This document shows, piece after piece, positions 1 to 34,426 of a DNA stretch of 34,426 nucleotides. Below the pieces are notes generated by a model, which saw nothing but the letters and a program-made list of their open reading frames with translations, did no database searches and had not been told where the DNA came from. Source of the DNA: Bdellovibrio sp. GTDB lineage: Bacteria; Bdellovibrionota; Bacteriovoracia; Bacteriovoracales; Bacteriovoracaceae. The translations under genes and the position numbers were made by a program. The stretch spans positions 1 to 34,426 of the forward strand of contig DZBG01000019.1 of assembly GCA_022729855.1 (NCBI GenBank), written 5' to 3'. Every line of letters begins with the position of its first letter. Position 1 is the stretch's first letter.

Positions 1-47
1 AAATCAGCAACTTAAATGTGGAGTTGCACTAGGAAAAATTTTTCGGG
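1..47 (+). repeat. Left copy of 47-bp terminal inverted repeat
   Basis: Bases 1-47 are the perfect reverse complement of 34374-34420. The repeat contains an internal palindrome, GAAAAATTTTTC, at 34-45. It may extend left of the window. The reading frame of the PPDK-type gene runs into this repeat and stops at bases 4-6, so the last residues of that protein are encoded by repeat sequence. This could be a dispersed repeat, the edge of a mobile element, or the point where two contig ends share the same graph node. Confidence 0.95.
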
Positions 48-1205
48 TTTTAAAATAGATAGGAAAATGCCCTGTCATGAGTTCGCAATCATCGAACTCT
101 TTCCAAAGATGAATCATAACGGGAACAGCGTTGATAAGAGTCTGAATGGTGAGTTTTGTTTTTAAAGGCCCAGAGTCTCCGTAATCTTTTAGAATACCTA
201 AGTCTTTATCAAAATCTTCTTCATTAAAATCAGGCAGTCTTGCCAGCCCCTCTTTAACAGCTTCAGCATTCCAGTACCCGCGGCCATAATAATAATACAT
301 CCACTGAATACTTTGCCCATTTGGAAGAAGTTTAATCCTTTCAAAATATCCACCCATTGAAGGTTGTAAGGCCAACTGATAGGCAGAATACATAAGTGGA
401 GTACAAACCCTGGCAGAAATCCCTCCATCTTTTAAATCTGAATCTGTGAGCTCTGGTACATCTTTTCGCGGTTTAAACTCTGTAATGGGTCTTGCTTGTA
501 GTATCCAAAGTTTATCGTTTTCATCAATGGCCCATTCTATATCTTGAGGAAGTCCATAATGGGCCTGAATACCAATGGCCGCTTTTATTAAATCTTCAAT
601 AGTCTTTGGACTTAACCTGGTGTCTTCATTATTTATTGTTTCTTGAAGTGTCTGTTTCGTATCTCGATGCGCACGATAAAGAGTCGGTGTCACATGTCCT
701 GATACCAGTCTCTCACCAAGACCTGCACAACACTCAATATAAATTTCTTCTTCTTTCCCCTCTAGTGGGTGAACTGTAAAAAGCACTCCCGATATTTTTG
801 ATTGAATTTGCTTTTGAATAAGCACACTCATCTTAGCAAGTTTTGGATCGATCCCTTTTTGGGAAAAATAGTCTGCCACCCTTGGATGATGGACAGATTG
901 AAAACAATCTTTGATTGATTTCAAGAGCAATTCTTCTGACGCAACTCCAAGATAAGTTTCATAGAGTCCCGCAAAACTTGCTCCCTCTAAGTCCTCTAAG
1001 GCACCGCTAGATCTTACGGCAACAGGAAAACCACCAATCTTTTGAATCGATTCAAGTAAGCCACTCTTATTCAACTGACTATCAGTAAGAACAAAACCTA
1101 AGGGAACCCAATGGAGTAAAGTTCAATTAAATTTTTGGCCTTATTGCCTAAGGACTCCAAAGATTCGATTTTCTCGGCCAACTCACTAAAGATAGAATAA
1201 TTCAT
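4..1205 (-). pseudogene. Broken PEP/pyruvate-binding (PPDK/PEP-synthase type) gene
   Basis: The frame from 1074 (TTG) to 4 encodes the ATP-grasp PEP/pyruvate-binding domain of phosphoenolpyruvate synthase and pyruvate phosphate dikinase. It shows GGFPVAVRSSGALEDLEGASFAG-like text and the late motif DIEWAIDENDKLWILQARPI, which is typical of this fold. The missing N-terminus lies just upstream in another frame: from ATG 1203-1205 it reads SLGNKAKNLIELYSIG, then hits a stop, while the main frame continues VPLGFVLTDSQLNKSG. A single lost base in the G run at 1107-1109 would join them. The C-terminal phosphohistidine and PEP-binding domains are absent, because the frame enters the terminal inverted repeat and ends with an unrelated tail. 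It is therefore both frameshifted and truncated. Whether the damage is biological or from assembly cannot be decided here. Confidence 0.75.
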
Positions 1206-1215
1206 ATGAATTATT
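1196..1215. promoter_or_regulatory. 20-bp perfect palindrome between divergent genes
   Basis: AATAATTCATATGAATTATT is a perfect palindrome centred between 1205 and 1206. It contains both apparent start codons: the leftward ATG of the PPDK-type gene (1203-1205) and the rightward ATG of the nucleotidyltransferase-like gene (1206-1208). Two real starts cannot abut without a promoter or ribosome site, so at least one start is probably wrong. The palindrome may be an operator for a dimeric regulator. Confidence 0.5.
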
Positions 1216-2222
1216 ATCGGAGTACAGTGCCAAATAATGAATTTTGTGGATTAATAAACTTGATGAAAAATTCTTTATTTCAGTCAGTATGTTTAGGCCT
1301 AGATACAGTTATCCCAAGGAGGATAACCAAAACTCTTTATTACCCGAGTTTTTTGATTTTTCAAATTTTGTGTAAATTTCATTTTTCCAAGAATCTTAAA
1401 CATACTTATTTAAGAAATAGCTTTTTTCTCAATTATTGTGTCTTTGGTCTTAGCGACTACGATTTTGGGATTGTCTTAAAAACAAGGGCCAGCGTTAAAG
1501 ACTGGAACTGTTTTTATCAAAACTTCAAACGATTGAAATTTATTTTCCCATTCTGGGGAGAAATTAATCTCTACTGTGAAGATGAGATTGATGACCTTGT
1601 CGCTTTCATCAATCCTATAGAACTGAAAAGAGATCCATATCTTTCAAATAAATTTAAACTTGAGGCTTCACCTGAAGAAAAGTTTGTTTTTCTTAGTAGA
1701 TCCTTATCGACTAATTTTCCGAATTGGAAATTTGAACAAAAAAAGAGATTTAAGTTCTCTACATATTTTGACCTTTGCCAAATGAAATACTCTTCAAAGA
1801 CAGATGTAAAAGAAATGTTAGAAAGTAATCTTTATGAGTTGCTACAAACACCTATTCAAAAAAATTATATACATTTTATTATCCCCTTCCAGAATCTTTT
1901 AAAAAACTCTCCGGATATTTTGTGGGAGCCATCAAGTTCTGAAGTAAAAGTTCTTTTTCCTCAGCACTATTTATGGTTTGAAAGAGAAGAAGGAAATGAA
2001 GAGTTTCTTGGAAGCTTATCTGAATCAGATAAGAGAGTACTTGTTGGACAATTAAACTGGGAGATTTGGGGTTTGATGACTCAACTCTACACTTTTGAAG
2101 GAAAAGATAGTTTTGTCATACACTTAAATAGAATAAAAAAAGTTTTTACAGAGCTGAAGCTCAACCCAATTCAAATCCAGAAGATCGAAAAATTCCTAGC
2201 GATTTATAATACTATTCAATAA
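1206..2222 (+). CDS. Nucleotidyltransferase-like protein of unknown substrate
   Basis: 338 residues. Residues 81-87 (GLSDYDF), followed by a hydrophobic GIVL, resemble the G-[GS]...D-x-D metal-binding hairpin of the pol-beta nucleotidyltransferase superfamily (GxSDxDL), with Asp84 and Asp86 as likely metal ligands. A strand around residues 117-123 (GEINLYCED) could give the third carboxylate. The remainder is mostly helical and not recognisable. No signal peptide is seen. The start at 1206 lies inside a palindrome and lacks a Shine-Dalgarno sequence. Met20 (1263) is an alternative that leaves room for a promoter and keeps the motif. The tail overlaps the end of the convergent radical SAM gene by 27 bases. 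Function assignment is tentative. Confidence 0.55.
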   Translation: MNYYRSTVPNNEFCGLINLMKNSLFQSVCLGLDTVIPRRITKTLYYPSFLIFQILCKFHFSKNLKHTYLRNSFFLNYCVFGLSDYDFGIVLKTRASVKDWNCFYQNFKRLKFIFPFWGEINLYCEDEIDDLVAFINPIELKRDPYLSNKFKLEASPEEKFVFLSRSLSTNFPNWKFEQKKRFKFSTYFDLCQMKYSSKTDVKEMLESNLYELLQTPIQKNYIHFIIPFQNLLKNSPDILWEPSSSEVKVLFPQHYLWFEREEGNEEFLGSLSESDKRVLVGQLNWEIWGLMTQLYTFEGKDSFVIHLNRIKKVFTELKLNPIQIQKIEKFLAIYNTIQ

Positions 2223-3998
2223 TACTGTTTGTTTTCCAGATAACTCTTTTTCACTTAACAAAACCATCGCAGCATCTTCTTCCTGGCTCCAATTCAGTTT
2301 GTGGTAGTTAATTAGCTTCGCAACGATCACTGCTAAGTAATCTTCCATATATGGCAAGTAGCGAAGTATATTACTTCTTAAAACAGGTTCATACTTATTG
2401 TGATCTTTTTGGCATAACCTGTTTATAAGTTCAAATCCGCCTAAGCGAGTCTTTTGATGAGAGAACCAACGCTTAATCCATTCCTCGTTTAAATTGTAAC
2501 CAATATAGTCGAGGTGTACCCCTAATATTGCCCATAAATTATACTCACCGGTGATCATTGTAGAAAAGACATAGTCTCTAATTTGTCTCTGCTTAGCTTC
2601 ATCCTCAATCCATGGTTCAACTTTCGCCCAGATAGAAGGCTCAAAGTCTTCAAACTTTGCATTCATCAGAATATCATGACCAGCTTGATACATATGCTTA
2701 ATATCATCAGGGCATACAAGTTCTTTTATATTTTTTCTGAATTTAAACTGAATAAGATACATAAAGATATCAACCAAACGTTCATTTTTAGTTTTATCAT
2801 CTTTAAAATTCACAGCTTTTTCGAAGTATTCACGTTCAAATCCATGAAAGCCATACTCATTCTTGTCTCCGGCCATATGAGAGTCAATATACTCCAAGGT
2901 TTCTAAATAATATTTTTCAAATATCTCTTTAGTCCAATCGAGGGCCAAAAAAGAAGGATAGAAAATTGGATAACTAACAATCGCAACCTGATCTTGATAT
3001 TCTGATTTTTGTTTATATTCATAAACTTTTTCAAAAAGTCTTTTGATATCAGGAAAGGCAAAAACATTTAATGTAGCAGTAAATCTAAAAAGTGAGCTTG
3101 GAAAACTATCAAATAGTAGATTGAGATTTTTTTCAAAAATATTTAATTTAAGGCCATAGCGTGCTAACTCGCCTCCACTTCCCCAGCCATCTAAACTTGT
3201 AAAGAACTGAAGACTCTTGTAATGCTCACGTGGAATAAGTTTCAATTTTTGAATAAACTTTTCCATTAATTCAACGGGAACACCTAGGTTAGAGTTGAAG
3301 GCTAGGTCTGCGTGTCCCATAGAATTAGTTTTTAACCAATCTAAAAATTTGTCCATCCACTTACTGATGAGAGGCTCTCCCCCAGTAAAACGCATCACCT
3401 GAAAAGTTTTATGATTTAATAAAAACCAATCCCAAAATGCTTTGGCATAAATATGATTTTCATTTTCGTCTAAAAACATATTTTCTAAATTTGTATCAAG
3501 CCAATTGTGATCTTGTGATAAACGATAACTACCAAATTTTTTTGATTCTTTTGCTAAAGATGATGAATTACTAGGTGAACAATAAGTACACATCATTTGA
3601 CATTTATTTCCAAAACTCACTTCAACATAAGTAGGAATAACATCATCGAGCGTTTGCTTTTCTTTATCAAAAAATGGCGCTGACCATTCAGCTGAAGATT
3701 TGAAATGGCGATCAGAGTGATGACCTTTAGCTTCGGCACTCCAACAAACATTGCAGCCAGCTATTTTTTTTCCTTCGAGCATCGCCTTACGTTCATCAAT
3801 AAGTACGGAGTCATTAAATAAATATTTTAAGTCTTTCTTAATAAGATCTGGATCAATTGTTTGTGGTCCACCAAGGCAACAATTATGCCTCTGGCCTACT
3901 TGAAGGTTGAAAAGAACTTGGGACCACTTTGCAGCACAGAAGGAGTCTGAAGTTTCCCGCAATTTTTTATCTGTTTCGTCGGCGCTTAATGTCGTCAT
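2196..3998 (-). CDS. Twitch-domain radical SAM protein
   Basis: 600 residues. The radical SAM cluster motif C133-x3-C137-x2-C140 (CQMMCTYC) follows a beta-strand VEVSFGNKC, and the SAM-contacting GGE lies at 206-208. Upstream, C21, C40-C41, C82 and C85 (GCNVCW) form a second cysteine set, as in twitch or SPASM radical SAM proteins that hold an auxiliary cluster. Here the extra set is N-terminal rather than C-terminal. The last third (about 400-600) has no motif I know. The family does peptide or small-molecule modification, but the substrate is unknown. The start is ATG 3996-3998 with a weak GGAAC upstream. It diverges from the second radical SAM gene across about 100-130 bases and converges with the nucleotidyltransferase-like gene. 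Confidence 0.8.
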   Translation of the reverse strand: MTTLSADETDKKLRETSDSFCAAKWSQVLFNLQVGQRHNCCLGGPQTIDPDLIKKDLKYLFNDSVLIDERKAMLEGKKIAGCNVCWSAEAKGHHSDRHFKSSAEWSAPFFDKEKQTLDDVIPTYVEVSFGNKCQMMCTYCSPSNSSSLAKESKKFGSYRLSQDHNWLDTNLENMFLDENENHIYAKAFWDWFLLNHKTFQVMRFTGGEPLISKWMDKFLDWLKTNSMGHADLAFNSNLGVPVELMEKFIQKLKLIPREHYKSLQFFTSLDGWGSGGELARYGLKLNIFEKNLNLLFDSFPSSLFRFTATLNVFAFPDIKRLFEKVYEYKQKSEYQDQVAIVSYPIFYPSFLALDWTKEIFEKYYLETLEYIDSHMAGDKNEYGFHGFEREYFEKAVNFKDDKTKNERLVDIFMYLIQFKFRKNIKELVCPDDIKHMYQAGHDILMNAKFEDFEPSIWAKVEPWIEDEAKQRQIRDYVFSTMITGEYNLWAILGVHLDYIGYNLNEEWIKRWFSHQKTRLGGFELINRLCQKDHNKYEPVLRSNILRYLPYMEDYLAVIVAKLINYHKLNWSQEEDAAMVLLSEKELSGKQTVLLNSIINR

Positions 3999-4027
3999 AT
4001 TTGTTCCATCAATTTTATTAAGAAATC

Positions 4028-4056
4028 TTGTCTTCGTATATTTTCAATATTAAATT
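4028..4056 (+). promoter_or_regulatory. Candidate sigma-70 promoter for second radical SAM gene
   Basis: TTGTCT (4028-4033), a 17-base spacer and TAAATT (4051-4056) fit a housekeeping promoter. It would start RNA near 4063, about 20 bases before a clear AGGAAAAGG ribosome site at 4084-4092. This is a prediction from sequence match only. Confidence 0.35.
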
Positions 4057-4128
4057 ATTCTATATGTTTCACAACTATGTAACAGGAAAAGGTTAAACAT
4101 CAAAAGACTCAATCTTATTTTACGCCTA

Positions 4129-5127
4129 TTGAAAGCTAATCTTAATATAAATAAACATCCTTTCAAATATTTTGTAGTAGTTACAAAGTCATGCACTTCT
4201 AGATGTATAAACTGTCATATCTGGAAGGAAAAGGTTGAGGACGAGCTTTCTATCGATGAATTTCGGCAAATGGCCAAAAAAGCAGGCAAAAATTTGTATT
4301 GGTTAAACCTGTCAGGTGGAGAACCAACCGATAGAGAAGATTTGACGCAAATTATTACCGAGTTTATTGATCACTGCCCTAATCTTCAGATTCTTAACTT
4401 CACGACAAATGGGTTAAATTATGAAAATTTAGAAACCGTTTTAGATTTCATCTCCAAAAGTAACATATCCACTGTCGCTATCAATATCAGCATCGATGGA
4501 CCTCCACAAACTCATAATCTAATTAGAGGGACAAAAGACGGTTTTGAGATGGCCATCAAGGCTTACAAGTTAATCTTAAAATATCCTAAGTTTAAATCTT
4601 CAGTGGCGATGACTTTGTTTCCTAATAATTTTAAACTAATCGGCCAAACGATTGAGGCAATTCAAGAACATGTGCCAAATTTTTCTTCAAAGAAATTACA
4701 CCTTAATTTCCCACACAACTCAGACCATTATTATGGGAATGCAGCTATTTCCTATGATCAACGAATAGACTTAGATTACATAAAACCATTTATGAAAAAA
4801 GGAAACTCCTTGTTCTCTCTTTCTCAATTCGTAGAAAAAATTTATCAAAAGAAGCTTTTCACTTTTCTCAAAACAAAAAGCATTCCCATGAGCTGCGCAG
4901 CTATTAAGTCGAATATTTATATTTCTGAGAAAGGAGATGTTTATCCCTGCACAATTTGGGATAAGAAGTTAGGATCGCTTAGAGACCACGAATTTCAGCT
5001 TGATAAAATTATTAATAGCCCACTAGCTGTTCAAACTCTTGAAGAAATAAGATTAAAGAAATGCCCGAATTGCTGGACTCCATGTGAGGCCTTTCCTTCA
5101 ATTATTACAAATTTAAAATCCATATAA
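4129..5127 (+). CDS. Radical SAM protein with SPASM-like C-terminus
   Basis: 332 residues from TTG 4129. The cluster motif C22-x3-C26-x2-C29 (CTSRCINC) and GGEP (63-66) define a radical SAM core. The C-terminus carries GDVYPC and KKCPNCWTPCEA, a SPASM/twitch-like set of cysteines for an auxiliary 4Fe-4S cluster. Such enzymes modify peptides or sugars or build cofactors; the substrate here is unknown. The TTG start has no ribosome site. The frame stays open upstream, and an ATC codon at 4099 sits 6 bases after AAAAGG (4087-4092). It would add IKRLNLILRLL, a natural-looking start for this family, so the true start may be 4099. The downstream GT-C-like gene overlaps by one base (TAATG), suggesting translational coupling. 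Confidence 0.85.
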   Translation: MKANLNINKHPFKYFVVVTKSCTSRCINCHIWKEKVEDELSIDEFRQMAKKAGKNLYWLNLSGGEPTDREDLTQIITEFIDHCPNLQILNFTTNGLNYENLETVLDFISKSNISTVAINISIDGPPQTHNLIRGTKDGFEMAIKAYKLILKYPKFKSSVAMTLFPNNFKLIGQTIEAIQEHVPNFSSKKLHLNFPHNSDHYYGNAAISYDQRIDLDYIKPFMKKGNSLFSLSQFVEKIYQKKLFTFLKTKSIPMSCAAIKSNIYISEKGDVYPCTIWDKKLGSLRDHEFQLDKIINSPLAVQTLEEIRLKKCPNCWTPCEAFPSIITNLKSI

Positions 5128-6695
5128 TGAATCGATTTTTATTCTGCTTCGTCATTTTAGTTTCATTTATTTACTCTTACGATATAAGAGATACATATGA
5201 CTTGCCCGTATTTGACGAAACATTATATGTACAAGGTAGATATAATGTTTTTACAGATTGGGGACCGCTCTATCAGTACTGCTACTATATTCTGAACAAA
5301 ATAACTAATTCCCGAATTGATAGCTTCTATATAATGCTCCCCTTGCTCAGTTTCATTCTTGTTCCACTTGCTATTTATTTTTTGTCACTTCGTTTCATAA
5401 AAGAGAAATCGACCTCGTGTATATTGGCGATTTGGAGCATGCTCGCACAATGGAACTTTCCTTCTGATCCGAAGATTCAAATTTTTAACTTTTGCCTTAT
5501 TTCTCTAGGATTTCTTGCTCGAGTCTCTAACTCCAAATTTTCATTTATCGGAAAATGTTTTTCATATTTTATTTTTTCGATGAGCATTTTTTGTCGAACT
5601 GATAATATTGTTATTTTAATTACAGTTCTTTGTTTTGATCTTTATTGGTATTTAAAAGAAAAGAAAATCAAAGAAAGTATATTAGCATTTGCTGTTCCTA
5701 CAATTACCTACATCTCATTTTTGTTTATTTTTGGATCACCATTCAGTCCAACACGTACATGGTATGCATTTATTGACCACTTTTCTTGGAAGAATCCAGA
5801 GTATTTTAGAGAACAAATTAATAATGGTGTTGGTATATATAACGCACTTAATGTTTTTTTCGATGGGGCCAGCTCAATTCCTGAGGCATTCATAAACAGA
5901 CCAATTGAAGTCACCCTCCACTTTTTTAAAAACTTACTAACACTCCCGAATTCCTTACTTAATAACTTCAAGTTTCTCTATCTCGGTCAATACTCCCTAC
6001 TCTTTTTCTTATTGCTCATTTTTATATTATTATCAAACGATAATTCAAAAATTAAACATCAAGAAAAGAAAAACTCATTTGAGTTTTATCTTTTCATTAC
6101 AGCAATTACACTTAAGGTATTCGTTACTGCAATATTACTCCAGGCGCTCCCTAAGTATATTTTTGAACTAAATATTATTATTCTTTTTTCTATTGCTTAT
6201 TTTGCTCCCACCATAAAAGAATCATTAATTTTAAAAACTAGAAATATAGCAACCCTCGTCTTTATTTTTTTATTAATCATAAGCCCTTTTCTACTTAAGC
6301 ACCCAGTCTACAAGCACCGCTTCCCCATAAACCTAACATTAGAAAAAACTCAGCAAATTATAAAAGATCGCCCAGTGAATCTAATATTGTGCAATGATGC
6401 ATTTCTAACTTGGACCAACAGCTCCATCCCTATGATTAATCTGTGGGCTGATCACAGACATGACGAACTAATCAAAAATGACCTCAAACTCTTTCTTAAC
6501 AAAATGAAAGTGGATTTGATAATAATTGAAGATATCCATCGTCACCTAACAGAATTACAAGGGTTTAAGCATCAGTGGCTCAACTTTGAGAACAATTGGG
6601 AAGACTATGGCTACGACCTATACTTTAGAGATCAAAACAATACGATCTCAATATATGTCGCGCGTCAAAAAGATCCCGTAACGTCTACTGAGTAA
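5127..6695 (+). CDS. Polytopic membrane protein, GT-C glycosyltransferase-like
   Basis: 522 residues rich in Phe, Ile and Leu, with roughly ten predicted membrane spans between residues 1 and about 400, then a soluble domain of about 120 residues. An acidic pair, D30-E31, follows the first span in PVFDETLYV. This is the place where GT-C lipid-sugar glycosyltransferases (PMT/ArnT type) carry their catalytic carboxylate. The C-terminal domain (NLILCNDAFLTW...LIIIED) looks like the periplasmic domain of such enzymes. It is coupled to the preceding radical SAM gene by a one-base overlap. Inference: it transfers a sugar from a polyprenyl carrier to a partner shared with that enzyme. Family assignment is tentative; the membrane nature is certain. 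Confidence 0.6.
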   Translation: MNRFLFCFVILVSFIYSYDIRDTYDLPVFDETLYVQGRYNVFTDWGPLYQYCYYILNKITNSRIDSFYIMLPLLSFILVPLAIYFLSLRFIKEKSTSCILAIWSMLAQWNFPSDPKIQIFNFCLISLGFLARVSNSKFSFIGKCFSYFIFSMSIFCRTDNIVILITVLCFDLYWYLKEKKIKESILAFAVPTITYISFLFIFGSPFSPTRTWYAFIDHFSWKNPEYFREQINNGVGIYNALNVFFDGASSIPEAFINRPIEVTLHFFKNLLTLPNSLLNNFKFLYLGQYSLLFFLLLIFILLSNDNSKIKHQEKKNSFEFYLFITAITLKVFVTAILLQALPKYIFELNIIILFSIAYFAPTIKESLILKTRNIATLVFIFLLIISPFLLKHPVYKHRFPINLTLEKTQQIIKDRPVNLILCNDAFLTWTNSSIPMINLWADHRHDELIKNDLKLFLNKMKVDLIIIEDIHRHLTELQGFKHQWLNFENNWEDYGYDLYFRDQNNTISIYVARQKDPVTSTE

Positions 6696-6697
6696 TA

Positions 6698-6802
6698 TTG
6701 ACTTTCCCTCTGTTTTACCTTAAAAAGAACCTTCATTATTTATTCGCCTAGGGCCACAAAGAGGTTTAAACCTCCCCGACAGGCGGTGTTCAAGGAGTAC
6801 AT
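6698..6802 (+). promoter_or_regulatory. rplU promoter and structured leader
   Basis: TTGACT (6698-6703), 17 bases, then TAAAAA (6721-6726) is a plausible promoter. The leader can fold: CGCCT (6745-6749) pairs with AGGCG (6781-6785) around a perfect palindrome, GAGGTTTAAACCTC (6761-6774). A clear AAGGAG precedes the rplU ATG. Structured L21 leaders that control ribosomal protein operons are known in other bacteria. Whether this one is homologous was not tested. Confidence 0.4.
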
Positions 6803-7156
6803 ATGTACAGTGTTGTTGAAATTAAAGGTCACCAGTACAAAGTTAATGCTGGGGACTTAATCGATGTTGAAAAAATCGACGCAGAAGTTGGAAAAACAGT
6901 TGATCTAGACCAAGTTCTTCTAGTTGGTGGTGAATCTACTCTTGTTGGTCTTCCAACAGTTAAAGGTGCAAAAGTTGTAGCTCAAGTTGTTCGTCAAGCA
7001 CGTACACGTAAGCTAATCGTTTTCACTAGAAAGCCAGGTTCATACCGTAAGAAAAACGGTCACCGTCAGCATTACACAGGTCTTCTTATCACTGAGATTC
7101 ATGATGGTAAGGGTGGCGTTGTTAAAGCTGAAGCTAAAGCAAAGAAAACAAAATAA
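6803..7156 (+). CDS. rplU: 50S ribosomal protein L21
   Basis: 117 residues. It starts MYSVVEIKGHQYKVNAGD and contains the conserved RKPGSYRKKNGHRQHYT segment of bacterial L21, which binds 23S rRNA in the large subunit. The length is slightly above the usual 103 because of an Ala/Lys-rich tail. A good AAGGAG ribosome site lies 5-6 bases upstream of the ATG. rpmA follows 29 bases later, the near-universal rplU-rpmA order. Expression is probably governed by the promoter and folded leader at 6698-6802. Confidence 0.97.
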   Translation: MYSVVEIKGHQYKVNAGDLIDVEKIDAEVGKTVDLDQVLLVGGESTLVGLPTVKGAKVVAQVVRQARTRKLIVFTRKPGSYRKKNGHRQHYTGLLITEIHDGKGGVVKAEAKAKKTK

Positions 7157-7185
7157 TTAAAAACTAAAGTTTAGGAGATACATAT

Positions 7186-7440
7186 ATGGCTCACAAGAAA
7201 TCGGGTGGTAGTACATCTAACGGTCGTGACTCTAACCCAAAAATGCGCGGTGTAAAAAAATTCGGTGGCGAAGTTGTTTCTACAGGAATGATTATCGTTC
7301 GTCAGAAAGGAACTAAGTTCCACCCAGGTACAAACGTAAAGATGGGTCGTGACTTCACGATCTATGCTATGTGCCCAGGTAACGTAAAATTTTCTTTCTA
7401 CAATAAATCGACAAAAATCATTTCGGTTATTCCAGCTTAA
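7186..7440 (+). CDS. rpmA: 50S ribosomal protein L27
   Basis: 84 residues starting [19 protein letters not shown], the flexible N-terminal arm of L27 that reaches toward the peptidyl transferase centre. It is followed by the [22 protein letters not shown] core. The length is typical. There is no Firmicutes-type cleavable extension. The ribosome site is TTTAGGAGATACATAT just before the ATG. A strong terminator closes the rplU-rpmA unit 30 bases downstream. Confidence 0.97.
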
Positions 7441-7442
7441 TT

Positions 7443-7456
7443 GATCTTTAAAGATC
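7443..7456. other. 14-bp perfect palindrome after rpmA
   Basis: GATCTTTAAAGATC directly follows the rpmA stop codon and precedes the terminator. It could form a small hairpin in the 3' untranslated RNA or bind a dimeric protein. No function is known. Confidence 0.4.
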
Positions 7457-7470
7457 TTTAGGATACAGAA

Positions 7471-7497
7471 GGGAGCAAAGTAATTTGCTCCCTTTTT
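7471..7497 (+). terminator. Intrinsic terminator after rpmA
   Basis: GGGAGCAAA (7471-7479), loop GTAA, TTTGCTCCC (7484-7492) and then five T residues: a 9-bp perfect stem with a U-tract. It separates ribosomal protein expression from obgE, which starts only 13 bases later. obgE must therefore depend on read-through or on a promoter within rpmA. Confidence 0.9.
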
Positions 7498-7510
7498 CAT
7501 TTTAGGCATT

Positions 7511-8548
7511 ATGAAATTTATCGACGAAGTTGAAATAGAAATTTACTCCGGAAATGGAGGCAACGGTGCTGTAAGCTACCGTCGCGAAAAGTATGTTGAG
7601 TTTGGTGGTCCAGATGGTGGCCCTGGTGGCATCGGTGGAAGTGTCTACTTTGTAGGAGACGAAAACCTTAACACTCTTATGCACTTTAGAGGCCCTAAAG
7701 ATTTTCATGCTGAAGATGGTGTGAAAGGTGGGACTTCTGGAATGAACGGGGCCAACGGTCAGGACCTCATGCTTAAGGTTCCAGTGGGGACTCTTGTTAC
7801 TAACCGTGAAACAAATGAACTCGTTGTTGATGTGACCGAACACGGACAAAGCTATCTTGTCCTTGAAGGCGGCCGTGGTGGACTTGGAAATGGAGCTTTT
7901 AAATCTTCAACTAACCAAGCTCCGACATATGCTCAAAAAGGTGAAGAGGGGCAACATCTCTCAGTTCATCTTGAATTAAAACTTTTAGCTGATATTGCTC
8001 TTGTTGGTTTTCCTAATGCTGGTAAATCAACTCTGATAAGTTCTATTTCTGCTGCTAGACCTAAAGTAGCTGACTACCCATTCACAACGCTTGAGCCTCA
8101 ACTAGGTGTTGTTCAAATGGGAGAGAGCACAGTTGTAGTCGCAGATATTCCAGGTCTTATTGAAGACGCCTCTGAAGGGAAGGGCCTAGGGGTTAAGTTT
8201 TTAAAACATATTGAACGTGCCTCAGCTCTCGTTCACTTAGTTGATTGCTCAATGTTTATCGAAGATTTCGAAGTAATTGAGGCCTATGCCACAATTCGCG
8301 CAGAACTTTTGAAATATAGCGAAAAGCTAGCAGCTAAAAAAGAAATCGTTTGTATTACAAAAATCGATGCGATGACTGAAGAGGAAATTGAACGTTTTCA
8401 AAAAGTATTAGAAGAACATATTGATAGAAAAGTCCTGCCTATTTCAGGAGTATCAGGACGAAATATAGAGACGCTCAAAAGTCTTATGTTAAGAACAAAA
8501 CAGACAATTGCAGCAGAAAATAAGGGTGAAGTTTATGGCGATGAATGA
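7511..8548 (+). CDS. obgE: GTPase ObgE/CgtA
   Basis: 345 residues. The glycine-rich OBG fold (1-158) begins MKFIDEVEIEIYSGNGGNGA and contains GGPDGGPGGIGGSV. The G domain has its P-loop GFPNAGKS at 166-173, switch I YPFTTLEP, G3 DIPG at 212-215, G4 TKID at 283-286 (Thr in place of the common Asn) and G5 SGVSG at 312-316. Obg couples GTP level to 50S assembly and stress responses and is essential in most bacteria. There is no C-terminal OCT domain. The position after rplU-rpmA is the usual one. A short AGG precedes the ATG, just after the rpmA terminator. The end overlaps rsfS by 14 bases. Confidence 0.96.
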   Translation: MKFIDEVEIEIYSGNGGNGAVSYRREKYVEFGGPDGGPGGIGGSVYFVGDENLNTLMHFRGPKDFHAEDGVKGGTSGMNGANGQDLMLKVPVGTLVTNRETNELVVDVTEHGQSYLVLEGGRGGLGNGAFKSSTNQAPTYAQKGEEGQHLSVHLELKLLADIALVGFPNAGKSTLISSISAARPKVADYPFTTLEPQLGVVQMGESTVVVADIPGLIEDASEGKGLGVKFLKHIERASALVHLVDCSMFIEDFEVIEAYATIRAELLKYSEKLAAKKEIVCITKIDAMTEEEIERFQKVLEEHIDRKVLPISGVSGRNIETLKSLMLRTKQTIAAENKGEVYGDE

Positions 8549-8996
8549 ATACGTACAAGAAGAAGCAGGTAAGATTTTTAATAATAAAACTTATGAGTTT
8601 CCAAAGAATCAAGCAATGGTTGCAGCTTGGATTGCGGCTCACTTTAAAGGTGAAGCACTAAAAATTTTTGATATGACTAAGCATAGTGCACTTTCTGATT
8701 GTTCAGTTCTTGCGACTGCTCAGAACGTGACTCAGGCCCGCGCTATGGCCGACGAAATTTCTGCTAACCTAAGACATTTAGGCGCTGAGATTTATTCATA
8801 CGAAGGTTATGAATCTGCTGACTGGATTCTTCTCGATTTCGGCGACACAATCGTTCATATTTTCCAAGTAGCGGCTCGTGATGTTTACGATCTTGATTTA
8901 GTTTATGCTAAAAATCCACAGATCACGATTCCTGAAGAGTTCTATTTTGGTAAAGCTGCTGAAGCTAAAAAAGACGATCTTAAAGGCTATTTCTAG
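8535..8996 (+). CDS. rsfS: Ribosomal silencing factor RsfS
   Basis: 153 residues from ATG 8535, chosen because AAGGGTGAAG sits just upstream; an earlier in-frame ATG at 8508 lies deep inside obgE and has no such site. The protein has the RsfS/Iojap core: LKIFDMTKHSALSDCSVLAT, a LRHLGAEIYSYEGYESADWILLDFGD region, then IVHIFQVAARDVYDLDLVY. RsfS binds ribosomal protein L14 and blocks subunit joining when nutrients are low. It overlaps obgE by 14 bases, and rlmH follows after one base, the common rsfS-rlmH pairing. Confidence 0.93.
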   Translation: MAMNEYVQEEAGKIFNNKTYEFPKNQAMVAAWIAAHFKGEALKIFDMTKHSALSDCSVLATAQNVTQARAMADEISANLRHLGAEIYSYEGYESADWILLDFGDTIVHIFQVAARDVYDLDLVYAKNPQITIPEEFYFGKAAEAKKDDLKGYF

Positions 8997-8997
8997 T

Positions 8998-9459
8998 ATG
9001 AGTCGAGGGCTTCATCTTATCGTAGTTGGAAAACTTAAAGATGGGGCCCTTGAGAGCATTGAATCCGACTATCTCAAACGCATCACCAATCCCGAATTAA
9101 TTATTCACGAAGTAAAAGCCTCAGCCGAAAACAAACAAGCCGAAGGTGAAGCTTTATTAAGAAAAATCAAAGACATTACCAAAGATGGTACGGCCCATAT
9201 TGTGGCACTTTCTGAATGGGGTAAAAAGCATACTTCAGTCAAGTTTAGTGAATGGCTCTGTCAACTTTTAGAGCGTTCTCCACGGGTAATCTTCCTAATC
9301 GCGGGGGCAGAAGGCTTTTCTGAAGAACTCTTAAGGGCGTGTCATGATAAAGTTTCACTCTCGGAGCTGACCTTTCCGCATAAAATAGCTAGAATACTCT
9401 TAGTAGAACAATTGTATCGGGCCCAAACAATCAGATCGGGGCACCCTTACCATAATTAG
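8998..9459 (+). CDS. rlmH: 23S rRNA pseudouridine-1915 N3-methyltransferase RlmH
   Basis: 153 residues from ATG 8998, one base after the rsfS stop. It is a small SPOUT-class methyltransferase with the knot motif VIFLIAGAEGF and the conserved C-terminal stretch LSELTFPHKIARILLVEQLYRA, ending in HPYHN. The tail usually reads G-x-PYH and enters the active site. It methylates pseudouridine 1915 in helix 69 of 23S rRNA on assembled 70S ribosomes. The length is normal. It sits between rsfS and gpmI and is probably cotranscribed. Confidence 0.95.
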   Translation: MSRGLHLIVVGKLKDGALESIESDYLKRITNPELIIHEVKASAENKQAEGEALLRKIKDITKDGTAHIVALSEWGKKHTSVKFSEWLCQLLERSPRVIFLIAGAEGFSEELLRACHDKVSLSELTFPHKIARILLVEQLYRAQTIRSGHPYHN

Positions 9460-9469
9460 GGAGATTTTT

Positions 9470-11014
9470 ATGACTACTCTTCAGGGACTAAGTTCTAGGG
9501 CGATGCTCGTGATCCTTGATGGTTTTGGGCATAATCCACAAGATCTAAAAAACGCCATTAAACATGCAAACAAACCAAATATTGATGAGCTCTTTGCTCA
9601 CTACCCTTTCACTACCATTCAAGCTGGTGGAGAGGCGGTAGGACTTCCAAAAGGTGTGGCCGGAAATTCAGAAGTAGGACATCTTAACCTCGGTGCAGGA
9701 AGACCTGTCAGGCAAGATCTAGTTCGAATCAATGAAGCTATTTCTAAAAACACTTTTAAAGAAATGCCACGCTTAAAAGAGATGATTGAAATTGCGAGAG
9801 CTGGTTCTCGTCGTATTCATCTTCTAGGACTTCTCTCTGATGGTGGTGTTCATGCACACATCAATCATTTGAAAGAAATTATTAAAATTATCTCGGCCTA
9901 TCCAGAGCTTAAAATTTATCTCCATGCTTTTATGGATGGACGTGATACCGGTAAAGATAAAGGTATTACTTATATTGACGAAATTCTTGCCACTCCAGGT
10001 TTTACTTTTGCCAGTATGCAAGGGCGCTCAATTGGTATGGATAGAGATCGTCGTTGGGAGAAGATCGAGCACTGTTATAAAATGCTCACAGGAGAAGGAG
10101 AAAAAGTTCAGCAAAAGCCTCAGGACTATATATTATCTGAATATAAAAAAGGTCTATTTGATGAGTTTATAACTCCGGCCCTCTTTACTGAAGAAGGAGC
10201 GATTCATTCTGAAGATGCTGTTTTCTTTTTTAATTATCGTCCTGACCGAGCTCGTGAAATAACTCTCGCCTTTAACGATCCGAAGTTTAATGAATTTAAA
10301 GTGGATGTTCATCCCAAATATTTTCTTTGTATGTCACCTTATGCCCAAGATGAGCTGCCAAATCTTCCGATTCTTTTTGATAAAGAAAAAATCAAAGGGA
10401 CCTTCTCGGAGTATTTAGCAAGCAAGCAATTAAAGCAGTATAAAATTGCTGAGACTGAAAAATATGCTCACGTAACTTATTTTTTCAATGGTGGTGAAGA
10501 GAAACCTTTTGAAGGTGAAGAGCGCTGTCTTGTTCCCTCTCCTCGGGAAGTAGAAACCTACGATCAAAAGCCACAGATGAGCGCCATGGAAGTGACTGAA
10601 AATTTAGTGCAAAAATTAAATGATAAATCCATCTCAGTCTATGTCGTCAATTTTGCCAACTCAGATATGGTGGGACATACCGGAAACTATGAAGCAGCAA
10701 TCAAAGCCATTGAAGCTCTTGATCAGTGTATGGGAATCCTAAAAAAGAAATGTGCAGAACAAGGTGTGACGATGATTGTTACTGCTGATCATGGAAACTC
10801 TGATCAGATGATTTATCCTGATGGATCTGTCCACACATCACATAGTGATGCAGAAGTTCCATTCTGTGTTGTCCATCCTCTTCTACGTGATGCTAAACTA
10901 GAGTTAAATTCAACAATCAAAGTAATGGCCCTGAAAGATGTGGCCCCTACAATGCTTCGAATTTTAAATATTCCCAAACCGGCCCTGATAACAGGTGAGC
11001 CCATTTTTCTTTAA
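9470..11014 (+). CDS. gpmI: 2,3-bisphosphoglycerate-independent phosphoglycerate mutase
   Basis: 514 residues, normal for the iPGM family. The alkaline-phosphatase-like fold shows Asp17 in VILDGFG and catalytic Ser67 in GNSEVGHLNLGAGR. Further metal and substrate motifs are HAFMDGRDT, GRSIGMDRDRRWEK, NYRPDRARE and the late TADHGNSD/HTSHSDAEVPF. It interconverts 3- and 2-phosphoglycerate in glycolysis using two Mn ions. A GGGAG-type site precedes the ATG, 10 bases after rlmH. The next gene, pfkA, is also glycolytic and starts 8 bases later, so this part of the operon supplies two glycolysis steps. Confidence 0.97.
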   Translation: MTTLQGLSSRAMLVILDGFGHNPQDLKNAIKHANKPNIDELFAHYPFTTIQAGGEAVGLPKGVAGNSEVGHLNLGAGRPVRQDLVRINEAISKNTFKEMPRLKEMIEIARAGSRRIHLLGLLSDGGVHAHINHLKEIIKIISAYPELKIYLHAFMDGRDTGKDKGITYIDEILATPGFTFASMQGRSIGMDRDRRWEKIEHCYKMLTGEGEKVQQKPQDYILSEYKKGLFDEFITPALFTEEGAIHSEDAVFFFNYRPDRAREITLAFNDPKFNEFKVDVHPKYFLCMSPYAQDELPNLPILFDKEKIKGTFSEYLASKQLKQYKIAETEKYAHVTYFFNGGEEKPFEGEERCLVPSPREVETYDQKPQMSAMEVTENLVQKLNDKSISVYVVNFANSDMVGHTGNYEAAIKAIEALDQCMGILKKKCAEQGVTMIVTADHGNSDQMIYPDGSVHTSHSDAEVPFCVVHPLLRDAKLELNSTIKVMALKDVAPTMLRILNIPKPALITGEPIFL

Positions 11015-11022
11015 GGATAAAT

Positions 11023-11997
11023 ATGAGTATTAAGACCATTGGTATTTTATGTTCGGGCGGAGACGCTCCAGGAATGAACTGTGCCATTCGTGCAGTTGTT
11101 CGTTCAGCAATATTTCAAAAACTTAAAGTTGTGGGAATTAAACGTGGTTATGCCGGACTTTTACGTGGCGAATTCATGGATATGAATCTCTCTTCTGTGG
11201 GAAATATTATTCAGCGTGGAGGAACAATTCTTCAGACATCAAGATGCCCTGAGTGGATGAAACCTGAATATCGTCAAACGGCCGTTAATATTTTAAAACA
11301 TCAAGGCATTGATGCACTTGTTGTCATTGGTGGGGACGGATCTTTTAACGGCGCCAAAGCGCTTTGGGATGAGCATCAATTTCCTGTCGTTGGGATTCCT
11401 GGAACAATTGATAATGATATTTCAAATACAGATTATACTATTGGGTTTGATACTGCGGTTCAAACAGGCATTGAGGCAGTAGATAGAATCCGCGACACTG
11501 CTCATTCTCATGCCAGAACATTTCTAGTTGAAGTAATGGGTAGAAATTCTGCGGCGATTGCTATTAAGGTTGGTGTTTGTACAGGTGCTGAAAATATTCT
11601 TCTTCCCCATGACAAAGTAAACCACCAGAAACTTGCTGATGATATTCAGCGAGGAATGAGCCGTGGAAAAGATTCATCAATCATTATTGTCGCCGAAGGC
11701 CCTACTGCAGGTCGCAGTTATGATATTCAACATGTCATGAAAGATATGCATCACCTCGATGCTCACGTTTGTATTTTAGGCCATATCCAACGTGGAGGAT
11801 CACCATCTAGTAATGACCGCTTTATTGCTTCAGAAATGGGTAATATGGCCGTGACAGCGTTGGTTGAAGGAAAGTTCCCAATGGTTACAGTTGTTCAGAA
11901 TGGAAAAGTTTTATTAACTGATCTTAAAAACTGTACAACGAAGTCTGATTTAAATTTTGCAGACTATCAGAAATTAGCTGAAACACTTTCAATTTAG
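11023..11997 (+). CDS. pfkA: ATP-dependent 6-phosphofructokinase
   Basis: 324 residues, the standard bacterial length. The ATP loop CSGGDAPGMN is near the N-terminus. GGDGS at 103-107 has Gly rather than Asp at the site that distinguishes ATP enzymes from PPi-dependent ones. Asp130 in PGTIDNDI corresponds to the catalytic Asp127 of the E. coli enzyme. EVMGRNS and GHIQRGGSPSSNDR bind fructose 6-phosphate. It phosphorylates F6P to F1,6BP. It starts 8 bases after gpmI. Its stop codon overlaps the end of the convergent brnA by 4 bases. No terminator is seen at its end. Confidence 0.95.
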   Translation: MSIKTIGILCSGGDAPGMNCAIRAVVRSAIFQKLKVVGIKRGYAGLLRGEFMDMNLSSVGNIIQRGGTILQTSRCPEWMKPEYRQTAVNILKHQGIDALVVIGGDGSFNGAKALWDEHQFPVVGIPGTIDNDISNTDYTIGFDTAVQTGIEAVDRIRDTAHSHARTFLVEVMGRNSAAIAIKVGVCTGAENILLPHDKVNHQKLADDIQRGMSRGKDSSIIIVAEGPTAGRSYDIQHVMKDMHHLDAHVCILGHIQRGGSPSSNDRFIASEMGNMAVTALVEGKFPMVTVVQNGKVLLTDLKNCTTKSDLNFADYQKLAETLSI

Positions 11998-12230
11998 GAT
12001 GCTTTCTTAAGTCTATTAAGGCCATCAGTTATAAGCATTCTCATCAATACTTGATAGGGAATACCTTTAACACTTGCGATGGCCTTTAACTCTTCTATTA
12101 CTTCATCCTCTAAAGCAATACTTGTAGGTTTTCTGCGCGAACCTTTTAATCGCTTCATTCCCTCAATGACATCATTAATATCAAATTCAATTTTGTCATA
12201 TTCCTTCAATTGCTTTACGGATTTTTTCAT
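11994..12230 (-). CDS. brnA: BrnA/CopG-like antitoxin
   Basis: 78 residues. The C-terminal half (RKPTSIALEDEVIEELKAIASVKGIPYQVLMRMLI) is a ribbon-helix-helix DNA-binding domain of the CopG/BrnA kind. The N-terminal part is charged and would wrap the toxin. It follows brnT with a 35-base overlap, typical of this module, in which the antitoxin also represses the shared promoter. The stop codon overlaps the last bases of pfkA. Identity rests on the toxin partner plus the RHH pattern. Confidence 0.75.
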   Translation of the reverse strand: MKKSVKQLKEYDKIEFDINDVIEGMKRLKGSRRKPTSIALEDEVIEELKAIASVKGIPYQVLMRMLITDGLNRLKKAS

Positions 12231-12549
12231 AAATTAGTTTTTCCTTTTTACTCGCTAACCTAGCACTAATCACTCTTAATTTATCACCTCTAAAAGTAAA
12301 AATAACCGAAATCACTTGGTGCTTAATACTGAGACCGCACAAACAAAATCGACTCTCATTTATAATTGGCATAACCTGAATTCCAATTGGAATTGCTTCT
12401 TTGTTAAAAAACACACTCTCAGCTTCAAATGAAAAAATACCATGTTTTTTCTCATTCTTAGTTTGATTCCCTTGGTCCCATTCAAACTCTATATTTTTTG
12501 CTTCTCTAAACCATTTAAATAACCACAAAATAAACTTAAATTGGGCCAT
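12196..12549 (-). CDS. brnT: BrnT-type ribonuclease toxin
   Basis: 117 residues. BrnT (DUF497) signatures are in order: FEWDQGNQTKNEKKHGI, FEAESVFF, a central ESRF, GLSIKHQVISVIFTFRGDKLRVISAR and a final ASKKEKLIYEK. BrnT is a RelE-fold ribonuclease that arrests translation and is neutralised by BrnA. About 20 hydrophobic residues (FKFILWLFKWF) precede the usual start, so the N-terminus is extended relative to most BrnT. GGAG lies 5 bases before the ATG at 12547-12549, which supports this start. A promoter and operator repeats lie directly upstream. Confidence 0.85.
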   Translation of the reverse strand: MAQFKFILWLFKWFREAKNIEFEWDQGNQTKNEKKHGIFSFEAESVFFNKEAIPIGIQVMPIINESRFCLCGLSIKHQVISVIFTFRGDKLRVISARLASKKEKLIYEKIRKAIEGI

Positions 12550-12558
12550 ACCATCTCC

Positions 12559-12592
12559 ACACTATAGTACACTATACTAAATAAAAAATCAA
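12559..12592 (-). promoter_or_regulatory. brnTA promoter with repeated operator half-sites
   Basis: On the minus strand, TTGATT (12587-12592), 17 bases and TACTAT (12564-12569) form a good sigma-70 promoter. TATAGTGT occurs twice, at 12569-12576 and 12559-12566, ten bases apart on one face of the helix, and also makes a TATAGT-GT-ACTATA dyad. This layout fits cooperative binding of RHH dimers such as BrnA over the -10 box. Confidence 0.55.
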
Positions 12593-12593
12593 T

Positions 12594-13094
12594 CTACCCC
12601 ACTTCTTCAAAAAGTGGGGCCAAAACCTCTTTTGCATCAATACTTTGCAGGTCCAAAAAAGAGAAAACTGAAGATGAAATTAAACACAAATCATTATCCA
12701 CACATTGTCTTAAATTTAAATCCGTTAACGCCTCACTCAGCTTTCCTTCAGGAGTAAGACTACCGGCTGCAACACAATTATCAATTCGACTTAAAGGAAG
12801 AAGGCCAGCTAAATGCCAGTACATAACAAGGAGAGGAAACTCTAAATTTTTAATAATTCCACTCTCCATATCTCCCCAATCATCTTCAAGTTCTACACAA
12901 AGAACAAAACGTTTGAGTGGAATCTGCATCCCGCGAGTGCGAGTGATATAAATAATTTTCTCTTTAATCGCTTTACCATATTTACCAAGGCCATTGATTT
13001 CAATACCGGGAAGTGATTTTGTGGCATAACCAAAAAGTGTCACGAGTTCTGGCCCTTTTTTGGTGTGATAAAATGAATAGAGTTGAGATTGCAT
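12594..13094 (-). CDS. Stand-alone ComM/YifB N-terminal (ChlI-like) domain
   Basis: 166 residues from ATG 13094, chosen because AAAGGA sits 6-7 bases upstream; an ATG at 13118 has no such site. The pattern SFYHTKKGPELVTLFGYATKSLPGIEINGLGKYGKAIKEKI follows the first domain of ComM/YifB (usually GLDG..VEVEvdls.GLPaF.iVGLpd.AVrEs..R). IPLKRFVLCVELEDDW aligns with the fPxkRItVNLaPAD segment, and AAGSLTPEGKL with the GELsLdG motif. The AAA+ and C-terminal parts of ComM, normally about 500 residues in all, are missing. ComM is a helicase that helps branch migration during natural transformation; this relic or stand-alone domain cannot do that alone. The homology is distant. Confidence 0.5.
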   Translation of the reverse strand: MQSQLYSFYHTKKGPELVTLFGYATKSLPGIEINGLGKYGKAIKEKIIYITRTRGMQIPLKRFVLCVELEDDWGDMESGIIKNLEFPLLVMYWHLAGLLPLSRIDNCVAAGSLTPEGKLSEALTDLNLRQCVDNDLCLISSSVFSFLDLQSIDAKEVLAPLFEEVG

Positions 13095-13212
13095 GGCGAG
13101 TCCTTTGTTAAGGGACATTTTGCAAAGGATGGGCCATGAATATTGTGATTAACTAATGAATATTATTTGAAGTAAAAAGTGAGAGGGGATTTTTTTTCCA
13201 AGAGAAGAGAAA

Positions 13213-13812
13213 TTATTCTTGGTCTTTGTTTCTCCACAGATAAACACAAGCATAGGTTCTATATGGTGCCCAGCTCTCAGATAATTGAATCATCTTCTGT
13301 TTTAAGGCCTTACCTTCAAGCTTGTGAAGTTTATAGACATCTTTCATGCTCATCATTATACCGTAGTCATCCACAGCAAAAACATCTTCTCTTTGTAAGC
13401 TAAACATCAAAAGCATTTCCACTGTCCAACGACCAACTCCCTTAATCTGAGTCAGAAGTTTAATGACTTCCTCATTTGATAATTTTCTAATTTTGGCATC
13501 AGTTAATTTGTGTTCAATAAAGAATGAAGCCACATTATGGATGTACTGTGCTTTCTGATATGAAAGGCCCACGCTTCGAAGTTCATCAATACTTACTTTA
13601 AGGACTTGAGCAGGTTTAGGATTTTTTGATTTTAGGAGGACAAGAAAGCGCTGATAAATAACACTGGCGACTTTTGTTGATAACTGTTGAGACATGATTG
13701 AACTTATCAGTCTTAATGAAATATTATTTCTCAGACTTAACTCAGGAAACTCCCCTCTTATACAAGGAGCAAGTTTTTTATCTTTTTTTAGGTGAGTCGT
13801 AATCTTTTTCAT
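13213..13812 (-). CDS. AlkA-family DNA-3-methyladenine glycosylase (HhH-GPD)
   Basis: 199 residues. This is an HhH-GPD DNA glycosylase core with SIMSQQLSTKVA near residue 40, the helix-hairpin-helix IKGVGRWTVEMLLMF at 123-137 and the catalytic aspartate in VFAVDDYGI (Asp148/149). It removes alkylated purines, starting base excision repair. It lacks the extra N-terminal domain of E. coli AlkA and matches the short AlkA forms common in many bacteria. Its start overlaps the preceding secreted-protein gene by 4 bases (ATGA), so it is the third gene of a unit headed by glutamate dehydrogenase. Confidence 0.9.
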   Translation of the reverse strand: MKKITTHLKKDKKLAPCIRGEFPELSLRNNISLRLISSIMSQQLSTKVASVIYQRFLVLLKSKNPKPAQVLKVSIDELRSVGLSYQKAQYIHNVASFFIEHKLTDAKIRKLSNEEVIKLLTQIKGVGRWTVEMLLMFSLQREDVFAVDDYGIMMSMKDVYKLHKLEGKALKQKMIQLSESWAPYRTYACVYLWRNKDQE

Positions 13813-14294
13813 TCATCAAACTTTGAATCAAAATAGCAATTCAGCTCTTTCTGCCCTTTACTATTTTTAGTGACCGAGGCACGAACAATATGAAGACGCT
13901 TGGCCAATTGGTTTTTAATTTCGACACAGCCTAGTGAAGCCACATCACAAAAAACAAAGTCTGTTTTTTTAGCACAAAGATATTTAAAAACTAAGCGTTT
14001 ACCAGAAATACAACTCACTTCTTTGGTTGCCTCTGTGGCAATGGCTCTTAAAAAATAAGGATCGCCTGCTTGTTCTTTATCACAGAAATCCATCACCTGA
14101 ATTTTCTTCCCCATACAGTCTATTTCTTTGGGAGAAATGAACTCAATGAGAGGAGATTCATGGGTCACGGATTTTTTACAAACTTCAGAAAATGAATAAT
14201 TGATTTTTTTGAGATCTGAGATCTGATCATTCACCACCCCAGCAAAGGAGTGGTGAGAGACCAGTATAAAAAGGCTAAAAAAGATTTTTTTCAA
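13809..14294 (-). CDS. Small secreted Cys-rich protein, unknown
   Basis: 161 residues. A signal peptide, MKKIFFSLFILVSHHSFA, precedes a mature protein with eight cysteines (SEVC, EIDC, MDFC, EVSC, KYLC, FVFC, SLGC, ELNC), enough for four disulfides. No family is recognised. It lies 3 bases after the glutamate dehydrogenase stop and overlaps the glycosylase start, so it is translated from the same message. A periplasmic or exported role is likely; a link to its two enzyme neighbours is not obvious. Confidence 0.8.
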   Translation of the reverse strand: MKKIFFSLFILVSHHSFAGVVNDQISDLKKINYSFSEVCKKSVTHESPLIEFISPKEIDCMGKKIQVMDFCDKEQAGDPYFLRAIATEATKEVSCISGKRLVFKYLCAKKTDFVFCDVASLGCVEIKNQLAKRLHIVRASVTKNSKGQKELNCYFDSKFDE

Positions 14295-14297
14295 AAA

Positions 14298-15557
14298 CTA
14301 CCCTGGGAACATACCACGAAGCTTCATCGCACCTTCAAGGCGTTGAAGAGCAGTGATAAGAGCCGCAGATTTCATATTACATTTGTAAACTTGGTGAGAA
14401 GTATAAACCTTATCAAAAGCTTGCTTCATAATATCGTGAAGTTTTTTGTTAACTGTATCAAGATCCCAGAAGAACATTTGAAGTCCTTGTACCCACTCGA
14501 AGTATGAAACAATCACACCACCAGCATTACAAAGAATATCTGGAATAATGAATCCACCACGAGCCGTGATAATATCAACAGCTTCTTTTGTTAAAGGTCC
14601 GTTAGCACCTTCAGCAATGATACGTGCTTTTACTTTGTGAGCATTAGCTTCAGTCACAACACCATCAATTGCAGCAGGAATAAGAATATCTACATCAAGC
14701 TCAAGAAGCTCTTCGTTAGAAATTGTTTTTGCTCCTGGCATATCTTTTAAGAAATTTCTTTGTTGAACCCATTCAATACAAGCAGGAATATTTAATCCTT
14801 TCTCGTCGTAAATAGCTCCTGAAACATCAGAGATGGCTACGATTTTTGCATCTTGGTGATGAAGATCAACAGCAGCAGGAATACCCACTTTACCAAATCC
14901 ATGGATAGCAACAGTTGTATTCTTATCCACTTTTTTATTCATTTTTTCGTAAGCAAAATTAATACAATAAACAACACCTTTACCTGTTGAATCTGCACGT
15001 CCAAGTGATCCACCAATAGCAATTGGTTTACCAGTTACAACACCTGGAACTGTGTATCCTTTAAGCTGAGAATATGTATCCATAAACCAAGCCATAGTCT
15101 GAGAATCTGTTCCAATATCTGGAGCAGGAACATCTTTATCAGGTCCGATAATCATTGCAATCTCAGTCGCGTAACGACGAGTAAGAGCTTGAAGTTCAGA
15201 GCGAGAAAGATCAGCTGGATTAACTTTAATACCACCCTTTGCTCCTCCAAGTGGAAGACCAACGAGAGCACATTTGAATGTCATTAACATAGCAAGAGCT
15301 GCTGTTTCAGAAAGTGAAACATGGTGGTGATAACGAATCCCCCCCTTACCTGGGCCGAGAGTCATATTATGCTGAACGCGGTAACCTTCAAAAACTTTTA
15401 CCGTTCCATCATCAAGTCTTATAGGAACTGAAACCTGTAACGCTCTTTTTGGAAACTTCAAACGTTCAAGAACGTTTGGATCCATTTTCATAATGCCTGC
15501 TGCTTCCTCAAGTTGCGAAAATGCATCTTGGAAAAACGGACTCTCGAAGAGACTCAT
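14298..15557 (-). CDS. gdhA: Glutamate dehydrogenase
   Basis: 419 residues, typical of the hexameric NAD/NADP glutamate dehydrogenases of the RocG/GudB class. Substrate motifs are GPGKGGIRYHHHV, catalytic Lys107 in PLGGAKGGI and Asp147 in PAPDIGTDSQTM. The Rossmann domain has AIHGFGKVG and IAEGANGPLT. It converts glutamate to 2-oxoglutarate and ammonia. In a predator that feeds on prey amino acids it would likely work in the catabolic direction, which is inference. Cofactor choice cannot be read safely. GGAG lies 8 bases before the ATG. It heads the unit with the secreted Cys-rich protein and the AlkA-type glycosylase. Confidence 0.95.
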   Translation of the reverse strand: MSLFESPFFQDAFSQLEEAAGIMKMDPNVLERLKFPKRALQVSVPIRLDDGTVKVFEGYRVQHNMTLGPGKGGIRYHHHVSLSETAALAMLMTFKCALVGLPLGGAKGGIKVNPADLSRSELQALTRRYATEIAMIIGPDKDVPAPDIGTDSQTMAWFMDTYSQLKGYTVPGVVTGKPIAIGGSLGRADSTGKGVVYCINFAYEKMNKKVDKNTTVAIHGFGKVGIPAAVDLHHQDAKIVAISDVSGAIYDEKGLNIPACIEWVQQRNFLKDMPGAKTISNEELLELDVDILIPAAIDGVVTEANAHKVKARIIAEGANGPLTKEAVDIITARGGFIIPDILCNAGGVIVSYFEWVQGLQMFFWDLDTVNKKLHDIMKQAFDKVYTSHQVYKCNMKSAALITALQRLEGAMKLRGMFPG

Positions 15558-15637
15558 GATAACTCCATTGTAGGGTTAGAATTTAAGTGGCCCTAGTCTA
15601 ACTCTGGAGTGATTTTCCGGCCAGTGGAAAGGCAGGA

Positions 15638-16504
15638 TTAGAATTCTTTGTTGTACAGCAGCATTATTGTTTGATCATTTGATGGAGTTCCGGCCTCTAC
15701 ATTCGGGTTTTTCGTTGAAGTTGCACGTGCATAGAGGTCATCTGTTATGCGCTGGTCAATAGATGAAATGTACTGCCCTGAGTTGGTATAGTAGTTGGCC
15801 ATAACTCTTGTTCCAGTAGAATTGAATTCGCGTTGAAGATTTACTTCTGCTTCGCCATTTACCTTAACCCATGCACGAAGGTAAGCAATTGGACCTTTAA
15901 AACCTACAATCACTAAACCTTGGTCAACACGTGGTTGGAAAATGAATTTAGTTTTTTTCCAAACGCTTACTTCTTTTTCTTGAAGAGCCTCTGGTAATGC
16001 TTTCCCAGTCAAAGATTTTTTCTTAGTTGCTCCAAAAGTTGAATCTAAACGGTCAATACTATCGATCTCATCTGAAGCTCTCCACTGTCTGTACCATTCT
16101 TTTGGTTGATCCTTTAGTGGTTGCTCACCTTTTTTACGAAGGTATCTCATATAATTATTTTTGAAGTATTCCCATTTCTCATCTGGAGTTGGCACAAAAT
16201 AAGCCGATCCCTGAAGAGTGGCATCCATTTTATATTGCTCAGCAAACTGCTGATTACGGTTCCAAATATTAATTTGATTTCTAAATTCACGAATACGAAC
16301 ATCATGATCTGCTTTTACAAAACGATCATACAAAGTCACTTCATTCTCGATAGGACGAACGATCACATCTTCATCTGGAGTATACGAAGCTGGCGCTCTT
16401 GATAATGATTGTGCCTTACAAGGAAATGCTCCAAGAATCATCAGTGCTGGTAAGCACTGCCTGAGATTTAAACACTTTTGTAAAACTGTTGAAAATTTCG
16501 TCAT
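15638..16504 (-). CDS. Secreted protein of unknown function
   Basis: 288 residues. The N-terminus (basic, then LPALMILGAFPCKAQS) is a signal peptide with likely cleavage after KAQ. The first half of the mature chain is highly charged and helical with many aromatic residues (KWEYFKNNYMRYLRKKG, PKEWYRQWRASDEID). The second half (FIFQPRVDQGLVIVGFKGPIAYLRAWVKVNGEAEVNLQREF) reads as beta-strands, and the protein ends at a short hydrophobic tail, IMLLYNKEF. It could be an outer-membrane-associated or beta-rich periplasmic protein. No family is recognised. GGGGATAGGGTAG precedes the ATG. It stands apart from gdhA by 80 bases. Confidence 0.75.
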   Translation of the reverse strand: MTKFSTVLQKCLNLRQCLPALMILGAFPCKAQSLSRAPASYTPDEDVIVRPIENEVTLYDRFVKADHDVRIREFRNQINIWNRNQQFAEQYKMDATLQGSAYFVPTPDEKWEYFKNNYMRYLRKKGEQPLKDQPKEWYRQWRASDEIDSIDRLDSTFGATKKKSLTGKALPEALQEKEVSVWKKTKFIFQPRVDQGLVIVGFKGPIAYLRAWVKVNGEAEVNLQREFNSTGTRVMANYYTNSGQYISSIDQRITDDLYARATSTKNPNVEAGTPSNDQTIMLLYNKEF

Positions 16505-16598
16505 CTACCCTATCCCCTCTATTACTTAACTACTTAATTTTATTATCCTTCTTGGTCTAAAAATAAGTCGTCTTTCCCTTATATACGCAAGGGGTATG

Positions 16599-16623
16599 CC
16601 AAAAGGTAGCTGGCACCTTTTGG
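16599..16623. terminator. Hairpin downstream of the 283-residue secreted protein
   Basis: CCAAAAGGT (16599-16607) and ACCTTTTGG (16615-16623) form a perfect 9-bp stem around a 7-base loop, AGCTGGC. It lies just past the stop of the leftward gene at 16641 but has no long U-tract. The form resembles extragenic palindromes of the AAAAGGTGxCTGxCACCTTTT type that I associate with many proteobacterial genomes. It may be a dispersed repeat used as a terminator. Confidence 0.5.
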
Positions 16624-16640
16624 TTGTGAGAATGGGGGGA

Positions 16641-17492
16641 TTAGCGGCAATAAGTAGCCACAGCGTTTTTTAGCTTCTGCTCTTCTTTTCTAAAATACGT
16701 AATGGTTAAAAAATCAGAATATTTTGTCAGAGGATGTTTTGAAGCATCCACTCCTTCATTTCCAACAGAAGTATAAAGGATATCTTGAGTAAGGTCAGGA
16801 TTCATAGTGATTGAATCTGGAGTAAACTTCACAGGGGCTTGTGGTTTATTACTATCTAAAACCTCAAGTTCAAATTTTCCATCACTGTTTTTTGTCATAT
16901 TCAGAATAATCCAAGCATGAGCGGAAACGCCTTTGAAATTTAGTATCTGAACAAGAAGACCTTTATTTGATTTAAATTCTTTATAGATCTCTTCTAAATA
17001 GGCCTGAAGTTGCTCTTCAGTTTTAATCTTCTTTTTCACTAAACCCTTGATCCATGTTTGGCGAATCAGGCTATCTCCCGCCATCCAAGCATTAAGTGAT
17101 TTTTGAATCCACTTCCCATTGGCCTTTCCAAACTCTTCAAGATTTTTGTATCCAGGAATGATCACAACCTCTTTTCCGCGCTTAATCTTTCTTAGTATCT
17201 TCTTCACTCCACTCAGAGATGATTTAGGCAGATCAGGTCTGAAGTGGGCCAAATAAGTAAATCTTCTTTGCAATCTACTGTGCCACCAGCAAACTCCCGT
17301 TTTAAGCCCGAACATTCCACCCGTATTTTTCATGGGGAGAAGATTCGCTGGAGTTCTTAGAATATTTAATAGTCCCACCTTTTCTTGATGAGGCCCACAA
17401 AATGAGGTTTTGGATTTATCCATTTTACTAAAAGCTGATGAGATAAGGATGAATTGACTAAGAAATGAGATCAAAATGATTTTTTTAAGCAT
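16641..17492 (-). CDS. Secreted putative cysteine-protease-fold protein
   Basis: 283 residues with a signal peptide (MLKKIILISFLSQFILISSAFS). Three spots look like a papain-like or transglutaminase-like triad in the usual order: Cys68 in TGVCWWHSRLQRR, preceded by a turn; His192 in GVSAHAWIILN; and Asp213/Asn215 in LEVLDSNKP. The strands around His192 and Asp213 are the right kind for this fold. No named family is recognised. If active, it would cleave or crosslink peptides in the periplasm or outside the cell. AAAGG abuts the ATG with no spacer, so the start is slightly uncertain. Monocistronic, with a hairpin downstream. Confidence 0.7.
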   Translation of the reverse strand: MLKKIILISFLSQFILISSAFSKMDKSKTSFCGPHQEKVGLLNILRTPANLLPMKNTGGMFGLKTGVCWWHSRLQRRFTYLAHFRPDLPKSSLSGVKKILRKIKRGKEVVIIPGYKNLEEFGKANGKWIQKSLNAWMAGDSLIRQTWIKGLVKKKIKTEEQLQAYLEEIYKEFKSNKGLLVQILNFKGVSAHAWIILNMTKNSDGKFELEVLDSNKPQAPVKFTPDSITMNPDLTQDILYTSVGNEGVDASKHPLTKYSDFLTITYFRKEEQKLKNAVATYCR

Positions 17493-17571
17493 CCTTTAAT
17501 AATATCAGGATGAAAAAAATCGGTGATTTATTATTCTAACAAACTATTTCTTGAGTGAAGTGATTTAGACG

Positions 17572-17604
17572 GTAAAAAAAAAGGCTCCCAATAGGGAGCC
17601 TTTT
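17572..17604. terminator. Terminator after parB (bidirectional)
   Basis: GGCTCCC (17583-17589), loop AATA and GGGAGCC (17594-17600) form a 7-bp GC-rich stem. It is flanked by an A-run on the left and TTTT on the right, so it has a U-tract in both directions. On the minus strand it ends parB transcription with a long T run. Confidence 0.9.
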
Positions 17605-17611
17605 CATTTAA

Positions 17612-18442
17612 TTAACTTAGAAGTTGTTTCATTAAATCCTCAGCTTTATTTTTCATGCGAGGATTTTTCATCTGCTTTTTAAGCTCTTTCATAATCTTAT
17701 CAACTGAGTCTTCTTTTTTCTTTTTAGGTTTTTCAACCTTAAAAGTTGAAAGCAGTCTTTTCAATTGAAGACGTTTTGTCATTGTTCCTTCAAGAATCTT
17801 GGCCTTAATTTCGGCTTTTAATTCATTGCTTGGGATTTCATCCCACTCTAAAAGAACATATTTTTCGGTATTATGAAGTTTTGCAGCTTCCTTGATAACT
17901 TTAGGAAGCTTTGCAATTTTTAAACAACGGTGAACTTCTGATTTTGAGATCCCCAGAGCCGCCGTAATTTTTCTCTCACTTGCATCAGTCAATTTTTGGT
18001 ATCCAAAAATCGAATCTGCTTGATCAATATAGTGTAATTCTTCACGGGCCTGATTCTCTGAAAACTGAATGGCCATTAATTCTTCAGGACTTTTGTTTTC
18101 AAGAATAAAACAAGGAGCCTCTGGGAAATTAATAAGATTCATCGCACGGAAACGTCTCTCACCACAAACAAGAACAAACTTGTTTCCTTCACGGTGAAGC
18201 ACGAGTGGCTGAATCAATCCATTAACTTTAATGTTTTCAGCTAATTCATGAAGAGAATCATCATTGAATTTTGTACGAACCTGTTCACGAACAACAATAT
18301 CATTTAAAGGGATATTCGCGAGCTGCGCCCCTCTTAAAAGTTTTTGGTCGTTCATTCTCAGAATGCGTTCATCAATTGACCCTGTAATGTCTTTGAAATT
18401 TCTTTCTTTCTTCGATACACGTGCCGCAAATTCCTTGGCCAT
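17612..18442 (-). CDS. parB: ParB-family partition protein
   Basis: 276 residues. The N-terminal CTPase/ParB domain holds the box GERRFRAMN and the SIK-like helix LAENIKVNGLIQPLVL. A central HTH region (ITAALGISKSEVHRCLKIAKLP) would bind parS. The C-terminus is Lys-rich (KPKKKKEDSVDKIMKELKKQMKNPRMKNK) instead of the usual leucine-rich dimer domain. ParB spreads on DNA around parS as a CTP-dependent clamp. It follows parA by 37 bases. There is no parS palindrome in or near the two genes and no gidA/rnpA-type origin neighbour, so it may not be the main chromosomal pair. Confidence 0.85.
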   Translation of the reverse strand: MAKEFAARVSKKERNFKDITGSIDERILRMNDQKLLRGAQLANIPLNDIVVREQVRTKFNDDSLHELAENIKVNGLIQPLVLHREGNKFVLVCGERRFRAMNLINFPEAPCFILENKSPEELMAIQFSENQAREELHYIDQADSIFGYQKLTDASERKITAALGISKSEVHRCLKIAKLPKVIKEAAKLHNTEKYVLLEWDEIPSNELKAEIKAKILEGTMTKRLQLKRLLSTFKVEKPKKKKEDSVDKIMKELKKQMKNPRMKNKAEDLMKQLLS

Positions 18443-18479
18443 GCAAACTCTCCCTATTCTATCGAGAAATTAATTCTTA

Positions 18480-19256
18480 CTAGTTAAGACCTAATGAGTT
18501 CCAAAGATTTTCATAATCTTTTCTTCCCTTAGCTGATTGTCCGAACATGAATACTGGCTTTTTCATGGCCACAGATTCTTGCATATCAACAAGGTTACGA
18601 ATCATTGGAGTCACATTAAATGATTGAGAAAGTTCCTCTAAACGTTGTCTTTCAATTTTTCTTCTAGAGTTAACCATAGAAGGAATAATTGAGAATTCAA
18701 GAGCAGGGTTTTCTGTTTCTTTAATGATCTCAAATGTGTCCATTAGTTCCTCAAGACCATCGATTGAATAATCTTGTGCTTGAGTTGGAATAAGAATTTG
18801 ATGAGAAGCAACTAGTGACATAATTAATTCATCTCCAAGCATTGGAGGAGTATCAATCACAACATAATCAAATTGTTCTTCAACCGCTTTAAGACGAAGT
18901 TTGAGAAGGCGCTCTTTACGTCCAGCTGTCTTACGAACTTCACTCTCAGAGAGAATTAAAAGTTTTGCAAGATTGGCCATGTGACGAGAAGAAGGAATCA
19001 GTTTTATGTTTGAATAAAACTCTGCTTTTCCTTCAACAGGAACGACAACATCTTCTACACCTACATCACCAATGAGCCACTCAGGAATGAGTGTTCTTTG
19101 AATGTTCACACCAAGTGTAGAACTCAAATTGGCCTGAGAATCTAGATCAATTGCAAGTACGCGATGACCAAGGTTAGCGAGATGACAAACCAGCTGAAAA
19201 CACTGCATGGTCTTACCTACGCCGCCCTTATTATTACCTACCGTGATAATTTTCAT
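18480..19256 (-). CDS. parA: ParA-family ATPase
   Basis: 258 residues from ATG 19256, which has GGAGGACGGAGAT just upstream. A longer frame to 19376 would start upstream of the promoter at 19306-19334 and is rejected. The deviant Walker A KGGVGKT lies at 10-16, A' is DLDSQANLSSTLG, and Walker B is YVVIDTPPMLGDE. ParA dimers bind DNA with ATP and pull ParB-bound DNA or other cargo. It lacks the N-terminal HTH of plasmid type Ia ParA. It pairs with parB downstream. Confidence 0.88.
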   Translation of the reverse strand: MKIITVGNNKGGVGKTMQCFQLVCHLANLGHRVLAIDLDSQANLSSTLGVNIQRTLIPEWLIGDVGVEDVVVPVEGKAEFYSNIKLIPSSRHMANLAKLLILSESEVRKTAGRKERLLKLRLKAVEEQFDYVVIDTPPMLGDELIMSLVASHQILIPTQAQDYSIDGLEELMDTFEIIKETENPALEFSIIPSMVNSRRKIERQRLEELSQSFNVTPMIRNLVDMQESVAMKKPVFMFGQSAKGRKDYENLWNSLGLN

Positions 19257-19305
19257 ATCTCCGTCCTCCCGACTGAGTGCCCCGTTAATTGGTCCTATTG
19301 CTTTA

Positions 19306-19334
19306 AGTCTAAAAAACCTATCACGCTTCGTCAA
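19306..19334 (-). promoter_or_regulatory. parA promoter
   Basis: On the minus strand, TTGACG (19329-19334), an exact 17-base spacer and TAGACT (19306-19311) make a strong sigma-70 match. Transcription would begin near 19299 and give a leader of about 43 bases before the ATG at 19256. Confidence 0.55.
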
Positions 19335-19411
19335 AGGTCTAAGTGAATAAAAACAAAAACTTTCCGCATCGAGCAATGCTTGCCCCTACGGCCCTCTTGA
19401 GGTAAATTTGG

Positions 19412-19427
19412 CTCCAAATTCTTGGAG
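19412..19427 (+). promoter_or_regulatory. Hairpin covering the nadA ribosome site
   Basis: CTCCAA (19412-19417), loop ATTC and TTGGAG (19422-19427) pair perfectly. The 3' arm contains the GGAG ribosome binding site 6-7 bases before the nadA ATG. Translation could therefore be limited by this stem. No known NAD riboswitch motif is recognised. Confidence 0.45.
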
Positions 19428-19433
19428 AGAGCT

Positions 19434-20546
19434 ATGATCGATATCTATGGAGACCTTGAGTCTACTGAACACTTGCCCAAAGTAACTGAGGAAGAGCTGA
19501 GCGATGAGCAGGTCAATACTGAGCTCGCAAAGATTCGTGCAGAACTTGGAAATAAAGTTGTAGTCCTTGGACATCACTATCAGCAAGATGATGTGATCGC
19601 CCTCGCAGATGTGACTGGTGACTCACTTGAGCTAGCAAAAAAAGCCGGAAGTCTCACTGAGGCTGAATATATTATTTTCTGTGGTGTGCATTTCATGGCG
19701 GAAACAGCTGATATGCTCACTGATGATTCAAAAAAAGTTATTCTTCCTGATCTTCGTGCTGGTTGCTCAATGGCAGATATGGCCAATCGTCGTGAGATCG
19801 ACGTGGCATGGAAATACCTGACTGAATCGACCAAGGATAAAATCGTTCCTATTACTTATATTAATTGTTCTGCGGCCCTAAAATCATTTGTTGGTGAAAA
19901 CAATGGTTCTATTTGCACATCATCAAATGCTGAGAAAGTTATTACTTGGGGACTATCTCAAGGTGAGAAGCTTTTATTTTTTCCAGATCAACATTTAGGA
20001 CGCAATACATGCTTTAAATTGGGTATCCCACTTGAAGACATGGTGGTTTACGATCCGAGACAAAGATTTGGTGGGCTGACTCCTGAACAAATTCAAAAAG
20101 CAAAAGTTATTCTTTGGTATGGTTTCTGCTCTGTTCACCAAGGCTTCACTAAAGAACACATCACAATGTGGAGACAGAAAGAGCCAGATAGAACTCTTAT
20201 CGTACATCCTGAGTGTAATTTTGAAGTGACTCAAGGAGCTGATCTTGCGGGTTCTACTTCTTATATTATCAATCATATTAAAGCGGCTCCTGCTGGCTCA
20301 AAGTTTGCTGTGGGAACAGAAATCAATCTCGTAAACCGTCTGGCAAAACAATATCCTCATTTAGATATTGTTTCTCTCTCACCCTATCAATGTCTTTGCA
20401 CAACGATGTACCGCATACGTCCACGTTGGTTGCTTGAGAGCTTTCGTGCTATCAAACGCGGCGAAGATCTCAATGTCATAAAGGTTGATGCTGAAACAAC
20501 TAAATATGCTCTTAAAGCACTAGAGCAGATGCTTAAAATTTCTTAG
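19434..20546 (+). CDS. nadA: Quinolinate synthase NadA
   Basis: 370 residues from ATG 19434, chosen over TTG 19422, which overlaps the ribosome site. It is the long NadA type. It joins iminoaspartate and dihydroxyacetone phosphate to make quinolinate for NAD. LGHHYQQDDVIALADVTGDSLEL is the substrate lid region. Cluster cysteines are likely Cys111 (RAGCSMADM), Cys232 (YGFCSVHQGF) and Cys320 or Cys322 (PYQCLCTTM), matching the 110/230/320 spacing known from B. subtilis. HPECNFEV contributes to the active site. It starts a unit with a cysteine desulfurase 9 bases downstream. nadB and nadC are not in the window. Confidence 0.95.
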   Translation: MIDIYGDLESTEHLPKVTEEELSDEQVNTELAKIRAELGNKVVVLGHHYQQDDVIALADVTGDSLELAKKAGSLTEAEYIIFCGVHFMAETADMLTDDSKKVILPDLRAGCSMADMANRREIDVAWKYLTESTKDKIVPITYINCSAALKSFVGENNGSICTSSNAEKVITWGLSQGEKLLFFPDQHLGRNTCFKLGIPLEDMVVYDPRQRFGGLTPEQIQKAKVILWYGFCSVHQGFTKEHITMWRQKEPDRTLIVHPECNFEVTQGADLAGSTSYIINHIKAAPAGSKFAVGTEINLVNRLAKQYPHLDIVSLSPYQCLCTTMYRIRPRWLLESFRAIKRGEDLNVIKVDAETTKYALKALEQMLKIS

Positions 20547-20555
20547 AGGTCTATC

Positions 20556-21713
20556 ATGATTTATGCTGACTATAATGGTTCCTCTCCACTTCTGCCTGAA
20601 GTGAGCGAATATCTCACAAAAAGAATTCATTCTCATCTTTTTGCCAATCCCAATGCGATTCATTCAATGGGCCAGAAAATTAATATGGGAATTGAAAAAT
20701 GCCGCGAGATGATTTCTCAAGTTGTGGGATGTCATCCAGATCAAATTATTTTTAACTCAGGCTCATCTGAAGGCATTGCTAATATTTTCCACTCAATCCT
20801 GAATCTCAAAGACCAAACAAAAAAGAAAATCATCATCTCACCAATTGAACATGCGGCTGTGATGAATGCAGCTCTTTATTATAAAGAAGAGTGGGCCTAT
20901 GAGCTCATCTTTACTCCCATTACAGAAGATGGAGTGATTGATACAAAAAAAGTTGAAGAGCTTATTTTAAAAAATCAAACTGAGCTTGCGATGATTTGTA
21001 TCATGAGTGCCAATAATGAATCAGGTGTAATCCAGCCGATTGATAAGATTGTGCCTCTTGCACAAAAATTTAATATTCCGTTCTTTTCTGATACGACTCA
21101 AACCATTGGCAAGCACGCTTTTCATTTTGAAAAGTCAGGTGTTGATTACGCCGTAGTAAGCTCTCATAAACTTGGCGCTCTTGTTGGTGCGGGATTTATT
21201 ATTGCTAAAAATCCTGTCACAATTAAATCTTTGGTTTTTGGTGGCGGCCAAGAGCGCGGTCTTCGCGGAGGTACTCAGAACTACCTCGGCATTGAAACTA
21301 TGGCCATTGCGCTGAAAATATTTAGTGAGCGAACTAGTCAGTTACTTCAACTGAAACTAGCCCGTGAAAATTTTGAACAAGAGATTAAAAAACTTTGCCC
21401 TGAAGTGGTTATTTTTGGTGAAAAAGCAGACCGTCTTGCAGGAACAACTCTTCTTTCTTTCCCTGGTATCCATGGTCAAGCTGTGCAAATTGAACTTGAA
21501 TCCCATGATATTTTTGCAACGACATCAGCTGCTTGCTCAGATAATCAGCCAGAAACATCAAAAGTTCTTCTGAGTATGGGAGTACCTGATGATATTGGAA
21601 GAGGAGTCATTCGACTTTCCCTGAGCTTTTCACAAGGGCAAAAAGAATATTCCTCGTTGGCCCACGCTTTAAAATCGGCTTATACTAAGCTTAGTAAAAT
21701 AAAATCCTACTAA
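20556..21713 (+). CDS. NifS/IscS-like cysteine desulfurase
   Basis: 385 residues, class V aminotransferase fold. PLP lysine is Lys205 in VSSHKLGALVGAG, with His99 (IEHAAV) stacking on the cofactor and Asp179 (FFSDTTQ) pairing with its ring nitrogen. The sulfur-carrying cysteine is Cys327 in ATTSAACSDNQPETSKVL. The start MIYADYNGSSPL matches MiYlDnnAtTp of NifS. Placed 9 bases after nadA, it probably loads sulfur for the NadA 4Fe-4S cluster, as NifS-like NadA partners do in other bacteria. This role is inferred from position. Confidence 0.9.
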   Translation: MIYADYNGSSPLLPEVSEYLTKRIHSHLFANPNAIHSMGQKINMGIEKCREMISQVVGCHPDQIIFNSGSSEGIANIFHSILNLKDQTKKKIIISPIEHAAVMNAALYYKEEWAYELIFTPITEDGVIDTKKVEELILKNQTELAMICIMSANNESGVIQPIDKIVPLAQKFNIPFFSDTTQTIGKHAFHFEKSGVDYAVVSSHKLGALVGAGFIIAKNPVTIKSLVFGGGQERGLRGGTQNYLGIETMAIALKIFSERTSQLLQLKLARENFEQEIKKLCPEVVIFGEKADRLAGTTLLSFPGIHGQAVQIELESHDIFATTSAACSDNQPETSKVLLSMGVPDDIGRGVIRLSLSFSQGQKEYSSLAHALKSAYTKLSKIKSY

Positions 21714-21723
21714 AGTTTAAAAT

Positions 21724-23316
21724 ATGAAAAACATCAGTCTCATTTTAGTTCTCAGTCTCCTTGGTGCTTGTTCATACAAAAAATCAGATCTAAAAAATCA
21801 AAAAATCCAAGGTCATGATCAGCTTTATTCTGAGATTGAAGCTCCTGCACCAGTTCAATTAGTAAAAACCAAAAAAAGAATTGTTATTATTTCAACTAAC
21901 GACTGGATGGGAAAATTCCTGTCTCAAAAGAAAGTTGTTCATGATGACTATAATCGAAGCGATCTTAATTATTCTATCGGTGGGATAAGCTATTTCTCAA
22001 ACTATCTAAAAACCATTAGAGAAATGTACCAAGGACAAACGCTCCTCCTAGATTCAGGAAATTTTCTTCCGGTTGGAGATTTTGATCCAAAAGTTATCGA
22101 TCAGGCTTCTCAAATTTTTACTGCCCTTAACTATGATGCTCTCACATTGGGTCTTCAAGACTTTAACAGAACTCCGGGAGCTGGTGAAGCTCCTGAAACA
22201 GCACTTCGTAATATCATTAAAAAGTTTAAGGCCCCAGTTCTTCTTAGCAATCTCTACAATGTTAACACGGGAAGAATTGTTGAATGGCAGGGAACACTCC
22301 CGTACCTAATGAAAGAAGTGAATGGAGTGAAGATCGGGATAATTGGTCTTATTCCAGATGATTTTGTTTCACTAACACCACTTCAAGTAAGAAAAGGTCT
22401 TTATATTGAAGGAATGCTTCAGGCCACACTTCGCCAATCAAGACTTCTCAGATCTCTTGGTGCTGAAATTATTGTAGTGATGACTCATGCTGGAATCACT
22501 TGTGGTGAAGAGCTTGCCCAAGAACTTCGAGTTCCGCTCAGTAAAGTGAATTTTGAACCGGCCAAGAGTGAGCTTTGCAGTAAACAAGGACTGATTGCTG
22601 ATTTTCTCCAACGTCTTCCAAAAGGAATCGTAGATGTTCTTCTCACAGGGCGGAATCAAGTAAAAACGGCCAATATTATTAATAATACAATTGTGATGAG
22701 TTCATTTGGTAATGGGACCAGTTTTGGTATGACTGAGCTCATTTACGATAAACAGAAAAAAGAAATTAGTATCGATGAGTCTAAAGTTCATCAACCAATC
22801 TTGCTTTGCCAAGATTTTTTTAAAGAAACCACAGACTGCTATACTGAAGATCCCTATATTGATCACAAGACTCGTACCCCAGCTATTTTCTGGGGAAAAC
22901 CTGTAATAAGTGACCCGGAGATTGAAAAGAAATTCCCTCTTACAACAGCGATCCACACCCTTGAGATTGATGATTTAAAAAAACTCGGAGATGTGATTTA
23001 TTTTACGAACTTTTCAGGGGAAACACCTGTAAGACTAAAAATCAGTGGTGAAAAACTTTTTCAAAGTTTAAACCAAGCAGCAGTTTCACAGAAGCTTTCT
23101 CAGTGGATAAATATCACTTTGAAAGAAAGAACATTTTTCATCAATGGGAAGAAGCTCGAGATGAATGAGACTTATGATTTAGTGACGAGCTTAGAAAATA
23201 TGAGCAACCATCTTTATTTAAAAAAACTTGTGCCCAGTCCTGATTTAAAACTGATTAGTGCGAATGAAATCTTTAATGATGAAATCACAACACTTCAGTC
23301 AGCACCCACTCCTTAG
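21724..23316 (+). CDS. Lipoprotein with degenerate 5'-nucleotidase (UshA-like) fold
   Basis: 530 residues. A lipobox LLGAC puts the acylated Cys at 16. The chain follows UshA/5'-nucleotidase order: ISTNDWMGKF (58-65), LLLDSGNF (107-114), YDALTLGLQDFN (137-148), VVMTHAGI (251-258) and a C-terminal domain with GDVIYFTNFSGETPVRLKISG. Most metal ligands are replaced. TNDxHG has Met62 instead of His, the usual DxGD reads DSGN, NHEFD reads LQDFN, and the final GHxH is TGRNQ. Only Asp60, Asp110 and His255 remain. It is likely an inactive binding protein anchored in a membrane. It is third in the nadA unit, 10 bases after the desulfurase, and overlaps the next leftward gene tail to tail by 4 bases. 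Confidence 0.75.
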   Translation: MKNISLILVLSLLGACSYKKSDLKNQKIQGHDQLYSEIEAPAPVQLVKTKKRIVIISTNDWMGKFLSQKKVVHDDYNRSDLNYSIGGISYFSNYLKTIREMYQGQTLLLDSGNFLPVGDFDPKVIDQASQIFTALNYDALTLGLQDFNRTPGAGEAPETALRNIIKKFKAPVLLSNLYNVNTGRIVEWQGTLPYLMKEVNGVKIGIIGLIPDDFVSLTPLQVRKGLYIEGMLQATLRQSRLLRSLGAEIIVVMTHAGITCGEELAQELRVPLSKVNFEPAKSELCSKQGLIADFLQRLPKGIVDVLLTGRNQVKTANIINNTIVMSSFGNGTSFGMTELIYDKQKKEISIDESKVHQPILLCQDFFKETTDCYTEDPYIDHKTRTPAIFWGKPVISDPEIEKKFPLTTAIHTLEIDDLKKLGDVIYFTNFSGETPVRLKISGEKLFQSLNQAAVSQKLSQWINITLKERTFFINGKKLEMNETYDLVTSLENMSNHLYLKKLVPSPDLKLISANEIFNDEITTLQSAPTP

Positions 23317-24152
23317 TCACAAATGGCCAAACTTCCTTGGCAACGAATACGTAGCCCTTTTTTACAAAAAACAAATGATGGATCAACTCGACAATCCATT
23401 TTCTTTTGAGCTGAACCAGTTTGATAGAGTTGCCCCCTCGCACAGGCCGGAAATCCCTTTTCTCCACACTGATCAATGCCACAATATTTAGGGCCACCAT
23501 TCAAGCATCCATTCTGGACTTCAAAATAACCAAATCGACAGTCGTTGCAGTTAAATGTGCCTAAATTACATTCTTCATCAGCTGTCTGACAGTTCTTTAA
23601 TTTTTTAGTATTCCAAGAGTCACTGATTTTTCCAATGGGGTGTGGTTGCTTAATCCCCTCTTTATCAGGAGCAAGGATAATCACAGAGCGAGCATAGTAA
23701 CTTTCAGCTTTCTGTCTATCAAGATTTGGAAGATTAAAAAAAATTTCTTTTGATCGAAATTTCTCATCGCTAAACATTACTCCAAGTGTATGAGAGTTCA
23801 AATTAAAGCTCAGTGACTTCGCCTTAAATTCCCCATCACGCTTCTCACTCATTATAACAGACTCACATGTTTCTTTTACAGAAGTCGTGACAACAAAAAT
23901 CTTTCCAACGTCACCATTAACAGGAACTTCATACCCAAGGCAGTCCTTATAAATTTTAAAAGACTCCCCGTAATAAACTAATCCCATAAGGGCCTGAACA
24001 GAATCAGCAGGCTCAAGAATAGGTTCATTTAATTTATAGTGTTTGTGCAAATCCACAATTGAGTGAACTCCCCACCATCTTTTTTGCCACTCGTCAGTGT
24101 TAGCGAGAAGAGTCATGGGCAAGAATAATAAAAAGAGGAGTACTCGTTTCAT
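23313..24152 (-). CDS. Secreted protein with 12-cysteine C-terminal domain
   Basis: 279 residues. The signal peptide is MKRVLLFLLFLPMTLLA. The middle (residues 60-180) is beta-rich without a known motif. The last 90 residues hold 12 cysteines (NCQTADEECNLGTFNC, NDCRFGYF, NGCLNGG, YCGIDQC, PACARG, DCRVD, FCKKG, RCQGSLAICD), which resembles an EGF/growth-factor-receptor-like disulfide module. Two more cysteines lie upstream. It overlaps the FGE-fold gene start-to-stop by 4 bases and is surely cotranslated with it. Exported, function unknown; the pair may act together outside the cytoplasm. Confidence 0.75.
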   Translation of the reverse strand: MKRVLLFLLFLPMTLLANTDEWQKRWWGVHSIVDLHKHYKLNEPILEPADSVQALMGLVYYGESFKIYKDCLGYEVPVNGDVGKIFVVTTSVKETCESVIMSEKRDGEFKAKSLSFNLNSHTLGVMFSDEKFRSKEIFFNLPNLDRQKAESYYARSVIILAPDKEGIKQPHPIGKISDSWNTKKLKNCQTADEECNLGTFNCNDCRFGYFEVQNGCLNGGPKYCGIDQCGEKGFPACARGQLYQTGSAQKKMDCRVDPSFVFCKKGLRIRCQGSLAICD

Positions 24153-25396
24153 TGGCCTCCTTCACGGTAGCAGCGAAATGAAACGGGCACATCTTCAAAT
24201 GAAAGGAATGGATTTTCATCAATAGAGCCTGTACTAAAATCTTGTGGTTTATTGCCTTCACCACTCCAAATTCCTCTTTTGCCTAGAAGACTCCAAGAAG
24301 AATCAGCTGGAATAAAAATCGATGAGAACTTGATATTGAAACGATCATAAACTGAGCGGAAAGATTCTGGATAAAACCCTAAAGAATCACTCATTCCCAT
24401 CCATGAAACTGAGTTTGTATTATAAGGATAAATTTTACATCCTTTCACAGCGGCTTTCTTACAGTCTTCAACAGTTGGTGAAGTTTCATTACTTAGAAAT
24501 GTACGTCCTCTATCTCTCTCCCATGGAGTAGCAGAAGCGGTAACCACTTCTGGTTGATAAATATCAGATGAAGGTAATAATGAAGCTGCATCAAAGATAA
24601 GTGGCTCCATTAATCTTGCTCCAGCTTCCGCACAATACTGAACTTGTTCTTTATAAGAGAGGTGAGCAGCAGGATATGGCCATTTCTTTATTTCATTCAC
24701 TTTAAGATGCATATACTTAGAATTATTTTCTGCCCAATCATTTATTTCACGATTTGAGACGGGAAACCTGTCTACAAAGATAGAGCGCCCAAAATTATCC
24801 CAAAGGAAAACATCCTCGGCCCTTGATGTTTTAGAAACACCATAGGCATAAACTCGCTCAGGTAAAAATCGATCTCGACAAGTGTTAAGTAATCCCAAGC
24901 TTAGTGTTTGTCCGGGAAATTCTTCCACTTCTATTTTGACTTGAAAGACCCAGTCCGGAGCACTTCCCGTTTTTAGTGATGAACGAGTAATGATTTTTCC
25001 AAATTTACCATTGTCTAGTTTAACAGATTTGAGATGAAAAGCCTGACCTTCTGACTCAAATGAGAGCATAGGATTCTTTTTTATTCCTTTCGACCAGAAA
25101 CATTCCCAAAAAATGGGATTGCAACTCAAGTACCGATTGCCTACTTGAGGGTCAGGCAAAATAAGTTCAGGGCAAAGCAGTTCATCAATTTTAAACTTTT
25201 GTCCGGCATTGACCCAAAAGTCCTCTGTCACACTCAATATCTCAGGAACTAGAAGGTTAAATCCCTTGAGATCCTGAGTAATCTTCTTAGATTGTGGCGT
25301 GACATTTTTAAATAAAATAAAAAGACCAAGAATGACGCTAGAAATAGTCAGTATTGTTAGGATTTTTGATATACTAGAAGAATTAGAACGTTTCAC
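24149..25396 (-). CDS. Membrane-anchored FGE-sulfatase-fold protein
   Basis: 415 residues. A membrane span lies at 11-29 (KILTILTISSVILGLFILF) with no cleavage site, then a long extracytoplasmic part. Residues 206-221 (IFVDRFPVSNREINDW) and 242-264 (PAAHLSYKEQVQYCAEAGARLMEP) follow the formylglycine-generating-enzyme/SUMF1 pattern (mdryEVTnrqY; PV..vsw.dA..yC.w.G.RLPTEAEWE). The end, VSFRCYREGG, matches GFRcvr. The RGGSW motif and the active cysteine pair are absent, so it is probably a non-enzymatic C-lectin-like fold. GTG start at 25394-25396, only 13 bases from the divergent prkA start. The Cys-rich partner follows with a 4-base overlap. Confidence 0.65.
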   Translation of the reverse strand: MKRSNSSSISKILTILTISSVILGLFILFKNVTPQSKKITQDLKGFNLLVPEILSVTEDFWVNAGQKFKIDELLCPELILPDPQVGNRYLSCNPIFWECFWSKGIKKNPMLSFESEGQAFHLKSVKLDNGKFGKIITRSSLKTGSAPDWVFQVKIEVEEFPGQTLSLGLLNTCRDRFLPERVYAYGVSKTSRAEDVFLWDNFGRSIFVDRFPVSNREINDWAENNSKYMHLKVNEIKKWPYPAAHLSYKEQVQYCAEAGARLMEPLIFDAASLLPSSDIYQPEVVTASATPWERDRGRTFLSNETSPTVEDCKKAAVKGCKIYPYNTNSVSWMGMSDSLGFYPESFRSVYDRFNIKFSSIFIPADSSWSLLGKRGIWSGEGNKPQDFSTGSIDENPFLSFEDVPVSFRCYREGGQ

Positions 25397-25409
25397 AGGA
25401 TCAGGTTAT

Positions 25410-27605
25410 ATGAAATGGATGGAAGAAGTAAATAAAGAACAAAGTCTCTATAATCAGTTGCTCTCATTTGAAGAGTACATGGTGATTTATGAGAAACACC
25501 CACAAAAAGAATTGAGAGCGAGCAATGCTTACCTTAGGGATATGTTCGACCACTTCGGACGTAACAAAGATGGCTCTTTTAATTTATTTCAACGTGAACA
25601 CGCGGACGCTCCTCCTGTTCATGGACAAATTAAAACTCAAAAAAGAATTTACCAATATCTTCAAAACTTTATTGAAGAAGGATTTAATAATAAATTTATT
25701 TTATTAATTGGTCCCAACGGTTCTTCAAAATCATCACTCATTAAAAAAATCATGCTAGCAGCTGAAGAATATTCAATGACTGACGAAGGCTCTCTCTACA
25801 GCTTCAGTTGGGTTTTTCCGATTGATCAATTTGTAAAAGGATCTCTTGGTTTAGGCCATGCTGGGAATGAAAGACATCTGCAGACCTATGCTTATCTTGA
25901 AGATAAAGAAATTAGCGCGATCGTTACAAGTGAATTAAAAGATCATCCCCTCCTTCTGATTCCTAAAAATACTCGCCAAAAACTAATTGAAGAAGCTTTC
26001 AAAAAAGATAAATCAAAACTTGAGGCAGCGAAACAGTCCTACCTCTACAATGGAGATTTATCAGGAAAAAATAAACAAATCTTTGATGCTCTTTTGAAAA
26101 ATTACAAAGGAAGCTTCACAGAAGTTTATAAACATATTCGCGTTGAGAAGTTCTCAATCAATCGTAGATACTCAATTGGGGCCACAACTATTGAGCCTCA
26201 ACTTCATGTTGATGCTCATTTACAACAAATCACAATGGATAGAAGACTTGCCAATCTTCCACCAAGCCTTCAGTCACTCAACCTCTTCAATATGAGTGGA
26301 GAAGTGGTTTTGGCCAATCGTGGAATTCTAGAATTTTCTGATTTATTAAAAAGACCACTTGATACGTTTAAGTATCTTTTGATGACTATGGAATCAAAAA
26401 CCATCAATATCCAGGGTATTTTAACTGAGCTTGATATCTTTTTTGTTGGTTCATCAAATGAGATTCATTTTTCTGCATTTAAACAGCACCCTGATTTTAA
26501 TTCGTTTAAAGGGAGATTTAACTTCCTCCGTGTTCCATACCTATTGAACTACAAAGATGAAGCTAAAATTTATATTGATCAAATTATGAGCCTTAAAGAG
26601 CAGGCCCACTTTGAACCACATGCCCTTGAAGCACTTTGCCTCTGGTCAGTAATGACAAGACTTCGTGCACCTTTAAATAAAAATTTTCAAGATGAGAAGC
26701 TTGGTAAGATTGCTGAAGCTCTCAATCCTCTGGATAAATGTTTATTTTATGCAGAACATGAAGTGCCAGATTATTTTGATTCAGAGGCCAAGCAGCTTAT
26801 GAAGCAACACTATGATGATATCATCAGTGAATACGAAAATGATTTGATGTATGAGGGTAAATTCGGAATTTCTCCAAGAGAAATTAAACAAATCATTTAT
26901 GATCTTGCCTACTCTCAGAAGAGCGTCACTTTCGTAGAGGTTTTAGAATATCTCTCGGAGATGAATGAGAAAAAAACGGAATATGATTTCCTTAATATCT
27001 CATCTCAAGGTGACTTCCATAATTGTTACCGCTTCATTGACCTTATTCAGAGTTATTCACTAGATATCCTAGATTCGGAAGTACGAGATTCTCTTGGTCT
27101 TGTTGATGACAGATCATATGAAGATTATGTTTCTCGCTATATCTTGAATATCAACTCTCTTCTTAAAGGTGAAAAGATTAAAAATCTAGTCACAGGAAAG
27201 TTTGAAGTGAGTGATATGTATTTTGTAAAAGAATTTGAAAACAATATTGTATTAAATGAAGATCCAGAGAAATACAGATCAAGTCTTATCGCTCGCCTAG
27301 GGGCCTATGCTCTCGACAATCCAGGCAAGCCTATAGCTTACAGTCAGGTCTTTGATGATCTTGTTCATTTGCTTCAAGAATCTTTCAGAAAAGAACAAAA
27401 GAAAATCATCGATAAAGTTGGAAAGAACTTAATGATTTATTTATCAGAAATCAAAGAGCGTCCTACAGGAAGTATTGGAAAAGAAGTGAAAGATCAAATT
27501 CACGGAATAGTGGGAGCGATGGGTAAAAAGTATAACTACTCACATGATGGAGCAATCACGGCCCTTCAGTACTTAATTAAAATGAGATACGATATTCAGT
27601 TATAA
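25410..27605 (+). CDS. prkA: PrkA-family serine/AAA protein kinase
   Basis: 731 residues from ATG 25410. The frame is open from 25299, but that part is antisense to the FGE-fold gene. SFEEYM..Y..HP and ASNAYLRDMFDHFG open the family. Walker A is GPNGSSKSSL (101-110). The core EPQLHVDAHLQQITMDRR and the Walker B-like NRGILEFSDLLKR are typical, followed by the C-terminal PrkA domain with GISPREIKQIIYDLA. PrkA of E. coli (YeaG) and B. subtilis acts in nutrient stress and sporulation control. Length is larger than the usual 630-680. The common partners yeaH and spoVR are absent here; an FHA gene faces it instead. Confidence 0.92.
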   Translation: MKWMEEVNKEQSLYNQLLSFEEYMVIYEKHPQKELRASNAYLRDMFDHFGRNKDGSFNLFQREHADAPPVHGQIKTQKRIYQYLQNFIEEGFNNKFILLIGPNGSSKSSLIKKIMLAAEEYSMTDEGSLYSFSWVFPIDQFVKGSLGLGHAGNERHLQTYAYLEDKEISAIVTSELKDHPLLLIPKNTRQKLIEEAFKKDKSKLEAAKQSYLYNGDLSGKNKQIFDALLKNYKGSFTEVYKHIRVEKFSINRRYSIGATTIEPQLHVDAHLQQITMDRRLANLPPSLQSLNLFNMSGEVVLANRGILEFSDLLKRPLDTFKYLLMTMESKTINIQGILTELDIFFVGSSNEIHFSAFKQHPDFNSFKGRFNFLRVPYLLNYKDEAKIYIDQIMSLKEQAHFEPHALEALCLWSVMTRLRAPLNKNFQDEKLGKIAEALNPLDKCLFYAEHEVPDYFDSEAKQLMKQHYDDIISEYENDLMYEGKFGISPREIKQIIYDLAYSQKSVTFVEVLEYLSEMNEKKTEYDFLNISSQGDFHNCYRFIDLIQSYSLDILDSEVRDSLGLVDDRSYEDYVSRYILNINSLLKGEKIKNLVTGKFEVSDMYFVKEFENNIVLNEDPEKYRSSLIARLGAYALDNPGKPIAYSQVFDDLVHLLQESFRKEQKKIIDKVGKNLMIYLSEIKERPTGSIGKEVKDQIHGIVGAMGKKYNYSHDGAITALQYLIKMRYDIQL

Positions 27606-27615
27606 AAGTTTTCAC

Positions 27616-27647
27616 ATGGTCTATTTCCAATCTGTGAAATAGACCAT
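27616..27647. terminator. Hairpin between prkA and the FHA gene
   Basis: ATGGTCTATTTC (27616-27627) and GAAATAGACCAT (27636-27647) form a perfect 12-bp stem with an 8-base loop, between two convergent genes. It lacks a strong U-tract on the + side but can serve both directions. A competing TTTCAC/GTGAAA pairing is also possible. Confidence 0.65.
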
Positions 27648-27650
27648 TCA

Positions 27651-28250
27651 TTAAAAATCTTTGGTTTTAATACTTCCATCATTTTTTCTATTTTTAAGCT
27701 GTGCTTCAAATTGCATTTGATTGAGCTTATCATCTTCACTTTCTCCACCCGCGAGAAAACCTTTCACTTCTGAATAAATAAAAAAACCAATCACTGCCAT
27801 TACAATAAGACCCACCAGTTTAAAGTCATAAGGCTCTTTATAAGATTTCGTTTTCGAGATTTGTTTTTTTTCTTTTTTTATCTCATCCTTAGAACCCGAG
27901 ACTGGGTGAACTCCTGGAGGTGAGCTAATATTCTGAAAAGCAGGGGCCGAAACTGTACTTAATTCGAGAGTTACTTCCGCTGGTCCAATAACTAATGGTA
28001 AAAGAAGATTAAAAGAGGTTTTTTCTAAGGGGTTAATTTTTTTACCGTCAATAATAACACCATTGGCACTATCTAAATCAGTAAGGAAAACATCTCCTTC
28101 ATCTGTGATATCGATCTGACAATGCTTACGAGAGAAGCCCTCAAAAGGAACAATAATATCGCAATAAGGCGATCGTCCTATCACAAAGCTATTTTTCTTC
28201 GTCTCATGAACAATCTCTTCTCCTGATAAAAGCTTAAACTCTAGCTTCAT
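27651..28250 (-). CDS. FHA-domain protein with membrane anchor
   Basis: 199 residues. The N-terminal FHA domain shows FVIGRSPYCDI (Gly25-Arg26), FSRKHCQI (Ser40, Arg41, His43) and DLDSANGVIIDGKKI (Asn63-Gly64), all the phosphothreonine-contact residues. A Pro/Lys-rich linker (104-140) leads to one membrane span, residues 144-160 (KLVGLIVMAVIGFFIYS), and a charged tail of about 40 residues. With the FHA part in the cytoplasm it would recruit phosphorylated partners to the membrane. It converges with prkA, whose kinase activity might supply the phosphosites. That link is inferred only from position. Confidence 0.88.
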   Translation of the reverse strand: MKLEFKLLSGEEIVHETKKNSFVIGRSPYCDIIVPFEGFSRKHCQIDITDEGDVFLTDLDSANGVIIDGKKINPLEKTSFNLLLPLVIGPAEVTLELSTVSAPAFQNISSPPGVHPVSGSKDEIKKEKKQISKTKSYKEPYDFKLVGLIVMAVIGFFIYSEVKGFLAGGESEDDKLNQMQFEAQLKNRKNDGSIKTKDF

Positions 28251-28269
28251 CCTAAGTACCTGTTAGCGC

Positions 28270-28286
28270 GACTCAACTATTGAGTC
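28270..28286. promoter_or_regulatory. Inverted repeat in FHA-gene leader
   Basis: GACTCAA (28270-28276), CTA, TTGAGTC (28280-28286): perfect 7-bp arms. It lies just upstream of the FHA start, and downstream of the predicted start of its RNA. It could be an operator or a short hairpin. Confidence 0.4.
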
Positions 28287-28311
28287 ACTTCATTGCCACT
28301 ATCTATACTTA

Positions 28312-28339
28312 ATAATATAGAAAAACTAAAGTTTCTCAA
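28312..28339 (-). promoter_or_regulatory. Candidate promoter for FHA gene
   Basis: On the minus strand, TTGAGA (28334-28339), 16 bases and TATTAT (28312-28317). Transcription would start near 28305, about 55 bases before the ATG. Prediction by match only. Confidence 0.35.
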
Positions 28340-28342
28340 CAG

Positions 28343-28371
28343 TTACAAATTTTACTTGCTTAAAATATAGA
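28343..28371 (+). promoter_or_regulatory. Candidate promoter for pilin operon
   Basis: TTACAA (28343-28348), 17 bases and TATAGA (28366-28371). The start of RNA would be near 28378, giving a short leader before ATG 28391, where no clear ribosome site is visible. Confidence 0.4.
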
Positions 28372-28390
28372 TTGGTCCGTTAATGAATAT

Positions 28391-31174
28391 ATGAAGAAAA
28401 TACTAACTTTTTTATCTAGTGAATCTGGGATGGCAATGCCAATGGTTATAACCATTGTCACGGCCGCAGTGAGTTCAATTGCCTATATAATTATAACCCT
28501 CCTTCCTCAACTTCAAGATGAACAGAAAAAAGCCCAGGATGCCATTAATTATAAAATATTTATTACTAGTTTAAATGATTACGTAATCCATGGGATGAGA
28601 GAAAAATGGTGTGTAAATAATATTTCAAATGCAGGTGGAGTCGTTGAAACTGACTTACTGCTTTCTAACGATTGTTCCTCAGCACAGACAATGGAACATA
28701 TTGTAACTTTTCCGGGAAATTTAGAGAGAATTTTATGGACGCCAGAAACTTATGGTCAAGATGAAGATCCAGCTGGAAAGAACACAATTATCGGACTTCA
28801 TAAAGCAGGACTTACACCTCCTGCTCCTGTCACACTTACAGCCGCTCAAATTAAAACAGATGAGATAAAACTTCAGCTCAGTCAGAATGTTCTCCTGAAT
28901 ATGACTGATGAACATCCTCTTTATATTATAACTAAAAATATTCGAAGCTGTGTTGAGTCTGTTGATATCAGTATAAAAAAAATGCCTGATTCAACTGGTG
29001 AGGAAGTTAAAATTGTCTTAAATATAGTAGGAAATATTTCTTCATCTAAAGTTTCATGTCTTGCTTCAATTAAAAATTTATCGTCGACTGCCTATTATAC
29101 TTTTTATCCAAGACGTCTTCATACCTACTCACTGATTAAGTATGATGATTTAAAAGTTAATATGTTCCACGAATACCATAGTCCTGTCTATGTTGCAGGA
29201 AACTTAGAACTTCCAGTGAATACATTTAATAAAGACATCTCTTCTATTTTTTATGATTCACTTACTTTAGGAATTTATAATTCTGGAGTCAGTGGCGGAA
29301 GATATGAGGCGGGAAAAATAAAAACCTCGGATGGAGACAATTATACATTTGAGGAACGAGGACATCCCTACTTATCAAAACAAGATAATTACCCTAGTTT
29401 TAGGGGGCTAATTGGTGGGCTAAGGCTTGATGCAAGTGAAGATAAAGGGATGTTTAATCTTTTTACTGCTGGAGCTGCATCCGCTTCAGATGTTGGCCAA
29501 TTGGAAGAATGTATTGAAGAAAATCAGGTCAAAACAAAACCAAGTTATACAGCCGGGACTGTTATAGCATATCAAAATCCATCAACAACAGGTGCTGCTA
29601 TTGGACTAAGAGTTGGCTTAACTAAAAAAAACCGATTTAAGCCTACAATTAATGCTCCTCAAGAAATAAACCCTACAGCAGACTCTCCAGCTAAAAAATT
29701 TCTTGTCAACGTGACTTCTACAAGTGGAACACATGAAATCGGTGATTTTAAAGTTATCATCAATAGTGATAATACTTATAAGTTCTCGACTGCTCCAAAT
29801 TCTCCAGCAGAACTCAAAGTTGATTTTTCAAAATATGGATTAACTGATGCTATTTTAGATCCTGCCATTGCCACTCTTAATGCAGTTATTACAAAAGATA
29901 ATTATCAAACAATTTTACCAATGGGGCATATTCTTAATGATTTACCTCAGATGACGACTTTTTTAAATAAAGCAAATGCGTTTAAACTTCTCTGTGAAGT
30001 TCCTTTAGCAGCCACAGCTGAATGTGATGACTTCCTCATTCCACAAACCTGTATTTCCCCTGCATGCCTTGATTACTCTTCTGCGAAGAACGCAATGATT
30101 ACGGCCCAGAATAATCTTAAAAACAAGATCCAACAAATAAAGACAAGTGTCTCTACTCCAGCAAAAATCATGTTCTCAGTAAGTGATGTCATTGATCCTG
30201 GAAATTCAAAAATTCGTATTAATCAAAAAGATTTGAATATTACTTTTTCATCTAACTGGTCAGATATCATTACAGTTATTAAACCTACTCTTAATAATGA
30301 TATGTTTATAGAATTCACTCCTTATCACTACAGCAACGATGATATCAAAACTGTCTTTTTCCACGACCTAGATAATCCGGGTAATGCCATGAGGTTAAAA
30401 AGACAGGATAACGGAAATAAAGTGAATTTTTTGACCTCTGGATGGAGGAACTCTTATGATAATGGAAATATCAATTTTGCAGATGAACCTGAAGATGATT
30501 TATATGAATTAACATGTCCAGATGGGATGAGTCTTGCTGACTGGAATCAGGATATGTCGAGCAATACAAACTTTGCTTGGAACTATGCGAATACTCCTCC
30601 TGGTGCAGAGGTTGATGGTGGTAGCCATGCGAACTTAGGTAGTATCACTTTCTCAAATGAAAATCCTCCTAACGAAGGCCATGCAAAATCTCATTCAAAA
30701 TCGGTGGTCGATAATTGTGTCGTGCCAGCAAATAGAGAATTTGTATTTGGATTTTATGCTTGTAAAAAATTAACAATCGCACCTGGTCGAACATCTGCAC
30801 TTTATATGATCGGAACCTTTATTGTTAATGAACTTGAAAACACTAATACCTCGCAACCTGTTCACTGGTATAACGTCTGGGATGCAAAATCAGCAGCCCT
30901 TGTACTCACTGAATTTAATAGAGTGGCCAAGCCAATTTGTGCCACACTTATTGGAAAGACATGGGTCGATATTATTAGCGATGATGCTATGAAAAATAAT
31001 CTTAAACAGTGTAGCCCAATGGATCTCGTTACAAACGGACCAAATAATTTTTCATGGACTACTGTGGATCCTGATATTGGTTTAATTAATGGTAATATCA
31101 TGACCTCACAAAAAGTATTACGTATGCAGCGATGGGTAATCAGAGAAGACTCACGATCGGATACAATCAGATGA
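28391..31174 (+). CDS. Oversized PilX/GspK-like prepilin-type protein
   Basis: 927 residues. The N-terminus is a short basic leader ending SSESG13, then M14AMPMVITIVTAAVSSIAYIIITLLP, a single hydrophobic helix. This matches a type IV prepilin/PilX layout, with cleavage after Gly13. Position +5 is Met rather than Glu, as in GspK, the largest tip pseudopilin of type II secretion, which also lacks Glu5. The remaining 880 residues are extracytoplasmic and beta-rich, with scattered cysteines and a long middle domain that I do not recognise. Usual PilX and GspK are 150-330 residues, so this is several-fold larger and could carry an adhesin or enzyme-like insert. It overlaps the next prepilin gene by 4 bases. 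Confidence 0.65.
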   Translation: MKKILTFLSSESGMAMPMVITIVTAAVSSIAYIIITLLPQLQDEQKKAQDAINYKIFITSLNDYVIHGMREKWCVNNISNAGGVVETDLLLSNDCSSAQTMEHIVTFPGNLERILWTPETYGQDEDPAGKNTIIGLHKAGLTPPAPVTLTAAQIKTDEIKLQLSQNVLLNMTDEHPLYIITKNIRSCVESVDISIKKMPDSTGEEVKIVLNIVGNISSSKVSCLASIKNLSSTAYYTFYPRRLHTYSLIKYDDLKVNMFHEYHSPVYVAGNLELPVNTFNKDISSIFYDSLTLGIYNSGVSGGRYEAGKIKTSDGDNYTFEERGHPYLSKQDNYPSFRGLIGGLRLDASEDKGMFNLFTAGAASASDVGQLEECIEENQVKTKPSYTAGTVIAYQNPSTTGAAIGLRVGLTKKNRFKPTINAPQEINPTADSPAKKFLVNVTSTSGTHEIGDFKVIINSDNTYKFSTAPNSPAELKVDFSKYGLTDAILDPAIATLNAVITKDNYQTILPMGHILNDLPQMTTFLNKANAFKLLCEVPLAATAECDDFLIPQTCISPACLDYSSAKNAMITAQNNLKNKIQQIKTSVSTPAKIMFSVSDVIDPGNSKIRINQKDLNITFSSNWSDIITVIKPTLNNDMFIEFTPYHYSNDDIKTVFFHDLDNPGNAMRLKRQDNGNKVNFLTSGWRNSYDNGNINFADEPEDDLYELTCPDGMSLADWNQDMSSNTNFAWNYANTPPGAEVDGGSHANLGSITFSNENPPNEGHAKSHSKSVVDNCVVPANREFVFGFYACKKLTIAPGRTSALYMIGTFIVNELENTNTSQPVHWYNVWDAKSAALVLTEFNRVAKPICATLIGKTWVDIISDDAMKNNLKQCSPMDLVTNGPNNFSWTTVDPDIGLINGNIMTSQKVLRMQRWVIREDSRSDTIR

Positions 31175-31653
31175 AAAAGATATTACACTTAATAAAAAAC
31201 CAACAAGGCTTTGGAATTTTAGAAACGATGATCGGTTTTGCGATTATGGGTGTTGGTACATATCTTATTCTACAAGGTCTAGATATGTTTGATAGCTCAA
31301 AAGGTCGTGTTGATAAAAGCATCAATCTCGAAAATACACTCTCGAATATTGTTGAAAGTGTTAAATCAAATATTATTTTAGAGAAAATAGATTTTCAAGC
31401 TGATACAAACTTCTTATCAAAATCAACTTACCAAGAAGTAAAAGATAGTCTAAAGCTTTGCTGGGTGAAAGATGGTGTTATCCCTCTTGATAATTACCCA
31501 AATTGCCCGGGAAGATTGGGCTATGTCGTAACACCTCTCAAAGTCGGAACTCTTACATTAAGAGGACTTTATAGAGTAACGGTGAGACTAACTCACGATG
31601 AAATCTATGCTGGAAGATTTAAGCAATATGAATTTATTGTGAAGGGCCCGTAA
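31171..31653 (+). CDS. PilV-like minor prepilin
   Basis: 160 residues from ATG 31171, which overlaps the preceding stop (ATGA). An upstream in-frame ATG at 31132 lies inside the previous gene and would add a leader that does not fit. The class III signal is KNQQG13|FGILETMIGFAIMGVGTYLIL with Glu at +5, cut by prepilin peptidase PilD. The small globular head contains two cysteines, CWVKDG...YPNC, likely a disulfide. It resembles PilV or GspI minor pilins. It is followed by the PilW-like gene with a one-base overlap (TAATG). Confidence 0.75.
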   Translation: MKKILHLIKNQQGFGILETMIGFAIMGVGTYLILQGLDMFDSSKGRVDKSINLENTLSNIVESVKSNIILEKIDFQADTNFLSKSTYQEVKDSLKLCWVKDGVIPLDNYPNCPGRLGYVVTPLKVGTLTLRGLYRVTVRLTHDEIYAGRFKQYEFIVKGP

Positions 31654-32786
31654 TGAAATTTACACAGATAAAAAATCAAAAAGGTGTGACTCTTGTTGAA
31701 ATGGTTGTCACCTTGGGAATCATCGGAGTACTTGGACTAATTCTAGTTAATGTTTCCAGATACGCTGATCGCCAAGTTAAAATTCAAATTGAAGATGTTC
31801 AGACAATGATCAATAAACTTGGTGCTTCAAAAATTATGACAAGAGATTTGGCCAATGCAAATCTTAGCTTCAATTATATCCATTTAGCTGATGACTTAGA
31901 CCCAGCAACTCCTAGACCATTTTTTGTATTCGCCAAAAATGAATATTGCCAAGAATCAGCTTCAAATGTTTGCAGGAGAGAATACAAACTAGAGATTCCA
32001 ACAGGACAAACTGTCTCTAAGCCATTTTATGCGATTGTTATTCGTGGCTATAATAATGAATTATTAAAATTTCCTCGTTCAGTTGAAAAGGATGTCTTTA
32101 CCTCATCTGCTCCAATTGTTTACAACGGTCTTAATGATCCTACTGATCCTGTTAAGAATATTGAAAAGTCTAATATGCCTGACTCACCTTGGATGGCAGA
32201 TAGACTGATGATGCTTACATCAAACAATGACTATTTTGATTGCTACAATAAAATTGCGACAATGACTGATACTACAAGCTGTCCAATAACTTGCACTATT
32301 CCTGGGACATGTAATTTCGTAGCCAAACGTGAATTAAAACTTTTAGGTATTGTTAAAGCAGATTTAAAAGACCTTAACTTTCACACAGTATCAATGAGAC
32401 CTGACCTGCTTAAGAAAAACTATCGTATTTGTAATTTGAAAGAAGACATGACTTGCTCAAGCACGATTAATTTTCCATCAGGTGTTGTGACCTCTAAGAC
32501 ACTCTTTGAGAAGATGCCATTTATTCCAGGACAAGATAATGGGGCTACACTTTCACCAGTCGAACTTGTTCGCTATCACCTTGAGCGTCCCACAGCTAGT
32601 TCTCCAGACCATCAAATTCGATTATTTAGATCTATGGCAAGTTTATCTGGCGGTACACTTTCATTTGAAAGGGCCCATATCTTAATGACAGGTGTTCAAA
32701 GCATTGTTTTTACAAGGACCAATATCTCGAATCCAACCATCGAGTACAAAATTAATAAAGTCAGACTACAAAAAAGTATAAAATAA
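31653..32786 (+). CDS. PilW-like minor prepilin
   Basis: 377 residues. The class III signal is IKNQKG11|VTLVEMVVTLGIIGVLGLILV with Glu at +5, a textbook prepilin. The head domain of about 340 residues is PilW/GspJ-sized, with cysteine pairs in CQESASNVC and SCPITCTIPGTC and a later CNLKEDMTC. It would sit with the PilV-like and oversized PilX-like proteins in a tip complex. It starts one base into the preceding stop and is 38 bases upstream of the EF-hand gene. Confidence 0.78.
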   Translation: MKFTQIKNQKGVTLVEMVVTLGIIGVLGLILVNVSRYADRQVKIQIEDVQTMINKLGASKIMTRDLANANLSFNYIHLADDLDPATPRPFFVFAKNEYCQESASNVCRREYKLEIPTGQTVSKPFYAIVIRGYNNELLKFPRSVEKDVFTSSAPIVYNGLNDPTDPVKNIEKSNMPDSPWMADRLMMLTSNNDYFDCYNKIATMTDTTSCPITCTIPGTCNFVAKRELKLLGIVKADLKDLNFHTVSMRPDLLKKNYRICNLKEDMTCSSTINFPSGVVTSKTLFEKMPFIPGQDNGATLSPVELVRYHLERPTASSPDHQIRLFRSMASLSGGTLSFERAHILMTGVQSIVFTRTNISNPTIEYKINKVRLQKSIK

Positions 32787-32824
32787 TAAAAAGAAGAGTT
32801 GTTATCCCTAAGGGGGGAAAGAGT

Positions 32825-34291
32825 ATGAAAAAATTAATCTGTTTGTCATTTATTGCACTGGCCACACAAGTAGCTCTTGCCCAATTTACTGTAGCCCCTT
32901 TCGGGTCAGCCGGAGCAGGAGCCCCACCAGTTGGAGAAAGTAGAGTTAGTAAGTGTGGAGCTCAAGGATGTTTAGAAGTTAAAGTTCAACCTTATTGTTT
33001 TGGTACAAACCTTAGGGCCTATAATACTGATAATCAGCTTCGACCAAATGAAAATGTGACTATGAATATTGAATTTGCTGATGCTGCTGATTCATCAAAA
33101 AAAGATATTTTTAAAGTTGTATTCCCAGCAGGAGTAACATTTCCAAGCGATGGGATCAAAACTGAATGTTCTGTCATTGACCCTAATGCATCTGGCGCCA
33201 TCAGAAATATTAAATGCTTAGTCCCATCAGCTGGGGGCGAGATTAATTATAAAATTACAAACTGGAAAGTAGCGAAAAATCCTTCATGTTTTGCAAATGG
33301 AGGAAGTCATGGTCAAGAGTATTGCGACTATGCAGCCGTGCAAACAGATGCTGTCATTCAATCTTCATCAGCAGCTGACTCGAATATTAAATGTCTTTAT
33401 AAGTTTAGCCCTCAGTACAAAATTATCCCCAACTCTGTAAAATGTGTATTTCCTTCACAGTCTCCAGACTATAGCTCTATTGTAAAAGTTTACGACTCTG
33501 CTAATAATGATATTTCTTCTTCAGTGAGCATGAAATCGTTTGTGAATAATATTAACTTTGTATTTTCTCAATCTATGGCATCAAGAAGTAAACCACAGAT
33601 GGTTAAGCATGGTGAACCTGTAACAGCACCGGCTCCTTCTCATAAAATTTCTTATATGCAAGGAACAAGAAATATTACTTCGGTAATCGAAAGTGAAAAA
33701 TTTGATGAAGCGAATGCTAATAATTCATTCACATCAATTGTTAAATTCCCAGGACAAGAAGGATTTTGTGGAGGGTTCTACTCTCCTCTCATGCTTTTCT
33801 TTGATGATAAGCTACCACAATTTAATGGTGTCTCACTTTTCCCACTCTATGGTTCAAAAGAAGGTTCAAGAGTAAACTGGCCAGAAAAAGATGCTCCAGG
33901 ATATTTCTTAGCTAAGCTAGAAAAAGTTTCTGATGAAATTTCTTCTCACACTCAACTTTTTGGAAAAGACGCAAAATTTCAAAATGGATTTGAAGCTCTT
34001 GCTGCGCACGATTCAAATAAAGATGGTGTCATTGACTCTCGCGACCCAATCTTTAAATCTCTATTTCTTTGGAGAGATACAAACAGTAATGGGCACTCAG
34101 AAGAAGGAGAGATCGTTTCTCTTAAATCAAAAGGTGTTCAATCAATCGACCTAAAATACAGCACTCGTGATGTGACAAAATTCGATTCTAGAGCACGCGC
34201 TCGTGAAAAGAGTAAATTTCTTTTTAAAAATAAAAAAGGCAAGATTGTTAAGAGTAATATCTTCGATGTTTGGCTCTCACCAATAGATTAA
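32825..34291 (+). CDS. Secreted protein with C-terminal EF-hand calcium loops
   Basis: 488 residues. The signal peptide MKKLICLSFIALATQVALA is cut before Gln20. The middle (residues 30-370) is unassigned, with cysteines in SKCGAQGC and CYDYA-like spacing. The C-terminus has two EF-hand loops, D396-N398-D400-G401-D404-D407 (DSNKDGVIDSRD) and D418-N420-N422-G423-E426-E429 (DTNSNGHSEEGE). The sequence around them, FEALAAHDSNKDG..WRDTNSNG..SLKSKGVQSIDL, is the calcium module often seen in RTX and dockerin-like secreted proteins. GGGGGGAAAGAGT precedes the ATG. It is the last gene of the prepilin operon and may be a pilus tip or secreted factor comparable in position to PilY1. Confidence 0.72.
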   Translation: MKKLICLSFIALATQVALAQFTVAPFGSAGAGAPPVGESRVSKCGAQGCLEVKVQPYCFGTNLRAYNTDNQLRPNENVTMNIEFADAADSSKKDIFKVVFPAGVTFPSDGIKTECSVIDPNASGAIRNIKCLVPSAGGEINYKITNWKVAKNPSCFANGGSHGQEYCDYAAVQTDAVIQSSSAADSNIKCLYKFSPQYKIIPNSVKCVFPSQSPDYSSIVKVYDSANNDISSSVSMKSFVNNINFVFSQSMASRSKPQMVKHGEPVTAPAPSHKISYMQGTRNITSVIESEKFDEANANNSFTSIVKFPGQEGFCGGFYSPLMLFFDDKLPQFNGVSLFPLYGSKEGSRVNWPEKDAPGYFLAKLEKVSDEISSHTQLFGKDAKFQNGFEALAAHDSNKDGVIDSRDPIFKSLFLWRDTNSNGHSEEGEIVSLKSKGVQSIDLKYSTRDVTKFDSRARAREKSKFLFKNKKGKIVKSNIFDVWLSPID

Positions 34292-34325
34292 GTTGATAAG
34301 TAAGCTCTAGTTTATACCTATAACG

Positions 34326-34350
34326 GCCCACCAGATTTGGTGGGCTTTTT
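34326..34350 (+). terminator. Terminator of the pilin operon
   Basis: GCCCACC (34326-34332), loop AGATTT, GGTGGGC (34339-34345) and five T residues. This is a strong intrinsic terminator 34 bases after the EF-hand gene stop. Confidence 0.92.
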
Positions 34351-34373
34351 ATTTTTAAATGAATATAATAGGT

Positions 34374-34420
34374 CCCGAAAAATTTTTCCTAGTGCAACTC
34401 CACATTTAAGTTGCTGATTT
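34374..34420 (-). repeat. Right copy of 47-bp terminal inverted repeat
   Basis: Perfect reverse complement of 1-47. It lies in intergenic sequence after the operon terminator, just past TATAAT (34364-34369). Identity stops at 34374 on the inner side. On the outer side six further bases follow before the window ends, so the repeat may be longer than seen. Confidence 0.95.
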
Positions 34421-34426
34421 CAGAAG

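Follow-up and report, generated by a model that had tools for sequence, protein, structure and literature searches.

Two radical SAM gene modules beside the rplU-obgE block of a Bdellovibrio sp. genome, and their possible part in cell-envelope glycan chemistry

Genes at the locus

The window, that is the whole stretch of 34,426 nucleotides analysed here, corresponds to bases 1-34426 of contig C146 in a draft genome of 2.8 Mb. Its left edge carries a PPDK-like fragment on the minus strand (4..1074), which matches the ATP-grasp domain PPDK_N (PF01326, 182.7 bits). Then follow the two genes that we call module 1: one on the plus strand (1206..2222) for a nucleotidyltransferase-like (NTase-like) protein of 338 aa with a conserved SDxD...E set, and one on the minus strand (2196..3998) for a 600-aa radical SAM enzyme with an N-terminal twitch domain (NF033640, 232 bits). 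Module 2, on the plus strand, is made of a 332-aa radical SAM/SPASM enzyme (4129..5127), with PF04055 and PF13186 over cut-off, and of a GT-C-like polytopic membrane protein of 522 aa (5127..6695), which bears a DE motif and whose gene overlaps that of the enzyme. The region is bordered by a core block, rplU, rpmA, obgE, rsfS and rlmH (6803..9459, plus strand), these five names being given by synteny and sequence, not by family search. An earlier note on this DNA had claimed two different radical SAM enzymes beside a polytopic protein, with NTase-like and PPDK-like genes nearby, and all of these open reading frames are indeed in place. Read by eye, the last part of the window (28391-34291) holds a run of large genes whose products have pilin-like N-termini, together with one for an exported protein.

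Similarity between the PPDK-like stretch and a relative of 767 aa spans 49-1107, past the first start codon upstream. Since the similarity passes this codon and the gene breaks off at the contig edge, the gene is incomplete in the window, by assembly or in fact. The C-terminal part, where a PEP-utilizers domain would be expected, lies outside the window, which ends there. The relatives in genomes G004 (805 aa) and G061 (767 aa), located at the same place, have PPDK_N near the start and PEP-utilizers at the end.

In open-licence literature, searched by titles and abstract openings and with most subscription journals outside its scope, nothing was found on these gene sets.

The radical SAM/SPASM enzyme and its membrane protein

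The 332-aa protein matched PF04055 with 55 bits and the SPASM domain PF13186 with 29.2 bits (cut-off 21.5), both over the gathering score. Cysteines C256, C274, C312, C315 and C319 were invariant in the 5 members aligned, in agreement with the C-terminal set that had been claimed for this second radical SAM enzyme. Among the 25 NCBIfam models listed, of 56 matched, none was reached at its cut-off, the best being TIGR04053 (58.9 versus 395). In the PDB, the best sequence match was the peptide maturase SkfB; the profile also matched cytosylglucuronate decarboxylase (7vob), weakly (E 3e-6). AviX12 and NeoN are radical SAM enzymes acting on sugars. With sugar-acting enzymes such as 7vob the 332-aa enzyme shares the radical SAM core and, through its wider relatives, a glycan context, but the similarity itself is only weak.

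A scan of named genomes with the five-member alignment gave 251 relatives, the best 80 of which were examined. The signature peptide of the family is [NQH]CW[TS]PC[ED]A, and the nearest named relatives are found in Bacteriovoracaceae and Pseudobdellovibrio MAGs. In a tree of 84 rows, which has long branches, the window's enzyme grouped with those of loci L097, L096 and L095 (100/95), inside a clade of 31 rows (100/99). Two records seem misplaced: the enzyme of L120, recorded as Klebsiella pneumoniae, clusters with rows of Binatia and Myxococcota; the contig of L098, recorded as Lysobacteraceae, carries the same gene as a contig of G123, which belongs to the window's phylum. Both are probably mislabelled MAGs.

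Many of these relatives had genes related to sugar transfer nearby, as counted from six-frame open reading frames and profiles. A GT2, a GT9, a carbamoyltransferase or a member of GTC5, a GT-C family, was present within ~6 kb in 71 of the 80 loci. The nine others are L096, L097, L108, L109, L130, L134, L143, L169 and L170, several of which sit near contig ends. GT2, carbamoyltransferase and GTC5 occurred all together in 26 of the 80 loci, namely 17 of Verrucomicrobiota plus L098-L102, L107, L136, L140 and L168; with 17 from a single phylum, these full cassettes are not independent of each other. The neighbour profiles were built from the same 80 loci. They were also applied to 20 control loci containing obgE, which span 6.7-15 kb, belong without exception to the window's family and offset this circularity only partly. 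GT2 was found there once, an epimerase three times and a methyltransferase once, and no GT9, carbamoyltransferase or GTC5 was detected. Within the 31-row clade, a carbamoyltransferase was nearby in 22, GTC5 in 24 and GT2 in 23 of the 30 rows other than the window's, the enzymes beside GT9 genes being located in another part of the tree.

A polytopic protein was directly adjacent to the enzyme, on the same strand, in 38 of the 80 loci: 21 with a GTC5 member, 3 with only the kind of protein that lies downstream in the Opitutae, and 14 with others. The GTC5 family is PMT_2-like, as PF13231 matched each of the 8 members scanned with an E-value of 0.1 or better and the first of them passed its cut-off with 51 bits. 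One other directly adjacent protein, in L107, also passed the PF13231 cut-off, and the GTC5 member of L115, an Opitutae-type locus, remained under it (22.3 versus 26.1). The protein directly downstream in Opitutae-type loci gave a weak spermine-synthase match only. In L115 (1348-5459) and similar Opitutae loci, genes resembling minor pilins by eye are placed directly upstream of a cassette of GT2, carbamoyltransferase, GT-C and radical SAM genes; the larger of these in L115 had no Pfam match.

None of GT2, carbamoyltransferase and GTC5 was found beside the window's own enzyme, nor in the stretches examined of L096 and L097. L095 has a carbamoyltransferase only, ~7 kb off, and the single carbamoyltransferase of the window's genome is on contig C144. 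A glycan setting is nevertheless well supported for the wider family, and what we had not expected is how widely this family accompanies GT2, carbamoyltransferase and GT-C genes. Because many of its relatives adjoin sugar-transfer genes, the radical SAM/SPASM enzyme probably has a part in the synthesis of unusual sugars of the cell surface.

Its stop codon shares one base with the start codon (ATG) of the 522-aa gene in the window, and the same overlap is seen in L095, as expected from the translational coupling that the earlier note had reported; the distance between the two genes is 9 bases in L097 and 0 in L098. A simple scan gave 7 strongly hydrophobic segments for the 522-aa protein. The DE motif following the first span also held, D30-E31 being invariant in 4 of 4 family members, and the GTC5 family has a similar pair, D85 and E86, in 8 of 8. 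The family is narrow. Matches were found in 5 of the 368 genomes of the phylum, its own included, the fifth being short and weak, and iteration inside the loci gave four distinct proteins and none beyond. It adjoins the same radical SAM enzyme in G082 and G004. In G049 a member and the closest twitch match are ~14 kb apart, and a search of that genome for a relative of the radical SAM/SPASM enzyme found none.

The GT-C-like label of the earlier description stays putative. The protein is polytopic and has the DE motif, but no Pfam family was matched at E up to 1, and hence neither PF13231 nor PF02366. Its family profile matched that of GTC5 weakly (34% probability) and that of another adjacent protein set not at all; a PDB search with the four-member profile gave chance-level matches only. 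An AlphaFold2 model made from a 3-sequence alignment was poor (pLDDT 41.9). Foldseek found nothing for it at E 0.001 or better, and a C-mannosyltransferase of GT-C type that ranked eighth (E 1.8) was given no weight. The structure prediction by which the earlier note had wanted a GT-C fold to be judged thus speaks neither for nor against it. Compared to the PMT/ArnT-type GT-C glycosyltransferases (PF13231), the protein is similarly polytopic with DE after the first segment, and the wider relatives of its radical SAM partner have PMT_2-type neighbours, but it lacks the PF13231 match itself and its family was found in five genomes, one with a weak match.

Alternatively, the 522-aa protein could be a flippase, a ligase or a transporter for the product rather than a glycosyltransferase, as the missing Pfam match, the poor structure model and the weak profile match to PMT_2-type proteins would allow. 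We regard this as improbable, with perhaps a quarter of the weight on its side, given that the D-E pair after the first segment is kept in 4 of 4 members, as in the PMT_2-like GTC5, and that the gene adjoins a radical SAM enzyme of the clade where 24 of the 30 other rows have GTC5 nearby.

The twitch enzyme and its nucleotidyltransferase-like partner

The 600-aa protein matched NF033640 (twitch domain-containing radical SAM protein; curated cut-off 170 bits) over residues 17-415, with 232 bits and an E-value of 1.3e-68. It is the sole match over cut-off in its genome, and many relatives have several matches to the family. C21, C40, C82 and C85, together with the core C133-C137-C140, were invariant in all 9 aligned members of the family. 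Five auxiliary N-terminal cysteines had been proposed earlier; these four stand, and the fifth, C41, is present but not conserved among the 9 members, for which reason we take the N-terminal ligand set to consist of four cysteines. With its score over the cut-off, this four-cysteine set and its CX3CX2C core, the enzyme resembles the N_Twi_rSAM proteins of NF033640; it differs from them by a C-terminal extension of ~150 aa. Its best two relatives, in L002 and L003, scored 266 and 265 bits respectively for NF033640. Both (L002:1429-4269, L003:1282-4062) are longer than 900 aa in the stretches examined, with several hundred C-terminal residues more than the 600-aa enzyme, and the long C-terminal part of the L003 protein matched no Pfam family at cut-off.

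In the NTase-like protein, S83, D84, D86 and E119 were invariant in 10 of 10 members. Its Pfam scan gave no match, and its profile matched PDB entry 1ylq with an E-value of 0.001. The structure model was middling (mean pLDDT 57), with a predicted mixed helix-strand core, and its top Foldseek rows were AAD(9) and AadA, weak matches with E-values of 0.033 and worse and a TM-score of ~0.2 for AAD(9). We consider it a putative nucleotidyltransferase on account of the SDxD...E set, the PDB profile match and this middling model. It is like the small Pol-beta-like nucleotidyltransferases (AAD(9), AadA, AF0614) in the motif and the predicted core, but it is linked to twitch radical SAM enzymes, and the fold match is weak.

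This linkage was frequent. Among 28 other genomes that carry a match to the NTase-like protein, this match was within 10 kb of one to the N-terminal-twitch family in 21, a raw count to be read without a chance expectation, and within 500 bp of it in 9. For the seven genomes with none within 10 kb, four had none on that contig and three had one 11-40 kb off. In genome G069 (L059:975-3227) the two are naturally fused in one protein of 750 aa, whose second part scored 226 bits for NF033640. The twitch radical SAM enzyme and the NTase-like protein are thus a recurring pair, fused once. Several relatives have the NTase-like gene beside GT4, a gene of ~330 aa, an S26-peptidase-like gene (under cut-off) and ABC-2 exporter genes, and clusters related to module 1 also hold DegT genes. 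In G049, eight radical SAM genes related to each other and one NTase-like gene form an array beside rplU (L078:4151-16147).

Interpretation of the two modules

We place about even confidence in the view that the locus consists of two adjoining cell-envelope glycan modules beside a housekeeping block, in which, most likely, an envelope sugar linked to a lipid would be tailored by radical chemistry and then transferred outside the inner membrane. Next to the families, cysteines, gene overlap and recurring pairs and glycan neighbours described above, we infer the following substrates, chemistry and order of steps, with the window's own membrane protein taken as a putative GT-C enzyme. In module 2, the radical SAM/SPASM enzyme would use a 5'-deoxyadenosyl radical to change a sugar carbon, by epimerisation, dehydrogenation or deoxygenation, on a sugar linked to a nucleotide or to polyprenyl phosphate. 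The co-translated GT-C-like protein would then move the sugar from polyprenyl phosphate to an acceptor on the outer side of the inner membrane. In the wider relatives the route may be completed by the carbamoyltransferase and by the GT2, which is perhaps similar to dolichol-phosphate-mannose synthase (DPM type). In module 1, the twitch enzyme and the NTase-like protein would have a substrate in common, probably a building block of a surface glycan, which the NTase-like protein may activate or cap.

Several observations weigh against this two-module glycan explanation. The window, L096 and L097 lack the GT2, carbamoyltransferase and GTC5 neighbours, the genome's carbamoyltransferase being on another contig and that of L095 ~7 kb away; SkfB, the best PDB match of the radical SAM/SPASM enzyme, is a peptide maturase. 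In G049 the 522-aa family is present but no relative of its radical SAM partner was found, and the 522-aa protein combines no Pfam match with a GTC5 profile probability of 34% and a poor model. The earlier note had proposed a pathway for a modified peptide or a surface glycan. The glycan half gains from the wider neighbours of the radical SAM/SPASM enzyme; the peptide half finds no support in the window.

In our view the modules are two separable units of envelope chemistry, which may be combined or occur singly, and not a single pathway. Both are present within ~8 kb in G004 (L076), on either side of rplU-rpmA-obgE. They are also within ~10 kb of each other in G026 (L080), with a GDP-mannose dehydratase, a GT2, a DegT and a PMT_2 protein over cut-off, the membrane proteins of that genome not belonging to the 522-aa family. 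In other genomes, as far as the examined stretches reach, one module is found without the other. The total lack of conserved neighbours that the earlier note had named as counting against its proposal was not what we observed, since neighbours are conserved in some relatives; they are conserved as two modules, not as the four-gene set that it had suggested looking for.

The two modules might also be unrelated, the region upstream of rplU-obgE being an exchange region that collects unrelated envelope genes. In the stretches examined of L075/L097 and L098-L102, module 2 is present and module 1 is not, and G049 has its array of twitch-type genes at the same place. Moreover, rplU, rpmA and obgE were together in 19 of 20 other loci (L206 has obgE alone), and the window's upstream genes were not found upstream of this block in 20 other relatives at E 1e-6, with only ~500 bases upstream in L187. 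The co-occurrence in G004 and G026 argues against such chance assembly, the cluster and obgE of G026 being on different contigs, and we estimate that this explanation has roughly one chance in four.

Slightly less probable, yet the main rival for module 1, is a pathway for a ribosomally made and modified peptide or protein, with PqqD-like recognition, a twitch maturase, an S26-like peptidase and an ABC exporter. A PqqD-like protein is indeed located within the related clusters L083, L084, L088, L090, L091 and L093; the one of L091, the only one scanned, matched PF05402 with 47.8 bits and is directly beside an N-terminal-twitch enzyme of 312 bits. Other genes of related clusters code for an ABC-2 exporter and for an S26-peptidase-like protein, which scored 20.5 bits and so stayed below its cut-off of 22.9. 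Furthermore, eight related loci encode a protein of ~150 aa with an S74 (endosialidase-chaperone) domain and a strongly conserved N-terminus (L083:11965-12755, L087:6389-6844, L088:5914-6756, L089:6891-7340, L090:14100-14874, L091:14594-15514, L092:1536-1991, L093:6388-7249). The S74 match was obtained in 3 of 3 scanned, a PqqD-like protein is in the same cluster for 5 of the 8, and this S74 protein is possibly a radical-SAM-modified substrate. However, no PqqD-like, S74, S26-like or ABC-2 exporter gene is near module 1 in the window. The genome has a single PqqD-like match over cut-off, located on contig C121 and thus away from module 1, and of the S74 protein the S74 part alone (residues 44-146) had a match in this genome (E 7.5e-4). 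The clusters with PqqD-like proteins also contain GT4 and DegT genes, and may for this reason be glycan clusters too.

A single four-gene pathway including PPDK would be in keeping with the common place of the PPDK, twitch and NTase-like genes upstream of rplU in G004 and G061. It was rejected as leading view because the window's copy is incomplete and because, of the 9 further genomes in which the PPDK-like gene has a close relative (E < 1e-30), 6 had no N-terminal-twitch match. PPDK is probably a neighbour incidental to both modules. A phage origin was discarded as well, the PHROGs matches being to general radical SAM families only, plus one weak nucleotide-metabolism family.

Returning to the two glycan modules, we tentatively propose, with distinctly less confidence than in the modules themselves, that module 2 is the reduced form, with its own GT-C-like family, of a cassette spread over several phyla. 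These are Verrucomicrobiota, Bdellovibrionota, Pseudomonadota, Dadabacteria and Chlorobiota, to which a DPANN archaeon is added according to its record title. In the complete cassette, the radical SAM/SPASM enzyme would edit a polyprenyl-phosphate-linked sugar supplied by the DPM-type GT2, the carbamoyltransferase would decorate it and the GT-C protein would transfer it. Pilins may be the acceptor, because the Opitutae cassette lies directly behind the minor-pilin-like genes.

If this is true, radical SAM enzymes working on lipid-linked sugars in a GT-C route would give access to a chemistry that is hard for ordinary sugar-nucleotide enzymes, and the recurring gene set supplies a defined enzyme, a list of partners and a signature peptide with which to find and test that route. 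As to module 1, the pairing of twitch enzyme and NTase-like protein, with its natural fusion, offers a system of two proteins, open to assay, for a family on which our searches returned no known reaction.
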